From NCBI RefSeq assembly GCF_004022215.1, contig NZ_SAUZ01000006.1, positions 124,001 to 188,000 on the forward strand: DNA of 64,000 nucleotides, written 5' to 3'. The notes under the pieces are model-generated. The model had not been told where the DNA came from. It worked only from the letters and a program-made list of their open reading frames with translations, and searched no databases. The translations under genes were made by a program, and so were the position numbers. How positions within the stretch are numbered: the stretch's first letter is position 1; every line of letters begins with the position of its first letter. The DNA comes from Paenirhodobacter populi. Its GTDB lineage: Bacteria > Pseudomonadota > Alphaproteobacteria > Rhodobacterales > Rhodobacteraceae. This document shows, one piece after another, positions 1 to 64,000 of the stretch.

Positions 1-1632
1 GGGCGCGGGTTCCGGACCGTCTACGGGCTGCTGCAACCGCTGCTGGCCCGGCGCGCGGCGCGGATCACCACGGTCTCGCATTTCTCCGCCCGGCAGATCG
101 CCCGCTACCTGCCGATCCGCGCCTCGGATATCGCCGTCCTGCCGAACGGGCACGAACATGCGCTGCGCTGGAACGCGGAGCGGGCCGAAAAGGCCCCCGC
201 CCTGCTGACCGGCCGGCTTTACGTGCTGGCGATCGGGTCGCAGGCGCGGCACAAGAACCTTGCGCTGCTGGCGGATCTGGCGCCGCAACTCGATGCGGCG
301 GGGATCGATGTGGTGATCGCCGGCGGCGGCGGCGACATCTTCGCCGCGGCAACACTGGCCGCCGCGCCGAACCTGCATCTGACCGGGCCGGTGTCGGACG
401 ACGACCTCGCCTTCCTGATGGATCACGCGCTGTGCCTTGCCTTTCCCTCCTGGACCGAGGGCTTCGGCCTGCCGATCGTCGAGGCGATGGCGCGCGGCTG
501 CCCGGTGATTTCGTCGGACCGCGCCAGCATGCCCGACATCTGCGGCGACGCCGCGCGGCTTGCCGCACCCGACGATCCGCAGGCATGGCTGCGGCACATC
601 CTTGAACTGAAAGGGTCGAACACATTGCGCACCGAACTGACCGGACGCGGCCGCGAACAGGTGCGGCGCTTCAGCTGGACCGAGACGGCGGCAGGCTATC
701 TTGACCTGTTGCGCGACCCGGCGCATCTGCCCGAGGCCGCGCCCACCGCCCCGCCCGCGGGCAAGGTCGCCGTCGTCATCGCGACCCGGGGCCGGCCCGA
801 GGTGGTCAGCGCCACGGTCCGCCATCTGGCCGCGAACCAGACGCTGAAACCTGAACGGATCGTCATTTCCTGCACCGATCCCACCGACGCGGGCGACCTT
901 GCCGACCTGCCGGGGGTCGAGGTGCTGACCGGCCCCCCCGGCCTGCCCGCGCAACGCAACACCGCGCTGGCCGCGCTGCCCCCCGACACCGACATGGTCG
1001 CCTTCTTCGACGACGATTTCGTCGCCGACCGCGACTGGCTTGCCGTGGCGCTGCGCAGCTTTCGCGACGATCCGGCGCTTGTGGGCTTTACCGGGCGGGT
1101 GCTGGCCGACGGGATCGGCGGGCCGGGCATTTCCTTCGGGGATGCCTGCCGCATGGCCGCCGCCCCGCCGCCGCCCTGCGACTGGTCGTGGATCGCGCCC
1201 TACAGCCCCTATGGCTGCAACATGGCCTTCCGCTTCCCGGCGATCGGCACGCTGCGCTTTGACGAAAAGCTGGTGCTGTATGGCTGGCTCGAGGACCGCG
1301 ACTTCGCCGCGGCGCTCGCCCGCCAAAGCGACGGCAGGCTGGCGAAATCCGCCGATGCGCGCGGCGTCCACATGGGCACCAAGGGCGGGCGCGTCAGCGG
1401 CCGGCGTTTCGGCTATTCGCAGATCGTCAATCCGCTTTACATGATCCGCAAGGGGACGATGACGCCGGGCCAGGCCATGGGCCAGATCTTTCGCAACCTT
1501 TCCAAGAACCTCGTCCTGTCCGCGCGGCCCGAGCCATGGGTCGACCGACGCGGGCGGCTGCGGGGCAATCTGCTGGGGATTTCCGACATGATGAAGGGGC
1601 GCATCGCCCCGGAACGCGCCACGGAACTATAA
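1..1632 (+). CDS. Two-domain glycosyltransferase (GT4 fused to GT2), 5' end outside window
   Basis: The reading frame is open from base 1, so the start lies upstream; 543 residues are visible. The first ~235 residues are the C-terminal half of a GT-B (GT4) transferase with the EX7E signature (E153 and E161, in EGFGLPIVE). From about residue 255 a second, GT-A (GT2) domain begins (VAVVIATRGRP) with an acidic metal/nucleotide-sugar motif FDDDF near residue 337. Two transferase domains in one chain could add two successive sugars to one repeat unit. It is followed after 13 bases by the chain-length/kinase-like gene, so it belongs to the exopolysaccharide locus. Sugar specificity cannot be read from the sequence. 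Confidence 0.85.
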   Translation, partial: GRGFRTVYGLLQPLLARRAARITTVSHFSARQIARYLPIRASDIAVLPNGHEHALRWNAERAEKAPALLTGRLYVLAIGSQARHKNLALLADLAPQLDAAGIDVVIAGGGGDIFAAATLAAAPNLHLTGPVSDDDLAFLMDHALCLAFPSWTEGFGLPIVEAMARGCPVISSDRASMPDICGDAARLAAPDDPQAWLRHILELKGSNTLRTELTGRGREQVRRFSWTETAAGYLDLLRDPAHLPEAAPTAPPAGKVAVVIATRGRPEVVSATVRHLAANQTLKPERIVISCTDPTDAGDLADLPGVEVLTGPPGLPAQRNTALAALPPDTDMVAFFDDDFVADRDWLAVALRSFRDDPALVGFTGRVLADGIGGPGISFGDACRMAAAPPPPCDWSWIAPYSPYGCNMAFRFPAIGTLRFDEKLVLYGWLEDRDFAAALARQSDGRLAKSADARGVHMGTKGGRVSGRRFGYSQIVNPLYMIRKGTMTPGQAMGQIFRNLSKNLVLSARPEPWVDRRGRLRGNLLGISDMMKGRIAPERATEL

Positions 1633-1645
1633 CGAGGGAGAAACC

Positions 1646-3481
1646 ATGCCGCTTGAACAGCCGAACATTCCACCGGAACGGTCCCCACCCATTCGCTCCA
1701 GACAGGCCGTGCTGCGACGGATCCCGATCCCCGAGCCGCCCCGCCCACCCGCGCAGGCGACGCAGGACGGGCCGGTCGCCCTGATCCGTGCCGTGACGGG
1801 GATGATCCGGCGCGGCTGGGTGCCGCTGATGATCTGGACCATCGCCTGCATGATCCTTGCGGCGCTGTATGCCCGATCCCTGCCGCCAGTCTATACGGCG
1901 ACATCCTCGATCATCCTGCAATCGGTCGGGCAGGCGGGCGCGGCGGGGCAGGATCCGATCTCGCCGGTGACGCTCGACCTCAACCGGGTGGACAGCGAAT
2001 TGCAGGTGATCCGGTCAGAGCGGCTGCAAGGCCGGGTGTTCGAGACGCTCGGGCTGGCGACCATTCCGGAACTGCAACCGACGCCGCCGGGACCGGTGCG
2101 GTATGTGATCGACCTGCTGGGCGGTATCTTTGCGGCCTCCCCCGCCGAGGAAACCGTGCCGGCCGACGACACCGCAGCGGGAACCGAAACCGAGGCCGCC
2201 TCCTTCCCCGCCCCCACGGCCGCGCAACAGGCAGAGGAAGTCGCCTTCGCCGCCTTCCGGGACCGCTTTTCGGCACGCCGCATCGGCCAGTCCTACGTGA
2301 TCGAGATTTCCTATTCCTCCTCCGACCCCGAACTGGCGGCGCGTGTCGCGAATTCCGCCGCCTCCGCCTATCTGCTGCAATCGGTCGCCTTCAAGGCGGG
2401 CGTCGCCAGCTCGGGCGGCGAATTCGTGCAGATGCGGCTCGATTCCCTTTCGGCGCAGGTCGAGGATGCCGCCAATGCGGTGCGCGACGGCACCCTGCCG
2501 CAGGCCGCTATGCCCGATGCCGATGCGCGGGTGATCGGCGCCGCGCTGCGCCCCCTGTCGCCGTCCGAGCCGCGGCCCAAGCTGATCGTGGCGACGGGCG
2601 CGGTGCTCGGCCTGCTCAGCGGGCTGTTCGCGATGGCGCTTGGCGGCGCGCTGGACCGGCGCGTGCACGAGGGCGACAAGCTGGAGCGCGAAACCGCGAT
2701 GCCCCGGCTTGCCTTCATCCCCGAGGAAAAGCGCCTGACCGGACGGCAGGGCGATGTCGTCGTGACGATCCGCCCGGACAGCGCCTGCGCCCACGGTTTG
2801 CGGGACCTGCGCACCGCGATCGATCTGGCCGGCGGGCTGGACCCGCAGCCGGGCGGGCGGATCATCGCGCTGGCCGAATGGGCGCCGGGGTCCGGGTGCA
2901 GCATGATCGCGATGAACCTCGCACGCCTGATCCGCGCCGGCGGGCAGGAGGTAACGGTCATCGACGCCGACCTTGACGGCCGCGCGCGCGGGCTGACCGA
3001 CTGGTATGTGCCGAACCCGGGCCGGACCACGGACGAAGAGGTGGATGCCGATGGCGTCCGGCTGGTTCCGTCGACGGCGCTGCGCGCGCAGTCGGGGGCG
3101 ATCTCGGACATGCGCGACCGGGGACTGACGCGGCTTCTGGGGCATCTGCAGGCGCGCGGCGACGTGGTGCTGGATCTGCCGCCGCTGGCCGAATCCGCCG
3201 ATGCGCTGGCGCTGGCCCGACACGCCGATCTGGTGGTGATCGTCGCCGAGACCCACACCACCTTCGACGAGCTGACGCAGGCCTCCGAACGGCTGGGCCG
3301 GCTGGGCGTCGCGGTGGTGGGCGTCGCGGTCAACCACCCGCCGGGCCTTGCCGAACGGCGCGGGCTGTTCGCGCGGCTCGGCCTTGGCGATGCCCGGCCG
3401 GGCAGCATGCGGCATACGACACGGGCGGCGATTTCCTCGGTCAGGGACGCCTCCGCCCGCAAGCGCGGCAAAACGGTCTGA
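1646..3481 (+). CDS. Exopolysaccharide co-polymerase: Wzz domain plus BY-kinase-like ATPase domain
   Basis: A 611-residue Wzc/ExoP-type protein of the inner membrane. Pro-rich cytoplasmic N-terminus, first membrane segment ~58-75, periplasmic Wzz domain, second membrane segment ~312-332, then a ParA/CpsD-like ATPase domain. Walker A' (VTVIDADLDG, ~residues 438-447) and a Walker B-like strand (VVLDLPPL) are present. The P-loop reads APGSGCSM, with C418 where the catalytic lysine is expected. The C-terminus (after ~590) has no tyrosine cluster. It probably controls chain length or export without normal tyrosine kinase activity. The start is supported by GAGGGAG upstream of ATG 1646. Confidence 0.85.
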   Translation: MPLEQPNIPPERSPPIRSRQAVLRRIPIPEPPRPPAQATQDGPVALIRAVTGMIRRGWVPLMIWTIACMILAALYARSLPPVYTATSSIILQSVGQAGAAGQDPISPVTLDLNRVDSELQVIRSERLQGRVFETLGLATIPELQPTPPGPVRYVIDLLGGIFAASPAEETVPADDTAAGTETEAASFPAPTAAQQAEEVAFAAFRDRFSARRIGQSYVIEISYSSSDPELAARVANSAASAYLLQSVAFKAGVASSGGEFVQMRLDSLSAQVEDAANAVRDGTLPQAAMPDADARVIGAALRPLSPSEPRPKLIVATGAVLGLLSGLFAMALGGALDRRVHEGDKLERETAMPRLAFIPEEKRLTGRQGDVVVTIRPDSACAHGLRDLRTAIDLAGGLDPQPGGRIIALAEWAPGSGCSMIAMNLARLIRAGGQEVTVIDADLDGRARGLTDWYVPNPGRTTDEEVDADGVRLVPSTALRAQSGAISDMRDRGLTRLLGHLQARGDVVLDLPPLAESADALALARHADLVVIVAETHTTFDELTQASERLGRLGVAVVGVAVNHPPGLAERRGLFARLGLGDARPGSMRHTTRAAISSVRDASARKRGKTV

Positions 3482-3557
3482 GGGGGGAACAGCGGCAGCA
3501 TATTCCGTCGGCAGCTTTCAGAAGATTGCGCAACCCTTCAGCGTGAACAGGTGTGGT

Positions 3558-4733
3558 ATGAGTGTTTCTGGTTTCACTGTGGTCGCCGATAGGCGGCCGA
3601 CAATGCCGGCCCCGCAGATCGGACGTCGCGGCCTGCGCGTCGCGTTGATCCATTACTGGCTGGTGACGATGCGGGGCGGCGAAAAGGTGCTGGAATCGCT
3701 GTGCCGGATGTTTCCCGACGCCGACATCTTCACCCATGCCTACAAGCCAGAGGCGATCTCGCCGGTGATCCGCCGCCACCGGGTCACCACCACCTTCATC
3801 AGCCGCCTGCCGCAGCCCGAGAAGCGCTACCGCAGCTACCTGCCGCTGATGCCGCTCGCGCTCGAACAGCTCGACCTGCGCGGCTACGATCTGGTCATCA
3901 GCTGCGAGGCCGGCCCCGCCAAGGGCATCATCCCCGCCCCGGATGCGCTGCATGTCTGCTACTGCCATTCGCCGATGCGCTACGTCTGGAACATGTATCA
4001 CGACTATCGCGACCGCAGCGGGCGGCTGAAGCAAATGGCGATGGTGCCGCTGACCCATTACATCCGCAACTGGGACGCGGTATCGGCGATGCGCGTGGAC
4101 AAGTTCATCGCCAATTCCGAAAACGTCCGGCGCCGCATCGCGCGCTATTACGAACGCGATGCCGCCGTGGTCTATCCGCCCGTCTCGACCGAGGATTTCA
4201 CCCCCCTCGCCCCCGATGCGGCCGAGGATTTCTACCTGATGGTCGGTGAGCTGGTCAGCTACAAGCGCCCGGATCTGGCGGTGGCGGCGTTCAACCGGCT
4301 GGGACGGCGGCTGATCGTGATCGGCGGCGGCGAGATGCTGGAACAGATCCGCCGCATGGCGGGGCCGACGGTCACCGTCCTCGGCCCGCAACCCTTCGAC
4401 GTGCTGCGCGACCATTACGCGCGCTGCCGCGCCCTCGTCTTCCCCGGCGAGGAGGATTTCGGCATCGTGCCGCTGGAAGCCATGGCCAGCGGCCGGCCCG
4501 TGCTGGCCTTCGCCCGGGGCGGCGCGCTGGAAACCGTGACCGAGGGCGTGTCCGGCCTGTTCTTCGACACCCAGTCCGAGGAATCGATCCTCGACGGCGT
4601 GGAACGGATGGACCGCTTCAAGGTCGATCAGCCCGCCATCCTCGCCCATAGCCGGGAATTCTCCGAGCCGCTGTTTCGCGCCCGCATGGGCGATCTGCTG
4701 AACCAGTGGCTGCCCGCCGGAGCGATGAAATGA
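3558..4733 (+). CDS. Glycosyltransferase family 4 (WbaZ-like)
   Basis: A 391-residue GT-B glycosyltransferase. It has the N-terminal signature ALIHYWLVTMRGGEKVLE, the CYCHSPMRYVWN block typical of WbaZ-like GT4 enzymes, and EX7E (EDFGIVPLE, near residue 300) for the nucleotide-sugar donor. It probably adds a sugar (often mannose in this subfamily) to the lipid-linked repeat unit at the cytoplasmic membrane face. The start could be ATG 3558 (CAGGTG upstream) or ATG 3603; both precede the conserved first strand. It overlaps the next gene by four bases (ATGA at 4730), so the two are translationally coupled. Confidence 0.87.
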   Translation: MSVSGFTVVADRRPTMPAPQIGRRGLRVALIHYWLVTMRGGEKVLESLCRMFPDADIFTHAYKPEAISPVIRRHRVTTTFISRLPQPEKRYRSYLPLMPLALEQLDLRGYDLVISCEAGPAKGIIPAPDALHVCYCHSPMRYVWNMYHDYRDRSGRLKQMAMVPLTHYIRNWDAVSAMRVDKFIANSENVRRRIARYYERDAAVVYPPVSTEDFTPLAPDAAEDFYLMVGELVSYKRPDLAVAAFNRLGRRLIVIGGGEMLEQIRRMAGPTVTVLGPQPFDVLRDHYARCRALVFPGEEDFGIVPLEAMASGRPVLAFARGGALETVTEGVSGLFFDTQSEESILDGVERMDRFKVDQPAILAHSREFSEPLFRARMGDLLNQWLPAGAMK

Positions 4734-5833
4734 CCGGCACGAACAGGCGGATGCGCATTCTGCACATCCTGAACCATACCAACCAGCTGAACGGGCATGT
4801 CCATGCGGCGGTCGATCTGGCCTGCGCGCAAAGCGCCGATGGCCATCAGGTCATGATCGCCAGCGGCGGCGGCGATTTCGACGCCCTGCTGGCGCGGGAG
4901 GGGGTCGAGACCGCGCGGATCGACCACAACCGCAAGCCGCTGATCCTTGCCGGATCGGTGCTGCGGCTGCGCCGGCTGGTGCGCGACTGGCAGCCCGATG
5001 TCGTTCATGCCCATATGATGACCAGCGCGGTTCTGGCATGGCCGGTGTGCCGGCTTGCCGGGGTGCCGCTGATCACCACGGTCCACAATGCCTTTGAGAA
5101 AAGCGCCGTGCTGATGGGCCTCGGCACCCGCGTCATCGCGGTGAGCGAGGCGGTGCGCCAGTCGATGGAGACCCGCGGCATCCCCGCGCGCAAGCTGGTG
5201 ACCGTGCTGAACGGCACCATCGGCACCGTCCGCTTTCGCGGGCGGGAGGCGATGCGGGAACCGCTTGACCATCCCGCGATCCTGTTCGTGGCCGGGCTGC
5301 ATCCGCGCAAGGGCCTGCCCGACCTGATCGACGCCTTCGCCATCGTCCACGCCCGCCACCCCGAGGCGCGGCTGTATATCGTGGGCGAAGGTCCGTTCCG
5401 CGATGCCTATGAGGATATGGCCCGCGCCCTGCCCTGCGGCGCGGCGGTGACCTTCGCCGGCGGACAGCGCGATCCCTCGCCCTGGATGCGCGGGGCGGAT
5501 ATCTTCGTGCTGCCGTCGCATGACGAACCCGCCGGGCTGGTGCTGTCCGAGGCGCGCGAGGCCGGCTGCGCCGTGATCGGCACCCGGGTGGGCGGCATTC
5601 CCGAAATGCTGGATCGCGGCGCGGCCGGGATTCTGGTGCCGCCGGGGGACCCTCCCGCCTTGGCCGAGGCGCTGGATCAACTGCTGTCGGATCCGGCCGC
5701 GCTGGCCGACTGGCGTGCGAAAAGCCAGATCAACATCGACAACCTGACGATCGGGCGGGTGATGCGCCAGACCCTCGACGTCTATGTCACTGCGCGCGCG
5801 GGCAAGTCCCCCCGGCAGCGCGTCGCCGCCTGA
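4730..5833 (+). CDS. Glycosyltransferase family 4
   Basis: A 367-residue GT-B enzyme. The N-terminal Rossmann half begins RILHILNHTNQLNGHVHAAVDLA and the C-terminal donor domain carries GLHPRKGLPDLI and EX7E (EPAGLVLSE, near residues 266-274). The ATG at 4730 overlaps the previous stop codon. It is the fourth gene of the exopolysaccharide locus and should transfer a sugar from a nucleotide donor; donor and acceptor are unknown. Confidence 0.87.
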   Translation: MTGTNRRMRILHILNHTNQLNGHVHAAVDLACAQSADGHQVMIASGGGDFDALLAREGVETARIDHNRKPLILAGSVLRLRRLVRDWQPDVVHAHMMTSAVLAWPVCRLAGVPLITTVHNAFEKSAVLMGLGTRVIAVSEAVRQSMETRGIPARKLVTVLNGTIGTVRFRGREAMREPLDHPAILFVAGLHPRKGLPDLIDAFAIVHARHPEARLYIVGEGPFRDAYEDMARALPCGAAVTFAGGQRDPSPWMRGADIFVLPSHDEPAGLVLSEAREAGCAVIGTRVGGIPEMLDRGAAGILVPPGDPPALAEALDQLLSDPAALADWRAKSQINIDNLTIGRVMRQTLDVYVTARAGKSPRQRVAA

Positions 5834-5861
5834 CCGGCGACAGATCCCTGAGGAGGAGAGA

Positions 5862-6794
5862 ATGCCCCATCCCCTGTCCCGCCGTGCGCTGCTGATCTCG
5901 GCCGGCGGCCTGATCGCCATGCCGGGAACCGCCGCGCTGGCATGGGATTCGACCTACGATCCCGAGGCCGATCCGACGATCAGCCGCCGCATGATCTTTG
6001 AAGACCAGTTCGCCACGATCGACCCCGCCGTCTGGTCGGCGGGCCGCAAGGCCACGACCTTCGACAGCGGCTTTTACGGCCGGTCCGCCTTCGCCGGGAT
6101 CGAGGGCGCCGAAGGGTTCAACCCCTATGCCATCGTCGACGATCCGGAAACCGAGAATGGCAAGGCGCTGCGCATCTCGGCCCGCTACATCGGACGGCAG
6201 ATGGAAGTGCCCGGCTACTACGGCAACGACGATCCGGAATATCAGTGGATCTCCGGCAACCTGCAATCCGCGCGGCCGGACGGGACGATCCTGAAGGGCT
6301 GGCGGCGCGGCTATTTCGAGGCCCGGATGCGGTTTCCTGCCCATCCGCTGACCTGGCCGGCCTTCTGGCTGCTGAACGCGCGCAGCATCCTGACCTCGCG
6401 CACCAGCGTCGAGGTCGATGTGGTCGAGCACAAGGGCTTCGAGCCGCATCAATACGGCGCCTATCTGCACGAATGGGGCGAGCCGGGCGAACGCCATACC
6501 GGCAGCGGGGTCGAGACCGAGGAGGATCTGACCGAAGGTTACAATCGCTATGGCGTGCTGCTGGCCCGCAACCGCTGCATCATCTATTTCAACCGCCAGC
6601 CGATCCGTGATCCGGCGACCGGCAAGCCGCAGGTGTGGCTGGTCAACCGATCGGCGGAACTCGACGTCAACAACGACAGGTTCTGGCCGCTGCTGACGCT
6701 CGCCCTGCTGCATGACGTGCCCTATCCCGATCCGCTGCGCCCCGAGGATCACGAGGCCCATATGCTGGTGGATTACTTCCGCGTCTTTGCGTGA
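5862..6794 (+). CDS. Secreted glycoside hydrolase family 16 (ExoK-like beta-glycanase)
   Basis: A 310-residue protein. The N-terminus SRRALLISAGGLIAMPGTAALA is a short signal with twin arginines, so it is exported, perhaps by Tat. The GH16 active-site motif ExDxxE is complete: E184, D186 and E189 in EVDVVE. GH16 enzymes cleave beta-1,3 or beta-1,3-1,4 glucans or galactans; in exopolysaccharide loci (for example ExoK of rhizobia) they trim the polymer. AGGAGGAGAG at 5851-5860 fixes the start. It is the last gene of the locus, 28 bases after the preceding transferase. Confidence 0.88.
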   Translation: MPHPLSRRALLISAGGLIAMPGTAALAWDSTYDPEADPTISRRMIFEDQFATIDPAVWSAGRKATTFDSGFYGRSAFAGIEGAEGFNPYAIVDDPETENGKALRISARYIGRQMEVPGYYGNDDPEYQWISGNLQSARPDGTILKGWRRGYFEARMRFPAHPLTWPAFWLLNARSILTSRTSVEVDVVEHKGFEPHQYGAYLHEWGEPGERHTGSGVETEEDLTEGYNRYGVLLARNRCIIYFNRQPIRDPATGKPQVWLVNRSAELDVNNDRFWPLLTLALLHDVPYPDPLRPEDHEAHMLVDYFRVFA

Positions 6795-6916
6795 CTCCGG
6801 CGATCCCGTTTCCGGATGCGGTTCCGCAGCTGCGAATGCTTTAGCCGCGTCAGGTCAGCATCATGCGGCCGACATGATCATGAATACTGCCCGCGGCGCG
6901 ATCGGAGGCGTGGAAA

Positions 6917-6978
6917 GGGGGCCAGCCCCCTCGCGCGTTCCGCGCTCACCCCCGGGATATTTATGGAAACACGAAAGG
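6917..6978 (+). repeat. Dispersed hairpin repeat, copy A
   Basis: Block GGGGGCCAGCCCCCTC, then stem GCGCG-TTC-CGCGC, then TCACCCCCGGGATATTTATG and an A-rich tail. It lies 122 bases after the GH16 stop codon, in the same orientation. Same family as 24309, 29044, 37901, 56199 and 61520 (reverse). Confidence 0.9.
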
Positions 6979-6985
6979 CAAGGAG

Positions 6986-7150
6986 CCGAGGGTGTGTTGA
7001 AACTCGTCTTTGCGACAACGGCGCGGAACAAAACTCCCCTATGCGGCCATTTTCAGGTCTTCGATGCCAGCCGATGTGCATGCTTGGGCCACATTGGAGA
7101 GCATACTTCTCCGAGACATCGCGGGAACAGGTTTTGGCACCCCCCTCAGC
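6986..7150 (+). mobile_element. MITE-like / IS-end relic, copy 1
   Basis: The left end CCGAGGGTGTGTTGAAACTC resembles CCGAGGCTGCGTGAAAACTC at 56417. Inner blocks are colinear with 56274-56416: GGAACAAAACTCCC against GGAACGAAATTCCC, then GGAGA, TTCTCCG, TCGC and AAC in the same order and spacing. No transposase reading frame is present. It begins 8 bases after the tail of dispersed repeat copy A. The right boundary is uncertain. Confidence 0.5.
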
Positions 7151-7167
7151 CCGTCGGGGGGGGTTTT
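7140..7167 (+). terminator. Putative rho-independent terminator
   Basis: C6 (7140-7145), a 10-base loop, then G8 (7156-7163) and TTTT (7164-7167). It points away from the exopolysaccharide genes and would stop transcription before the convergent yej operon. It could also be the eroded end of the MITE-like relic it overlaps. Confidence 0.5.
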
Positions 7168-7206
7168 GAGATGTGTTGGCGCGCTGTCGTGACGGAGTAT
7201 GCCGGG

Positions 7207-8424
7207 TCAGCGGGACGGGCCGCTTTCCACAAAATCGATCAGGCGCGGCAGGCAGACCGTGTTCAGGTCATAGTCCGCCACGACCCGTGCCCGGGCGGCG
7301 GCGCGTAGCGGCGCATGGGCGGCGGGATCGGCCAGCGCGGCGATCAGCGCGCGCGACCAGCCGGGAACGTCGAAGAAATCGACCAACCGGCCGGTGACGC
7401 CATCCTCGATCACCTCGCGCAATGGTCCGGTGTCCGAGGCCACGACCATCGCCCCCGCCGCTATCGCCTCAAGCAGCGACCAGCTGAGGACGAAGGGATA
7501 GGTCAGATAGGCATGGACCCGGCCGACCTGCAGGATCGAGATGAAATCCGCATAGGTCACCCGGCCGGTGAAATGCACGCGCGACAGGTCCAGCCTGCCG
7601 TCCAGCTCGGCCAGAAAGCGGTCCTTCCAGCTGCCCGTGGCGGGGGCGGGGCCGTAGCTCTGCCCCTCCTGCCCGACGATCAGCACATGCGCCCCGGGGC
7701 GGGCCTCAAGAACCTCGGGCAGGGCGCGCAGGAAGGTGTGGATGCCGCGGTATGGCTCCAGCGAGCGGCTGACATAGGTCAGCACCTCGTCGCACGCGCG
7801 GAAGGTGCGGCTGCCGTCCGGCAGGGTGTAGCGCGCCGCGGGATCGGGGTGGACCCGCGCCGTGTCGATCCCGTCGTGGCACAGGGTGATCTTGGAACGC
7901 AGCTCCGCCGGGAACGTCTGAGCCTGAAACCGCGTCGGCGACAGCGCGGCATCGGCCCCGATCATCGCCTGCACCAGATGCGCCGCGCGCGCCACCGTCG
8001 ACACCCGGCCGGCCAGCGCCGGGCGCGCGAATTCCGGGTCGAAGCCGCTGTCCAGCCCAGCGCCCTGATACATCCATTCGGCATAGACGAGATGCCGCGC
8101 CTCGGGCCAGACCTCGCGCAGGAACAGCGTTTCGCCCCAGCCGGGATGGCCGAAGACCACATCGGGCACATAGCCCTGTTCCGTCCGCATCTGCTGCGCC
8201 GCGCGCGCCGCGCGCCAGCCGCGTTCCGCCGATTGCGCATAGCGCGCGCCAAGGCCCTGCGCCGCAGGCTCCCCCGACCAGCGGTATTTCAGCACCGGCA
8301 CCGGCGCGGGCCGCCTGTTCGTTTCCGCCGTCAGCGCCCGCACATCATGCCCGCGCGCGGCGAGCGCCGGGGCGAGATGCAGGAACTGACCGGGAAAGTT
8401 CTGATGAACGAAAAGGACCTTCAC
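7207..8424 (-). CDS. Glycosyltransferase family 4, coupled to yejF
   Basis: A 405-residue GT-B glycosyltransferase starting [14 protein letters not shown], a conserved opening of one GT4 group. SRSLEPYRG and the C-terminal SWSLLEAIAAGA donor-site region are visible. It starts with GTG at 8424, and GTGA overlaps the yejF stop, so it is translated as the last gene of the yejABEF transcript. The other glycosyltransferases face it from the opposite strand. Whether it serves the exopolysaccharide or acts with the peptide importer is unknown. Confidence 0.83.
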   Translation of the reverse strand: MKVLFVHQNFPGQFLHLAPALAARGHDVRALTAETNRRPAPVPVLKYRWSGEPAAQGLGARYAQSAERGWRAARAAQQMRTEQGYVPDVVFGHPGWGETLFLREVWPEARHLVYAEWMYQGAGLDSGFDPEFARPALAGRVSTVARAAHLVQAMIGADAALSPTRFQAQTFPAELRSKITLCHDGIDTARVHPDPAARYTLPDGSRTFRACDEVLTYVSRSLEPYRGIHTFLRALPEVLEARPGAHVLIVGQEGQSYGPAPATGSWKDRFLAELDGRLDLSRVHFTGRVTYADFISILQVGRVHAYLTYPFVLSWSLLEAIAAGAMVVASDTGPLREVIEDGVTGRLVDFFDVPGWSRALIAALADPAAHAPLRAAARARVVADYDLNTVCLPRLIDFVESGPSR

Positions 8425-10013
8425 ACCACCTCGCCAAGCGCAGCCCGGATCAGGGTCCGGGTGTACTCGGTCTTTGGTGAAGAAAAGATTTCCGCCGTCG
8501 TGCCCTGTTCGATCATGTCGCCGTTTCGCATCACCAGCATCTTGTGCGACATCGCCCGCACCACCCGCAGGTCATGGCTGATGAACAGATAGGCAAGCCC
8601 GTGGCGGCGCTGCAGATCGCGCAGAAGCTCGACGATCTGCACCTGCACCGTCATGTCGAGCGCGGATGTCGGTTCATCCAGCACCACCATCTTCGGGCGC
8701 AGGATCATCGCCCGGGCGATGGCGATCCGCTGCCGCTGCCCGCCCGAGAATTCATGCGGATAGCGGTTCATCGCGGCGGGGTCGAGGCCGACCTCCTCCA
8801 TGATCTCGGCCACCATCACGCGGCGGTCGCGGCCGGGGTCGATCTCATGCACGGTCAGCCCCTCGGCGATGATCTGGCCGACGGTCATGCGCGGGCTGAG
8901 CGATCCGAACGGATCCTGAAACACGATCTGCATGTCGCGCCGCAGGGGCCGCAACTGCCGCGCCTGAAGCCCGGATATGTCGCGCCCCATGAACAGGATC
9001 GGCCCCTCGCTTTCGATCAGCCGCATCAGCGCCAGCGCCAGCGTCGTCTTACCCGAGCCGGATTCGCCGACGATCCCCAGCGTCTCACCGGCCCGGATGG
9101 ACAGCGAGGCGTCGTTCACCGCCTTCACATGCCCCGTCACCCGGCGCAGCAGACCGCGGCGGATCGGGAACCAGACCTTCAGGTGATCCGTCCGCAGCAG
9201 TTCCGGCGCATCCGCGGGCACCGGCCCCGCCTGCCCTTTCGGCTCCGCCGCCAGCAGCTTTTTCGTATAGGGATGCTGCGGATTGGCGAATATCTCCTCG
9301 GTCCGGCCCTGTTCGACGATCTCGCCCTGCGACATGACGCAGACCCGGTCGGCGATGCGGCGCACGACGTTCAGGTCATGGCTGATGAACAGCAGGCTCA
9401 TCCCCTCGGCGCGTTTCAGATCGGCGAGCAGGTCGAGGATCTGCGCCTGGATCGTCACGTCGAGCGCCGTCGTCGGTTCATCCGCGATCAGCAGTTCCGG
9501 CCCGTTCGCCAGCGCCATGGCGATCATCACCCGCTGCCGCTGCCCACCCGAAAGCTGGTGCGGATAATCGGCCAGCCGGGTTTCCGGGTCGCGGATGCCC
9601 ACCTGCGTCAGCAGCTCGACGATCCGCCGCCGCGCCTCGGCCCCGGTCAGATGCTGGTGCAGTTCCAGACTTTCGCCGATCTGCTTTTCGATCGTGTGCA
9701 GCGGGTTGAGCGAGGTCATCGGCTCCTGAAAGATGAAGCTGATGTCGTTGCCGCGCACCCGGCGCAGTTCCGCCTCGGGCGCGCCGACCATCTCATGCCC
9801 GTCATAGCGGACCGAACCTTCCAGATACGCGTTCGGCCCCAGCAGCGCCACCGTCGACAGCGCCGTCACCGATTTGCCCGAGCCGGATTCCCCCACCAGC
9901 GCGACGGTTTCGCCCTTGTTCACGGTGAAGGACACGCCCTTCACCGCCGGCACCAGACGGCCATCGGCGCGGAAGGAGATACGCAGGTTCTCGACCTGAA
10001 GGACGGGGGTCAT
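8421..10013 (-). CDS. yejF: Peptide ABC transporter, dual ATP-binding protein YejF
   Basis: A 530-residue protein with two complete ABC domains (E. coli YejF is about the same size). Each has a P-loop (GESGSGKS near 42; GESGSGKT in the second half), a signature LSGGQRQR or FSGGQRQR, and Walker B ([16 protein letters not shown]). It powers import through YejB/YejE at the inner membrane. The ATG at 10013 overlaps the yejE stop (ATGA); an in-frame upstream extension lies inside yejE and is rejected. Confidence 0.93.
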
Positions 10014-11116
10014 TTGAACACTTTCCGCGGGTCGAACGCATCGCGCACGCCCTCGAAGATGAACACGAGGAGCGAGAGCATGATCGAGAAGGTGAAGAAC
10101 GCCGTGAAGGCCAGCCACGGCGCCTGAAGGTTCTGCTTGCCCTGCAACGCCAGTTCGCCGAGCGAGGGCGCCGAACTGGGCAGCCCGTAGCCGAGGTAGT
10201 CGAGCGAGGCGAGCGTCGAGATCGCCCCGGTGATGACGAAGGGCAGCATCGTCAGCGTCGCCACCATCGCATTGGGCAGGATGTGGCGGAACATGATCGT
10301 CCGGTCATTGACGCCAAGCGCCCGCGCCGCCCGGACATATTCGAAATTCCGCGTGCGCAGGAATTCCGCCCGCACCACGCCCGTCAGCGCCGGCCAGCCG
10401 AACAGGATCACGATGAACACCAGCAGCCAGAAACTTCGCCCCAGAATCGCGAAGAGGATGATGATGACGTAAAGCGAGGGGGTCGAGGACCATATCTCCA
10501 TCAGCCTTTGCACGATCAGGTCGGTGCGGCCGCCGAAATAGCCCTGCACCGCCCCCGCCGCGATGCCGATGACCGAGGCCACGAAGGTCACGATCAGCGC
10601 GAACTGCACGGAAATGCGGAAGCCGTAGATCACCCGCGCCAGAACGTCGCGCGCGGTATCGTCAGTGCCAAGCCAGTGGTTGCGGTCCGGCGCGCTTGGC
10701 GCGGTGCCGACATTGTTGATGGTGCGGTAGCTGTAGGGGATCGGCGGCCAGATCATCCAGCCCTTCTCGATCTTCTCGCCGGACACCATGCCGGTTTCGG
10801 CGGCCTCTTTCTCGACCGCTTCAGGGTCGTCGTCCCAGCATTCCTCCCGCCCGCCGGTGCGGATCAGGCATTGCACGGCGGGGTCCTTGTAGATCGCCTC
10901 GGTCCGGAAATCGCCGCCGAAGGTGGTTTCCGGGTAGAAGCGGTAGACGGGCATATACAGCTCGCCCCGGTAGCTGACGATGATCGGCTTGTCGTTCGCC
11001 ACCACCTCGGCCAGCAGCGACAGTCCGAACAGCACCGAAAAGATGATGAGCGACCAGAAAGCCCGGCGATGGGCACGGAAATTGCGCAGGCGGCGCTGAT
11101 TGAGCGGCGACAGCAT
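10010..11116 (-). CDS. yejE: Peptide ABC transporter permease YejE
   Basis: A 368-residue inner-membrane permease of the OppC/DppC type. First membrane segment near residues 20-42, long periplasmic loop with a typical YejE PxYSYRT region, then five C-terminal segments with the EAA-like contact loop (EYVRAARALGVNDRTIMFRHILPNA) that docks the ATPase. It overlaps yejB by one base and yejF by four. YejABEF imports oligopeptides and, in enterobacteria, microcin C. Confidence 0.93.
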   Translation of the reverse strand: MLSPLNQRRLRNFRAHRRAFWSLIIFSVLFGLSLLAEVVANDKPIIVSYRGELYMPVYRFYPETTFGGDFRTEAIYKDPAVQCLIRTGGREECWDDDPEAVEKEAAETGMVSGEKIEKGWMIWPPIPYSYRTINNVGTAPSAPDRNHWLGTDDTARDVLARVIYGFRISVQFALIVTFVASVIGIAAGAVQGYFGGRTDLIVQRLMEIWSSTPSLYVIIILFAILGRSFWLLVFIVILFGWPALTGVVRAEFLRTRNFEYVRAARALGVNDRTIMFRHILPNAMVATLTMLPFVITGAISTLASLDYLGYGLPSSAPSLGELALQGKQNLQAPWLAFTAFFTFSIMLSLLVFIFEGVRDAFDPRKVFK

Positions 11117-12273
11117 CAGCCGGACCTCTTCTCGAAATCGATCCGCGGATCGACCAGCACATAGGTCATGTCCGACAGGATCCCCACGACCAGCGAGATC
11201 AGGCCAAAGACGTAGAGCGTGCCGAAGATGACGGGATAGTTCCGCTCCACCGCCGCCTGAAAGCCCAGAAGCCCCAGCCCGTCGAGCGAGAAGATCGTTT
11301 CCACGATGATCGAGGATCCGAAGAACACGCCAAGGAACGTCGCCGGAAAGCCCGCGATCACGATCAGCATGGCGTTGCGGAAGACATGGCCATACAGCAC
11401 CCGCCGCTCCGACAGGCCCTTGGCGCGGGCGGTGATGACATATTGCTTGTTGATCTCGTCAAGGAAGGAATTCTTCGTCAGCAGCGTCATCGTGGCGAAG
11501 CCGGAAATCGTCATGGCCACGGTCGGCAGGGTGATGTGCCACAGATAGTCGAGCGCCTTGCCCATCAAACTGAGCTGGTCGAAATTATCCGAGGTCAGCC
11601 CGCGCAGCGGAAAGATCTTCCAGTAGGATCCGCCCGCGAACAGCACCATCAGCATGACGGCGAACAGGAACCCCGGGATCGCATAGGCCACGACGATCGC
11701 GCCCGAGGTCCAGGTGTCGAAGGGCGATCCGTCCCGCACCGCCTTGCGGATACCCAGCGGGATCGAGATCAGATAGGCCAGCAGCGTCGACCAGAGGCCG
11801 AGCGACACCGACACCGGCAGCTTTTCCGCCACCAGCTCCATCACCGTCTTGTTGTGAAAGAAGCTCTTGCCGAAATCGAAGGTCAGGTAATCCCCGATCA
11901 TCGAGAAGAAGCGCTTCCATGCCGGTATCGGCTCGCGGTGGCAGGCGGGATCGCGCAGGCTCGGCGTGCCGGTGAAGCCGTCGTCGCAGACGATGCGGGA
12001 AAAGCCCATCTGCACCTCAAGCTGCGCCAGCAGCTCGGGCGAGATGCCGCGGGCGCCCTGATAGCCGCCCTCGTCCATGCCGCCCGCGCCCTGCGCGCCC
12101 GCATCCCCGCCGCCGGAGATGTTGCGCATCGAATCCGCCTCGCCCTGCACCCGCGCGATGATCTGTTCGATCGGCCCGCCGGGGACGAATTGCGTCAGCG
12201 TGAAGTTCACCAGCATGATCCCGAACAGCGTCGGGATGACCAGCAACAACCGCCTCAGGATATAGGCGCCCAT
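11116..12273 (-). CDS. yejB: Peptide ABC transporter permease YejB
   Basis: A 385-residue permease of the OppB/DppB type; it starts MGAYILRRLLLVIPTLFGIMLVNF, the standard first membrane segment. The EAA loop is present (QYVITARAKGLSERRVLYGHVFRNA). A Gly-rich insert at ~residues 48-70 makes the first periplasmic loop longer than in many homologues. It pairs with YejE to form the channel. It lies 48 bases after yejA. Confidence 0.93.
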   Translation of the reverse strand: MGAYILRRLLLVIPTLFGIMLVNFTLTQFVPGGPIEQIIARVQGEADSMRNISGGGDAGAQGAGGMDEGGYQGARGISPELLAQLEVQMGFSRIVCDDGFTGTPSLRDPACHREPIPAWKRFFSMIGDYLTFDFGKSFFHNKTVMELVAEKLPVSVSLGLWSTLLAYLISIPLGIRKAVRDGSPFDTWTSGAIVVAYAIPGFLFAVMLMVLFAGGSYWKIFPLRGLTSDNFDQLSLMGKALDYLWHITLPTVAMTISGFATMTLLTKNSFLDEINKQYVITARAKGLSERRVLYGHVFRNAMLIVIAGFPATFLGVFFGSSIIVETIFSLDGLGLLGFQAAVERNYPVIFGTLYVFGLISLVVGILSDMTYVLVDPRIDFEKRSG

Positions 12274-12321
12274 GCGTTCCTGCCTCTTGTCATTTTCGCA
12301 CTATTCTGGCGGGCAAACCCA

Positions 12322-14211
12322 TCAGAATGCGCCAGCCGCTTTCAGTTTTTCGGCCTTGTCGGCGTTATACCACCAGAAGTCCAGCTCCCCCAACGCATGG
12401 GGTGGCAGCGTTTCCGGATGTTCGTACATGTCGTAATAGGCGACGGTGTAGCTGGCCTTGAACCATTGCGGCACCCAGAAGCGCAGCGACCGCAGCGCCC
12501 GGTCGAGCGCATGGACCCGCGGTTCCAGCTCGTCATGGGTATTGGCCTCCTCGACCAGCCGGATCAGGCTGTCGATGGCCGGATTGGCCAGCCCCATGGC
12601 GTTGAACACATCGCCCACGTTCTGCGAGCCGAAATACTGCTGCAGACCGGCGCCCGGAATTTCGTCCTGCCCCAGCTGCGCGGTGATCATGTCGAAATCA
12701 TGGTTGCGGCGGCGGTTTTCATATTGCGCGTCATCGACCCGCGACATCGAGGCATCGACCCCGATCGAACGCAGATTCTCGATATAGGGGTTGATGACCC
12801 GGTCGAAGGTCTGGCTGTCGTTCAGGATCTCGACCCGCAGCGTTTCGCCCCGGGCGTTGCGGCGCAGCCCATCATTGCCCGCGACCCAGCCCGCATCTTC
12901 CAGCAGCGCCGCGGCCTTGCGCATGTTGCCGCGGTCAAGCTGCCGCGTGCCCGAAGTGGGCGTCAGCACCGCCGGATCGTCAAGGATGCCGTCGGGCAGA
13001 TCGGCGGCCAGCGGCTTCAGGATCTCGATCTCCGCCGGCGAGGGCGTGCCCTGCGCCTCAAGGGGGGAGTTTTCCCAGAAGGAATTCACCCGCGAATACA
13101 GCCCGTAGAACAGCGTTTCGTTCGACCATTCGAAATTGAACATCAGGCCAAGCGCCTCGCGCACGCGGATGTCCTGAAACCTTTCGCGGCGCAGGTTGAT
13201 CGCGAAGGACTGGCCCGAGGCGATGTTGCCGTTGGGCAGGTCGGCCTTTTCCACCCAGCCCTTCTGCACCGCCGGAAAATCGTATCCCGTCGCCCATTGG
13301 AGCGCCGAGGCCTCGTTGCGGAAGGTGTAGGTGCCGGCCTTGAACCCCTCGAACGCGGCCTGATAGTCGCCGTAATATTCGATGCGGATCCGGTCGAAAT
13401 TGTAGCGCCCGACGTTGATCGGCAGCGTCGCGCCCCAATAGTCGGGGTTGCGCTTCCACGCCACGGTGCGGCCGTCGCGGGTGCTGTCGAACACATAGGG
13501 GCCGGAGCCGATGAACGGCTTGGGCGAGGAACGTTCGAGGTCGATCCCGTCGCGCTCGAACTGCGCCTTGGAAAAGACCGGCAGCGAGCCTACCGACTGG
13601 ATGATGTCGCGGCGCGGATAATCGGGGGTGAAGGTGAACTTGATCCGCTTTTCATCCAGCACCTCGGCCGAGGCGACCTGCTGCGTCACCACCGCGCGGA
13701 ACGAACTCAGCCCCTTGTCGCGCAGCTGTTCGTAGGAAAACAGCACGTCTTCCGCCGTCAGCGGCGTGTCGTCGGAAAACCGGATCCCGTCGCGCAGGGT
13801 GAAGATCACCCAATCCTTGCTTTCGGGATATTCGAGGCTTTCGCACAGCAGGCAATAGGCCTCGCCCACGGTGTCGTCGGTGCCGGTCAGCAGGGTTTCG
13901 AGCGGGACCGAGGACAGCGCCGCCGCCCGGCCTTCGAGCGTGAAGGGGTTCATGTTGTCGAACCCGCCAAGCGTCCATTCCGAGATCTCGCCGCCCTTCG
14001 GCGCATCCGGGTTCACATAGTCGAGATGGGCGAAATCGGGCGGATATTTCAGATCACCCAGCGTCGAGATCGCCGAGGCGGTGATCGTCGCCTCCTGCGC
14101 CCTGACCCCCTGCGCGCCCATCCAGATCGCCGCCCCGATCAGCGCCGCCCCGAACATCCGCGTAACGCCCGGCACGATCCGCTGCTGGTGGGCGATGGTC
14201 TTCCGTTTCAT
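12322..14211 (-). CDS. yejA: Peptide ABC transporter, periplasmic binding protein YejA
   Basis: A 629-residue SBP family 5 protein with a signal peptide (residues ~15-38, ending GVRAQE), followed by the peptide-binding fold (DYVNPDAPKGGEI, YPRRDIIQSVGSLPVFSK, WVPQWFKASY). It captures oligopeptides in the periplasm for YejBEF. ATG 14211 is preceded by AGGGGAG at suitable spacing; the frame is open further upstream but has no comparable start. First gene of the yejABEF-glycosyltransferase operon, divergent from pheA. Confidence 0.92.
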   Translation of the reverse strand: MKRKTIAHQQRIVPGVTRMFGAALIGAAIWMGAQGVRAQEATITASAISTLGDLKYPPDFAHLDYVNPDAPKGGEISEWTLGGFDNMNPFTLEGRAAALSSVPLETLLTGTDDTVGEAYCLLCESLEYPESKDWVIFTLRDGIRFSDDTPLTAEDVLFSYEQLRDKGLSSFRAVVTQQVASAEVLDEKRIKFTFTPDYPRRDIIQSVGSLPVFSKAQFERDGIDLERSSPKPFIGSGPYVFDSTRDGRTVAWKRNPDYWGATLPINVGRYNFDRIRIEYYGDYQAAFEGFKAGTYTFRNEASALQWATGYDFPAVQKGWVEKADLPNGNIASGQSFAINLRRERFQDIRVREALGLMFNFEWSNETLFYGLYSRVNSFWENSPLEAQGTPSPAEIEILKPLAADLPDGILDDPAVLTPTSGTRQLDRGNMRKAAALLEDAGWVAGNDGLRRNARGETLRVEILNDSQTFDRVINPYIENLRSIGVDASMSRVDDAQYENRRRNHDFDMITAQLGQDEIPGAGLQQYFGSQNVGDVFNAMGLANPAIDSLIRLVEEANTHDELEPRVHALDRALRSLRFWVPQWFKASYTVAYYDMYEHPETLPPHALGELDFWWYNADKAEKLKAAGAF

Positions 14212-14404
14212 CCGCTGCTCCCCTGTCACACGGCTGACAGCTAAAGGCGCAACGCGCCGGGGTGCAAGTTGCAACTGCGTGAGAAGCCGCATCATTCCGG
14301 CATTCGCGCCACAGATGGTGATTTTGCCGCGCCCCTGCGCCGCAGGCCCACTTCCTTTGCACTTCGGCGCAGTATAGGAGAGGGCCGAACGACAGGAGGC
14401 CCAG

Positions 14405-15253
14405 ATGACCTTGCAATATTCCGGCACGATCGCGTTTCAGGGCGAACCCGGAGCCTATTCGCATCAGGCCTGCCGCGACGCGCGCCCGGGGATGGAGGTC
14501 CTGCCCTGCCGCACCTTCGAGGACGTGATCGAGGCGGTGCGCAAGGGCGACGCCGATCTGGCGATGCTGCCGATCGAGAATTCCACCTATGGCCGGGTCG
14601 CGGATATCCATTCGCTGCTGCCCACCTCGGGGCTGCATATCGTCGACGAAGCCTTCGTGCGCGTGCATATCAACCTGCTCGCCCTGCCGGGAACCAAATT
14701 GGAAGCGGTTGAATCGGCGATGAGCCACACGGTCCTGCTGGGTCAGTGCCGGAACTTCCTGCAGGCGCAGAACATCAACCGCATCACTGGCGCGGATACG
14801 GCCGGCTCGGCCCGGATCGTCGCGGAACAGGGCGATCCGAAGGTGGCGGCGCTGGCCTCGGAACTCGCCGGCGAGATCTATGGGCTCGACTGTATCGCCC
14901 GGCATATCGAGGACAAGCAGGACAACACCACCCGCTTTCTCATCATGTCCCGCACCCCCGACCTGAAGAAGCGCGGACAGGGCCGGATGATGACCACCTT
15001 CGTCTTCCGCGTGCGCAACCTGCCCGCGGCGCTCTACAAGGCGCTTGGCGGGTTCGCCACGAACGGGGTGAACATGACCAAGCTCGAAAGCTACATGGTC
15101 GAGGGCAGCTTCACCGCGACGCAGTTCTATGCGGATATCGAGGGCCATCCGGACGATACCAACGTCCGCCTCGCGCTGGACGAATTGCGGTATTTCACCT
15201 CGAACGTGACGCTTCTGGGCGTCTATCCGGCCGATCCGCGCCGCTTCACCTGA
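14405..15253 (+). CDS. pheA: Prephenate dehydratase
   Basis: A 282-residue monofunctional enzyme converting prephenate to phenylpyruvate (phenylalanine synthesis, cytoplasm). Catalytic domain residues 1-~185 with LPIENSTYGRV and the TTRF motif (NTTRFLIM), then a C-terminal ACT domain (~200-275) for feedback control. The usual ESRP of the ACT site reads ESYM here. AGGAGG lies 5 bases before the ATG. It converges with the SRPBCC gene, leaving 2 bases between stops. Confidence 0.95.
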   Translation: MTLQYSGTIAFQGEPGAYSHQACRDARPGMEVLPCRTFEDVIEAVRKGDADLAMLPIENSTYGRVADIHSLLPTSGLHIVDEAFVRVHINLLALPGTKLEAVESAMSHTVLLGQCRNFLQAQNINRITGADTAGSARIVAEQGDPKVAALASELAGEIYGLDCIARHIEDKQDNTTRFLIMSRTPDLKKRGQGRMMTTFVFRVRNLPAALYKALGGFATNGVNMTKLESYMVEGSFTATQFYADIEGHPDDTNVRLALDELRYFTSNVTLLGVYPADPRRFT

Positions 15254-15255
15254 GG

Positions 15256-15717
15256 TCAGGCCCCAAGGGGACGTTCCAGCGACCGGCCGAAACCTTCGAT
15301 GCGGCTGCGGAATTTCGCCTCAAGCCCGGATTGACCGAGCCGTGCCGATTGCAGCAGCAGCCGGGCGCCAAGCGTGCGCGGCTTCGCCTCGAGCGAGACA
15401 TGCAGCCGCGACCGGGCCGCGGCCAGCGCGACGATCTGCAGCGTCACGAAGAATTCGAACCCGCGGGACAGCGACCGGATGGCCATTTCCTCGGGGCGGA
15501 GAAGGCGGACCACCTCGGAATCCATGTGGCGGATCTTGCCGCGAAAGCGGAAATCGGTTTCCCAGGTCATGCCCGGCACCGGATCGCCGCCGCCATCCGT
15601 GCGGCGCATCGTCACCCCCTTGCGCCGGGCCTGCGGCACCCAGAGGTCGAAATCCGTGACATTGCCGAAAACCGTATCGGCGGGCGCGGCAATGTCCACT
15701 TTCCCGGTCAGTATCAT
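15256..15717 (-). CDS. SRPBCC (START-like) family protein
   Basis: A 153-residue protein starting MILTGKVDIAAPADTVFGNVTDFD, the opening strand and helix of the polyketide-cyclase/START fold. It has no signal peptide. The cavity fold binds small hydrophobic ligands in other members; here neither ligand nor partner is evident. Its stop lies 2 bases from that of pheA, and nudC lies 44 bases further on, also on the minus strand. Confidence 0.75.
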   Translation of the reverse strand: MILTGKVDIAAPADTVFGNVTDFDLWVPQARRKGVTMRRTDGGGDPVPGMTWETDFRFRGKIRHMDSEVVRLLRPEEMAIRSLSRGFEFFVTLQIVALAAARSRLHVSLEAKPRTLGARLLLQSARLGQSGLEAKFRSRIEGFGRSLERPLGA

Positions 15718-15761
15718 CGCAAATTCCCTGTGGGCGGTGTATCAGTCCCCGCAGCGTGACC

Positions 15762-16775
15762 TCATGCGCGGCGGTCCGCAAGCCATTGCCGCATCATCCA
15801 GCCGGCGACCGCGCCGGAGCGCGGCGCATGGATCACAGGATCGGTCCCGGCCAGCACGTCGGCCAGCCTTTCGCGGCTGATCCAGAGTGCGTCCTCGATC
15901 TCCACCGGGTCGATGGTGATCGTGTCGTCCAGCGCCTCGCCCTCGCAGGCGATCATCAACTGCGTCGGGAACGGCCATGGCTGCGAGGTCAGGTAGCGCA
16001 CCGCCCCGACCCGCACCCGGCTTTCCTCGAACACCTCGCGGCGGACGGCATCCTCGACCGTCTCGCCCGGCTCGATGAAACCGGCGAGGCAGGAATACAT
16101 CCCCTCGGGCCAGCCGGGCGAACGCCCCATCAGGATGTGATTGCCGCGGATGATGCGCATGATGACGACCGGATCGGTGCGCGGGAAATGGTGGCTGTCG
16201 CAGGCCGGGCACCAGCGTTGCCAGCCACCCAGCGTCACCCGCGAGGGCGCCCCGCAGCGGCCGCAGAAGCCATGCGTCTCGTGCCATTGCATCAGCGCGC
16301 GGGCGATGGCGACCAGCTCGCCCGCCCGCGCGTCGAGCGCCGTCAGCGCGCCGCGCAATTCGGTGAAGCTCGCGCTGTCGGGCACGCCCGGCGGATGCCA
16401 CAGGCGCGGATCGGCGAAGGCCTGCGGGTCCGGCCCCTCCCCTTCGGGCGCCCAGCCGGAAAGATCCGCGGCGAAAACCGCCTGCCCTTCGGACAGACCC
16501 AGAAAGATGGGGTCGGACACCATATGCCGCAACAGCGGGGCGCCCGGGCGCAGCGGATAGAGCCCGGCGCCGGTCACCGGATCGACGGTCCCCGGATCCA
16601 GCAGCGCCCGCCCGCGCCAGAAGGCCACGAATCGCGTTCCGGCATCCTGCGCAAGCCGGGCGCGCGTTTCCGGATCGGCGCGCAGCGGCACCGCGCGGTC
16701 GAGCCCGGATCCGGTGAAGGCCAGACCTGCCAGAAAGGCGGGGATGCGTTCCGGGGCGGGATCGGATGGCTGCAT
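15762..16775 (-). CDS. nudC: NAD(+) diphosphatase NudC (Nudix)
   Basis: A 337-residue NudC-type hydrolase that cleaves NAD(H) and, in E. coli, removes NAD caps from RNA. A zinc ribbon (CGRCGAP...WCPAC, ~residues 168-188) is followed by the Nudix box (~232-254: GFIEPGETVEDAVRREVFEE) and the NudC-specific SQPWPFPTQLM motif. The Nudix box has S where G usually follows EE. GGAG lies just before ATG 16775; the frame extends upstream to 16925 without a better start. Confidence 0.93.
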   Translation of the reverse strand: MQPSDPAPERIPAFLAGLAFTGSGLDRAVPLRADPETRARLAQDAGTRFVAFWRGRALLDPGTVDPVTGAGLYPLRPGAPLLRHMVSDPIFLGLSEGQAVFAADLSGWAPEGEGPDPQAFADPRLWHPPGVPDSASFTELRGALTALDARAGELVAIARALMQWHETHGFCGRCGAPSRVTLGGWQRWCPACDSHHFPRTDPVVIMRIIRGNHILMGRSPGWPEGMYSCLAGFIEPGETVEDAVRREVFEESRVRVGAVRYLTSQPWPFPTQLMIACEGEALDDTITIDPVEIEDALWISRERLADVLAGTDPVIHAPRSGAVAGWMMRQWLADRRA

Positions 16776-17225
16776 GGGAACTCCACGGGCTGTGACGACC
16801 GCTTGTGCCACGCCCCGAGGCCGCTGACCAGATGTGACCCTCCGCCGCAACCAGAAGCCTGCCCCGAGGCCACGCGCGCCCCGGAACGTCACCGAAACAC
16901 ACGCCCCGCCCCTTCTGCCCGTCATCCTTCCTCAAATATCCCGGGGATGAGGCGGATCAGACGTCTGCCAGTGGAAGGACGTCCAGCCGAGGGGCTGGCG
17001 CCCTTTCACCCTCTCCGCTCACACGCCGATGGATACGCAAACCAATCAGGCAAGGCCCGGGTCCCGTCGCGGCCCCGCGCCAGCCGCGCAACAGCCCCAG
17101 ATAAGATGACTTCTGCATGAATGTTTCATTGCGACGTAAGATGTGATCTTGTAGCCTTGTTTTGTTACTGGTTCCGAAACGCTCTGATAGGCATGCTTTG
17201 TCAGGGCGCAGGATTTTCTTGCTGA
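16776..17225. other. Intergenic region between divergent nudC and cpdB-like genes
   Basis: 450 bases. They hold a degenerate reverse copy of the dispersed repeat (16921-17005) and an AT-richer stretch (~17100-17225) that probably carries the promoter of the 17226 gene, though no clear -35/-10 pair is seen. A short minus-strand frame starting at 17120 lacks recognisable domains and is not called. Confidence 0.6.
16921..17005 (-). repeat. Degenerate copy of the dispersed repeat (copy G)
   Basis: Read on the minus strand it has a GGCGCCAGCCCCTCGG-like block, a longer central spacer, and CATCCCCGGGATATTTGAGG with a purine tail. It is the only copy not just 3' of a gene in the same orientation; it lies upstream of nudC. 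Confidence 0.55.
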
Positions 17226-19229
17226 ATGAACAGATGCCTTCCCTCTGATTGCGCGCATGCCGCATCTGTGGCATCCTCTTCCAATCCGCTTCCGAACGCT
17301 TGCGACATACGGCTGTCCCTGCGGCTGCTGGCAACGACGGATCTGCACGGCTCTCTTCGCGGCTTCGACTATACGACCGACCAGCCCAGATATGACGGCG
17401 GGCTGAGCCGCATCGCCAGCCTCGTGGCGCGGGCGCGGCGGGGCGCCCCCAACAGCCTGCTGTTCGACAATGGCGATCTGCTGCAAGGCAGCCCGCTGGC
17501 CGATTACTGGGGCCAGAAACGCGGCATCCACCCCGGCGAGATCCATCCCCTGATCCGTGCGATGAACGCGCTTGGCTATGATGCTGCGGCGCCGGGCAAT
17601 CATGATTTCGATTTCGGGCTGGATTTCCTCATCCGGGTCATGCGGGATGCGACCTTCCCCTATATCTGCGCGAATGCGTTTCACGAGGAAAAGGGCGGCA
17701 TACATGATCCGCTGTTGCCCCCCTGGACCATCCTGACGCGGGACATGACGGATGAAACGGGCTGCCCGCGGCAGATCCGGATCGGGCTGATCGGCTTCGT
17801 CCCGGCCCAGACCGCAATCTGGCAATCGATCCGGCTCGGCAGCCGGCTGACGACAAGCGACATCGTCGCCACCGCGAAGGCGCAGATACCCGCGCTGCGT
17901 GCGGCGGGCGCCGATCTGGTCATTGCCCTTGCCCATACCGGCATCGCCCCGCCGGGCGCGCCGGACGCGGCCGAGAATGTCGCCGTTCCGCTGGCCGCTG
18001 TCGAGGGGATAGACGTCCTCATCTGCGGACACAGCCATTTGCAATTCCCGCATCCGGATGGCCCGTTGGCCACCGGGGTCGATCCGGCGAACGGCTGCCT
18101 GCATGGAAAACCGGCGGTCCTGCCGGGATACTGGGGATCGCACCTTGGCGTCATCGACCTGACCCTGTGCCGCGATGGCGAAGGTCCGTGGCGGGTCGAA
18201 CGGTCGCACAGCCACCTGCTTTCCGTGGGCCAGCCTTCCGCCAGCACGGCCAGAGCGGGCCGGCCGACGCCGGAACAGGATGCCATCGTGCGGCTGACCA
18301 GACAGGCCCATGCCGAGATCCGGTCGGTGCTTGCCTGCGATCTCGGCCGGACGGCGGTGCCGCTGAACAGCTTCTTTTCGCTCGTCGCGCCGGATGCGGC
18401 GATGAGCCTCGTGGCCGAGGCCAAGGCGGATTTCCTTGCCCATGCGGTCGCGCATCTGCCCGAGGCGGATCTGCCGATCCTCGCGGCGGTCCGGCCCGCG
18501 CGGTTCGGCGGGCACCGTGGGCCTTCGGGCTTTGTCGACATCGGCTCCGGCCCGCTTCATATCCGCGATGTGCTGGACCTTTACGCCTATCCGAACCTGA
18601 TCGCGGCGATCCGCCTTTCCGGACAGCAGATCGCGCAATGGCTGGAATGGTCGGCCAGCATCTATCAACGGCTCCGGCCCGGTGCCACGGACCAGCCCCT
18701 GCTGGATCCGGACTTTCCGTTCTACAATTTCGATGCGCTCTACGGGCTGACCTATGAGATCGACCTGGGCAAACCCGCGCGCTATGCGGTGAATGGCGCG
18801 TTGCTGGATGCCGGATCGCGGCGGATCCGCGACCTGCGCCATCAGGGCCGCCCCGTGCGCGCGACGGACATGTTCCTGATCGCCACGGACAGCCACCGCG
18901 CCGCTTCCTGCTTCTTCGGTCAGGGAGTGCAGATCCTGCACTTTTCCACCAGCGCCCGCAGCGTGGTGATCGAGACGATCCGGCGGCAGGGCACGATCGT
19001 CCCGCAGATCTGGCCGGTCTGGCATTTCACCCCGGTCCCGGGGGCCGTGGCCTGGTTCGACACCGCCCCCGCCGCGCGGACCTGCCTGCATGATCTGCAC
19101 CGGCTCGGACTGACGGCGGGGGAAACCACGCCGGACGGCTTCCTGCGGATGCGGATGGATTTTTCCCGCCCCGGACAGACGGAACGGCAGCGCCCCGGCG
19201 TCCCGCGGACATTCGGCCCGCATCGCTGA
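17226..19229 (+). CDS. cpdB: 2',3'-cyclic-nucleotide phosphodiesterase / 3'-nucleotidase (CpdB-like)
   Basis: A 667-residue member of the 5'-nucleotidase superfamily. The metallophosphatase motifs are complete: TTDLHG (~37-42), NGDLLQG (~80-86), PGNHDFDFG (~123-131), ALAHTG and CGHSHLQ (~267-273). The C-terminal half is the substrate-specificity domain (FLIATDSHRA). CpdB proteins usually work in the periplasm, but this N-terminus (MNRCLPSDCAHAASVASSSN) has no hydrophobic signal. Either the true start was not found or the enzyme is cytoplasmic. Expected role: salvage of nucleosides and phosphate from RNA breakdown products. Confidence 0.85.
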   Translation: MNRCLPSDCAHAASVASSSNPLPNACDIRLSLRLLATTDLHGSLRGFDYTTDQPRYDGGLSRIASLVARARRGAPNSLLFDNGDLLQGSPLADYWGQKRGIHPGEIHPLIRAMNALGYDAAAPGNHDFDFGLDFLIRVMRDATFPYICANAFHEEKGGIHDPLLPPWTILTRDMTDETGCPRQIRIGLIGFVPAQTAIWQSIRLGSRLTTSDIVATAKAQIPALRAAGADLVIALAHTGIAPPGAPDAAENVAVPLAAVEGIDVLICGHSHLQFPHPDGPLATGVDPANGCLHGKPAVLPGYWGSHLGVIDLTLCRDGEGPWRVERSHSHLLSVGQPSASTARAGRPTPEQDAIVRLTRQAHAEIRSVLACDLGRTAVPLNSFFSLVAPDAAMSLVAEAKADFLAHAVAHLPEADLPILAAVRPARFGGHRGPSGFVDIGSGPLHIRDVLDLYAYPNLIAAIRLSGQQIAQWLEWSASIYQRLRPGATDQPLLDPDFPFYNFDALYGLTYEIDLGKPARYAVNGALLDAGSRRIRDLRHQGRPVRATDMFLIATDSHRAASCFFGQGVQILHFSTSARSVVIETIRRQGTIVPQIWPVWHFTPVPGAVAWFDTAPAARTCLHDLHRLGLTAGETTPDGFLRMRMDFSRPGQTERQRPGVPRTFGPHR

Positions 19230-19271
19230 GGCGCATGCCCCGCGCACTGGCAGGCCGGTGAAACCCGGGCC

Positions 19272-19300
19272 TTGCGAATCCGGCCCGGGCTTTCTATATG
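19272..19300 (+). promoter_or_regulatory. Promoter of the SRP RNA gene
   Basis: TTGCGA (19272-19277), a 17-base spacer and TATATG (19295-19300), placing the transcription start within a few bases of the predicted RNA 5' end. Confidence 0.7.
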
Positions 19301-19303
19301 AGC

Positions 19304-19403
19304 CGGGAGAGGTTGGCGCGGGCGAGCGCCTCGCCAACCCGGTCAGGTCCGGAAGGAAGCAGCCGCAACGAGCCCCGCTTGGGTCGATGTCCAGCCTCTC
19401 ACC
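19304..19403 (+). ncRNA. ffs: Signal recognition particle RNA (4.5S type)
   Basis: It contains the universal SRP apical-loop sequence GGTCAGGTCCGGAAGGAAGC (19341-19360) followed by AGCC. The 5' arm GAGAGGTTGG pairs with the 3' arm CCAGCCTCTC to close the long hairpin. The RNA binds Ffh and targets nascent membrane proteins to FtsY. About 100 bases, the size of the short bacterial form. Ends are inferred from pairing and could shift by a few bases. Confidence 0.95.
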
Positions 19404-19450
19404 CCTCCCCCATACATTGGCATGCCCTGCCCGACCGGCGTCACGGCATG

Positions 19451-19480
19451 AAAAAACCGCCCCCGGCTGAACCGGAGGCG
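19451..19480 (-). terminator. Rho-independent terminator of the VPLPA-CTERM gene
   Basis: On the minus strand a 10-bp stem (CCGCCTCCGG with CCGGGGGCGG, one mismatch) is followed by TTTTTT (19456-19451). It lies 31 bases after the stop codon. Confidence 0.8.
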
Positions 19481-19510
19481 GCGGCACTCGTACGTCACTA
19501 ACTCTTGCGC

Positions 19511-20056
19511 TCAGGCGCGGCGGCGGCGACGCAGCACCAGCAGGCCGCCGAAGGCGCTGGCGATCAGCGGCAGCGCGGCCGGAACCGGAACCGCCGGCAA
19601 CGTCGAGGTCACGTTCGACACGCCGAACACCAGGTCGTTGTAGTCGTCATCTCCGTTGATCGTGTCTTCGAAGGCGACGACGAAGCCGTAATCGTTGACA
19701 TAACCGGCCTTGGCATATTCGGTGCCGGTCAGGAAGGACTGCACGTTGCCCCCGCCGATCGAGGTCATCGAGAACACCAGCTCGGTGCCCGCCGTGAAGG
19801 AGCCAAGGCTGATCGTCCCCTGACCCGCGGTGACATTGGTGAACAGCAGTTGATCGCTGCCGTCCTTCACGAAATAGGACACGTTGGTGAACGCGGCATC
19901 CGAACCGATGTAGGTCACGGAGACCTCGCCGGTCGAGGCGACATAGATGTGGCCGCCGATGTACGAGTCGGCCGGGATATAGTCGCTGAGGGTGGCCGCA
20001 GCAGCCGGAAGGGTCGCGAATGCGATGGCCGAAGCGGCAAGAATGGTCTTGAACAT
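19511..20056 (-). CDS. Secreted VPLPA-CTERM protein with DUF4114-like domain
   Basis: A 181-residue protein. Signal peptide residues 1-21 (MFKTILAASAIAFATLPAAAA); a DUF4114-like block FEDTINGDDDYNDLVFGV near 126-143; and a C-terminal sorting signal VPVPAALPLIASAFGGLLVL with an RRRRRA tail. This tripartite tail (motif, hydrophobic helix, Arg cluster) is the VPLPA-CTERM class known in Rhodobacterales, thought to be processed by an exosortase-like enzyme and often linked to exopolysaccharide. No exosortase is in the window. It has its own terminator and so is probably monocistronic. Confidence 0.82.
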   Translation of the reverse strand: MFKTILAASAIAFATLPAAAATLSDYIPADSYIGGHIYVASTGEVSVTYIGSDAAFTNVSYFVKDGSDQLLFTNVTAGQGTISLGSFTAGTELVFSMTSIGGGNVQSFLTGTEYAKAGYVNDYGFVVAFEDTINGDDDYNDLVFGVSNVTSTLPAVPVPAALPLIASAFGGLLVLRRRRRA

Positions 20057-20385
20057 GAATACACTCCAGAACTGGCATAACAGCGGAACATCCGACTGTG
20101 CACTGGCAGAATGTAGATCAAATGATGGGGATCACAGTAGTTGAAATTGAATTTTTACCATAAAAATCCGTATATTAGCTGAAACGGAAACATCCACCGC
20201 AGACGCCCAGACATTGTTCCTGCGAGGTTGACAGACAGGCCGCGAACTGTGTGCGATCGGCCACGGTCCGGTCCCGCACAAAATAGTTAAGATAAAGTTG
20301 ATGAAAATCGTCACCTGAAAAACACGCGTTAATTGATTCGTTACCCTCCCCGCCGGCCGGGGCGCGGGGGTGCTGCGCAGGTGAT
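20057..20385. other. AT-rich regulatory region between the VPLPA-CTERM gene and dnaX
   Basis: About 330 bases, clearly less GC-rich than the surroundings (runs such as GAATTTTTACCATAAAAATC near 20145-20165 and AAATAGTTAAGATAAAG near 20280-20297). It probably holds the minus-strand promoter of the secreted protein and regulator sites. No regulator motif could be assigned with confidence. Confidence 0.5.
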
Positions 20386-20413
20386 TTGACACGGACGGCG
20401 CGGACACTAGACT
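20386..20413 (+). promoter_or_regulatory. Promoter of dnaX
   Basis: TTGACA (20386-20391), a 16-base spacer and TAGACT (20408-20413), 24 bases before the dnaX start codon. Confidence 0.75.
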
Positions 20414-20437
20414 GGCGCGCGACAAAAGGATCCCCAC

Positions 20438-22201
20438 ATGCCCGACACGGCGCCCACCGGCTATCAGGTTCTTGCCCGCAAATACCGCCCCGCCACCTTC
20501 GCCGATCTGATCGGGCAGGAGGACATGGTCCGCACGCTCAAGAACGCCTTCGCGGCGGACAGGATCGCGCATGCCTTCATCATGACCGGGGTGCGCGGGG
20601 TCGGCAAGACGACGACCGCGCGGATCATCGCCAAGGGGCTGAACTGCACCGGCCCCGACGGCAAGGGCGGCCCGACGACCGAGCCTTGTCTGCAATGCGA
20701 GAACTGCCGCGCCATCGCCGAAGGCCGCCATGTCGACGTGATCGAGATGGACGGCGCCTCGCAGACCAAGGTGGACGACATCCGCAACAACGTGCTGGAT
20801 TCCGTCCACTATGCGCCCACCTCGGCGCGCTACAAGGTCTACATCATCGACGAAGTGCACATGCTGTCGAACTCGGCCTTCAACGCGCTGCTGAAGACGC
20901 TTGAGGAACCGCCCGCGCATGTGAAATTCATCTTCGCCACGACGGAAATCCGCAAGGTGCCCGTCACCGTGCTGTCGCGCTGCCAGCGGTTCGACCTGCG
21001 CCGGATCGAGCCTGAGGTGATGATGGCCCATCTGGCGAAGATCGCCGGGCTGGAGCATGCGCAGATCGCGCCCGACGCGCTGGCGCTGATCACCCGCGCG
21101 GCCGAGGGATCGGTGCGCGATGCGATGTCGCTGCTCGATCAGGCGATCGCGCATGGGGCAGGGGAAACCACCGCGGATCAGGTGCGGGCGATGCTCGGGC
21201 TCGCCGACCGGGCGCGGGTGCTCGACCTCTTCGACATGGTGCTGAAGGGCGATGCGGCGGCGGCGCTGACGGAGCTTTCGACGCAATATACCGACGGCGC
21301 CGATCCGATGGCGGTGCTGCGCGATCTGGCCGAGATCACCCATTGGGTCTCGGTCATCAAGATCACCCCCGAGGCCGCCGACGACCCGACCGTGCCGCCC
21401 GAGGAACGCACCCGCGGGCAGGCGATGGCCGCGGCGATCCCGATGCGGGTGCTGTCGCGGCTGTGGCAGATGCTGCTCAAGGCGATCGAGGAGGTTTCCG
21501 CCGCCCCGAACGCGATGATGGCCGCCGAAATGGCGCTGATCCGCATGACCCATGTGGCCGACCTGCCCGATCCGGAAACGCTGCTGCGCAAGCTGCAATC
21601 CGGCAATGGCTCCCCCGCCGGACGCGGCGGCCCGGCGCCCAATGGCGGTGCCGCCGCCACGACGACACGGGCGATCCTGCGCGGGCCTTCGCTGACGGCC
21701 GGGCCTGCTTCTGCGGGACCTTCCGGCGCGGCGGTGGCCGTGGCGGCCGCGCCCGGCGCCTATGCCGCCTTCGCCACCTTTGAAAACGTCGTCGAGCTGA
21801 TCCGCCGGATGCGCGATGTCAAGCTGCTCGTCGATGTCGAGAACGGCCTGCGGCTGGCGGCCTACAGCCCCGGCCGGATCGAATTCGTTCCCGCCCCCGG
21901 CGCGCCGCGCGATCTGGCGCAGGTGTTGCAGGCGCGGCTTCAGGGCTGGACCGGCGCGCGATGGGGCGTCAGCATTGTCAACGAGGGCGGCGCCCCCACC
22001 ATCGCCGAAGTCCGCGACGCCGGGCGGATCGCCGCCGAGAACGAGGCCCGCGAGGGCAACCCCGTGGTGCAGGCCATTCTCGCGGCCTTCCCCGCCGCCC
22101 AATTCGAGGATATCACTCTCGCCCGCGACATCGTGCAGGAACAGCAGGCCGAAGCCCTGCCCGAAGTCGAAGATGAATGGGACCCGTTCGAGGACGGTTG
22201 A
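20438..22201 (+). CDS. dnaX: DNA polymerase III subunit gamma/tau
   Basis: A 587-residue clamp-loader ATPase. Walker A GVRGVGKTTT (~50-59), a zinc module with CTGPDGKGG...CLQCENC (~70-90), Walker B IIDEVHML, sensor 1 ATTEIRKVP, then an Ala/Gly/Pro-rich linker (~390-440) and a C-terminal tau domain. It loads the beta clamp and joins the two polymerase cores. No slippery A-run for a -1 frameshift was seen. First gene of a dnaX-ybaB-recR-tfoX-like run. Confidence 0.96.
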   Translation: MPDTAPTGYQVLARKYRPATFADLIGQEDMVRTLKNAFAADRIAHAFIMTGVRGVGKTTTARIIAKGLNCTGPDGKGGPTTEPCLQCENCRAIAEGRHVDVIEMDGASQTKVDDIRNNVLDSVHYAPTSARYKVYIIDEVHMLSNSAFNALLKTLEEPPAHVKFIFATTEIRKVPVTVLSRCQRFDLRRIEPEVMMAHLAKIAGLEHAQIAPDALALITRAAEGSVRDAMSLLDQAIAHGAGETTADQVRAMLGLADRARVLDLFDMVLKGDAAAALTELSTQYTDGADPMAVLRDLAEITHWVSVIKITPEAADDPTVPPEERTRGQAMAAAIPMRVLSRLWQMLLKAIEEVSAAPNAMMAAEMALIRMTHVADLPDPETLLRKLQSGNGSPAGRGGPAPNGGAAATTTRAILRGPSLTAGPASAGPSGAAVAVAAAPGAYAAFATFENVVELIRRMRDVKLLVDVENGLRLAAYSPGRIEFVPAPGAPRDLAQVLQARLQGWTGARWGVSIVNEGGAPTIAEVRDAGRIAAENEAREGNPVVQAILAAFPAAQFEDITLARDIVQEQQAEALPEVEDEWDPFEDG

Positions 22202-22225
22202 CCCCTGCCAACCGAGGAGAAGGCG

Positions 22226-22573
22226 ATGTTCAAGGGACTGGGTCAGCTTGGTGACATGGCCAAGATGATGAAAGCGGCAAAGGACATGCAGGAACGCATG
22301 GCCTCGCTGCAGGACGGGCTGGGCCGGATCACCGTCACCGGCGAATCGGGCGCGGGGCTGGTGCAGGTGCGCGCCACGGCGAAGGGCGAACTGACGGGGC
22401 TGAGCATCGATCCGTCGATCCTCGTCGCCTCGGAAAAGGAGATCGTCGAGGACCTGATCCTTGCCGCGATCCGCGATGCGCAGGCGCGCGCCACCGTCAA
22501 GGCGCAGGAGGAACAGCGCAAGCTGCTGGAAGAACTCGGCCTGCCGACCGACGTGAACCTGCCGCCGCTCTGA
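22226..22573 (+). CDS. Nucleoid-associated protein YbaB/EbfC
   Basis: A 115-residue member of the YbaB/EbfC family: Met/Lys-rich N-terminal helix ([22 protein letters not shown]), central strands ([21 protein letters not shown]), C-terminal helix. It forms a DNA-binding dimer. It sits between dnaX and recR, the classic bacterial order, and overlaps recR by one base (TGATG). GAGGAGAAGG precedes the ATG. Confidence 0.93.
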
Positions 22574-23172
22574 TGTCCGGCGCGCGCGACGAGATCGAGG
22601 ACCTGATCGCGCTGATGGCGCGGCTGCCGGGGCTTGGCCCCCGCTCGGCGCGGCGCGCGGTGCTGCACCTGATCCGCAAGCGCGCCGGGCTGATGGCGCC
22701 GCTGGCGCAGATGATGGGCCATGTCGCGGATACGGCGCGGGAATGCGCGGTCTGCGGCAATATCTCGACCGGCGAGATCTGCGACATCTGCGCCGATCCC
22801 CGCCGCGCCACGGGCGAATTGTGCGTGGTCGAGGATGTGGCCGACCTCTGGGCGATGGAACGCGGCCATGCCTTCAAGGGACGCTACCATGTTCTGGGCG
22901 GCACGCTGTCGGCGCTGGAAGCCGTCGGGCCGGAGGAACTGGGTATCCCGAAGCTGCTCGACCGGATCGGGGCGGAGGGGGTGCAGGAGGTGATCCTCGC
23001 GCTCAACGCCACGGTCGAGGGGCAGACCACCGCCCATTACATCGCCGAGACGCTGGAACCGACAGGCGTGAGGATCACCAGCCTCGCGCAGGGCGTGCCG
23101 ATCGGGGGGGAGCTCGACTACCTCGACGATGGCACGATCTCGGCGGCGCTGCGCGCACGGCGGAGCTTCTGA
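22573..23172 (+). CDS. recR: Recombination mediator RecR
   Basis: A 199-residue protein with an HhH element ([18 protein letters not shown]), a four-Cys zinc finger ([16 protein letters not shown], ~57-72) and a Toprim domain ([30 protein letters not shown]). With RecF/RecO it loads RecA on gaps. It overlaps its neighbours on both sides, so it is translated from the dnaX transcript. Confidence 0.96.
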
Positions 23173-23501
23173 TGGCGACGGCCCCCGAAACGGCGGACTT
23201 CCTGCTGGAACAACTGGGCGGCCGGGTCCGGCTGCACAGGATGTTCGGCGAATATGCGGTGAAGCAGGGCAACAAGACGCTGGCGCTTTTGTGCGACGAT
23301 GCGCTGTTCGTGCGGCAATTGCCCGCGGTGACGGCCTACCTTGGCGATCCGGTCGAGGGCTTCCCCTACCCCGGCGCGAAACCCTGGTGGCGGATCGAGG
23401 CCGATCTCTGGGAGGATGCCGACTGGCTGCGCGGGCTGATCGACCTGCTGGCCGAGCTGCTGCCCGAACCGGCACCAAAGGGCCGAGGCCGGCGCAATTA
23501 A
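23172..23501 (+). CDS. TfoX/Sxy N-terminal domain protein
   Basis: A 109-residue protein with the TfoX-N fold signature (FLLEQLGGRVRLHRMFGEYAVKQGNK; LALLCDDALFVRQ; PYPGAKPWWRIE). TfoX in gamma-proteobacteria regulates competence; short alphaproteobacterial members have no proven role. It has only the N-terminal domain. ATG 23172 overlaps the recR stop by one base; a longer in-frame reading from inside recR is rejected. Confidence 0.82.
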   Translation: MATAPETADFLLEQLGGRVRLHRMFGEYAVKQGNKTLALLCDDALFVRQLPAVTAYLGDPVEGFPYPGAKPWWRIEADLWEDADWLRGLIDLLAELLPEPAPKGRGRRN

Positions 23502-23571
23502 CCCTTCGGCCATTGATCCCCCGTCCGCCCGCGCGTATCACAGGGGAAATCACCACAATCCGGGACAGTCG

Positions 23572-24237
23572 ATGAACCGCCTGTATCATGTCGCGCTCTC
23601 GCCCTTCTGCCGGAAGGTGCGCCTGACGCTTGCGGAAAAGAAGATCGAGGTCGAGCTGGTCGAAGAGAAATACTGGGACCCGAGCCCGGATTTCCTGCGC
23701 CGCAATCCGGCCGGCAAGGTGCCGATCCTGCGCACCGAGAACCTGACCCTGCCGGAAAGCCAGGCGATCTGCGAATATATCGAGGAAACGCATCCGAACC
23801 CGCCGCTGATGCCGCGCGGCGCCGAGGCGCGCTACGAGGTGCGCCGGATCTGCGGCTGGTTCGACGACAAGTTCAACGCCGAGGTCACCCGCAAGATCAT
23901 GAACGAACGGGTCTGGAAGCGGGTGATGAAGAAGGGCCACCCCGACAGCCGCACGGTGAAGGAGGGGCTTGCCGCGATCAAGTTCCACCTCGACTACATG
24001 GGCTGGCTGCTGGATCAGCGCCGCTGGCTTGCGGGGGATGTGATGACGCTCGCCGATTTCACCGGCGCTGCGCATCTGAGCTGTCTCGACTATATCTCGG
24101 ACGTGGACTGGGACCGGCAGGCCTCGGTCAAGGACTGGTATGCCAAGATCAAGTCGCGCCCGGCGTTCCGCTCGCTGCTGGCGGATCAGCTGCCCGGGAT
24201 GCCGCCCGCGCCGCAATATGCGGAACTGGATTTCTGA
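23572..24237 (+). CDS. fzlA: GST-fold FtsZ-binding division protein, FzlA-like
   Basis: A 221-residue glutathione-S-transferase-fold protein: thioredoxin-like half (YHVALSPFCRKVRLTLAEKKIEV..., GKVPIL, PESQAICEYIEE) and an all-helical half. The C-terminus (RPAFRSLLADQLPGMPPAPQYAELDF, the last 26 residues) resembles the acidic, conserved tail that Caulobacter FzlA uses at the FtsZ interface. FzlA curves FtsZ filaments and is needed for alphaproteobacterial constriction. The FzlA call rests on recalled family features; an ordinary GST is the alternative. Confidence 0.75.
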   Translation: MNRLYHVALSPFCRKVRLTLAEKKIEVELVEEKYWDPSPDFLRRNPAGKVPILRTENLTLPESQAICEYIEETHPNPPLMPRGAEARYEVRRICGWFDDKFNAEVTRKIMNERVWKRVMKKGHPDSRTVKEGLAAIKFHLDYMGWLLDQRRWLAGDVMTLADFTGAAHLSCLDYISDVDWDRQASVKDWYAKIKSRPAFRSLLADQLPGMPPAPQYAELDF

Positions 24238-24308
24238 GGCGGCGTTGCCGGGGGACTGGCGGGGCCGGATCGTGATATCCTGATCGCGGTATCCGTGGAG
24301 GGGGTGCA

Positions 24309-24370
24309 GGGGGCCAGCCCCCTCGCCCGTGCCGGGCTCACCCCCGGGATATTTATGGAAACACGAAGGG
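24309..24370 (+). repeat. Dispersed hairpin repeat, copy B
   Basis: GGGGGCCAGCCCCCTC, stem GCCCG-TGC-CGGGC, then TCACCCCCGGGATATTTATG and AAACACGAA. It starts 71 bases after the fzlA-like stop, same orientation, and ends ~29 bases before queG. Confidence 0.9.
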
Positions 24371-24398
24371 GAAAGGGAGTCGTCCGGGTGGTTCTGGC

Positions 24399-25460
24399 AT
24401 GCGCGCAGATGGAACGCCGGTGGAAGCGCTGAAAGCCCTTCTGACCGACAGGGCGCTGGCCGAGGGGTTTTCCGCGCTGCGCGTGACGCGCCCGGATGCC
24501 ATCCCCGAGGCGATGGCGCGGCTGCGGGCGTTTCTGGATGCGGGCTATCATGGCGACATGGGCTGGATGGCCGAGCGGGTGGAATGGCGCGGCGATCCGG
24601 CGGCGCTCTGGCCCGCGGCGAAATCCGTCATCATGCTGGCCGAGGTCTATACCCCCGGTTACGACCCGCGCGCGGTGACCCGGATGCCCGACCGCGGCGC
24701 GGTCAGCGTCTATGCGCAGGGCAAGGATTACCACGATCTGGTGAAGCGGCGGCTGAAGCGGGTCGGGCGCTGGCTGCTGGAAGAGGCCGGGCGGCGCGGC
24801 CTGCCGGGCGAGATCAAGGTGTTCGTCGATACCGCGCCGGTGATGGAAAAGCCGCTGGCGCAGGCGGCGGGGCTGGGTTGGCAGGGCAAGCATACCAACC
24901 TGCTGTCGCGCGATCTGGGCAACTGGTTCTTTCTGGGGGCGATCTTCACCACGCTCGAGCTGCCCGCCGACACGCCCGAGGTCAGCCATTGCGGATCGTG
25001 CCGCGCCTGTCTGGACGCCTGCCCGACCAAGGCCTTTCCGGCGCCCTACCGGCTGGATGCGCGGCGCTGCATTTCCTACCTGACGATCGAGCACAAGGGG
25101 CCGGTCGATCCCGAATTGCGGTCGCTGCTGGGCAACCGGATCTATGGCTGCGACGATTGTCTGGCCGCCTGCCCGTGGAACAAGTTCGCCGCCGAGGCGC
25201 GCGAGATCGGCTATGCCGCACGGGTGGGCGCGCCGCCGCTGGCGGAACTGGCGGGGCTGGACGATGCGGCCTTCCGCGCGCGATTCGCGGGCTCGCCGAT
25301 CAAGCGGATCGGGCGTAACCGGATGATGCGCAACGTCGCCTATGCGATCGGCAATTCCGCCGACCCGGGACTGGCCCCGGCGCTGCGGCCGCTGACCGCC
25401 GATCCGGACCCGACCGTGGCAGAAGCAGCGCAGTGGGCGCTGGTTCGGCTGGGCCGCTAA
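24399..25460 (+). CDS. queG: Epoxyqueuosine reductase QueG
   Basis: A 353-residue cobalamin and double [4Fe-4S] enzyme for the last step of queuosine formation in tRNA wobble positions. N-terminal DUF1730 domain ([31 protein letters not shown]), then clusters [16 protein letters not shown] (~197-207) with C at ~223, and [14 protein letters not shown] (~251-261), and a C-terminal HEAT-like segment. Close to the usual size. It begins just after dispersed repeat copy B. Confidence 0.94.
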
Positions 25461-25506
25461 ACCGCATATTGCAACCCCCCGCATGGATGGATAGGGAAGC
25501 GGCATC

Positions 25507-26457
25507 ATGCCCGCCGCCGAGTTCGTCCCCTCCTCCTCGATCAAGGGCATCACGCTGAAACTCACGTCGGTCGTGCTGTTCGTCGCGATGTCCGCCATGC
25601 TGAAGGCCACGGCCGATACCGTGCCGCCGGGCGAACTGGTGTTCTTCCGCTCCTTCTTCGGCATCATCCCCATTCTGGGCTGGCTGGTGATCGTGCACGG
25701 GCTGCACGGCGGGCTGGCGGTGAAGCAACCGGGAAGCCACATCCTGCGCGGCATCATCGGCACCACGGCGATGGCGCTGAACTTCGCCGCGCTCGCCTTC
25801 CTGCCGCTGCCGGAGGCGACGGCCATCGGCTATGCCGCGCCGATCCTGACGGTGGTCTTCGCGGCGCTGTTTCTGGGCGAGCGGGTGCGGATCGTGCGGA
25901 TCTCGGCGGTGGTCATCGGCATGACCGGGGTGCTGATCGTGCTCTGGCCGCAGCTTGGCGGACATGTGGGCGAGACGATGGGCACCAGCAACGAAACCTT
26001 CGGCGCGATGCTGGCGCTGATCGGGGCCGGGTTTTCGGCGCTGGCGGCGGTGCAGATCCGCCGCATGGTCAATTTCGAGCGCCCCACGGCCATCGCCTTC
26101 TGGTTCGCCTGCACGGCCTCGGCGCTGTCGCTGTTCACCCTGCCCTTCGGCTGGGTCATGCCGACGCCGGAACAGGCGGTGCTGCTGATCGGCGCGGGGC
26201 TTCTGGGCGGGGCGGCGCAGATCCTGATGACGACGGGCTATCGCTATGCGGATGCCTCGTTGCTGGCGCCGATCGACTATGCCTCGATCCTCTTCGCGCT
26301 GGTGATCGGCTATTACATCTTCGGCGAGGTTCCGGCCGCCACGACGCTCCTGGGCGCGGCGGTGGTGATCGCGGCGGGGGTGCTGATCATCTTCCGCGAA
26401 CGGCAGCTGGGGATCGAGCGGCGCAAGCAGCGCAAGGCCTCCACCCCGCAGGGCTGA
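25507..26457 (+). CDS. EamA/DMT-family transporter
   Basis: A 316-residue inner-membrane protein with about ten hydrophobic segments in two EamA repeats (first PGELVFFRSFFGIIPILGWL...; second ~155-290 ending at LLGAAVVIAAGVLIIF). EamA members export or import small metabolites such as amino acids; here the substrate is unknown. It follows queG by 46 bases and may share its transcript. Confidence 0.85.
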   Translation: MPAAEFVPSSSIKGITLKLTSVVLFVAMSAMLKATADTVPPGELVFFRSFFGIIPILGWLVIVHGLHGGLAVKQPGSHILRGIIGTTAMALNFAALAFLPLPEATAIGYAAPILTVVFAALFLGERVRIVRISAVVIGMTGVLIVLWPQLGGHVGETMGTSNETFGAMLALIGAGFSALAAVQIRRMVNFERPTAIAFWFACTASALSLFTLPFGWVMPTPEQAVLLIGAGLLGGAAQILMTTGYRYADASLLAPIDYASILFALVIGYYIFGEVPAATTLLGAAVVIAAGVLIIFRERQLGIERRKQRKASTPQG

Positions 26458-26551
26458 CGTATCGTTTACGGCCTGCGACGCTTCGCGCCATCGCAATAGG
26501 TCCGATTCGGTGCTATATGGGGAACATGAACCAGCTGAAGGAGGCAGCCCC

Positions 26552-26746
26552 ATGACACGTCATCTCATCGACCGCGCGAACCCGAAGGCCGAAGGTGCAA
26601 GGGTGAAGCATTTTCTGGATCTCGCCCGGCGCGAAGGCGTCCATCCCGCGGTTCAGGAACTGGGTCAGCGCCCGGTGACCACGCGCACGGCCCGCAAGGT
26701 GCAGGAATTCCTGCGCATCGACCGGCAGGAAAGCCCCGTCACCTGA
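26552..26746 (+). CDS. Small hypothetical protein
   Basis: A 64-residue basic protein (MTRHLIDRANPKAEGARVKH...). AAGGAGG ends 7 bases before ATG 26552, a strong ribosome binding site, and the downstream neighbour converges on it. Predicted mostly helical, with no signal peptide, membrane segment or metal motif. I do not recognise the family. Its good RBS and biased codon use suggest a real gene. Confidence 0.65.
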   Translation: MTRHLIDRANPKAEGARVKHFLDLARREGVHPAVQELGQRPVTTRTARKVQEFLRIDRQESPVT

Positions 26747-26778
26747 GCGCGGCGCCCCCTTCGGGGCGCCCCGACCCC

Positions 26779-27648
26779 TCAGGCGCGGACATGTCTTTCG
26801 TAGGTTTCGGCGATATCGCGGGCCAGCGCGCCGACCTCGAAGGCATAGGGGCCGATCTCGCCGACCGGGGTCACCTCGGCCGCCGTGCCGGTCAGCCAGC
26901 ATTGCTCGAAGCCTTCCATCTCGTAGGGTTCGATATGGCGTTCCCAGACGCGGATGCCCTTTTGCTTCAGCAGATCGATCACCGTCTGCCGGGTGATGCC
27001 GTTCAGGAACGCATCCGGCAGCGGGGTATGCACCTCGCCGTCCTTGACGAAGAAGATGTTGGCCCCGGTCGCCTCGGCCACATAGCCGCGATAGTCGAAG
27101 AACAGCGCGTCCGAGCATCCCTTGGCCTGCGCCGCGTGTTTTGACATGGTGCAGATCATGTAAAGGCCCGAGGCCTTCGCCGCCACCGGGATGGTTTCCG
27201 GCGAGGGCCGCTTCCACTTGGAAATGTCGAGCTTCGCGCCCTTCATCTTGGCGTCGCCGTAATAGGCGCCCCATTCCCAGCCCGCGATCGCCAGACGCAC
27301 CGGATTGTGGACCGCGGAAACGCCCATCTCGTCCCCCGCGCCGCGATAGGCCAGCGCGCGGACATAGGCGTTGGTCCAGCCGTTCGCCTTGAGCATGTCG
27401 TATTTCGCCTTTTCGATCTCTTCGACCGAATAGGGGATTTCCATGTCCAGAAGCTCGGCCGATCTGCGCAGGCGCCGGCTGTGCTCGACCCCCTTGAAGA
27501 TCTTGCCGTCGTAGCAACGTTCGCCCTCGAACACCGAGGAGGCATAGTGCAGCGCATGGGTCAGGACATGGACCTGCGCGTTGCGCCACTCGACCATCTT
27601 GCCGTCCATCCAGATCCAGCCATCGCGATCTTCATACGACCCGGTCAT
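26779..27648 (-). CDS. ilvE: Branched-chain amino acid aminotransferase
   Basis: A 289-residue fold-type IV PLP enzyme making Leu, Ile and Val from their 2-oxo acids. Motifs: WIWMDGKMVEW, THALHYASSVFEGERCY, and YRGYVAEATGANIFFV; the Schiff-base lysine should be the one in CTMSKHAA (~158-165). ATG 27648 has AAGGAG 7 bases upstream; the frame is open to 27765 but without a better start. Divergent from petP. Confidence 0.93.
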   Translation of the reverse strand: MTGSYEDRDGWIWMDGKMVEWRNAQVHVLTHALHYASSVFEGERCYDGKIFKGVEHSRRLRRSAELLDMEIPYSVEEIEKAKYDMLKANGWTNAYVRALAYRGAGDEMGVSAVHNPVRLAIAGWEWGAYYGDAKMKGAKLDISKWKRPSPETIPVAAKASGLYMICTMSKHAAQAKGCSDALFFDYRGYVAEATGANIFFVKDGEVHTPLPDAFLNGITRQTVIDLLKQKGIRVWERHIEPYEMEGFEQCWLTGTAAEVTPVGEIGPYAFEVGALARDIAETYERHVRA

Positions 27649-27804
27649 TTTACGCTCCTTCATCCCCCGGAATTTTGCTAATATTGCGCCGTTATCGGCC
27701 ATCATGGTCATAAAGTTGCGCAAAAGATGCGCGTCGGTAACAATTGATTCTTGGAAAGTCAACAAGGCTGCCCTAAAATCGCGGAAAAGCGAGGAAGGTT
27801 ACAC

Positions 27805-28305
27805 ATGGCAGACAGCGGCACGCAGGGCGGAGAAACCCTGCTGTTCCTGACCGACGAGCAGTTGCGCCGCGGGATCGAGGCGATGTTCTTCGCCTACCGC
27901 GGCTTTACCGCCGACCCGGACCGGATTCTGGAAAAGCACGGCTACGGCCGGGCGCATCACCGCGCCATCCACTTCATCAACCGCGAGCCGGGGCTGACGG
28001 TGACGACGCTGCTGTCCGTGCTGGGGGTGACGAAGCAGTCGCTCAACCGCGTGCTGCGCACGTTGATCGAGGATGGTCTGGTCGAAAGCCGCATCGGCCG
28101 GCGGGATCGCCGCGCGCGGCATCTGTATCTGACCGAGGCGGGGCAGGTGCTGGAACGCGAACTGTCCGAGGCGCAGCGCAACCGCATGCGCGGGGCCTAT
28201 CGCGCCGCCGGGCCGCAGGCAGTGGCCGGGTTCCGCATGGTGCTGGAACAGATGATGGACCCCGACATGCGCCGCCACTATCAGATGCTGAAGGATCAGC
28301 CCTGA
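27805..28305 (+). CDS. petP: MarR-family regulator PetP
   Basis: A 166-residue MarR winged-helix protein (GLTVTTLLSVLGVTKQSLNRVLRTLIEDGLVE is the recognition region, followed by the RIGRRDRRARHLYLTEAG wing). In Rhodobacter capsulatus petP and petR lie directly upstream of the cytochrome bc1 operon, as here, and petR is needed for respiratory and photosynthetic growth. GAGGAAGG precedes ATG 27805. It overlaps petR by one base. Confidence 0.87.
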   Translation: MADSGTQGGETLLFLTDEQLRRGIEAMFFAYRGFTADPDRILEKHGYGRAHHRAIHFINREPGLTVTTLLSVLGVTKQSLNRVLRTLIEDGLVESRIGRRDRRARHLYLTEAGQVLERELSEAQRNRMRGAYRAAGPQAVAGFRMVLEQMMDPDMRRHYQMLKDQP

Positions 28306-29021
28306 TGCCTGCGGAAGCCAATGCCCCCCACCTGCTGATCGTCGACGACGACGAACGGATCCGCGGCCTGTTGCAGAAATTCCTTGTCCGCAACGGCTTT
28401 CTGGTCACCACGGCGCGCGACGCGGCGCATGCGCGCAAACTGCTGGCGGGGTTGGAATTCAACCTGATCGTTCTGGACGTGATGATGCCCGGCGAGGACG
28501 GGCTGAGCCTGACGCATGACCTGCGCCGCAAGATGCGCACGCCGATCCTGCTGCTGACCGCCCGCGGCGAAACGCGCGAAAGGATCGAGGGGCTGGAGGC
28601 CGGCGCCGACGACTATCTGCCGAAGCCCTTCGAGCCGAAGGAACTGCTCCTGCGGATCAACGCCATCCTGCGCCGGATGCCCTCCGAAGTGGCGACCGGG
28701 CCGAAATACCTGACGCTCGGCCCGCTGCGCTACGATCAGGACCGGGGCGAGCTGTGGCAGGGCGAAAGCCCGGTGCGTCTGACCGCGACAGAGGGCGTGC
28801 TGATGCGGATCTTCGCCGCCCGCGCGGGCGAGGTGGTGACGCGCACCGATCTGGTCGACGAGCTTGGCCGCGACCGCACCGCGCCCTCGGACGAAACGAC
28901 CGGCGACCGCGCGATCGACGTGCAGATCACCCGTTTGCGTCGCAAGATCGAGCCGGATCCGCGCGAGCCGCGCTACCTGCAGACGGTGCGCGGGCTGGGC
29001 TATATGCTGGCGCCGGACTGA
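28305..29021 (+). CDS. petR: OmpR-family response regulator PetR
   Basis: A 238-residue regulator: receiver domain (~8-125) with acidic DDD, phosphoacceptor D in LDVMMPGEDG (~55) and K in PKPF, then a winged-helix DNA-binding domain (~135-235; ending RYLQTVRGLGYMLAPD). No histidine kinase is next to it, as in R. capsulatus. Coupled to petP by a one-base overlap. Between it and petA lie 182 bases holding dispersed repeat copy C. Confidence 0.9.
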   Translation: MPAEANAPHLLIVDDDERIRGLLQKFLVRNGFLVTTARDAAHARKLLAGLEFNLIVLDVMMPGEDGLSLTHDLRRKMRTPILLLTARGETRERIEGLEAGADDYLPKPFEPKELLLRINAILRRMPSEVATGPKYLTLGPLRYDQDRGELWQGESPVRLTATEGVLMRIFAARAGEVVTRTDLVDELGRDRTAPSDETTGDRAIDVQITRLRRKIEPDPREPRYLQTVRGLGYMLAPD

Positions 29022-29043
29022 TCCGCCCGGCGGAGAGGGCGCA

Positions 29044-29104
29044 GGGGGCCAGCCCCCTCGGCCTGCGGCCTCACCCCCGGGATATTTATGGAAGAATGAA
29101 GGGG
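29044..29104 (+). repeat. Dispersed hairpin repeat, copy C
   Basis: GGGGGCCAGCCCCCTC, a shorter stem GGCC-TGC-GGCC, then TCACCCCCGGGATATTTATG and GAAGAATGAA. It starts 22 bases after the petR stop and lies between petR and petA. Confidence 0.9.
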
Positions 29105-29203
29105 AGAGGCGCGCGCCTTTTGCGCGGCCTTCGAGGTGCGGCGGGAGGCGGGCTCGACGGGGGCGGCGGGGGCGGATAGAAATGGCCCCGAAGGAGAGTG
29201 ACC

Positions 29204-29761
29204 ATGCCCCCAGAGGATGAAACCGGCAATCGCCGCGACTTTCTGTGCCATGCGACGCTTGGCACCGGGGCGGTGGTCACCGGCGCGGCGGTCTGGCCGC
29301 TGATCGACCAGATGAACCCCTCGGCCGACGTGCGGGCCGAGGCCTCGGTCGAGGTCGATGTCTCCGCCGTCGAGCCGGGCATGCAACTGACGGTGACATG
29401 GCGCGGCAAGCCCGTCTTCATCCGCCGCCGCACACCGGAGGAGATCGCGGCCGCGCGCGCCGTCGATCTGGCCGCGCTGATCGACCGACAGGCGGAAAAC
29501 GCCAACCGTCCCGGCACGGATGCGCAGGACGGGAACCGCACGCTGGACGAGGCGGGCGAATGGCTGGTGATGGTCGGCGTCTGCACCCATCTGGGCTGCG
29601 TGCCGGTCGGCAACGGCGCGGGGGATTTCGGCGGCTGGTTCTGCCCTTGCCACGGATCGCATTACGACACGGCGGGCCGCATCCGCAAAGGCCCCGCGCC
29701 GCGCAACCTGCCGGTGCCGCTGGCGCGGTTCATCGACGACACGACGATCCGGCTGGGCTGA
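29204..29761 (+). CDS. petA: Cytochrome bc1 Rieske iron-sulfur protein
   Basis: A 185-residue subunit. The Tat-type N-terminal anchor ([29 protein letters not shown]) stays uncleaved in this family. The Rieske 2Fe-2S ligands are complete: CTHLGC and CPCHGSHYD. It carries electrons from ubiquinol to cytochrome c1. AAGGAG 7 bases before ATG 29204 decides the start against an in-frame GTG at 29198. First gene of petABC, 2 bases from petB. Confidence 0.95.
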
Positions 29762-29763
29762 GC

Positions 29764-31032
29764 ATGCCTTACGCCCCCCGCACCCGCTTTGGCAAATGGC
29801 TGCACCGGCGTCTGCCGGTCATGGCGCTGATCCATGACACGCTGAGCATCCCGACGCCGCGCAACCTGAACTGGTGGTGGATCTGGGGGATGGTGCTGGT
29901 CTTCTGCCTGGTGATGCAGATCGCCACGGGCGTGGTTCTGGCGATGCATTACACGCCGCAGATCGGGCTGGCCTTCGCCTCGGTCGAGCATATCATGCGC
30001 GACGTGAACGGCGGCGCGGTGCTGCGCTACGTGCATCAGAACGGCGCCTCGCTGTTCTTCCTTGCCGTCTATGTCCACATCTTCCGCAGCCTCTACTACG
30101 GCAGCTTCAAGGCCCCGCGCGAGCTGACATGGGTCATCGGCATGATGCTCTATCTGGCGATGATGGCAGTGGCCTTTACCGGCTATGTGCTGCCCTGGGG
30201 GCAGATGTCCTATTGGGCGGCGACGGTCATCACCAACATCTTCGGCGCGATCCCCGGCATCGGCCCGGCCTTGCAGGAATGGGTGCTGGGCGGGCCATCG
30301 GTGGGGAATGCGACGCTCAACCGTTTCTTCGTGCTGCATTTCCTGATCCCGTTCATCATGGTCGCGCTGGTGGCGCTGCATGTCTGGGGCTTTCACACCA
30401 CCGGCAACAGCAACCCCGCGGGGGTCGAGCCGCGCCGCGATCCGGAGGGGCGGCGGCGCGACACCCTGCCCTTCTGGCCGTATTTCGCGATCAAGGATCT
30501 GGCGGCGCTGTCGCTGGTGCTGGTGATCTTTGCCGCCGTCACCGCCTTCATGCCCGGCTATCTTGGCCATCCCGATAACTACATCGAGGCGAACCCTCTG
30601 GTGACGCCCGAGCATATCGTGCCGGAGTGGTATTTCCTGCCCTTCTACGCGATCCTGCGCGCCTTCACCGCCGATGTCTGGGTGGTGATCGCGGCGGACA
30701 GGCTGACCTTTGGCGTGATCGACGCGCAAAGGTTCGGCGTCCTCGCGATGTTCGGATCGCTGCTGGTGCTGATCCTCGTGCCGTGGCTGGATCGGTCGGC
30801 GGTGCGCTCGGGCGCGCAACGGCCGCTGTTCCGGGTGGGATTCTGGCTGCTGGTGCTGGATTTCGCGGTGCTGACATGGGTCGGCGCGCGGCCCGCCGCC
30901 TTTCCCTACGACGGGATAGCGCTGGCGGCGACGGGTTACTGGTTCCTCTGGTTCCTCGTGATCCTGCCGCTGCTGCCGCGTTTCGAAAAGTCCCGCCCCG
31001 CCCCCGACACGATCGAGGAGGCCGGGAAATGA
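29764..31032 (+). CDS. petB: Cytochrome b of the bc1 complex
   Basis: A 422-residue membrane subunit with eight helices. Heme-ligand histidines lie in RYVHQNG/YVHIFR and LHFLIP/LHVWGFH; the quinol-site PEWY is intact ([18 protein letters not shown]), as is the [12 protein letters not shown] segment. It is somewhat shorter than the ~440 residues of R. capsulatus or P. denitrificans, mainly at the ends. Overlaps petC by four bases (ATGA). Confidence 0.95.
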
Positions 31033-31784
31033 TCCGCGCCGCCCTTATCGCCATCCTCTGCGCCGGACCCGCGCTGGCGCAACCCGTCCCCGACATCGCC
31101 TATTCGTTCGAGGGGCCGTTCGGCACCTATGACACCGCGCAGCTCCGCCGCGGGCTTCAGGTCTATTCCGAGGTCTGCTCCGCCTGCCACGGGCTGAAAT
31201 ACGTGCCCCTGCGCAGCCTGACCGAGCCGGGCGGCCCCATGCTGACGGCGGATCGGTTGCGCGACCTGATGGACCTGCTCGACCCCGTGCCGACCGCCGA
31301 TGGCGCGGATCGCCCGCGTCAGGCGACAGACCCCTTCCCCACCCGCGAGGGCGAGGGGATGGGTCCCGACCTCAGCCTGATGGCCAAGGCCCGCGCCGGG
31401 TTCCACGGCCCCTTCGGCACCGGGCTGACCCAGCTTTGGCGCGGTCAGGGCGGGCCGGAATACATCGCCGCCTATCTCGCCGCCTTCACCGAGGATACGA
31501 AGGAAGAGGCGGGCACCGTCTATTACCGCAACCCCGTCTTCCCGGGCGGCTGGACCGCGATGCCGCAGGTCCTGTTCGAGGACATGGTCGCCTATGAGGA
31601 CGGCACCCCCGCCACCCTGCCGCAGATGGCCGAGGACGTCTCGGCCATCCTGATGTGGACGGCGGAGCCGAAGCTCGAGGCTCGCAAGCGCGCGGGTTTC
31701 GTTGCCGTCGGACTGCTGGGCCTGCTGACGGTGCTGCTGTTCGCGCTGCACCGCAGGCTGTGGGCCCGCCTGCGCCAGAATTGA
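31029..31784 (+). CDS. petC: Cytochrome c1 of the bc1 complex
   Basis: A 251-residue protein: signal peptide 1-17 ([17 protein letters not shown]), heme c site CSACH (~47-51), axial Met in [10 protein letters not shown] (~182), and a C-terminal membrane anchor (~226-243) followed by [10 protein letters not shown]. The mature chain has no cysteine outside CXXCH, so it lacks the extra disulfide described for R. capsulatus cytochrome c1. It passes electrons to soluble or membrane cytochrome c. It is shorter than the R. capsulatus protein. Confidence 0.94.
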
Positions 31785-31824
31785 CCCCGCCCCAGCCGCG
31801 ATTTCGCCGCATTGCCGGGATCTG

Positions 31825-32556
31825 ATGCCCAAAACCACGGGCCAGAGTATGACCGAACCAACCTTCGCACTGCTGATCGACGGAGACAATATCCGATCCA
31901 GTCTCTATCCCGAAATCCTCAGGGCCGCATCGCACAAGCGTCTTTTGTCCGTGCGCAGGGTCTATGGCAACGCCGCCACCGCGAATGGCTGGCTGCAAGA
32001 GGCCCATTTGCGTTTCATCCATTCCGGCACCGGCAAGAACGCCACCGATCTGCTGATCTGCATCGAGGCGCTTGATCTGATTCTGGGCGGCGCGGTGACC
32101 GGGATCGTGCTGGCGACGGGAGACGGGGATTTCTGCCATCTGGCGCATTACCTGCGCGAGCGGCGGATGCCATTTCACTGCATCGGCACGGAAAACCTGT
32201 CGCAACGCCTGCGCAAGGCGGCACAAAGCTATACGGTTTTGCCCCAATCCGTCCCCAACCAGAACACGCAGCCGATCTCAGCGCCTCCGGTCGCCGCGCC
32301 AGCGGCACCCCCGGCCGCTGCGGCACCCACGCAGAACGAAAAGCTGCGCACAGCCCTGCATCGACTTCTCAAAACAGCGCCAGACGGCATGTTGCCGATG
32401 CAGTCCGTCAATCCGCAAATGCTGAAAGCCCTGCCCGACCTCGACGTCTGTCAGGCCCGACAAGGCCAGACGTGGCGCGAATGGATCACCGCGCAGGGCG
32501 ACCTTTTCGTCATTCTGGGAACCGGCGCCGCACGCTACGTCCGCGCCGCCCCATAG
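31825..32556 (+). CDS. NYN-domain protein (LabA/DUF88) with C-terminal winged-helix-like region
   Basis: A 243-residue protein (235 if ATG 31849 is used). The NYN/PIN-like nuclease domain has its acidic residues in ALLIDGDNI, NATDLLICIEAL and LATGDGDFCHLAHYL. After a Pro/Ala linker (~146-168) comes NEKLRTALHRLLKTA...WREWITAQGDLFVIL, which looks like an OST-HTH/LOTUS-type RNA-binding domain. Probable RNA processing or RNA binding. Its stop overlaps the convergent TetR gene by 22 bases. Codon use is slightly less GC-rich than its neighbours. Confidence 0.82.
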   Translation: MPKTTGQSMTEPTFALLIDGDNIRSSLYPEILRAASHKRLLSVRRVYGNAATANGWLQEAHLRFIHSGTGKNATDLLICIEALDLILGGAVTGIVLATGDGDFCHLAHYLRERRMPFHCIGTENLSQRLRKAAQSYTVLPQSVPNQNTQPISAPPVAAPAAPPAAAAPTQNEKLRTALHRLLKTAPDGMLPMQSVNPQMLKALPDLDVCQARQGQTWREWITAQGDLFVILGTGAARYVRAAP

Positions 32557-33167
32557 CGCGCCAGAAACATCTCGACCGCGCCGGCGATGGTGCGGTTGCG
32601 TTCGCGCGCGGTGATGCGGCTGCTGACGCCAAGGATCAGCCGCGACTGGATATCGACCTTGCACAATTCCGCGAACTGATCCGCCGCCAGATCGAAATCC
32701 TCGATCGCCAGCTCGCCCCGCGCGGCGAATTCGCGCAGTTGCGCCACCAGCCGACGGCGCAGCATCATCGGCCCGGCTTCATAGAAATCGCGGCCGATGT
32801 CGGGGAAACGTTCCCCTTCCGCCACGCCGAAGCGGAACATCGCCACGCCGAAATCCGACACGATAAAATCGACGATCCGGCTGCCGACGGCGCAGAGCAT
32901 CTCGGGCGCCGAGGTGGTCGCCTGCAGGGGCCGTTCCGCATCGTCCACGCGGCGGGCGCATTCGCCCCGCACGACCTCAAGGAACAACAGCCGCTTGTCG
33001 GGGAAATAGCTGTAGAGCGTCGCCTTCGACACTCCGGCCACGCGGGCAATCTCGTCGACCGAGGCGCCCTCGAACCCGTCGCGCAGAAAGATCGTGCGGG
33101 CGCCTTCCAGCACCTGCGCGAACTTGCGTCCCTTGCGGATCGTCGGCGTCGTATCTGTGGCGGTCAT
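32535..33167 (-). CDS. TetR-family transcriptional regulator
   Basis: A 210-residue regulator. The N-terminal HTH (ASVDEIARVAGVSKATLYSYFPDKRLLFLEVV, ~36-67) is typical TetR; the C-terminal domain resembles the AcrR/RutR-type dimer region. Ligand unknown. Its 3' end overlaps the NYN gene on the other strand. Its likely target cannot be named; aroC lies upstream on the same strand. Confidence 0.88.
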   Translation of the reverse strand: MTATDTTPTIRKGRKFAQVLEGARTIFLRDGFEGASVDEIARVAGVSKATLYSYFPDKRLLFLEVVRGECARRVDDAERPLQATTSAPEMLCAVGSRIVDFIVSDFGVAMFRFGVAEGERFPDIGRDFYEAGPMMLRRRLVAQLREFAARGELAIEDFDLAADQFAELCKVDIQSRLILGVSSRITARERNRTIAGAVEMFLARYGAART

Positions 33168-33230
33168 CGGCTTCCCTTCCGGGTCAGTCCGTCTAACTTA
33201 GGACCGCAATCCGTTTGCGGCAAGCCCGGC

Positions 33231-34334
33231 TCAGCCGATGCGGCCGCGCACCCCGCCGGTCTGCCCGCGGTCGAGCAGCAGATGGTCGAGGATGACGCAG
33301 GCCATCATCGCCTCGGCCACCGGCACGGCGCGGATGCCGACGCAGGGATCGTGCCGACCCTTGGTGACGACCTCGACGTCATGGCCCTCGACGTCCACGG
33401 AATCCCGCGGTGTCAGGATCGAGGAGGTCGGCTTGACCGCAAAGCGCACCACGATCGGTTCGCCCGTGGTGATGCCGCCAAGGATGCCACCCGCATGGTT
33501 GCTTTCGTAGACGACCTGCCCGTTGCCGCCCATGCGCATCTCGTCGGCATTGTCGGTGCCGGTGAGGCGCGCGGCGGCCATGCCCTCGCCGATCTCGACG
33601 CCCTTGACCGCGTTGATCGACATCATCGCGGCGGCAAGATCGCTGTCCATCTTGGCATAGATGGGCGCGCCGAGGCCGGGGGGGCAGCCTTCGGCCACCA
33701 CCTCGATCGTCGCGCCGACGGAATTGCGGTTCTTGCGGATCGCCTCGAGGTAATCCGACCATTCGTCCACCACCGCCGCATCGGGGATGAAGAACGGGTT
33801 GCGCAGGATTTCCTCGCGGTCGAAGCGCAGCCGGTCGATCTGCTTCACCCCCATCGTCACCATGTAGCCGGTGATCCGCAGCCCCGGCGCCAGCGCGCGC
33901 AGCGCCGCCTGAGCGACGCCGCCCGCCGCGACCCGCGCCGCCGTTTCCCGCGCCGAGGACCGCCCGCCCCCGCGATAGTCGCGGATGCCGTATTTCTGGT
34001 GATAGGTGATGTCGGCGTGACCGGGGCGGAACTGGCGGGCGATCTCGCCGTAATCCTTGCTGCGCTGGTCGGTGTTCTCGATCATCAGCTGAATGGGCGT
34101 GCCGGTGGTGCGGCCCTCGAACACGCCGGACAGGATCTTGACCCGGTCGGCCTCCTGCCGCTGCGTGGTCATCTTCGACTGGCCGGGACGGCGGCGGTCG
34201 AGGAACACCTGAATGAAGGCCTCGTCCACCGGGATGCCCGGCGGGCAGCCATCCACCGTCGCGCCAAGCGCGGGCCCGTGGCTTTCGCCCCAAGTGGTGA
34301 CGCGGAACAGATGTCCGAAGGTGTTGTAGCTCAT
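33231..34334 (-). CDS. aroC: Chorismate synthase
   Basis: A 367-residue FMN-dependent enzyme, the last step of the shikimate pathway. Signatures: [33 protein letters not shown] and the [16 protein letters not shown] motif. Size matches the family. ATG 34334 is preceded by GGGAGG; an upstream in-frame start at 34439 would run into the TPP riboswitch on the other strand. Confidence 0.95.
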
Positions 34335-34402
34335 CCCGGGCCTCCCGATAGCTGTCCCTTTCGGGATAGCGGGGCGGGGGCGGACGCTCAAGCGGATTCC
34401 CC

Positions 34403-34430
34403 TTGCGGGACGCGCGCCATCGCCTATGCT
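34403..34430 (+). promoter_or_regulatory. Putative promoter of the thi operon
   Basis: TTGCGG (34403-34408), a 16-base spacer and TATGCT (34425-34430), just before the TPP riboswitch. Confidence 0.5.
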
Positions 34431-34435
34431 TGATG

Positions 34436-34533
34436 TCACCTCGGGGTGCCGGGGGTGCCCAGCGCGCCCGGCTGAGATGCGGATACCGCGAACCCGTTGA
34501 ACCTGAACCGGTTAGCACCGGCGGAGGGAAGGT
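34436..34533 (+). promoter_or_regulatory. TPP riboswitch (THI element)
   Basis: Conserved aptamer parts in order: CTCGGGGTGCC, GGCTGAGATGC (pyrimidine-sensing arm), the ACCCGTTGAACCTGAACCGG core and GGTTAGCACCGGCGGAGGGAA. Binding thiamine diphosphate should repress thiBPQ. No strong terminator lies between the aptamer and the thiB start codon at 34591, so control is probably by sequestering the ribosome binding site GGAGG at 34582-34586. Confidence 0.96.
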
Positions 34534-34590
34534 ATCCGGGTTCCCCGGCTTCGCTCCGCCCGTCGGCCAGAGTTGGAATGCGGAGGAACA

Positions 34591-35592
34591 ATGAACAGGA
34601 TCCACATGCTGGCGGCCCCGCTCTGCGCGCTGTCCCTTGTGTCGGGGGCGGCTTTCGCCGCGGACAAGCCCGTGCTGACGGTCTATGCGCCGGAATATTT
34701 CACCTCGGAATGGGGCCCGGGGCCGAAGATCGAGGAAGGCTTCGAGAAGATCTGCGACTGCGACCTGAAATTCGTCGCGGGCGACGTGCTGCCCCGCATC
34801 CTTCTGGAAGGCGAGCGGACCGGGGCGGATGCCGTCATCGGCCTGACCACCGACGTTCTGGCCCGCGCCCGCGCCACCGGCCTTTTCGCGCCCCATAACG
34901 AGGATATCTCCCGCCTCACCCTGCCCGTCGCATGGACCGACGACACCTTCCTGCCGTTCAACTGGAGCGAGACGGCCTTCATCTACGACAAGACGAAGCT
35001 TTCCGATCCGCCGCAGTCGTTTCAGGATCTGCTCGACGCGCCCGCCAATGCCTACAAGATCGCCATTCAGGATCCACGGGCCTCGATCTCCGGCCTTGCG
35101 CTGCTGTTCTGGGTCAAGGCGATCTATGGCGATCAGGCCGAAGCGGCGTGGGAAAAGCTCGCCCCCAAGATCCTGACGGTGACGCAGGACTGGTCCGAAA
35201 GCTATGGCCTGTTTACCGATGGCGAGGTCGATATGGTGCTGTCCTTCACCACCTCGCCCGCCTATCACATCATCGCGGAGAACGACGACACCAAGGCCGC
35301 CGCGATCTTCCCCGAGGGGCACTACTTCCTGACCGAGACGGCGGCGGCGCTGAAAAACGCCAAGCAGCCGGAACTGGCGCAGAAATTCCTCGACTACATC
35401 CTGTCCGACGATTTTCAGGGCATGATCGCCACGGCGAACTGGTCCTATCCGGTGATCGAGAAGCCCGGCTTCCTGCCCGAGGCCTTCGCCGCCCTGCCCC
35501 GTCCCGAGAAAACCCTGTTCTTCAGCGAAGATGAAGCCGAGGCCCTGCGCGCCCCAGCGACCGAAGAATGGCGTCAGGCCCTGCGCCGGTGA
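34591..35592 (+). CDS. thiB: Thiamine ABC transporter, substrate-binding protein
   Basis: A 333-residue periplasmic protein. Signal peptide 1-24 (ending SGAAFAAD), then the ThiB/TbpA fold (VLTVYAPEYFTSEWGPGPKIEEGFEKICDC; QDPRASISGLALLFWVKAIYG; SYPVIEKPGFLPEAF). It binds thiamine or its phosphates. GGAGG sits 4-5 bases before the ATG, downstream of the riboswitch. It overlaps thiP by four bases. Confidence 0.93.
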   Translation: MNRIHMLAAPLCALSLVSGAAFAADKPVLTVYAPEYFTSEWGPGPKIEEGFEKICDCDLKFVAGDVLPRILLEGERTGADAVIGLTTDVLARARATGLFAPHNEDISRLTLPVAWTDDTFLPFNWSETAFIYDKTKLSDPPQSFQDLLDAPANAYKIAIQDPRASISGLALLFWVKAIYGDQAEAAWEKLAPKILTVTQDWSESYGLFTDGEVDMVLSFTTSPAYHIIAENDDTKAAAIFPEGHYFLTETAAALKNAKQPELAQKFLDYILSDDFQGMIATANWSYPVIEKPGFLPEAFAALPRPEKTLFFSEDEAEALRAPATEEWRQALRR

Positions 35593-37169
35593 AACCCGCC
35601 GGGGCCGCGCCGCGACACCCCGCCCGCGCGGCGGTCCGGACCCTGACGGCGCAGGGCTGGCCCGCCCGGATTGCCGCGATCCTTGTGGCGGCGGCGATCC
35701 TTGGCCCTCTCGCGGCGGTGATCCGGCACGCCGGAGGGCTGTCGGGTCTTGGCTCCGGCGACATAGATGCCCTGTGGTTCACGCTCTGGCAGGCCGCCGT
35801 CTCGGCCGTGCTGTCGTGCCTGCTGGCGGTGCCGGTCGCCCGCGCGCTGGCGCGGCGGCGGTTTCCGGGGCGGGGCTTGCTGATCTCGCTGATGGGGGCG
35901 CCGTTCATCCTGCCCACGGTCGTCGCGGCGATGGGGCTGGTCGCGGTCTTCGGCCGGCGGGGGATGGTGAATGCGGGGCTGGAGGCGCTCGGCCTGCCGG
36001 GGGTGACGGTCTATGGGGCGCAGGGCGTGATCCTTGCGCATGTGTTCCTGAACCTGCCGCTGGCGGTGCGGATGGTGCTGCACGGCTGGCAGGCGGTGCC
36101 CTCCGAGCGGCTGCGGCTGGCCGCCGCGCTCGGCTTCGGCCGGGCCGAGGTCGCCCGCCATATCGAGCGCCCGATGCTGCGCGCCGTCCTGCCCGGCGCG
36201 TTTCTGGCGATCTTCCTTGTCTGCCTGACCTCCTTCGCCATCGCGCTGACCTTGGGCGGCGGCCCGCGCGCGACGACAGTGGAGCTGGCGATCTATCAGG
36301 CCTTCCGCTTCGACGCCGATGCCGGGCGCGCAGCGGCGCTGGCCCTCGTGCAGATCGGCGTTTCGGTTATAGCGCTGCTGGCGAGCCTTGCGCTGACCGC
36401 GCCGCCCGCCTTTGGCGCCGGGCTCGACCGGGCGGATGCGCCGCCCGTGCGCGGGGCGCGGGTCAAGGATGCGCTGGTGCTGGGGGCGGCGACGCTGTTC
36501 CTGCTGCTGCCGCTGGCCACGATCCTGCTGCGCGGGTTGCCCGCGCTGTTCGACCTGCCGCCCTCGATCCTGCGCGCGGCGGGCACCTCGGTCGCGATCG
36601 CGCTTGGCTCGACGGTGCTGACGCTCGCGCTGGCGCTGCCTCTGGCGCTGGCCGCGCCGCGCGCAAGGTGGGCCGAGGTGGCGGGCACGCTGCCGATGAC
36701 CGCCTCGTCGCTGGTGCTGGGCACGGGGCTGTTCCTGATCCTGCGCCCCTTCGTCAATCCCGTGACGCTTGCCCTGCCCGTCACGCTCTTGGCCAATGCG
36801 CTGATGAGCCTGCCCTTCGCGCTGCGCCTGCTGATGCCCGAGGCCCGCGCGCTCAGGGCGGATTACGACAGGCTGGCCGCCTCGCTCGGCCTGCGCGGCC
36901 TTGCGCGGCTGCGGCTGCTGGATCTGCCGCGCCTTGCCCGGCCGCTGGGATTTTCGGCGGGGCTGGCGGCGGCGTTCTCGATGGGCGATCTGGGCGTCAT
37001 CACGCTGTTTTCGGATGGGCAGAGGCAGACGCTCCCCCTTGCGCTTTATCAACTGATGGGCGCCTATCGGATGGACCTTGCGGCGGCGGCGGCCTGCCTG
37101 CTGATGGCGCTGACCTTCGCCCTGTTCTGGGCCTTCGACCGGATCGGACAGAATGCTGACCCTCGATAA
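35589..37169 (+). CDS. thiP: Thiamine ABC transporter permease
   Basis: About 526 residues, two fused permease halves with ~12 membrane segments and two EAA loops (RLRLAAALGFGRAEVARHIERPML; DRLAASLGLRGLARLRLLDLPRLA). The start is probably GTG 35589, overlapping the thiB stop (GTGA); ATG 35568 is the alternative. It overlaps thiQ by 17 bases. Confidence 0.92.
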   Translation: MKPAGAAPRHPARAAVRTLTAQGWPARIAAILVAAAILGPLAAVIRHAGGLSGLGSGDIDALWFTLWQAAVSAVLSCLLAVPVARALARRRFPGRGLLISLMGAPFILPTVVAAMGLVAVFGRRGMVNAGLEALGLPGVTVYGAQGVILAHVFLNLPLAVRMVLHGWQAVPSERLRLAAALGFGRAEVARHIERPMLRAVLPGAFLAIFLVCLTSFAIALTLGGGPRATTVELAIYQAFRFDADAGRAAALALVQIGVSVIALLASLALTAPPAFGAGLDRADAPPVRGARVKDALVLGAATLFLLLPLATILLRGLPALFDLPPSILRAAGTSVAIALGSTVLTLALALPLALAAPRARWAEVAGTLPMTASSLVLGTGLFLILRPFVNPVTLALPVTLLANALMSLPFALRLLMPEARALRADYDRLAASLGLRGLARLRLLDLPRLARPLGFSAGLAAAFSMGDLGVITLFSDGQRQTLPLALYQLMGAYRMDLAAAAACLLMALTFALFWAFDRIGQNADPR

Positions 37170-37866
37170 CCTTCACCTGCAACTGGGCGATTTCCGGCTG
37201 GAGGCCGATCTGGCGATCACGACAGGTGCGCGCGTCGCGCTGATGGGACCTTCGGGCGCGGGAAAGACCACGCTGCTGTCGGCGATCGCCGGCTTTCTTG
37301 CGCCGCAATCGGGGCGCATCCTGTGGAACGGCGCGGACATCACCGGGATGCCGCCGGGGGACCGGCCGCTGTCGATCCTGTTTCAGGACCAGAACCTGTT
37401 CCCGCATCTGACCGTGGCGCAGAACATCGGACTTGGGCTGGATCCGAAGCTGCGGCTGTCGGCGCAGGACCGGGACCGGATCGAGGCCACGCTGGCCCGC
37501 GTCGGGCTGACCGGCCTTGGCGCGCGCAAACCCGCGCAGCTTTCGGGCGGACAGCAGTCGCGCGTGGCCCTTGCCCGAGCGTTGCTACGGGCGCGGCCGA
37601 TGCTGCTGCTGGACGAACCCTTCGCCGCGCTCGGCCCGGCGCTGAAGGGCGAGATGCTGGCGCTATGCGCCGAGATGGCGCGTGAACAGGGCACCACGGT
37701 GCTGATGGTCAGCCACGATCCGCAGGACGCCCGAGCGTTGTGCCCGGAAACGGTGCTGGTGGCCGAGGGCCGCGCGCTGGCTCCGCAGCCGACCGGGGTG
37801 CTGCTGGACGATCCGCCGCCGGTGCTGGCGGAATATCTTGGGCAGACGCGCCGGGATCAGGTTTAG
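37153..37866 (+). CDS. thiQ: Thiamine ABC transporter ATP-binding protein
   Basis: A 237-residue ABC ATPase: Walker A GPSGAGKTT (~33-41), Q-loop FQDQNLFPHL, signature LSGGQQSRVALARALL, Walker B MLLLDEPFAAL and switch His in SHDPQDARAL. It energises ThiP. Its context with riboswitch, thiB and thiP assigns the substrate. Confidence 0.94.
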   Translation: MLTLDNLHLQLGDFRLEADLAITTGARVALMGPSGAGKTTLLSAIAGFLAPQSGRILWNGADITGMPPGDRPLSILFQDQNLFPHLTVAQNIGLGLDPKLRLSAQDRDRIEATLARVGLTGLGARKPAQLSGGQQSRVALARALLRARPMLLLDEPFAALGPALKGEMLALCAEMAREQGTTVLMVSHDPQDARALCPETVLVAEGRALAPQPTGVLLDDPPPVLAEYLGQTRRDQV

Positions 37867-37900
37867 AAACCGGAACCGGGTGCGCGCGGATAGGGGAGCA

Positions 37901-37963
37901 GGGGGCCAGCCCCCTCGCCCGTTCCGGGCTCACCCCCGGGATATTTATGGAAACACGAAAGGG
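37901..37963 (+). repeat. Dispersed hairpin repeat, copy D
   Basis: GGGGGCCAGCCCCCTC, stem GCCCG-TTC-CGGGC, TCACCCCCGGGATATTTATG and AAACACGAAAGGG. It lies 34 bases after the thiQ stop, same orientation. Upstream GCGGATAGGGGAGCA matches the pre-block of copies C, E and F. With the tRNA it accounts for the gene-free gap 37867-38188. Confidence 0.9.
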
Positions 37964-38053
37964 AGGTTCGCGGGTTTGCGGTCATGTATGAGCGGGTTTT
38001 ACCCGTTTCAGGAATGCCCGCATCAGGGGGAATGGTCTGCGATCTGTTGGGAA

Positions 38054-38129
<76 letters not shown>

Positions 38130-38188
38130 GGTGCGGTGCTTAGTAATGGGCGGGCGGAAATCAGGCAAGGGCGGATTGCGCGCCGCCG

Positions 38189-38740
38189 TCACGCCCCGAG
38201 GCGGGCGAGACAGCTTTTTACCAGGTCCGCGACCGGCTGCGCGCCCGAAAGCTCCAGCACCGGCTCGGACCGGCCCGCCAGCCATTCGCGGTGCCGTTGC
38301 AGGCTGCGACCGCGGAAATAGGGGTCGTCATAGGCCGCCGCCCATTTCAGGAATTCGCTGTGATTGTGGAACAGATCGCCGCCGGGGCGGATGCGGTCGC
38401 CGAACTTCTCCCCCTCGCGGCGGCGGATGCGGGCAAGGCGCACCGGCATCGGCGTGACCAGAAAGACGATCAGGCCCGTGCCGTTTATCGCCATCTCGCC
38501 CCAGCCATCGGCCGAACCGGACAGGACCCAGCCGCCCTCAGGCCCCTCGGCCAGTTGCGCGGCGGCGATAAGGGCCAGCCGTTCCTCGACCGGGCGGCGT
38601 TCGGTATAGGGGGGGTCGGTGGGCGCCCAGAAGAAATCGTCGGTATCGAGATGCGGCACCCCGAGGTGTTCCGCCAGCGCCCGACCGAGGGACGAGGTGC
38701 CCGAGCCAGCGGCGCCGGTGATATAGACCCGCGCCGCCAT
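38189..38740 (-). CDS. Adenylate-kinase-like P-loop protein with lysine-less P-loop
   Basis: A 183-residue protein opening VYITGAAGSGTSSLGRALAEHLGVPHLDTDDFFW. This is the start of a small kinase-like P-loop NTPase, but the P-loop GAAGSGTSS has T where Lys is usual. I recall a family of bacterial kinase-like proteins with GxSGSGTTTLG here, so the change may be a family trait. Substrate unknown. ATG 38740 lies 4 bases after the prfB stop, so the two are probably co-transcribed. Confidence 0.78.
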   Translation of the reverse strand: MAARVYITGAAGSGTSSLGRALAEHLGVPHLDTDDFFWAPTDPPYTERRPVEERLALIAAAQLAEGPEGGWVLSGSADGWGEMAINGTGLIVFLVTPMPVRLARIRRREGEKFGDRIRPGGDLFHNHSEFLKWAAAYDDPYFRGRSLQRHREWLAGRSEPVLELSGAQPVADLVKSCLARLGA

Positions 38741-38744
38741 CCGG

Positions 38745-39872
38745 TCAGCCCTCCGCCTGGGCGTCGGCGCGGCTCTTGCCTTCGACGCCCAGTGCCAGTG
38801 TCGCGGCCATGAACCCGTCAAGGTCGCCGTCCAGCACGCCCTGCGTATCGGAGGTCTCGTATCCGGTGCGCAGGTCCTTCACCATCTGGTAGGGCTGTAG
38901 CACGTAGGAGCGGATCTGGTTGCCCCAGGCGGCCTCGCCCTTGGCGTCGTGCTGCGCCGAAATGGCCGCGTTGCGCTTGTCGAGTTCGAGTTGGTAGAGC
39001 CGCGCCTTCAGCGCGTTCATCGCCGCCTCGCGGTTCTGGTGCTGCGATTTCATCGACGAGGTCGTGACGATGCCCGTCGGGAAGTGGGTGATCCGCACCG
39101 CCGAGTCGGTGGTGTTGACGTGCTGCCCGCCCGCCCCGGTCGAGCGGTAGGTGTCGATCCGGATGTCGTTCGGGTTCACCACGATGTCGATATTCTCGTC
39201 CACCACCGGATAGACCCAGACCGAGGAAAACGACGTATGCCGCCGCGCCGCGGAATCATAGGGCGAGATCCGCACCAGCCGGTGCACGCCCGATTCCGAT
39301 TTCAGCCAGCCATAAGCGTTCGGGCCGGAAATCTTGTAGGAGACCGACTTGATCCCCGCCTCTTCGCCCGGCGTTTCGGATTGCAGCTCGACCTTGTAGC
39401 CCTTCTTCTCGGCCCAACGCACATACATCCGCGCCAGCATCGAGGCCCAGTCGCAGCTTTCCGTGCCACCCGCGCCCGAATTGACCTCGAGGAAGGTGTC
39501 GTTGCCGTCCGCCTCGCCGTCCAGCAGCGCCTCAAGCTCTTTCTGGTCGGCCAGAACCTTCAGATCCTTCAGGCTTTTTTCCGCCTCGCCGATCAGGTCG
39601 GCATCGCCCTCGGCCTCGCCCAGTTCGATCAGGTCCACATTATCGGTCAGGTCGCGGTCGATGCGCTTGTAGGTCTCGATCTGGTCGAGCAGCACCTGCC
39701 GGTCCCGCATCAGCTTTTGCGCGCGCGCGGGATCGGACCACAGATCGCCATCCTCGATCAGGGCGTTGAATTCCTCCAGCCGGTGCGGCGCGGTTTCCAC
39801 GTCCATCCGCTGGCCCAGAAGCTTCAGCGTCTTGCGGATGGCGTCCACGATATTCTGCGTCTCGGCGCGCAT
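38745..39872 (-). CDS. prfB: Peptide chain release factor 2
   Basis: A 375-residue RF2 that releases peptides at UGA and UAA. The catalytic GGQ is intact (STGAGGQHVNTTDSAVRITH). The stop-codon-recognising tripeptide reads SPY (RISPYDSAARRHTSF) instead of the SPF of E. coli; I recall SPY in alphaproteobacterial RF2. The frame is continuous, so there is no programmed +1 frameshift as in E. coli. AGGGGAAAAG precedes the ATG. Confidence 0.95.
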   Translation of the reverse strand: MRAETQNIVDAIRKTLKLLGQRMDVETAPHRLEEFNALIEDGDLWSDPARAQKLMRDRQVLLDQIETYKRIDRDLTDNVDLIELGEAEGDADLIGEAEKSLKDLKVLADQKELEALLDGEADGNDTFLEVNSGAGGTESCDWASMLARMYVRWAEKKGYKVELQSETPGEEAGIKSVSYKISGPNAYGWLKSESGVHRLVRISPYDSAARRHTSFSSVWVYPVVDENIDIVVNPNDIRIDTYRSTGAGGQHVNTTDSAVRITHFPTGIVTTSSMKSQHQNREAAMNALKARLYQLELDKRNAAISAQHDAKGEAAWGNQIRSYVLQPYQMVKDLRTGYETSDTQGVLDGDLDGFMAATLALGVEGKSRADAQAEG

Positions 39873-39958
39873 CTGTTCTTTTCCCCTTGCTTATCTGGCG
39901 CGTGATACAGCCTGGGCGGGCTTCGGGCAAGCACGCCCGTCGCCGCAGCCCCGGCCGA

Positions 39959-42508
39959 TCAGTATAGTCCGCCCGAACTGACGGTGCCGAAATCGGCCTT
40001 GCCGGGCACGATCTTCTGCTGGCCGCTCGACGTGGTGATGGCGGCTTCGCCGGTATCCGTCTCGCCCTCTTGGAACAGCGGCAGGTTCTGACCCATGGCG
40101 AAACCGCCGTCGACCACCACGCCCATCGCGATCAGATCCTGGCCCTCGCGCATGTATTCGGCCTGCACGAAATCGCCCGTGGCGTCGTCGGGCAGCCGTT
40201 CGCCGGTGAAGCGGTTGAACTTGGCCCAATAGCCGCCCGGCGGCACCTTGAATTCGGACCCGCCATAGACCTTGGCCGCCGCCGTCATGAACTGCTGGAA
40301 CACCGGGCCGCAGAGCGTCGCGCCAAAGGCGCTGTCACCCAATGTCCGCGGCTGGTCGTAGCCGATATGGCAGCTTGCCACGATGTTCGAGCTGAAACCG
40401 GTGAACCAAACGTCCTTGGCGTCGTTGGTCGTGCCGCTCTTGCCCGCGACCGGAACCGGAACGGAAATGCCGCGCCCGGTGCCGCGGTTCATCACGCCCT
40501 GCATCATCGAGATCATCTGATAGGCGGTGATCGGATTGATGAGCTGTTCGCGTCGCGTCTCGATCCGCGGGCCGACGCCGTTGCGCAGGTTCAGATCGCC
40601 GCAATCGTCGCAGACGCGCTGGTCGTGGCGATAGACCGTGCGGCCCCAGCGATCCTGCACGCGGTCGACCAGCGTCGGTTCCACCTTCTGCCCGCCGTTC
40701 GCGAACATTGCATAGGCCGAGACAAGCTGAAACATCGTCGTTTCCTGCGAGCCGAGCGCATTCGCCAGATAATGCCCCATCGGATTGTAGACGCCGAACT
40801 TTTCCGCATAGCCCGCCACGGTGTCCATGCCGATTTCCTGCGCGATCCGCACCGTCATCAGGTTCCGCGACTGTTCGAGCCCGGTCCGCATCGGCGTCGG
40901 GCCGTAATAGCGGTTCGAGGAGTTCTTCGGCCGCCACAGGCCCTGCGGGGTGTTCACCTCGATCGGCGCGTCGACCACGATCGTCTCGGGCGAAAAGCCC
41001 GCATCCAGCGCCGCCGCATAGACGAAGGGCTTGAAGTTCGACCCGGGCTGGCGCATCGCCTGCGTCGCGCGGTTGAAGACGGAGGACTGGTAGCTGAACC
41101 CGCCCTGCATGGCGATGACCCGGCCGGTGTTCACGTCCATCGCCATGAACGAGCCTTCGACCAGCGGCACCTGCCGCAGGGACCAGCGGCTGCCGCCGTC
41201 GGTCTGCAAAAGCTTCACCAGCACCACATCGCCGACCGAGACCAGATCCCCCGGCACCTTGGCCCGCGCGGCCAGCGTGCCGTCGCTGCGCAGCTTGCGC
41301 GCCCAGGTCACATCGGCGGCGGTGATGAAATGGCCGTCCTCATCCTCGGGCACGCCCTCGATCCCGATGCGGGCGGAGCGGTCGCCGACCTCCAGCACCA
41401 CGGCCGGATGCCAGCCTGCGACATCGCGCGGGGCCTTGTCGGTCGGCACCTTCAGCAGCGCGGCGCGCCAGTTGGTTTCGGTCTTGAGCTGTTCGGCCGG
41501 GATCGTCGCCCCGGTGCCGCGCCAGACGCCCCGGCCGCGGTCGTATTTCTCCAGCGCGGCTTGCAAGGCCTGCGCCGCCTGCGCCTGCATGTCGGGGTCG
41601 ATCGTCGCGCGGATCGTCAGCCCGCCGCCGAAGAATTCGTCCTGCCCGAAGCTGCGCGACAGCTGGCGGCGGATCTCATCGGTGAAATAGTCGCGCGGCG
41701 GCAGCGTTTCGCGGAAGGGCGGATAGTCGCCGCGCTGCACGGTCTTCAGCGGCTCGGCCTGTTCGGCCTCCATCACCGCCTTGTCGATGTGGCCGTCCTC
41801 ATACAGACGCCGCAGCACGTAGTTGCGCCGCTCCACCGCCTCGTCGTAGTTGCGCACCGGATGCAGGCCGGCGGGCTTCTTCGGCAGCGCCGCGAGATAG
41901 GCCGCCTCCCCCACCGTCAACTGGTCCAGCGTCTTGTTGTAATAGGTCTGCGCCGCCGCCGCCACGCCGTAGGAGTTCTGGCCCAGATAGATCTCGTTCA
42001 GGTAGAGTTCGAGGATCCGGTCCTTCGACAGCGCCTTTTCCACGCGCGAGGCAAGGATCAGTTCCTTGATCTTGCGCTCGATCGAGCGGGAGCCGTCGAG
42101 CAGGAAGTTCTTCATCACCTGCTGCGTGATAGTCGAGGCGCCGCGCATGTCCTGCCCGCCCGAACGCACCGCATCCACCGCCGCCGCCGCCATGCCGCGC
42201 GCGTCGAACCCGCCGTGGGAATAGAAATTCTTGTCCTCGGCGGAAACAAAGGCTTCTTTCACCAGATCGGGCATCTGGTCGGCGGGAACGAAGATGCGCC
42301 GTTCCTCGGCGAATTCGTCGATCAGCTTGCCCTCGCCCGAATAGATCCGCGAGATCGTCTTGGGGGTATACTGCGCCAGCTGCTCGTAGCTCGGCAGGTT
42401 GCGCGAATACATCCAGAAGACGCCTCCGACCGTCAGCGCGACGAAGAAGATCGCGGTGACGATCCAGGAGAAGATACCCCCGAAAGTGGACAGGACGAAA
42501 CGGATCAA
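39959..42508 (-). CDS. mrcA: Penicillin-binding protein 1A (bifunctional)
   Basis: An 849-residue class A PBP. Cytoplasmic tail and anchor ~8-32; glycosyltransferase domain (EDKNFYSHGGFD, STITQQVMKNFLL, KEL motif); transpeptidase with S-x-x-K (GSNFKP), SRN, and KSGTTND. It polymerises and cross-links peptidoglycan outside the inner membrane. The start is TTG 42508: an in-frame stop lies just upstream and the first internal ATG would lose the anchor. GGGGGTG serves as ribosome binding site. Confidence 0.94.
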   Translation of the reverse strand: MIRFVLSTFGGIFSWIVTAIFFVALTVGGVFWMYSRNLPSYEQLAQYTPKTISRIYSGEGKLIDEFAEERRIFVPADQMPDLVKEAFVSAEDKNFYSHGGFDARGMAAAAVDAVRSGGQDMRGASTITQQVMKNFLLDGSRSIERKIKELILASRVEKALSKDRILELYLNEIYLGQNSYGVAAAAQTYYNKTLDQLTVGEAAYLAALPKKPAGLHPVRNYDEAVERRNYVLRRLYEDGHIDKAVMEAEQAEPLKTVQRGDYPPFRETLPPRDYFTDEIRRQLSRSFGQDEFFGGGLTIRATIDPDMQAQAAQALQAALEKYDRGRGVWRGTGATIPAEQLKTETNWRAALLKVPTDKAPRDVAGWHPAVVLEVGDRSARIGIEGVPEDEDGHFITAADVTWARKLRSDGTLAARAKVPGDLVSVGDVVLVKLLQTDGGSRWSLRQVPLVEGSFMAMDVNTGRVIAMQGGFSYQSSVFNRATQAMRQPGSNFKPFVYAAALDAGFSPETIVVDAPIEVNTPQGLWRPKNSSNRYYGPTPMRTGLEQSRNLMTVRIAQEIGMDTVAGYAEKFGVYNPMGHYLANALGSQETTMFQLVSAYAMFANGGQKVEPTLVDRVQDRWGRTVYRHDQRVCDDCGDLNLRNGVGPRIETRREQLINPITAYQMISMMQGVMNRGTGRGISVPVPVAGKSGTTNDAKDVWFTGFSSNIVASCHIGYDQPRTLGDSAFGATLCGPVFQQFMTAAAKVYGGSEFKVPPGGYWAKFNRFTGERLPDDATGDFVQAEYMREGQDLIAMGVVVDGGFAMGQNLPLFQEGETDTGEAAITTSSGQQKIVPGKADFGTVSSGGLY

Positions 42509-42623
42509 CAGTCACCCCCATGGGGCAGGCCGTGCCCCGGATCAGGACAGCCCTATATCGCGCAGGCGCGCGCGGGTCAAAACAAGATGCCGTCAGCCGG
42601 GCGGGAAGCCGCTTTTCGCGGGG

Positions 42624-43859
42624 CTACTGGCGCAGCAGCCGTGCCTCGGCCGCATCGGCACTGGCCCAGACCTCGACCCCGGTCAGGATCGCCCGCGCCA
42701 TCTGCGTCCGCCATTCCGGGTCGAGCAGGTTCTCGCGGTCGCGCGGCGAGGACAGGAACCCCAGTTCCAGCAGCGCCGAGGGAATGTCCGGCGATTTCAG
42801 CACCGCGAAATCGGCGTGCTGGATGGCGTGGCGGTGCATGCCGAGCCCCGCCCCCTTGATCGACGCGGCCAGCGCCCGGCCCAGCCGTTCGGACCGCGGC
42901 TGGGTTTCCGAGCGCGCCATGTCCATCAGGATCGAGGCGATGGAATCGTCCTGCCCCGTCAGATCGACCCCCGCCAGCAGATCCGCGCGGTCATGCCGCT
43001 CGGCCAGCCTTTGCGAGGCCCGGTCCCCCGAGGTGTCATTGAGCAGATAGATCGTCGCGCCCGTGGCCTGCCCCTCGGGCAGCGCATCGGCATGCAGCGA
43101 CAGGAACAGATCCGCGCCAAGCGCCCGCGCCTTGGTGACCCGCGCCTCGAGCGACACGAAGACATCCTCGTCCCGGGTCAGGGTCACCTGCATGCCGGCG
43201 CGGGTCATCATCTCCTTCAGCTCGCGCGCGAAGGTCAGGGTCAGCACCGCCTCGTCGAGCGCGCCGAACTCGGCCCCCGGGTCGATGCCGCCGTGACCGG
43301 GGTCGAGCACCACGCGCAGCGGCGCCGATCCGTCCTGCCGCAGATGCGGCGGCCCGCCGTCCACGGGCTGCGGCAGATCCCACAGCGCCGATGCGGGCGC
43401 ACCCACGCGGGCGTTGAAATCCTCGGGCTTCGCGGGCGAGAGGCGCAGGACGATCCGCGGCGTCTCGCCGGTTTCCTCGACCGCCGCGTCCAGCCGCACC
43501 GGCCCCGTCAGCTCCGCCACCAGCCGCGACCAGCCGGGCCGGAAACCGCCCCAGCGGATGTCGCGGATCAGCCCGCCCTCGGCTGGCGCGTCAGGCCGGG
43601 CGCGGCCGAAATCGACCTCGCGGAAATCGGCGACAAGGCGTGGCGGATCATCCAGCAGATAGGCGCGGAACGGCACCGGCTGGCTGATGCCCAGAACGAT
43701 CTCGGCCCCGCGGGCGTCGTCGAGCAGGGTGCTGCGCGCCGGATCAAGCCGCGCCAGCCCCGAAAGCTGTTGCTGCGCCAGCCCCGCCACGGCAAGGCCA
43801 AGCCAGAAAAGCACCGCAAGAACCGCCGCACCCGCGCGCGCGCCAAAGCCTGTCCCCAT
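42624..43859 (-). CDS. N-acetylmuramoyl-L-alanine amidase (AmiC-type)
   Basis: A 411-residue periplasmic enzyme: signal peptide ~1-29, AMIN domain (~45-150) for peptidoglycan/septal targeting, and Amidase_3 catalytic domain with zinc ligands H (LDPGHGGIDPG), E (FGALDEA), H (LSLHADALP) and the catalytic E (LLELGFLSS). It splits daughter-cell walls. It lies 115 bases upstream of the PBP1A gene on the same strand, so synthesis and cleavage enzymes are paired. Confidence 0.93.
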   Translation of the reverse strand: MGTGFGARAGAAVLAVLFWLGLAVAGLAQQQLSGLARLDPARSTLLDDARGAEIVLGISQPVPFRAYLLDDPPRLVADFREVDFGRARPDAPAEGGLIRDIRWGGFRPGWSRLVAELTGPVRLDAAVEETGETPRIVLRLSPAKPEDFNARVGAPASALWDLPQPVDGGPPHLRQDGSAPLRVVLDPGHGGIDPGAEFGALDEAVLTLTFARELKEMMTRAGMQVTLTRDEDVFVSLEARVTKARALGADLFLSLHADALPEGQATGATIYLLNDTSGDRASQRLAERHDRADLLAGVDLTGQDDSIASILMDMARSETQPRSERLGRALAASIKGAGLGMHRHAIQHADFAVLKSPDIPSALLELGFLSSPRDRENLLDPEWRTQMARAILTGVEVWASADAAEARLLRQ

Positions 43860-43915
43860 TTTCGCCTGCTCCGTTTTTTCCGACTATAGCCCGGAGCGGC
43901 GCCGGACGGAACGGC

Positions 43916-45055
43916 TCAGCGTGCGGCCATGAAGGCGGAAAGCCGCTCAAGCGCCTCGGCGATCTCGGCGGTCGAGCGCGCATAGGAAAACCGCAGGGTC
44001 CGCGCCCCGCGCAGCGGATCGAAATCCAGCCCCGGCGTCACCGCCACCCCGGCCTTGTCGAGGATCTCGCGCGCGAAGGCGCCGCTGTCGGTGGTCAGAT
44101 CGGACACGTCTGCGTAGATGTAGAAGGCTCCGTCGGGCGGCGCGATCTTCGTGAACCCGGCCTTGGGCAGCCCTTCCAGCATCAGGCGGCGGTTTTCGGC
44201 ATAGATCGCGCGGTTCGCCTCAAGCTCGTCCACCGCATCCAGCGCGGCGAGCGCGGCCAGCTGGCTTGCGTGCGGCGGGCAGATGAACAGGTTCTGCGCC
44301 AGACGCTCGACGATGCGGATATGATCCTCGGGCACCACCATCCAGCCGATCCGCCAACCGGTCATCGAGAAATATTTGGAAAAGGAGTTGATCACATAGG
44401 CCTCGTCCGAGACCTCCAGCGCGGAGACCGCGCGCGGGCCGTAATGCAGGCCGTGATAGATCTCGTCCGAGATGAAGCTGATCCCGCGCGCGGCGCAGGT
44501 CTCCATCAGCGCGGCAAGCTGCGGCTTGCCCAGCATCGTGCCCGAGGGATTGCCCGGCGAGGCGACGATCAGCCCCTGCACATCTTGCGGAATCTCCTCC
44601 GGCACGGGTTGATAGCGGTTTTCGGCGCGGGTCGGGAAACCCACCGGCTCGACCGACATGGCGCGCAGGATCTGCCGGTAGCTCGGATAGCCCGGCTCGC
44701 CAAGCGCCACCCGGTCGCCCGCGTCGAACAGCGCCGAGAAGGCCAGCACGAAGGCGCCCGAGGAGCCCGCCGTCACCACCACCCGGCCCGGATCGAGGTC
44801 GACCCCATACCAGCGCCGGTAAAGCGCGGCGATCCCCTCGCGCAGCTTCGGCAGGCCGAGCGCCACGGTATAGCCCAGGGTGTCCTGTTCCAGCGCCTCC
44901 GCCAGCGCGCGCCGCGCCAGCGCCGGAGCGGGGGTCGAGGGCTGGCCGACCTCCATATGGATGATGTGCCGGCCGGCCTCTTCGGCGCGGCGCGCGGCCT
45001 CCATCACATCCATGACGATGAACGGGGCAACCTGACCACGGTCCGAAAAGCGCAT
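43916..45055 (-). CDS. PLP-dependent aminotransferase, class I/II
   Basis: A 379-residue fold-type I enzyme. Substrate entry HMEVGQPSTPAP, ASPGNPSGTM, and Schiff-base Lys in NSFSKYFSMTGWRIGWMV (~238). It resembles broad-specificity aspartate/aromatic aminotransferases; the true substrate is not clear. Ends 56 bases before the amidase start; divergent from the DsbA-like gene. Confidence 0.88.
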   Translation of the reverse strand: MRFSDRGQVAPFIVMDVMEAARRAEEAGRHIIHMEVGQPSTPAPALARRALAEALEQDTLGYTVALGLPKLREGIAALYRRWYGVDLDPGRVVVTAGSSGAFVLAFSALFDAGDRVALGEPGYPSYRQILRAMSVEPVGFPTRAENRYQPVPEEIPQDVQGLIVASPGNPSGTMLGKPQLAALMETCAARGISFISDEIYHGLHYGPRAVSALEVSDEAYVINSFSKYFSMTGWRIGWMVVPEDHIRIVERLAQNLFICPPHASQLAALAALDAVDELEANRAIYAENRRLMLEGLPKAGFTKIAPPDGAFYIYADVSDLTTDSGAFAREILDKAGVAVTPGLDFDPLRGARTLRFSYARSTAEIAEALERLSAFMAAR

Positions 45056-45190
45056 GTTTCACCTCACCTGCGGGATACCGCGCGGATAGGCCCCCGGACC
45101 GGCGCGGTCAAGGCCGCCATCCCCTCTTGTGCCGGGCGGACGGTTGGACCAGTCTGTCCCGGACCGCCCGGGATACCCAAGGACAGACCG

Positions 45191-45937
45191 ATGAACGCCA
45201 GAACTTTCGCCGCGACCCTTGCGCTCTGCGCCACCGCCCTGCCCGCCGGCGCGCTGGACCTGTCGGCGATGAACGACAGCGAAAAGGCCGCCTTCGGCGT
45301 GGCGGTGCGCGAATACCTGATGCAGAACCCCGAGGTTCTGGTCGAGGCGATCAACGTGCTCGACCAGCGCCAGCAGGCCGCCGCGGCGCAGAACGATCAG
45401 GCGGTCATCGCCGCGAACCGGGCGGCGCTGTTTGACGATCCGGACGACTGGGTGGGCGGCAATCCGGACGGCGACATCACCATCGTCGAATTCATGGACT
45501 ACAAATGCGGCTATTGCCGCAAGGCCTATCCGGATGTGGCGAAGCTGTTGAAATCCGACGGAAACATCCGCTTCGTCGTGAAGGAGTTCCCGATCCTCGG
45601 GCCGCAGTCGGAACTGGGCGCGCGCTTTGCCGTCGCGGTCAAGCAGATCGCCGGCGACGCCGCCTATGACAAGGTGCACGACGCGCTGATGACCGCGCGC
45701 GGCGACCTGACGCCCGAAAGCCTGAAGCGGATCGCGCTGGAACAGAAGCTCGACGCCGCAGCCGTCATGCAGCGGATGGACAGCGAAGAGGTCACCGCCG
45801 TCCTGCGCAAGAACATGGAGCTGGCGCAGAAGATGGCGGTCAACGGCACGCCCGCCTTCGTCATCGGCGGCGACATGCTGCGCGGTTACGCGCCCTATGA
45901 AACCATGCGGCAGATGGTCGAGGAACAGCGCGGCTAG
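45191..45937 (+). CDS. DsbA-family thiol-disulfide protein (Com1/ScsC-like)
   Basis: A 248-residue periplasmic protein: signal peptide ~1-20, a dimerisation-type helical N-segment (EYLMQNPEVLVEAINVLDQRQQ), then a thioredoxin/DsbA fold with CGYC (EFMDYKCGYCRKAYP, ~95-110) and cis-Pro in NGTPAFVIGG. It probably oxidises or isomerises disulfides in exported proteins. ATG 45191 starts right after CAGACCG; upstream in-frame sequence is antisense to the aminotransferase and is not part of the gene. Confidence 0.88.
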   Translation: MNARTFAATLALCATALPAGALDLSAMNDSEKAAFGVAVREYLMQNPEVLVEAINVLDQRQQAAAAQNDQAVIAANRAALFDDPDDWVGGNPDGDITIVEFMDYKCGYCRKAYPDVAKLLKSDGNIRFVVKEFPILGPQSELGARFAVAVKQIAGDAAYDKVHDALMTARGDLTPESLKRIALEQKLDAAAVMQRMDSEEVTAVLRKNMELAQKMAVNGTPAFVIGGDMLRGYAPYETMRQMVEEQRG

Positions 45938-45953
45938 GCCGCGCCGCGCTCCC

Positions 45954-46508
45954 CTACAGCTTGGAAAGCTTGGCCTGCAATTCGGCCAGCTGCTTCTTGA
46001 TCGCGTTCAACTCTTCGCGATCCGAAACCGTCTCCGCCGGGGCGGCGGGCAGTTCGGGCGCGGTCGCGTTCCAGCCCGCCATCATGGATTGCAAGAAGGC
46101 CTGCTGCTGGCGCTGCAAGGCCTCGAACCCCGGCATCGAGGCCATCGGATTCGGCATCGCGGCGAAATTCTCCATCAGCTTGGATTGGCCTTCGCGCAGC
46201 ATCTCGAACGAGGCGGCCAGGAATTGCGGCACCACCGACTGCGCCTGCGTCGTGTAGCTGCGCACCAGATCCGTCAGCACGTCGAGCGGCAGGACATTCT
46301 CCCCCCGGCTTTCGTGCTCGGCGATGATCTGCAACAGGTATTGCCGGGTCAGATCGTCACCGCTTTTCAGATCGACGATCTTCACCTCGCGCCCCTCGCG
46401 GATGAAGCGCGCGATATCCTCGAGCGTCACATAATCGCTGGTTTCGGTATTGTAGAGCCTGCGGCTAGCGTAGCGTTTGATCAGCAGCGCCTTGACATCA
46501 TCGGCCAT
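45954..46508 (-). CDS. phaR: Polyhydroxyalkanoate synthesis repressor PhaR
   Basis: A 184-residue regulator: PHB_acc_N domain (IKRYASRRLYNTETSDYVTLEDIARFI) that binds DNA, PHB_acc domain (SGDDLTRQYLLQIIAEHES), and a C-terminal helix. It represses phasin genes until it binds PHA granules. GGGGGGA precedes ATG 46508. Convergent with the DsbA-like gene (16 bases). A matching operator lies at 47212-47249. Confidence 0.93.
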   Translation of the reverse strand: MADDVKALLIKRYASRRLYNTETSDYVTLEDIARFIREGREVKIVDLKSGDDLTRQYLLQIIAEHESRGENVLPLDVLTDLVRSYTTQAQSVVPQFLAASFEMLREGQSKLMENFAAMPNPMASMPGFEALQRQQQAFLQSMMAGWNATAPELPAAPAETVSDREELNAIKKQLAELQAKLSKL

Positions 46509-46587
46509 CGGTTCCCCCCTACCCATGCGGATGCGACAAAAAAGACCTGTCCTCAAGAGTATGCGCCGCCCCGGCGGTGCGCAACAC

Positions 46588-46615
46588 AAGAAAAGGGCAG
46601 GCACAAGGCCTGCCC
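46588..46615 (-). terminator. Rho-independent terminator of phaP
   Basis: Perfect 8-bp stem GGGCAGGC/GCCTGCCC with a 5-base loop; on the minus strand it is followed by TTTTCTT. A second perfect inverted repeat, ACGGCCG/CGGCCGT (46627-46647), lies between it and the phaP stop. Confidence 0.85.
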
Positions 46616-46663
46616 AGGATCCGCAAACGGCCGGGAGGAACGGCCGTCACACGGGAGGTTCTC

Positions 46664-47122
46664 TCACTTCGTCGACGTCGGCGGCGTGGTCTTCTTCGCC
46701 GCGGCGCTGACTTCTGCTGTCGCCTTCTTCACCGCAGCCGAGGCATCTTCGGAAAAGTCCTTTCCGGCAGCCAGCATCAGCTCGACGGTTTCCATCTGCA
46801 CCTTCTTCGCCACTTCGGCAAAGGCGGCCAGATTTTCGGCGGCAATCTCGGCCGAGGAAGAGGCGAACTCGCTCAGCGCCTTGGCATAGGCGGCCGGTTC
46901 GTCCTTCTGTTCGGCAAGGGTTCCGAGCCGGGCGATCGAATCCTTCGCCCATTTCGAGGTGATCTCGGTCGATTTTTCCGCGGCGTCGAGCGCGACCTTG
47001 GTGAACCGCTCGCTCAGCTCGCTTTGCGACTTGAACGCCTCCTGGAATTTGGTCGTGTCCAGGGGCAGCGACGCCCAGGTGTCTTGCAGTATCTTGGTGA
47101 AATCTTGCGGGGTCTTCGCCAT
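46664..47122 (-). CDS. phaP: Phasin PhaP (granule-coat protein)
   Basis: A 152-residue helical protein (MAKTPQDFTKILQDTWASLPLD; FTKVALDAAEKSTEITSKWAKDSIARLG; Ala/Lys-rich tail) of the phasin family that coats PHA granules. GGAG lies 9 bases before ATG 47122. Own promoter and terminator; expression predicted to be repressed by PhaR at the promoter. Confidence 0.92.
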   Translation of the reverse strand: MAKTPQDFTKILQDTWASLPLDTTKFQEAFKSQSELSERFTKVALDAAEKSTEITSKWAKDSIARLGTLAEQKDEPAAYAKALSEFASSSAEIAAENLAAFAEVAKKVQMETVELMLAAGKDFSEDASAAVKKATAEVSAAAKKTTPPTSTK

Positions 47123-47201
47123 CACGTATTGCTCCGATCTGGTGGCCCGGTCAGGTGAGAATGAATCTGGAAGTTTTGGTGGGCCCTCTATTCTGTTAAC
47201 G

Positions 47202-47249
47202 AGAATAAATGCTGCAGTGCAGCATTGCAAGAAAAATGCCGCATTGCAG
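47202..47249 (-). promoter_or_regulatory. phaP promoter with PhaR-type operators
   Basis: On the minus strand TTGCAA (47230-47225), a 17-base spacer and TATTCT (47207-47202). Inside the spacer, 47212-47222 is CTGCAGTGCAG, a perfect CTGC-N3-GCAG, the motif I recall for PhaR of Rhodobacter sphaeroides. A second copy with one mismatch (CCGCATTGCAG, 47239-47249) lies 27 bases upstream. A repressor on the first site would cover the promoter. Confidence 0.75.
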
Positions 47250-47298
47250 CGTATAATGCCTGTTTTTTAGGCAAAACATTGACGTAAACGTCATGCCG

Positions 47299-49092
47299 TC
47301 AGACCTTCACCACCTCGCCGACATAGGCCCCCGGCGCGGGCATGAGAGGCGGGTGATCGGCGCTTCCCGGGATGCGGGCCGGCACCATCGCGCCCGACCG
47401 TTGCGCCAGCCATTCCCCCCAGCGGGGCCACCAGCTGCCTTCGTGCCGAACCGCCTCGGCCTGCCAGACATCCGGATCCGCGATCGCTGCATCCGAGGTG
47501 TAATAGCCGTATTTCTTCCGGCCCGGCGGGTTGACGATCCCGGCAATATGCCCTGATTCCGACAGGATAAAGGTCTTCTGCGCCGATCCCATCTGCGCGA
47601 TCCCCGCGAAGGAGGCCCGCCACGGCGCGATGTGATCCGTCTCGCAAGCGACCGCCGTCAGGGGCACCTTCACGTCCGAGATCTTCAGCGTCTCGCCCAG
47701 AATGCGGATCCCCTTGGTCGAGAACAGATCCTGCTGGCACAGGTCGCGCAGATATTCCCGCGCCATGCGCCCGGGCAGGTTGGTGGAATCGCCGTTCCAG
47801 TAGAGCAGGTCGAAGGCCGGCGGCGCCTCGCCCATCATGTAGCTGCGAATCGCCGGCCTGTAGATCAGGTCGTTCGCCCGCAGATAGCTGAAGGTGCGCG
47901 ACAGGAAATAGCTCGACAGCACGCCGTCATGCTTCACCTGCGCCTCGATCCCCGACAGGAAATCGTCCTGAAGGAAGGCGGTGAATTCGCCCTGATCGGA
48001 AAAATCGGTCAGCGTGGTCAGGAACGTCGCCGACTGCACCGAGCGATCCTTGCGCTTCGCCATCAGCGCCAGCGTCAGCGCCAGCGTCGTGCCCGCGATG
48101 CAATAGCCAAGCGCGTTGATCTTTTTCTCGCCGGTGATCTGCTTCACCTGCTCGATCGCGGTCAGGAACCCCTCTTCGACATAGGTGTCCAGCCCGACAT
48201 CGGCATAGCCCGGATCGGGGTTCTTCCAGCTGACGACGAACAACGTGTAGCCCTGATCCACCAGCCAGCGGATCAGGCTGTTCGCCGGTTTCAGATCGAG
48301 GATGTAGAACTTGTTGATCCACGGCGGCAGGATCAACAGCGGCGTGCGATGCACCGTCTCGGTCGTCGGCGCATACTGGATCAGCTCGAACATCCGGTTG
48401 CGAAAGACCACCGCGCCCTCGGCCGTGCCGATGTTCTCGCCGACCTTGAAGGCATCGCGGTCGGCCAGCGTCACCAGCAGGTTGCCGCCATTCGCCTCGA
48501 TGTCGCGCACGAGGTTTTCCAGCCCCTTCACAAGGCTTTCGCCCTCGGTCTCCACCGCGCGCTCCAGCGCGTCGGGGTTGGTCGCCAGGAAATTCGTCGG
48601 CGCCATCATGTCGATGATCTGCCGGGCGAAATAGTCCAGCCGCTTGCGGTTGACCTCATCCAGCCCCTCGATCCGCGAAACGGCATCCTCCACCGCCTTC
48701 GCGGAAATCAGGTATTGCCGCTTGACGAAGTTGAAATAGGGATGGCTGTCCCACAGCGGGTTGGTGAAGCGCGGATCCTTCGGCCCCGGATCGGCGGGGG
48801 GCTTCAGTTCGCCATGCGACAGGGCATGGGTCGCCTCGACGTAATGCTTCATCGCCTGCCCCCAGAAATTCACCTGCGCCTCGAAGATCCGGGCCGGATT
48901 GTCGGTGACTTCCTTGAGAAAAGCGGCCCCCGCGCTGAGGTAAAGATCCATCCCCGGCCCTTCCAGCGCCGGGTTGGCCATCTTCCGCTGCGAGATCGCG
49001 CCGATCAGGCGTTGCGTCAACGCCTCGATCTTCGCCAGATTTTCCCGCATTTTCTGCGATGCCGCGTCCTGAATTGCGTCTGATGTTGTCAT
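47299..49092 (-). CDS. phaC: Class I polyhydroxyalkanoate synthase
   Basis: A 597-residue alpha/beta-hydrolase-type polymerase of (R)-3-hydroxyacyl-CoA. Lipase-like box with nucleophile Cys: GYCIAGT (~322-328); the catalytic Asp and His lie in the C-terminal half (SESGHIAGIVNPP contains the His). N-terminal domain as in class I enzymes. It makes the storage polymer at the granule surface. Divergent from phaZ (99 bases). Confidence 0.95.
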   Translation of the reverse strand: MTTSDAIQDAASQKMRENLAKIEALTQRLIGAISQRKMANPALEGPGMDLYLSAGAAFLKEVTDNPARIFEAQVNFWGQAMKHYVEATHALSHGELKPPADPGPKDPRFTNPLWDSHPYFNFVKRQYLISAKAVEDAVSRIEGLDEVNRKRLDYFARQIIDMMAPTNFLATNPDALERAVETEGESLVKGLENLVRDIEANGGNLLVTLADRDAFKVGENIGTAEGAVVFRNRMFELIQYAPTTETVHRTPLLILPPWINKFYILDLKPANSLIRWLVDQGYTLFVVSWKNPDPGYADVGLDTYVEEGFLTAIEQVKQITGEKKINALGYCIAGTTLALTLALMAKRKDRSVQSATFLTTLTDFSDQGEFTAFLQDDFLSGIEAQVKHDGVLSSYFLSRTFSYLRANDLIYRPAIRSYMMGEAPPAFDLLYWNGDSTNLPGRMAREYLRDLCQQDLFSTKGIRILGETLKISDVKVPLTAVACETDHIAPWRASFAGIAQMGSAQKTFILSESGHIAGIVNPPGRKKYGYYTSDAAIADPDVWQAEAVRHEGSWWPRWGEWLAQRSGAMVPARIPGSADHPPLMPAPGAYVGEVVKV

Positions 49093-49191
49093 GACCCTGC
49101 CCTCCCCCTATTTACAGACGAAAGCACAGCGTGCCCCGAATTCAAGTGGAAATGCGGCGATCATGCTGGCTCTGGGCAGGACAGGGTAGAC

Positions 49192-50481
49192 ATGATGAAG
49201 GCGATGATCGGTTACGACCTGATGGAAACCATCAGAAGCACGAACGAATGGATGGGGGCGACGGCGCGGGCGATGGCCTCTTCCCCGGCATGGGGGCTGG
49301 CGCCGCATCCGATGTTCCAGATGATGGCGGCATGGGGCCGGGTGGCGGAACGCAGCTTTTCGCGCATGGTGATGAAACCCGACTGGGGCATCCGCGCGAT
49401 CACCATGGAGGACGGCACCGACCATCTGGTCGAGGAAGAGACGCTGCTGAGCAAGCCGTTCTGCGACCTGATCCATTTCAAGGTGCATGGCCGCGTCGCC
49501 GCCCCGCGCCGGGTTCTGGTGGTGGCGCCGATGTCGGGCCATTACGCCACGCTCGCGCGCAGCACCGTCACCAGCCTGATTCCGGATTGCGAGGTCTATG
49601 TCACCGACTGGAAGAACGCCCGCGACATCCCCGTATCGGCAGGCCGCTTCGACGTCGAGGATTTCACCCTCTACCTGATCGACTTCATCCGCCATCTGGG
49701 GCCGGACATCAACGTCGTGGCGATCTGCCAGCCGGCGCCGCTGGCGCTGGCCGCCACCGCCGTCATCGCCGAGGAAACGCCCGAGGCGCAGCCGCGCTCG
49801 CTCGTGCTGATCGGCGGGCCGATCGACCCGGACGCCGCCGATACCGAGGTCACCGATTTCGGCAGCCGCGTCACGCTCGGCCAGCTTGAGCAGACGGTGA
49901 TCCAGCGCGTGGGGTTCAACTATGCCGGGGCCGGGCGGATGGTCTATCCGGGGCTGATGCAGCTTGCCTCCTTCATCGCGATGAACGCCGACAAGCACAT
50001 CAAGGCCTTTCAGGACGAGATCATCGCCGAGGCGAAGGGCGAGGCCTCGGATCAGGACCGCCACAACATCTTCTACGACGAATACCTCGCGGTGATGGAC
50101 ATGACCGCGGAGTTCTACCTGTCGACCGTCGAGCGCATCTTCCAGAAGGCCGAGATCGGCCGCGGCACCTTTACCCTGCGCGGACGGCCCGTCGATCCGG
50201 GCCGGATCACCCGCACCGCCGTATTCACCGTCGAGGGGGAAAAGGACGACATCACCGCCCCCGGCCAGTGCATCGCCGCGCTGGATCTGTGCACCGCCCT
50301 GCCCGAGGATCGCAAGGCCAGCCATCTGGAACCCGGCGCGGGCCATTACGGCATCTTCGCGGGCAAGAGCTGGCGCAACCATATCCGCCCGATCCTGCTG
50401 GATTTCTTCGACAAATTCTCTGCTCCGGTAAGCGAGGTGCAGCCGAAAACGCCCACCCGCCGCAGCCGCCGCGCCGCCTGA
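49192..50481 (+). CDS. phaZ: Intracellular polyhydroxyalkanoate depolymerase
   Basis: A 429-residue intracellular PhaZ: no signal peptide; VVAPMSGHYATLARSTVTSL, VTDWKNARDIP, and the Cys nucleophile in VVAICQPAPLALAA (~184). It mobilises stored polymer. Divergent from phaC, with phaP and phaR beyond, making a full storage cluster except for the precursor genes phaA/phaB, which are not in the window. Confidence 0.93.
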   Translation: MMKAMIGYDLMETIRSTNEWMGATARAMASSPAWGLAPHPMFQMMAAWGRVAERSFSRMVMKPDWGIRAITMEDGTDHLVEEETLLSKPFCDLIHFKVHGRVAAPRRVLVVAPMSGHYATLARSTVTSLIPDCEVYVTDWKNARDIPVSAGRFDVEDFTLYLIDFIRHLGPDINVVAICQPAPLALAATAVIAEETPEAQPRSLVLIGGPIDPDAADTEVTDFGSRVTLGQLEQTVIQRVGFNYAGAGRMVYPGLMQLASFIAMNADKHIKAFQDEIIAEAKGEASDQDRHNIFYDEYLAVMDMTAEFYLSTVERIFQKAEIGRGTFTLRGRPVDPGRITRTAVFTVEGEKDDITAPGQCIAALDLCTALPEDRKASHLEPGAGHYGIFAGKSWRNHIRPILLDFFDKFSAPVSEVQPKTPTRRSRRAA

Positions 50482-50503
50482 ACCGGATCGCCACCGCCAA
50501 ATG

Positions 50504-50532
50504 AAAACGCGCCCCATGGGGCGCGTTTCTTC
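50504..50532. terminator. Bidirectional rho-independent terminator
   Basis: Perfect palindrome AACGCGCCCCATGGGGCGCGTT (two 11-base arms) with A-run to the left and TTTCTTC to the right, between convergent phaZ and the TRAP permease gene. It should stop transcription from both sides. Confidence 0.88.
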
Positions 50533-50566
50533 ATTCCGGGGGCAGCGGCCCGAAGGCCGCCGCGTC

Positions 50567-52348
50567 TCAGTTCGACAAGGTGGGCGGCGTGCTCAGATCC
50601 GGCATCGCAGGCGGCGCCCCCAGATCCGGGGCCGTGCCGGGCGCGCCCAGAGGCGGCAGGCCAAGCCCGCCCCCCGCATCCGGCGCCCCACCCAGCGGCG
50701 GCAGGCCGAGGCCGCCCCCGCCAAGACCGCCCAGCCCGGGCATGTCCGGCAGCCGCATCTCGACCTTCGAGGCATCGATCGGCGCGCCCTTGTAGTGCAT
50801 CACCATCTGCGGGAAGGCGATCACCGCCAGCACCATCAGCAGCTGGATGCACAGGAACGGAATCGCGCCCCAGTAGATCTCGGTCGTCTTGACCGGCGCG
50901 ATCTTCTGCCCGGTCACCCGGTCCAGATAGGGCACCTTGGGCGCGACGGAGCGCAGGAAGAACAGCGCGAAACCGAACGGCGGGTGCATGAACGAGGTCT
51001 GCATCATCACCGCCAGAATCACCCCGAACCAGATCAGGTCGATCCCCATCGCCTCGGCCGCCGGTGCAAGCAGCGGCACGATGATGAACGCGAGCTCGAA
51101 ATAGTCGAGGAAGAAGGCGAGGAAGAACACCAGCAGCGCCACGACGATCAGGAAGCCCGTTTCGCCCCCCGGCAGCGAGGTCAGCAGATGCTCGACCCAC
51201 AGATGCCCGTTCACCCCGTAGAAGGTCAGCGAGAAGAACCGCGCCCCGATCAGAATGAACATCACGAAGGCCGACAGCCGCGTGGTCGAGGCCAGCGCGT
51301 CGCGCACGACCTGATAGCTCAGCCGCCCCTTGGCCAGCGCCAGCACCAGCGCGCCCACGGCGCCCATCGCGCCACCCTCGGTCGGCGTGGCGATGCCAAG
51401 GAAGATCGTGCCCAGCACCAGGAACACCAGCGCCAGCGGCGGGATCAGCACGATCACCACCTGCTGCGCCAGACGCGACATCCGGTTCAGCTTGAAATGC
51501 CGGTCGATCAGCGCGACCACATAGCAGGCGATCACCGCGATCGTCGCCGCCAGCATCATCGAATTGCGGCCGTGGTTCTTGTCGATCATGTCCTCGGCAA
51601 GGAAGAACACCGCCACACCGAAGGCCAGCACCACGACCAGCGAGGTGAGCCCGGAGCCGAGCGTCCGTGCCTCCTTCGGCAGCGCGGGCATCTGGGCCGG
51701 GCGCAGGAAGGACAGGATCATCACATAGACGATATAGGCGCCGGTCAGCACCATCGACGGGATCAGCGCGCCCTGGAACATGTCCCCGGCCGAACGGCCG
51801 AGCTGGTCCGCCAGCACGATCAGCACCAGCGACGGCGGAATGATCTGCGCCAGCGTTCCCGAGGCCGCGATCACCCCCGTCGACAGCTTGCGGTCATAGC
51901 CGTAGCGCAACATGATCGGCAGCGAGATCAGCCCCATCGCGATGACCGAGGCCGCAACCACCCCCGTCGTCGCCGCCAGCAGCGCGCCGACGATGACCAC
52001 CGCATAGGCCAGACCGCCCCGCACCGGGCCGAATAGCTGGCCGATGGTGTCGAGCAGATCCTCGGCCATGCCGGATTTCTCCAGCACGATGCCCATGAAG
52101 GTGAAGAAGGGCACGGCAAGCAATGTGTCGTTCGACATCACCCCCCAGACCCGGTCGGGCATGGCGCTCAGCAAAGGCCAGCTCAGGTTGATGGTGCCGT
52201 TCGAAAGCGGCGCAAGCTCCACCCCGATGAAGAAGAACAGCAGCCCGTTCGCCGCCAGCGCGAAGGCGACGGGATAGCCGAACAGCAAAAACAGGATCAG
52301 CGAGGCGAACATGATCGGCGCCATGTTCTGCGCGATGAGCTCCATCAT
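50567..52348 (-). CDS. TRAP transporter large permease (DctM type) with Gly/Pro-rich tail
   Basis: A 593-residue inner-membrane protein with about 12 segments (PLSNGTINLSWPLLSAMPDRVWGVMSNDTLLAVPFFTFMG; ASGTLAQIIPPSLVLIVLAD). DctM motifs are clear, but the family usually ends near 430-520 residues. Here the last ~55 residues are Gly/Leu/Pro repeats (LGLPPLG twice, DLGAPP). Coupled to the small permease by TGATG overlap. Substrate unknown; no binding protein is adjacent. Confidence 0.9.
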   Translation of the reverse strand: MMELIAQNMAPIMFASLILFLLFGYPVAFALAANGLLFFFIGVELAPLSNGTINLSWPLLSAMPDRVWGVMSNDTLLAVPFFTFMGIVLEKSGMAEDLLDTIGQLFGPVRGGLAYAVVIVGALLAATTGVVAASVIAMGLISLPIMLRYGYDRKLSTGVIAASGTLAQIIPPSLVLIVLADQLGRSAGDMFQGALIPSMVLTGAYIVYVMILSFLRPAQMPALPKEARTLGSGLTSLVVVLAFGVAVFFLAEDMIDKNHGRNSMMLAATIAVIACYVVALIDRHFKLNRMSRLAQQVVIVLIPPLALVFLVLGTIFLGIATPTEGGAMGAVGALVLALAKGRLSYQVVRDALASTTRLSAFVMFILIGARFFSLTFYGVNGHLWVEHLLTSLPGGETGFLIVVALLVFFLAFFLDYFELAFIIVPLLAPAAEAMGIDLIWFGVILAVMMQTSFMHPPFGFALFFLRSVAPKVPYLDRVTGQKIAPVKTTEIYWGAIPFLCIQLLMVLAVIAFPQMVMHYKGAPIDASKVEMRLPDMPGLGGLGGGGLGLPPLGGAPDAGGGLGLPPLGAPGTAPDLGAPPAMPDLSTPPTLSN

Positions 52349-52917
52349 CAGCGGACCTCCTCTTTCAGGGCGGGGTCCACGGGCGGGTCATCCCCCGGCG
52401 GGAAGGGATCCGGGATCAGGCCGCGGATGACGGCGATCTTCTTGACGATCTCGGACAGCCCCTGCGCGGCAAGCGAGACGAACCCCGCCAGCAGAATGGC
52501 CTTGGCCGGCCACAGGATCAGCCCGCCCGAATTGGTCGACATCTCGCCCGAACGCCAGGACAGCGAGACATAGGGGATCAGCAGCCAGATCATCAGGATC
52601 GTCATCGGCATCAGGAAGAACACATGGCCGATCAGGTCGATCCAGTGCTGCTTGCGCCGCGACAGCGCCGCATAGACCAGATCGATGCGGATATGTTCGT
52701 TCTGCTTCAGCGTATAGGCGGCGGCGAACATGAAGGCCGCGCCGAACAGATACCATTGCAGTTCCAGCCATGCGTTCGACGAGGTGTTGAACACCTTGCG
52801 CACGATCGCATTCCCCGCGCTGACCAGCACGGCGACGAGAATGAGCCAGGAGACGGCCTTGCCGATCGTCTCGTTGATGCGGTCGATCAGACCTGAAAGG
52901 GCAAGCAGCGCGCCCAT
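52348..52917 (-). CDS. TRAP transporter small permease (DctQ type)
   Basis: A 189-residue protein with four membrane segments; the WLELQWYLFGAAFMFAAAYTLKQNEHIRIDL block is typical of DctQ in TRAP systems for organic acids. It pairs with the large permease downstream. TRAP systems need a periplasmic DctP, which is absent between this gene and ilv. Confidence 0.88.
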   Translation of the reverse strand: MGALLALSGLIDRINETIGKAVSWLILVAVLVSAGNAIVRKVFNTSSNAWLELQWYLFGAAFMFAAAYTLKQNEHIRIDLVYAALSRRKQHWIDLIGHVFFLMPMTILMIWLLIPYVSLSWRSGEMSTNSGGLILWPAKAILLAGFVSLAAQGLSEIVKKIAVIRGLIPDPFPPGDDPPVDPALKEEVR

Positions 52918-53231
52918 CAGACGTCCTCCCCTGAACGGTTGAGGCTCCGAATCGGAGCGATCCGCGCTCCTTGGCGGGTCTTGCGGGGGAGGTCAAGATT
53001 TTTGGGATTTGGGTCAAACATTCTGACCAGTTTCCTTCCGGGGGTCAAGATGCGCCGCGCGCCCTTCGACCCGATTTGCGCGGCGCGCGCGGTGGGGGGA
53101 GGCCCGGCCGCGATCGCCGCAAACCCGCCGTTGGACGGGTTGATTCCACGATATGTCCCTCCCATAGCCAAACGGCGCAACTTTTGAAACCGTTTCAGGC
53201 CGATCACGACATATTATTTTTGTTTTCGGCA

Positions 53232-53260
53232 TTGACGGCCCGATCCGGCGCTCCTAATGT
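53232..53260 (+). promoter_or_regulatory. Promoter of the ilv leader
   Basis: TTGACG (53232-53237), a 17-base spacer and TAATGT (53255-53260), ~30 bases before the leader peptide start. The rest of the gap 52918-53231 shows no gene. Confidence 0.8.
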
Positions 53261-53289
53261 CCGGCCCAACGCAAGGAAAGGGATACGCG

Positions 53290-53337
53290 ATGCTGTCGCT
53301 TATTATCGTCGTAGGTGAAAGGCGCATGGGCCGGTAA
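53290..53337 (+). CDS. ilv operon leader peptide
   Basis: A 15-codon frame MLSLIIVVGERRMGR with Leu, Leu, Ile, Ile, Val, Val among the first eight residues: the codons of exactly the three amino acids made by the downstream pathway. AAGGAAAGGG precedes the ATG. Stalling at these codons when charged tRNAs are scarce would free 53321-53330 to form the antiterminator. Confidence 0.93.
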   Translation: MLSLIIVVGERRMGR

Positions 53338-53366
53338 CGGTTTGACCATGATGGTTCCCATGCGCC
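53321..53366 (+). promoter_or_regulatory. ilv attenuator: antiterminator hairpin
   Basis: GGCGCATGGG (53321-53330) pairs perfectly with CCCATGCGCC (53357-53366). The right arm overlaps the left arm of the terminator (53364-53371), so the two structures exclude each other. A ribosome reaching the leader stop (53335-53337) covers the left arm and permits termination; one stalled at the Ile/Val codons leaves it free. Confidence 0.85.
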
Positions 53367-53391
53367 CCCGCCCGAAAAGCGGGGGCTTTTT
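53364..53391 (+). terminator. ilv attenuator terminator
   Basis: Perfect 8-bp stem GCCCCCGC/GCGGGGGC (53364-53371 and 53379-53386), 7-base loop, then TTTTT. It stops transcription before ilvB when branched-chain amino acids are plentiful. Confidence 0.93.
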
Positions 53392-53449
53392 GTTGCGATC
53401 ACGAGGATGGCCGAAACCCGAAGGACGGCCGAGGGGAATGGAGAAACCG

Positions 53450-55195
53450 ATGTCACAGCAGATGACCGGCGCAAGGATGGTGTTGCAGGCGCTCCGCGAT
53501 CAGGGGGTCGATACGATCTTCGGCTATCCGGGCGGGGCGGTGCTGCCGATCTATGACGAGATCTTCCAGCAAAACGACATCCGCCACGTCCTCGTCCGCC
53601 ACGAACAGGCGGCCGTCCATATGGCCGAGGGCTACGCGCGCTCGACCGGCAAGCCGGGGGTGGTGCTGGTGACCTCTGGCCCCGGCGCGACCAATGCGGT
53701 GACCGGGCTGACCGATGCGCTGATGGATTCCATCCCGCTGGTGGTGTTCTCGGGTCAGGTGCCGACCTTCATGATCGGCACAGATGCCTTTCAGGAGGCG
53801 GATACCGTGGGCATCACCCGCCCCTGCACCAAGCACAACTGGCTGGTGAAGGAACCCGACCGGCTGGCGGAAACCATCCATCAGGCGTTTCATGTGGCGA
53901 CCTCGGGCCGCCCCGGCCCGGTGCTGATCGACCTGCCGAAGGATGTGCAATTCGCGACCGGCACCTATCACGGGCCGAAGACCGCGAAGGTCAGCCATTA
54001 CCAGCCCCGCGTGAAGGGCGATATCGAGGCCATCACGAAGCTGGTCGAGCTGATCGAGACGGCCGAGCGCCCGGTGTTCTACACCGGCGGCGGCGTGATC
54101 AACTCCGGCCCGGCGGCGGCGCAGCTGCTGACGGAACTGGTGGATGCGACGGGCTTTCCGATCACCTCGACGCTGATGGGGCTGGGCGCCTATCCGGCCT
54201 CGGGCAAGAACTGGCTGGGCATGCTGGGGATGCACGGGCTGTATGAGGCCAATCTGGCGATGCACGACTGCGACCTGATGATCAACCTCGGCGCGCGGTT
54301 CGACGACCGGATCACCGGGCGCGTGTCGGACTTCTCGCCGAAATCGACCAAGGTGCATGTCGACATCGACGCCTCCTCGATCAACAAGATCATCCGTGTC
54401 GATCTGCCGATCATCGGCGATGTGGGCCATGTGCTGGAAGACGCGCTGAAGATCTGGAAATCGCGCGGGCGCAGGACCAATCAGGCGGCGGTGGCGAAAT
54501 GGTGGTCCCGGATCAACGGCTGGAAGAAGGTGAACTGCCTCGCCTATTCCGGCTCGGACAAGACCATCAAGCCGCAATATGCGCTGGAACGGCTGGAGGC
54601 GCTGACCCGCGGCCGCGACCGCTACATCACCACCGAGGTCGGCCAGCACCAGATGTGGGCCGCGCAATACCTGCATTTCGACAAGCCGAACCGCTGGATG
54701 ACCTCGGGCGGGCTGGGCACGATGGGCTATGGCTTCCCGGCCTCGATCGGGGTGCAGATCGCCCATCCCGATGCGCTGGTGATCAATGTCGCAGGCGAGG
54801 CCTCGTGGCTGATGAACATGCAGGAAATGGGCACCGCGACGCAGTTCAAGGCCCCGGTGAAGCAGTTCATCCTGAACAACGAGCGCCTTGGCATGGTGCG
54901 GCAATGGCAGCAACTGCTGCATGGCGAGCGGTATTCGCAAAGCTGGTCGCAATCGCTGCCCGATTTCGTCAAGCTGGCCGAGGCCTTCGGCTGGAAGGGG
55001 ATCATCTGTTCGGACCCGAAGAGCCTCGACGACGCGATCATGGAGATGATCGAGCACGACGGCCCGGTGCTGTTCGACTGCCTCGTGGAAAAGCACGAGA
55101 ACTGCTTCCCGATGATTCCCTCGGGCAAGCCGCATAACGAAATGCTGCTCTCGGCCGATGCCGAGGCGTTCAAATCCGGCGCCGCGCTGGTCTAG
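53450..55195 (+). CDS. ilvB: Acetolactate synthase, large (catalytic) subunit
   Basis: A 581-residue TPP enzyme, first common step to Val/Leu/Ile. N-terminal TPP-binding Glu in VRHEQAAVHMAEGYARSTG; central FAD-type domain; C-terminal TPP/Mg block NVAGEASWLMNMQEMGTATQ, where the usual GDGS reads GEAS, a form I recall from related bacteria. GGAGAAACCG before ATG 53450; ATG 53438 is the alternative. It is in the attenuator-controlled operon. Symbol could be ilvI. Confidence 0.94.
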   Translation: MSQQMTGARMVLQALRDQGVDTIFGYPGGAVLPIYDEIFQQNDIRHVLVRHEQAAVHMAEGYARSTGKPGVVLVTSGPGATNAVTGLTDALMDSIPLVVFSGQVPTFMIGTDAFQEADTVGITRPCTKHNWLVKEPDRLAETIHQAFHVATSGRPGPVLIDLPKDVQFATGTYHGPKTAKVSHYQPRVKGDIEAITKLVELIETAERPVFYTGGGVINSGPAAAQLLTELVDATGFPITSTLMGLGAYPASGKNWLGMLGMHGLYEANLAMHDCDLMINLGARFDDRITGRVSDFSPKSTKVHVDIDASSINKIIRVDLPIIGDVGHVLEDALKIWKSRGRRTNQAAVAKWWSRINGWKKVNCLAYSGSDKTIKPQYALERLEALTRGRDRYITTEVGQHQMWAAQYLHFDKPNRWMTSGGLGTMGYGFPASIGVQIAHPDALVINVAGEASWLMNMQEMGTATQFKAPVKQFILNNERLGMVRQWQQLLHGERYSQSWSQSLPDFVKLAEAFGWKGIICSDPKSLDDAIMEMIEHDGPVLFDCLVEKHENCFPMIPSGKPHNEMLLSADAEAFKSGAALV

Positions 55196-55203
55196 GGGGA
55201 ACC

Positions 55204-55764
55204 ATGTCCGCACTGAACATCAAGAAGGGCTCGACCTCGCATTCGGCCTATGACCTCAAGGACTACCACCCGGAATTGGAGCGGTCCCATACCCTCGCCG
55301 TGCTGGTGGACAACGAGGCGGGCGTGCTTGCCCGCGTGATCGGGCTGTTCTCGGGCCGGGGCTACAACATCGACAGCCTCACCGTGGCCGAGATCGACCA
55401 TAAGGGCCACCGGAGCCGCATCACCGTGGTGACGCGCGGCACGCAGGCGGTGGTCGACCAGATCAAGGCGCAGCTTGGCCGCATCGTGCCGGTGCATCAG
55501 GTGATCGACCTGACCGTCGAAAGCACCGCGGTCGAGCGGGAACTGGCGCTGTTCAAGGTCAACGGCACCGGCGACAAGCGGGTCGAGGCCCTGCGTCTGG
55601 CCGATATCTTCCGCGCCAATGTGGTCGATTCGACGCTGGAGAGTTTCGTCTTCGAGATCACCGGCACGCCGGAGAAGATCGACGCCTTCGCCGAACTGAT
55701 GCGGCCGCTCGGTCTCAGCGACGTGGCGCGCACGGGTGTCGCCGCGCTGCCCCGCGGCGCGTGA
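55204..55764 (+). CDS. ilvH: Acetolactate synthase, small (regulatory) subunit
   Basis: A 186-residue subunit: N-terminal ACT domain (HTLAVLVDNEAGVLARVIGLFSGRGYNIDSLTVAE), then the small-subunit C-terminal domain (LRPLGLSDVARTG-type end). It gives valine feedback control to the large subunit. It starts 8 bases after ilvB, same transcript. Confidence 0.95.
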   Translation: MSALNIKKGSTSHSAYDLKDYHPELERSHTLAVLVDNEAGVLARVIGLFSGRGYNIDSLTVAEIDHKGHRSRITVVTRGTQAVVDQIKAQLGRIVPVHQVIDLTVESTAVERELALFKVNGTGDKRVEALRLADIFRANVVDSTLESFVFEITGTPEKIDAFAELMRPLGLSDVARTGVAALPRGA

Positions 55765-55774
55765 AATAGCTGGC

Positions 55775-56164
55775 GTGAACACGATCCACATCGCCTCCGC
55801 CATCATCACCCGGCCGGATGGCCGCGCGCTCCTGGTGCGCAAACGGGGCGCCACCGCCTTCATGCAGGCGGGCGGCAAGATCGACGCGGGCGAAACCCCG
55901 GCCGAGGCGCTGGCGCGCGAGTTGGGCGAAGAGCTGAACCTGACCATCGCGCCCGACGCGGCCCGCTTCGTCGGGCGGTTCGAGGCCCCCGCCGCGAATG
56001 AGCCGGACCATGTCGTGATCGCGGAAATCTTCCGGCTGGAGGTGGCGGACATGCCACTCTCCCCCGCCGCCGAGATCGAGGAGATCCGCTGGATCGACCC
56101 GAAGGCGCCGGGGGCGCTGCCTCTGGCCCCGCTGACGCGCGATCATATCCTGCCGAAGGTCTGA
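55775..56164 (+). CDS. Nudix hydrolase
   Basis: A 129-residue protein; Nudix box GGKIDAGETPAEALARELGEEL (~residues 33-54) is complete. ASAIITRPDGRALLVRKRG opens the fold. Substrate unknown (nucleoside diphosphate derivatives in general). Probable start GTG 55775, 10 bases after the ilvH stop; an in-frame GTG at 55736 would overlap ilvH by 29 bases. May be the last gene of the ilv transcript. Confidence 0.85.
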   Translation: MNTIHIASAIITRPDGRALLVRKRGATAFMQAGGKIDAGETPAEALARELGEELNLTIAPDAARFVGRFEAPAANEPDHVVIAEIFRLEVADMPLSPAAEIEEIRWIDPKAPGALPLAPLTRDHILPKV

Positions 56165-56198
56165 CCCGGGGCCCGCGCGCAGGCGGAGAGGGAGCAGA

Positions 56199-56262
56199 GG
56201 GGGCCAGCCCCCTCTTTGCCTGACGGCAAATTCACCCCCGGGATATTTAAGGAAAGATGATG
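56199..56262 (+). repeat. Dispersed hairpin repeat, copy E
   Basis: GGGGGCCAGCCCCCTC, a completely different stem TTTGCC-TGAC-GGCAAA, then TTCACCCCCGGGATATTTAA. It starts 34 bases after the Nudix gene stop. The AT-rich stem shows that pairing, not sequence, is kept. Confidence 0.9.
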
Positions 56263-56273
56263 GGAGGAAGGGG

Positions 56274-56416
56274 CCGAGGCTGCGTGGGCCTCGCCCTCAT
56301 GACAGCGATGTGGAACGAAATTCCCTCGCGAAACCAGCCGCAGGCGCGCCAATGTGGCTGTGGAGAACCGCATTCTCCGGTGTGTCGCCAGAACCGGGTT
56401 TCGATACAGCCTCGGC
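56274..56416 (+). mobile_element. MITE-like element with inverted ends, copy 2
   Basis: The left end CCGAGGCTGCGTG (56274) and the right end CGATACAGCCTCGG (56403-56416) are inverted repeats (9 exact bases, then similar). About 143 bp without a coding frame. Its interior is colinear with 6986-7140. It begins 12 bases after the tail of dispersed repeat copy E. Confidence 0.6.
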
Positions 56417-56477
56417 CGAGGCTGCGTGAAAACTCGCATCTGCGGCATGGTCGGAAAAGAAACGTCCCCAATTGACC
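56417..56477 (+). mobile_element. Second, truncated end of the MITE-like family
   Basis: CCGAGGCTGCGTGAAAACTC (56417-56436) starts immediately after the right end of the preceding element, so two ends face head to head. The next ~40 bases resemble 7006-7045. The right part is missing. The remaining bases to 56576 show no feature. Confidence 0.45.
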
Positions 56478-56576
56478 ATCAGGACAGCGCGGATTTGCAT
56501 GGGATCTTCATGTTTGGCCGGTCGATAGGATGAAATCCTCCAGCGTCTTTCTCACACAGGCTCGGCTGAACCGGGG

Positions 56577-57293
56577 TCAGTCTTCCAGCGCCTTGCGGCC
56601 GACGGCGAACCATTTCGCCATGATCCGGGTGACCTCGTCCGGCGCCTCGATCGGGGCGAGGTGGCCGGCGCCGCGGATCAGCCGGAATTCCGCCATCCGC
56701 ATCAGTTCGCACAGGATCTCGTGGCGGCGCGGCGGGCAGATCGTGTCGAACTCGCCGCAGATCAGCAGGGCACGTTGCCGGGCGGAGCGCAACGCGCGTT
56801 GCAGGTCAGGCCGCCGCATCAGCGCCCGCGATTGCCGCGCGAAGGTATCAGGGCCGAGCGCCGAGGCCATTTCCAGCATCATCGCCTGCGCGGTCAGCGC
56901 CCCCTCTCCGGGGCCGAGGGTGGAGGCGGGCACCTCTTCCAGCACGGCTTCGTCCATCCGGTTGCTCAACGCCTTGATGATCCGGTCCTCGCGCTGCGAG
57001 GCGAACTGGCTGCTTTCGGCCAGCGCGGAGACATCGACCAGCACGACTTCCGCCACCCGGTGCGGGACGCGGCGCAGGATCTCCATCGCCACGACGCCGC
57101 CGAGCCAGTGGCCGACCAGCGTGAACCGTTCCGGCAGGCGCGGCAGGATGGTATCCGCCATCTCTTCGATCGTGTCGCCTTCGAGCGGCGCGGTGATCAC
57201 CACGCGCTCGGCCGAGAAATGCACGATCTGGTGCCAGAACAGCCGAGCGTCGCACATGAAGCCGGGAAGGAAGACCAGAGGGTCGGCCGACAT
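56577..57293 (-). CDS. Alpha/beta hydrolase with nucleophile Ser replaced by Trp
   Basis: A 238-residue alpha/beta-hydrolase fold protein (LVFLPGFMCDARLFWHQ; ICGEFDTICPP; GAGHLAPIEAPDEV for the Asp/His region). The nucleophile elbow, normally GHSxGG, reads GHWLGG (~residues 62-67): TGG in place of a Ser codon such as TCG, one base change. If real, normal hydrolase chemistry is lost. No signal peptide. 75 bases from the other hydrolase on the same strand. Confidence 0.83.
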   Translation of the reverse strand: MSADPLVFLPGFMCDARLFWHQIVHFSAERVVITAPLEGDTIEEMADTILPRLPERFTLVGHWLGGVVAMEILRRVPHRVAEVVLVDVSALAESSQFASQREDRIIKALSNRMDEAVLEEVPASTLGPGEGALTAQAMMLEMASALGPDTFARQSRALMRRPDLQRALRSARQRALLICGEFDTICPPRRHEILCELMRMAEFRLIRGAGHLAPIEAPDEVTRIMAKWFAVGRKALED

Positions 57294-57368
57294 TCTCTAT
57301 CCTCGCAGAATTGGCGCATCGGGTTCTAATATCCGCAGACCCCCGCCGGGTGAAACCCCTTTCGCGCG

Positions 57369-58115
57369 TCAGCCGATGCGGGCGAGCACCTCAGCCACCG
57401 CGGCCTCGATCTGGGCCAGATTGTCCGGCGTGGAAAAGCGGTGATCCGCCCCCTTCACCAGCGTCAGCCGGATGTCGTCGCCCTCGGCATGGTCGAACAG
57501 GCGCAGTGCGGTCGCCACGGGCACCGAGGTATCCGCCGTGCCCTGCAACAGCCGCACCGGGAAGCGCAGGCGCAACGGGCTGCGCAGGACCAGCCGGTCA
57601 CGCCCTTTCTCGATCAGGCGGCGGGAGATGCGGTAGGGTTCGCCGTATTCCGAGGGCAGATCGACATATCCCTGCGCCTCCAATGCCGCGCGCTGGATGG
57701 GGCTGAAACCGGCCCAGAAGCCATCCTCGGTGAAATCCGGCGCGGCGGCGATGGTGACGAGCCCGGCCACCAGTTCCGGGTTCTCGCGTGCCAGCAGCAG
57801 GGCGAGCCAGCCGCCCATCGAGGATCCGACCAGCACCTGCGGCCCCGTGGTGCAGGCGCGGATCGCGGCACGGGCATCCTCGAACCAGTCGCCGATGGCG
57901 CCATCCTCGAACCGGCCATCCGACTTGCCGTGGCCCGAGCAGTCGTAGCGCAGGAAGGCCTGCCCGCGCGCCCGCGCCCATTGGGCGAGTTCGACGGCCT
58001 TGGTCCCTTCCATGTCGGATTTCAGCCCATGCAGGAACACGATCCCCGGCCCCTGCCCCTCCTGTCGACTGACGGCGATGCGGCGGCCTTCCGGCGTGGT
58101 GATGAAATCTGTCAT
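57369..58115 (-). CDS. Alpha/beta hydrolase (ABHD10-like)
   Basis: A 248-residue cytoplasmic hydrolase: oxyanion region VFLHGLKSDMEGTKA, RYDCSGHGKSDG, nucleophile elbow GSSMGG (~97-102), Asp in GTADTSVP and His in GADHRFS. The triad is complete. It resembles ABHD10-type esterases and small thioesterases; substrate unknown. Confidence 0.85.
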   Translation of the reverse strand: MTDFITTPEGRRIAVSRQEGQGPGIVFLHGLKSDMEGTKAVELAQWARARGQAFLRYDCSGHGKSDGRFEDGAIGDWFEDARAAIRACTTGPQVLVGSSMGGWLALLLARENPELVAGLVTIAAAPDFTEDGFWAGFSPIQRAALEAQGYVDLPSEYGEPYRISRRLIEKGRDRLVLRSPLRLRFPVRLLQGTADTSVPVATALRLFDHAEGDDIRLTLVKGADHRFSTPDNLAQIEAAVAEVLARIG

Positions 58116-58178
58116 GGCGTCCTCCGGGTTGGGGCACCCTAACCCGCCCGCCGCGGCGCCGCAATCGGGCCGCCGGCG

Positions 58179-58892
58179 TCAGAACTCCAGCCAGAGGCCC
58201 AGCTTCAGATCCGTATCCTTGTCGTGGCGCAGATGCTTGCCCACCCCCGCCTCGACCGAGATCTGGCCGAATTTCTCCACCCAGCCGGCACCCACCCGGA
58301 TCTGCGGGTCGATCACGCGCGGATCGGAATACTGGACCTGACCGAAGACCGCCCGCGTTTCGCGCAGGTTCAGCCCGACGGCCGCGTCGAGCTTGCGTTG
58401 TTCGCGGTCGTCCGAAACGGCACGGCGCAGCGTGGCATCGACCGTCGACCAGCCGCCGCCAAGCGCCGTGTCGAAGCCCATGCCCCAGCCAATCGCGGTC
58501 TGCAGCATGGCGTAGGTCGCCCCGTCGGCGGAGATCAGCCCCTTCGCAGCCAGCGGCGCCAGCGCCATTTCCGGCGTCAGCGCGTCATATTTCGAATGTT
58601 CGAGCCCGAAGCCAAAGCTCATCGCCACGCGCTGCGCACCCGAATCCCATACCGGCATCCGCAGCGCGGCATAGCCAAGCCAGCCCCCCTCCTTCGACTG
58701 CCCGGCGTCGAGCACGAAGGTCATGCGTTCGGAAATCCCGTATTCCGCATAGACCGATTCCCAGGCGCCGCTGTCGCGGATCTCGCGCCCGAAGGTCAGG
58801 AACAGATCGCCCGGCGTGCGCGGCCAGGGACCGGCGGTGGCGGTCTGCGTGGCCAGCCCGAGGGCGAGAAGGGCGAATAGGATACGGTTCAT
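58179..58892 (-). CDS. Exported protein, probably outer-membrane beta-barrel
   Basis: A 237-residue protein: signal peptide ~1-20 (MNRILFALLALGLATQTATAG), then alternating polar/hydrophobic strands (MTFVLDAGQSKEGGWLGYAALRMPV; VAMSFGFGLEH; KLDAAVGLNLRETRAVFGQVQYSD; ISVEAGVGKHLRHD) ending LGLWLEF with a terminal Phe, as in outer-membrane barrels. I do not recognise a named family. ATG 58892 is chosen because it starts the signal peptide; its ribosome binding site is weak. Confidence 0.72.
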   Translation of the reverse strand: MNRILFALLALGLATQTATAGPWPRTPGDLFLTFGREIRDSGAWESVYAEYGISERMTFVLDAGQSKEGGWLGYAALRMPVWDSGAQRVAMSFGFGLEHSKYDALTPEMALAPLAAKGLISADGATYAMLQTAIGWGMGFDTALGGGWSTVDATLRRAVSDDREQRKLDAAVGLNLRETRAVFGQVQYSDPRVIDPQIRVGAGWVEKFGQISVEAGVGKHLRHDKDTDLKLGLWLEF

Positions 58893-59053
58893 GGCCGCAT
58901 TGGACGTGCGTGTGGTTAACAAAGCCCTAATGCAACACCGTAAAACACCGCCATTCCGCCCCGTTGACTTGGCTGCGGCGCGGGGGCATACCACCCGCCA
59001 TCATAACCCGCAGCCGGGCGTTCCGTGGGCGCCAAAACGACGAGGAGGACGAC

Positions 59054-61000
59054 ATGTCCCAGATCACACTTACCTTTCCCGATGGCAACAAACGCGACTA
59101 TCCCGCAGGCGTGACGGCCGGCGAGGTCGCCGAATCGATCTCGAAATCGCTGGCGAAGGCGGCGATCTCGGCGCAGGTCGACGGCCATCACTGGGACCTG
59201 CAATGGCCGATCACGCAGGACGCGCGGATTTCCATCAACACGATGAAGGATCAGGTGCCGGCGCTGGAACTGATCCGCCACGACCTCGCCCATATCATGG
59301 CGCGCGCGGTGCAGGAGCTGTGGCCCGACGTCAAGGTCACCATCGGGCCGGTGCGCGACTACGGCTGGTTCTACGACTTCGACCGGGCCGAGCCCTTCAC
59401 GCCCGAGGATCTGGGCGCGATCGAGGCGCAGATGAAGAAGATCATCAACGCCCGCGATCCCGTCCGCACCGAGATATGGGACCGCGACCGCGCCCTGAAA
59501 TATTACGAGGACCGCAACGAGCCCTACAAGGTCGAGCTGGTCAACCGCATCCCCGAGGGGGAACCCCTGCGGATGTACTGGCACGGCTACTGGCAGGATC
59601 TGTGCCGCGGCCCGCATCTGCAATCGACGGGTCAGGTGCCCGCCGACGCCTTCAAGCTGACGCATGTGGCGGGGGCCTATTGGCTCGGCGATGCCTCGCG
59701 CCCGATGCTGCAACGGATCTACGGCATCGCCTTCCGCACGCGCGACGACCTCAAGGCCCATATGACCATGCTGGAAGAGGCCGCCAAGCGCGACCACCGC
59801 AAGCTGGGCCGCGAAATGGACCTGTTCCACATGCAGGAAGAGGCGCCGGGCCAGATCTTCTGGCATCCGAACGGCTGGACCATCTACACGACGCTGCAGG
59901 ACTACATGCGCCGCCGCCAGCGCGCCGATGGCTATGTCGAGGTGAACACCCCGCAGGTGGTGAACCGCAAGCTGTGGGAACAGTCCGGCCACTGGGCGAA
60001 CTACCGCGAGAACATGTTCATCGTCGAGGTCGACGAGGAAGGCGCCAAGGAAAAGGTCATCAACGCGCTGAAGCCGATGAACTGCCCCTGCCATGTGCAG
60101 ATCTTCAATCAGGGCATCAAGAGCTACCGCGACCTGCCGCTCCGCATGGCGGAATTCGGCTCCTGCGCGCGCTATGAACCCTCGGGCGCGCTGCACGGGA
60201 TCATGCGGGTGCGCGGCTTCACGCAGGACGATGCGCATATCTTCTGCACCGATGACCAGATCGAGGACGAAACGCGGAAGTTCATCGAACTGCTGGCGCA
60301 AGTCTATGCCGATCTCGGCTTCACCGACTGGCGGATCAAGCTGTCCACCCGGCCGGAAAAGCGGATCGGGTCCGAGGAAAGCTGGGACCGGGTCGAGGCC
60401 GCGCTCGGCAACGCCTGCAAGCACGCGGGCTATGATTTCGAGCTTCAGGAAGGCGAAGGCGCCTTCTACGGGCCGAAGCTGGAATTCGTGCTGACCGACG
60501 CGATCGGGCGGGACTGGCAATGCGGCACCCTGCAGGTGGACCCGAACCTGCCCGAACGGCTGGACGCCAGCTATATCGGGCAGGACGGCAACCGCCACCG
60601 CCCGGTGATGCTGCACCGCGCCTGCCTCGGCTCGTTCGAGCGCTTCATCGGCATCCTGATCGAAAGCCATGCGGGCAAGCTGCCGCTGTGGCTCGCGCCG
60701 CGTCAGGTGGTGGTGGCCTCGATCGTCTCGGATGCGGATGGCTATGTGCTTGAGGTCGTGCGGCAGTTGCAGGCCCGCGGCCTGCGCGCCGAGGCCGACA
60801 TCCGCAACGAAAAGATCAACTACAAGGTGCGGGAACATTCGCTGTCGAAAGTGCCCTACATCTTCGCCATCGGGCAGAAGGAGGTCGGCGACAAGACCGT
60901 TTCGGTCCGCCGCCTCGGCGAAACCCGGACGGAGACGGTGGCGCTGGACTCGATTCTCGACCAGCTTTCGGCGGAGTCGCTGCCGCCCGATCTGCGATAG
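59054..61000 (+). CDS. thrS: Threonine-tRNA ligase
   Basis: A 648-residue class II synthetase. TGS domain ~1-65, editing domain with [11 protein letters not shown] and DLCRGPHL, catalytic core with zinc ligands (NCPCH Cys, His in [18 protein letters not shown] and in [11 protein letters not shown]) and a C-terminal anticodon-binding domain. GAGGAGG lies 5 bases before ATG 59054. Monocistronic with its own terminator. Confidence 0.96.
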
Positions 61001-61037
61001 GCGCGCCTGAGCGAAAAAATCGGTCAAAATTGGCCCC

Positions 61038-61073
61038 GGCGTGAAAGGTCGCTTCCTTTCACGCCTTTTTTTA
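61038..61073 (+). terminator. Rho-independent terminator of thrS
   Basis: An 11-bp perfect stem GGCGTGAAAGG/CCTTTCACGCC followed by seven T. It starts 37 bases after the thrS stop. Confidence 0.93.
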
Positions 61074-61223
61074 TTGATTTCTCGCTTTGCTGTGGCACGC
61101 TTTCAGGTGTGAACGCAGACTTTCCTACCGCTCCCTTCAACGGGGCAGCCGGAAGACTAGAAAGACCTGGCTGCACGGCTCGGCGGCGATTACGCCCCGG
61201 GAGGACTTGAAGGAGGAAGTGTC

Positions 61224-61430
61224 ATGCCAACCGGAACGGTCAAATGGTTCAACACCACCAAGGGATACGGGTTCATCGCCCCCGATGACGGCGGCAAGGA
61301 CGTGTTCGTCCATATCTCGGCCGTCGAACGCGCCGGGCTGAAGTCGCTTGCCGACAACCAGAAAGTCAGCTTCGAGCTGATTTCCGGTCGCGACGGGCGT
61401 TCCTCGGCCGGTGATCTGAAACTGCTCTGA
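61224..61430 (+). CDS. Cold-shock domain protein
   Basis: A 68-residue CspA-type protein: RNP1 KGYGFIAP and RNP2 DVFVHI, the nucleic-acid-binding motifs, on a five-strand barrel. It binds single-stranded RNA/DNA. GAAGGAGG is close to ATG 61224. The ~150 bases between the thrS terminator and the gene may form the long structured 5' leader common for these genes. Confidence 0.95.
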
Positions 61431-61519
61431 GGCCGGCGCCTGAAGCTTGTGAGATGCCCGACAGACGGGTGCTGTTCGCTGCTGCGTCTTTCAAAAGTCA
61501 CCGAACGGCCTGTCTGCCA

Positions 61520-61580
61520 TTCATCTTTCCATAAATATCCCGGGGGTGAGCGCGGAACGCGCGAGGGGGCTGGCCCCCTC
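61520..61580 (-). repeat. Dispersed hairpin repeat, copy F
   Basis: Read on the minus strand: GGGGGCCAGCCCCCTC, stem GCGCG-TTC-CGCGC, TCACCCCCGGGATATTTATG and GAAAGATGAA. It lies 44 bases after the stop of the ArsC-like gene, same strand. Pre-block GCGGATAAGGAGAGA. Confidence 0.9.
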
Positions 61581-61624
61581 TCTCCTTATCCGCCCACGCC
61601 CGGGATCGCGGTTCTGGAACCCGC

Positions 61625-61948
61625 CTAAAGCCACTCGGCCTGCGTCTTCGCATCCCAGCCAAGCGTGAGCCGGTCGCCCGATTGCAAGATCGGGCGTTTC
61701 ATCAGCGCGGGATGGGCGGCCAGCAGGGCTTCGGGCGTCTCGGCCCGTTCCGTCTCCGACAACCCGCGCCAGGTGGTCGAGGCGCGGTTGACCAGCCGGT
61801 CACCGAAAGCCGCCAGAAACGTCCCGATCTCATCCGAGGTCAGCGGCTCGGCCCGCACGTCGCGGAAGGTCACCGCCTGCCCCGCGGCTTCCAGCGCCTT
61901 CTTCGCCTTGCGGCAGGTATCGCAGGTGGGAATGCCGTAAAGGATCAT
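61625..61948 (-). CDS. ArsC/Spx-family thioredoxin-fold protein (YffB-like)
   Basis: A 107-residue protein with CxxC (IPTCDTCRKAKKAL, residues 6-19) and RPIL (MKRPILQSGDRLTLGW), the two hallmarks of the ArsC-like family. No ars genes are near, so the name arsenate reductase is not warranted. It overlaps lolD by four bases (ATGA), the third gene of the lolC-lolD transcript. Confidence 0.88.
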   Translation of the reverse strand: MILYGIPTCDTCRKAKKALEAAGQAVTFRDVRAEPLTSDEIGTFLAAFGDRLVNRASTTWRGLSETERAETPEALLAAHPALMKRPILQSGDRLTLGWDAKTQAEWL

Positions 61949-62628
61949 GCGCTCTCCGTCAGTTGTCCGGCCTCCAGCCGCAGCACGCGGTCCATCCGCG
62001 CGGCGAGGTCCAGGTTATGCGTCGCGATCAGCGCCGACAGGCCGGTTTCGCGCACCAGATCCATCAGCACCGAAAACACCGTGTCCGAGGTCGCGGGGTC
62101 GAGGTTCCCGGTCGGCTCGTCCGCCAGCAACAGGCTCGGCCCGTTCGCCAGCGCGCGGCAGAAGGCCACCCGCTGCTGTTCCCCCCCCGACAGGGCCGAG
62201 GGCCGGTGCGTCACCCGGTCCTGCAGGCCCACCCGCGCCAGCAGCGCCCGCGCCCGTTCCCGCGCCTGCGCGCGCGACACGCCATTCGCCAGTTGCGGCA
62301 GGATGACGTTTTCCTCGGCGGTGAATTCCGGCAGCAGGTGGTGGAACTGGTAGACGAAACCCAGCTCGTTCCGGCGTGCCTCGGTCCGGCGGCGGTCGGG
62401 CGCGCCGGTCAGGTCGGCGCCGTTCACCAGCACCCGGCCGGCATCGGGCGTATCCAGCAGCCCGGCGATATGAAGAAGCGTCGATTTCCCGGCGCCCGAG
62501 GGCGCGACCAGCGCCGTCACCTGTCCGCGCGGGATGGTCAGATCGATGCCGCGCAACACCTGAATCTCGCCCGGCTGGCCGCGATTGTAGGACTTTTCCA
62601 GCTTTTCCAGCACCAGCACGTCATTCAT
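61945..62628 (-). CDS. lolD: Lipoprotein-releasing ABC transporter ATPase LolD
   Basis: A 227-residue ABC ATPase: Walker A APSGAGKST (~43-51), the LolD-type FVYQFHHLLPEFTAEENV segment, signature LSGGEQQRVAFCRAL, Walker B LLLADEPTGNL. It drives release of outer-membrane lipoproteins from the inner membrane with LolC/E. Overlaps lolC by 8 bases. Confidence 0.95.
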   Translation of the reverse strand: MNDVLVLEKLEKSYNRGQPGEIQVLRGIDLTIPRGQVTALVAPSGAGKSTLLHIAGLLDTPDAGRVLVNGADLTGAPDRRRTEARRNELGFVYQFHHLLPEFTAEENVILPQLANGVSRAQARERARALLARVGLQDRVTHRPSALSGGEQQRVAFCRALANGPSLLLADEPTGNLDPATSDTVFSVLMDLVRETGLSALIATHNLDLAARMDRVLRLEAGQLTESA

Positions 62629-63913
62629 AGCGCAGCGCCTCCACCGGGTTCATGCGGGCCGCGCGGCGGGCCGGGAAGATGGTGACGATGAAGCTCAGCC
62701 CAAGCGCCAGCATCACCGCCTTGGCCACGTCCCAGGGCTGCAGCTTGGCGGGCAGCGCGTAGATGCCGCGGATCGACGGATCCCACGCCCCGCCGCCGTT
62801 CAGCCAGTTCACGAAGGACATGACCTGATCGATATAGAGCGAAAAGACCACCCCGATCCCCACACCCATCGCGGTGCCGAGGACCCCGGTGAAGGCCCCG
62901 CACAGAAAGAACACCCGCATCACCGATCCCTCGGTCAGGCCCATGGTGCGCAGGATGCCGATGTCGCGGCCCTTGTTCTTCACCAGCATGATCAGCCCCG
63001 AGGTGATGTTCATCGTCGCGATCAGCACCAGCACCGAGAGGATCACGAACATCACGTTGTCCTCGATATCGAGCGCGCGCAGGAAACTGCCCGAGGCGTC
63101 GCGCCATGTCCACAGCATCGTCCCCGGCCCGCCCGCGTCCAGAATCTGCGGCATCCAGTCGTCCACCCGTTCCGGGTCGGTCACGTCGACGGCGATCTCA
63201 TCCGCGCCGCCTTCGCGGTTGAAATAGCTCTGCGCCTCGGCGAAGGGCATATAGACGCGGGTCTTGTCGATATCCCACCGCCCGGCGGTGAAGATATAGA
63301 CGACCTCGTAGGCATTCACCCGCGGGCTGGTGCCGATGGGCGTCTTCGCCCCGTTCGGCGACATCAGCCGCACCCGGTCGCCCAGCCCCACGCCCAGTTC
63401 ACGCGCGAGTTCCGAGCCCATCGCGATGCCGCCGTCGAAGCCGTCGATGTCGCCGCGCCCGGTCTTGGGGTCCGCGACGCGGGGAATGGCCTTCAGGTCA
63501 TCGAGCGCCATGCCGTAGACCTCGGCCACGTTGGAGCGGTCATTGAATGTCGCCATCACCTGCCCGCGGATCAGCGGCGCCGCGCTGGTCACGCCGGGGA
63601 TCGCGCGGATCCGCTCCGCCCGTTCGGCATAGTCGCGCATCAGCGAGGAATAGATGCCGCTGTCGGGCACGACCTCCTCTGGCGCGGAATAGACGGTGAC
63701 ATGCGCGTTGGAGCCAAGGATCGTGTCGACGAATTCCGCCCGGAACCCGGACCGGACCGCCAGCGTGATGATCAGCGCCGCCACGCCAAGCGTGATGCCG
63801 ATCAGGCTGATCCAGGTCATGACGGAAACGCCGCCCTCGGCCCGCCGGGCGCGCAGATAGCGCCAGGCGATCATGAATTCGAATGCGGAAAAGGGCGCTG
63901 TGCGTGTGGCCAT
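62621..63913 (-). CDS. lolC: Lipoprotein-releasing permease LolC/LolE
   Basis: A 430-residue MacB/FtsX-type permease: first segment ~40-65 (SVMTWISLIGITLGVAALIITLAV), periplasmic domain (~65-285), then three segments at ~290-410 and EALRYE at the end. One fused-type LolC/E gene serves as homodimer in many alphaproteobacteria. AAGGAG sits before ATG 63913; the remaining 87 bases to the window end hold no visible gene. Confidence 0.93.
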   Translation of the reverse strand: MATRTAPFSAFEFMIAWRYLRARRAEGGVSVMTWISLIGITLGVAALIITLAVRSGFRAEFVDTILGSNAHVTVYSAPEEVVPDSGIYSSLMRDYAERAERIRAIPGVTSAAPLIRGQVMATFNDRSNVAEVYGMALDDLKAIPRVADPKTGRGDIDGFDGGIAMGSELARELGVGLGDRVRLMSPNGAKTPIGTSPRVNAYEVVYIFTAGRWDIDKTRVYMPFAEAQSYFNREGGADEIAVDVTDPERVDDWMPQILDAGGPGTMLWTWRDASGSFLRALDIEDNVMFVILSVLVLIATMNITSGLIMLVKNKGRDIGILRTMGLTEGSVMRVFFLCGAFTGVLGTAMGVGIGVVFSLYIDQVMSFVNWLNGGGAWDPSIRGIYALPAKLQPWDVAKAVMLALGLSFIVTIFPARRAARMNPVEALRYE

Positions 63914-64000
63914 GGACCGGCTCCTTGAAGTCGGCGAAAGCTGGCCTGCCCGCACCCGAAGGTCAAGACCATCCGGGCACAGGCTCCATCACGCCTGAGT

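Follow-up and report, generated by a model that had tools for sequence, protein, structure and literature searches.

Organization of the leader region upstream of ilvI

The window (the whole 64,000-nucleotide stretch of DNA that was analyzed) contains ilvI and, 8 nt 3' of it, ilvN/ilvH, which encode the large and small subunits of acetolactate synthase. Synthesis of valine, leucine and isoleucine begins with this enzyme. Immediately upstream of ilvI lies a short leader ORF followed by two overlapping hairpins and a run of five T residues. The features are:

53232..53260, + strand: probable promoter, TTGACG (53232-53237), 17 nt, TAATGT (53255-53260) (sequence, conservation)
53273..53282, + strand: probable ribosome binding site AAGGAAAGGG (sequence)
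53290..53337, + strand: leader ORF of 15 codons, MLSLIIVVGERRMGR, ATG at 53290, TAA stop at 53335-53337 (sequence, conservation, codon bias)
53299-53313, + strand: putative regulatory leader codons Leu Ile Ile Val Val (sequence)
53321..53330, + strand: antiterminator 5' arm (segment 2) GGCGCATGGG, within the leader codons for R-M-G
53331..53340, + strand: small CCG-GUAA-CGG hairpin whose loop holds the stop codon (folding, homologues)
53357..53366, + strand: antiterminator 3' arm (segment 3) CCCATGCGCC, 10 bp with 53321-53330
53364..53391, + strand: intrinsic terminator, 8-bp stem GCCCCCGC (53364-53371) / GCGGGGGC (53379-53386), T5 at 53387-53391
53450..55195, + strand: ilvI, acetolactate synthase large subunit, ATG at 53450 (NF006581, 1121.7 bits, cut-off 974)
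55204..55764, + strand: ilvN/ilvH, acetolactate synthase small subunit (NF008864, 219.1 bits, cut-off 119)

The preliminary description of this region had placed a promoter, ribosome binding site, leader codons, both hairpins and T5 here, and direct reading confirmed these parts and their coordinates. Codons for I/L/V in the window leader are CTG, CTT, ATT, ATC, GTC and GTA, and the predicted target gene is biosynthetic for the amino acids that these codons specify. In RNA folding, which had been suggested as a check, the segment 53320-53368 reached -26 kcal/mol (z -3.58), and 0 of 200 shuffles were as stable. When 53200-53449 was resampled 20,000 times with a first-order Markov model, no resample combined a short I/L/V-rich ORF with an 8-bp hairpin and T5 after it (the ORF alone occurred in 96 and the terminator alone in 2), and the combination was found nowhere else in the 64 kb on either strand in 50-nt steps; the criteria of both tests were fixed after the feature was seen. 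The ilvI frame is also open upstream, across the terminator, to a GTG at 53315, and a longer N-terminal reading (53315-55195) is possible. Elsewhere in the window are a TPP riboswitch at 34432-34546 (73 bits), a Small SRP RNA at 19306-19404 (+) and a tRNA at 38057-38129 (-).

The leader is conserved in relatives

We scanned public genomes with IlvI and retained the best 80 loci, giving 81 with the window; nearly all of the 80 are titled Rhodobacteraceae or genera of that family. The preliminary description had named a lack of conservation of the leader codons among relatives as one outcome that would refute its reading. By sequence pattern, the leader core is present in 71 of the 81 ilvI loci, the leaders are rich in Ile, Leu and Val, and the hairpins, terminator and promoter are kept as well. 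At least five I/L/V residues occur in 65 of the 71 leaders and all three residues in 62, while the C-terminus reads RMGR in 63, CMGR in 5 and RVGR in 2, with one truncated. A short leader ORF with clustered, putatively regulatory codons is conserved in relatives. Since the choice of leader start favored products of 13-17 aa, leader length was partly selected, and the 15-codon length was not used as evidence.

TTGAC occurs no more than 75 nt upstream in 69/71 leaders (versus ~5% of shuffles), and 37 of these 69 also have TAATGT at 17-nt spacing; however, the promoter at 53232-53260 is off-consensus and absent from the output of a sigma-70 consensus scan. A loose motif resembling a ribosome binding site precedes 65/71 leaders, a count taken without a chance control.

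Ten loci were missed by the pattern. A covariance model of the element (R1) still matches two of them, L017 (88.5 bits) and L067 (45.3 bits, in a locus cut by a contig end), and gives only weak matches to L012 and L054, whose divergent leaders (MSVVLISSGDRTGSA and, read by eye, MRFVLISSGGLNGSV) have a different stem and a similar terminator. In the DNA fetched around ilvI, 6 of the 80 relatives, all Paracoccus (L028, L051, L061, L070, L072 and L080), have no R1 match at E <= 1. Paracoccus sp. IB05 (L009) carries the attenuator, suggesting an apparent loss within the genus.

Within the window's family, R1 matched 91 of 100 genomes at E <= 0.1 (84 of these below 1e-4, while the weakest of the 91 may be chance) and had no match at this threshold in the other 9. 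Of 89 model-matched family loci, 85 have ilvI behind the element and 4 have an efflux transporter gene. This count mostly leaves aside matches weaker than E ~0.001 and omits L118 and L119 (both ilvI) and L187 (neither gene); with these three added, there are 87 ilvI, 4 transporter and 1 neither (n = 92). An I/L/V leader filter came back empty for six family loci: L248 has a good leader and no T5, and L178, L182, L183, L281 and L290 are poor in clustered I/L/V (L281, L183 and L178 being among the few leaders poor in I/L/V).

The window's own genome has one real copy of the attenuator by R1 search. Four further weak matches in that genome (L113-L116, E 0.017 or worse) were not counted, and L113 and L114 look like bare terminators. 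A scan with the pattern CCGGTRACGG...CATGCGCC returned 26 of 289 genomes, its reversed control pattern was found in four, and these hits were likewise excluded from all counts.

Leader codons are biased toward rare synonyms

Enrichment of rare codons is a prediction of ribosome-stalling control. CTA makes up 30/113 Leu codons in the leaders (27%) versus 28/3325 (0.8%) in ilvI of the same loci, an enrichment of ~31-fold. Similarly, GTA accounts for 109/177 leader Val codons (62%) versus 94/3133 (3.0%) in ilvI, or ~20-fold; because the 71 leader sequences are related, these codon counts are not independent events. The common codons CTG and GTG are depleted in leaders relative to ilvI. GTT is depleted too (3/177 Val codons versus 307/3133 in ilvI), and the rare-codon bias is therefore not simply A/T richness. 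In the theory of Elf and Ehrenberg, rare regulatory codons make a sensitive attenuator, with the effect of starvation amplified by 1/codon usage (PMC1183508).

Both hairpins are maintained as RNA structure

In the alignment of the 71 sequences, 99.4% of cells are paired across the structure. For the antiterminator stem the figure is 99.8%, but this stem is nearly invariant and so gives only G-U type changes. Compensatory changes in this alignment fall in the terminator. We also examined 73 model matches, a wider set that was fitted to the structure and is therefore biased towards it; both sides changed in 7 of 17 pairs (21 cells versus a shuffled mean of 2.4). Compensatory changes hence back a predicted terminator ahead of the structural gene. 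In 58/71 homologues there is an exact CCG-GTRA-CGG hairpin, and the stop codon occupies its loop. Furthermore, in L046 and L275 a TAG stop lies just before the RMGR codons, and the RNA stretch CGCATGGGCCGGTARCGG is retained. These two natural tests, in which RMGR drops out of the peptide and the arm is retained, argue that this stretch is conserved as RNA and not as peptide.

The antiterminator overlaps only the base of the terminator

Sequence parts, conservation, codon bias and compensatory changes were observed directly, and we infer from them that the acetolactate synthase genes are very probably controlled by a ribosome-mediated transcription attenuator. Transcription would start near 53267, and a ribosome would begin the leader at 53290. 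When Leu, Ile and Val are ample, the ribosome would reach the stop codon at 53335 and cover 53321-53330, leaving 53357-53366 free; the full terminator (53364-53386) would then form, and polymerase would halt in the T run to give an RNA of ~125 nt. A shortage of charged Leu, Ile or Val tRNA would instead stall the ribosome at 53299-53313, and 53321-53330 would pair with 53357-53366; the terminator would then lack its three basal G-C pairs, and polymerase would read through the base-clipped terminator into ilvI and ilvN. That the ribosome stalls, that polymerase terminates or reads through, and that the ilv leader responds to amino acids are predictions from these features. The layout (i.e., a leader ORF with regulatory codons, an antiterminator and a terminator) resembles that of E. 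coli ilvL, leuL and thrL.

The preliminary description had called this geometry classic. An alternative hairpin does overlap the terminator, but the overlap in the window is only 3 bases (GCC, 53364-53366). Across homologues, the outermost shared antiterminator pair is present in 39/71 and absent in 32, which share 2 bases. Because the overlap is so short, the two hairpins coexist in the minimum-energy fold. The classic geometry is therefore only partly right, since the antiterminator captures no more of the terminator than its base. Pairing loss in an intrinsic terminator should matter most at the base beside the T run. The shared bases are exactly this base, and we thus read the putative mechanism as antitermination by clipping it.

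We compared folding states under two kinds of calculation. At equilibrium with segment 2 free, the three basal pairs of the window terminator still form with P 0.71-0.84, and the outermost basal pair has P >=0.5 in 63/71 homologues. In the same calculation, the terminators of the known attenuators thrL, ilvL and leuL of E. coli also persist (mid-helix P 1.0). Equilibrium folding is therefore not discriminating and does not count as evidence against attenuation, and it was dropped as an exclusion test.

The other calculation folded a transcript ending before the terminator 3' arm with a ribosome placed at a chosen codon, assuming a footprint of 13 nt from the A site. With the ribosome at codons 6-7, 3 of the 8 terminator 5'-arm bases (the basal GCC) are paired, compared with 5.6-5.9 at codons 4-5 and 2.1 at codon 8. 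For the E. coli leaders, at most stall positions, 8/8 (thrL), ~7/9 (ilvL) and ~6/7 (leuL) terminator 5'-arm bases are pre-paired. Once the ribosome has reached the stop codon, fewer than 0.5 bases of the E. coli arms are paired, whereas the window arm keeps 3.5 of 8 paired via other local structures; this weaker contrast counts against a simple classic reading. Under the assumed 13-nt footprint, antitermination would not follow from a stall at the last Val codon.

Related leaders precede efflux transporter genes

No Rfam family matches the window element at gathering score. The best match is RF02502 Atu_C8 (25.1 bits, E 0.0072; gathering score 50). By sequence, the window element is related in parts to Atu_C8 and is not a member by the Rfam cut-off. 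Atu_C8, titled 'Rhizobiales sRNA', likewise has a short leader ORF, Val followed by RMG-type codons, a GCGCATGGG/CCCATGCGC hairpin and a terminator (example leader from a locus above cut-off, MQVSVVVGRRMGKAA). It differs in having a longer internal stem and a short hairpin-terminator linker by eye, and, in the six loci above cut-off, in having a transporter gene behind it rather than ilvI. These loci come from 6 of 36 genomes of the order of G107, with a transporter behind 6/6; in the class as a whole, the cut-off was exceeded in only 1/190 genomes. A seventh match in G107's order, L201, is below cut-off and precedes neither ilvI nor a transporter. Among other below-cut-off matches in the class, only L083/L184 was followed, and it precedes ilvI.

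The same association was found with R1. Matches below E 1e-8 occur in 9 of 289 genomes of the class. Four are in the window's family and all precede ilvI (L112, L117, L118 and L119). The remaining five (L120-L124) come from five other alphaproteobacterial families, one genome each; none precedes ilvI, and a major facilitator gene lies behind all of them. Most of the fetched class-wide matches at E 1e-5 to 0.05 are CCCCCG/CGGGGG terminators by eye, and only L126 and L140 were pursued because of the transporter ORF behind them. These weaker matches also precede a major facilitator gene; L126 (also L204) is divergent and fails the simple core pattern. All three proteins scanned, from L120, L122 and L140, pass TIGR00710 (Bcr/CflA family efflux). 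In the genomes of these seven loci, ilvI lies elsewhere, and the core pattern is absent from the 400 bases before it (0/7); a loose filter of this region gave short ORFs with some I/L/V and no T5 in L190 and L195.

The transporter version also occurs inside the window's family at lower scores (L175, L180, L181 and L182; 29.8 to 55.6 bits). Several transporter leaders are Val-rich (MNPKSVVVVVSRRCMVR, MTVTTVVVGAWRLDR and MITVVVVVMRERRVDR). In a search with the transporter, 13/142 genomes matched at E <= 1e-60, and the window's genome was not among them. Of 15 transporter loci, the leader precedes the gene only in L202, L205 and, weakly, L204; none was found before the close homologues L203 (66% identical), L206 and L207. 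Because such loci exist, the leader is far from universal before a Bcr/CflA-type pump.

The control of acetolactate synthase proposed in the preliminary description is supported, but the RNA is not ilv-specific: a related leader is also found before Bcr/CflA-type efflux transporter genes. In our judgment it is an even bet that one homologous family that includes Atu_C8, with a base-clip overlap, controls two unlike genes: acetolactate synthase in the family of the window and, in six or more other families, a Bcr/CflA-type pump.

Alternative explanations

The element could function mainly as a small trans-acting RNA or encode a trans-acting leader peptide, with cis control of ilvI secondary. 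This is improbable, though it has precedent: a passage of PMC7298713 reports that the Sinorhizobium trp leader peptide acts in trans, and the title of another work indicates that the trp attenuator RNA does so as well. A trans-acting RNA would also fit hairpin arms that are nearly invariant, beyond the needs of pairing, and the listing of the related Atu_C8 in Rfam as an sRNA. However, ilvI is behind the element in 85/89 loci counted, this model gives the rare I/L/V codons no role, and two leader peptides lack RMGR though their RNA is kept. Even less probable is a constitutive terminator following a short translated ORF, with no amino acid regulation. Such a terminator leaves the conserved I/L/V codons, the choice of rare codons and the conserved alternative pairing unexplained, even though equilibrium folds favor it at most ribosome positions and, in the pre-terminator fold, a stalled (codons 6-7) and a finished ribosome differ little. 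To a ligand-binding riboswitch or T-box, we give almost no weight; a conserved structured 5' region ahead of a biosynthetic gene would suit either, but no Rfam family reaches gathering score and the I/L/V leader ORF is conserved. We favor the ribosome-mediated attenuator.

Discussion

Vitreschak et al. (2004) reportedly predicted branched-chain attenuators for ilvIH in alphaproteobacteria. These likewise place a leader peptide and attenuation before an acetolactate synthase operon, and the 2-3 nt overlap and RMGR core found here may or may not figure in that work. For an alphaproteobacterial ilvB leader peptide that had been described before, Corbino et al. 2005 (PMC1273637) refer to Vitreschak et al. 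2004. With such a leader peptide in print, the window element belongs to a known kind, and an ilv attenuator as such is to be expected in these genomes. For the link between the leader and transporters, no pointer was found in open-access titles and abstract starts, which is weak evidence of novelty with most subscription journals outside that set, and a word search of two Agrobacterium RNA papers found no passage on it.

The 71 natural variants provide a clean set for asking how small an antiterminator overlap can be. If the family is as proposed, the tiny overlap would represent 'base-clip' antitermination, spoiling only the terminator base beside the T run. Moreover, a related leader before efflux pumps would give the Atu_C8 'sRNA' a testable role as an attenuator that senses translation of branched-chain codons. 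An exporter would then be switched on when Val/Ile/Leu codons are translated slowly, through starvation or through drugs that target the ribosome, and its substrate may be a branched-chain compound or an antibiotic.
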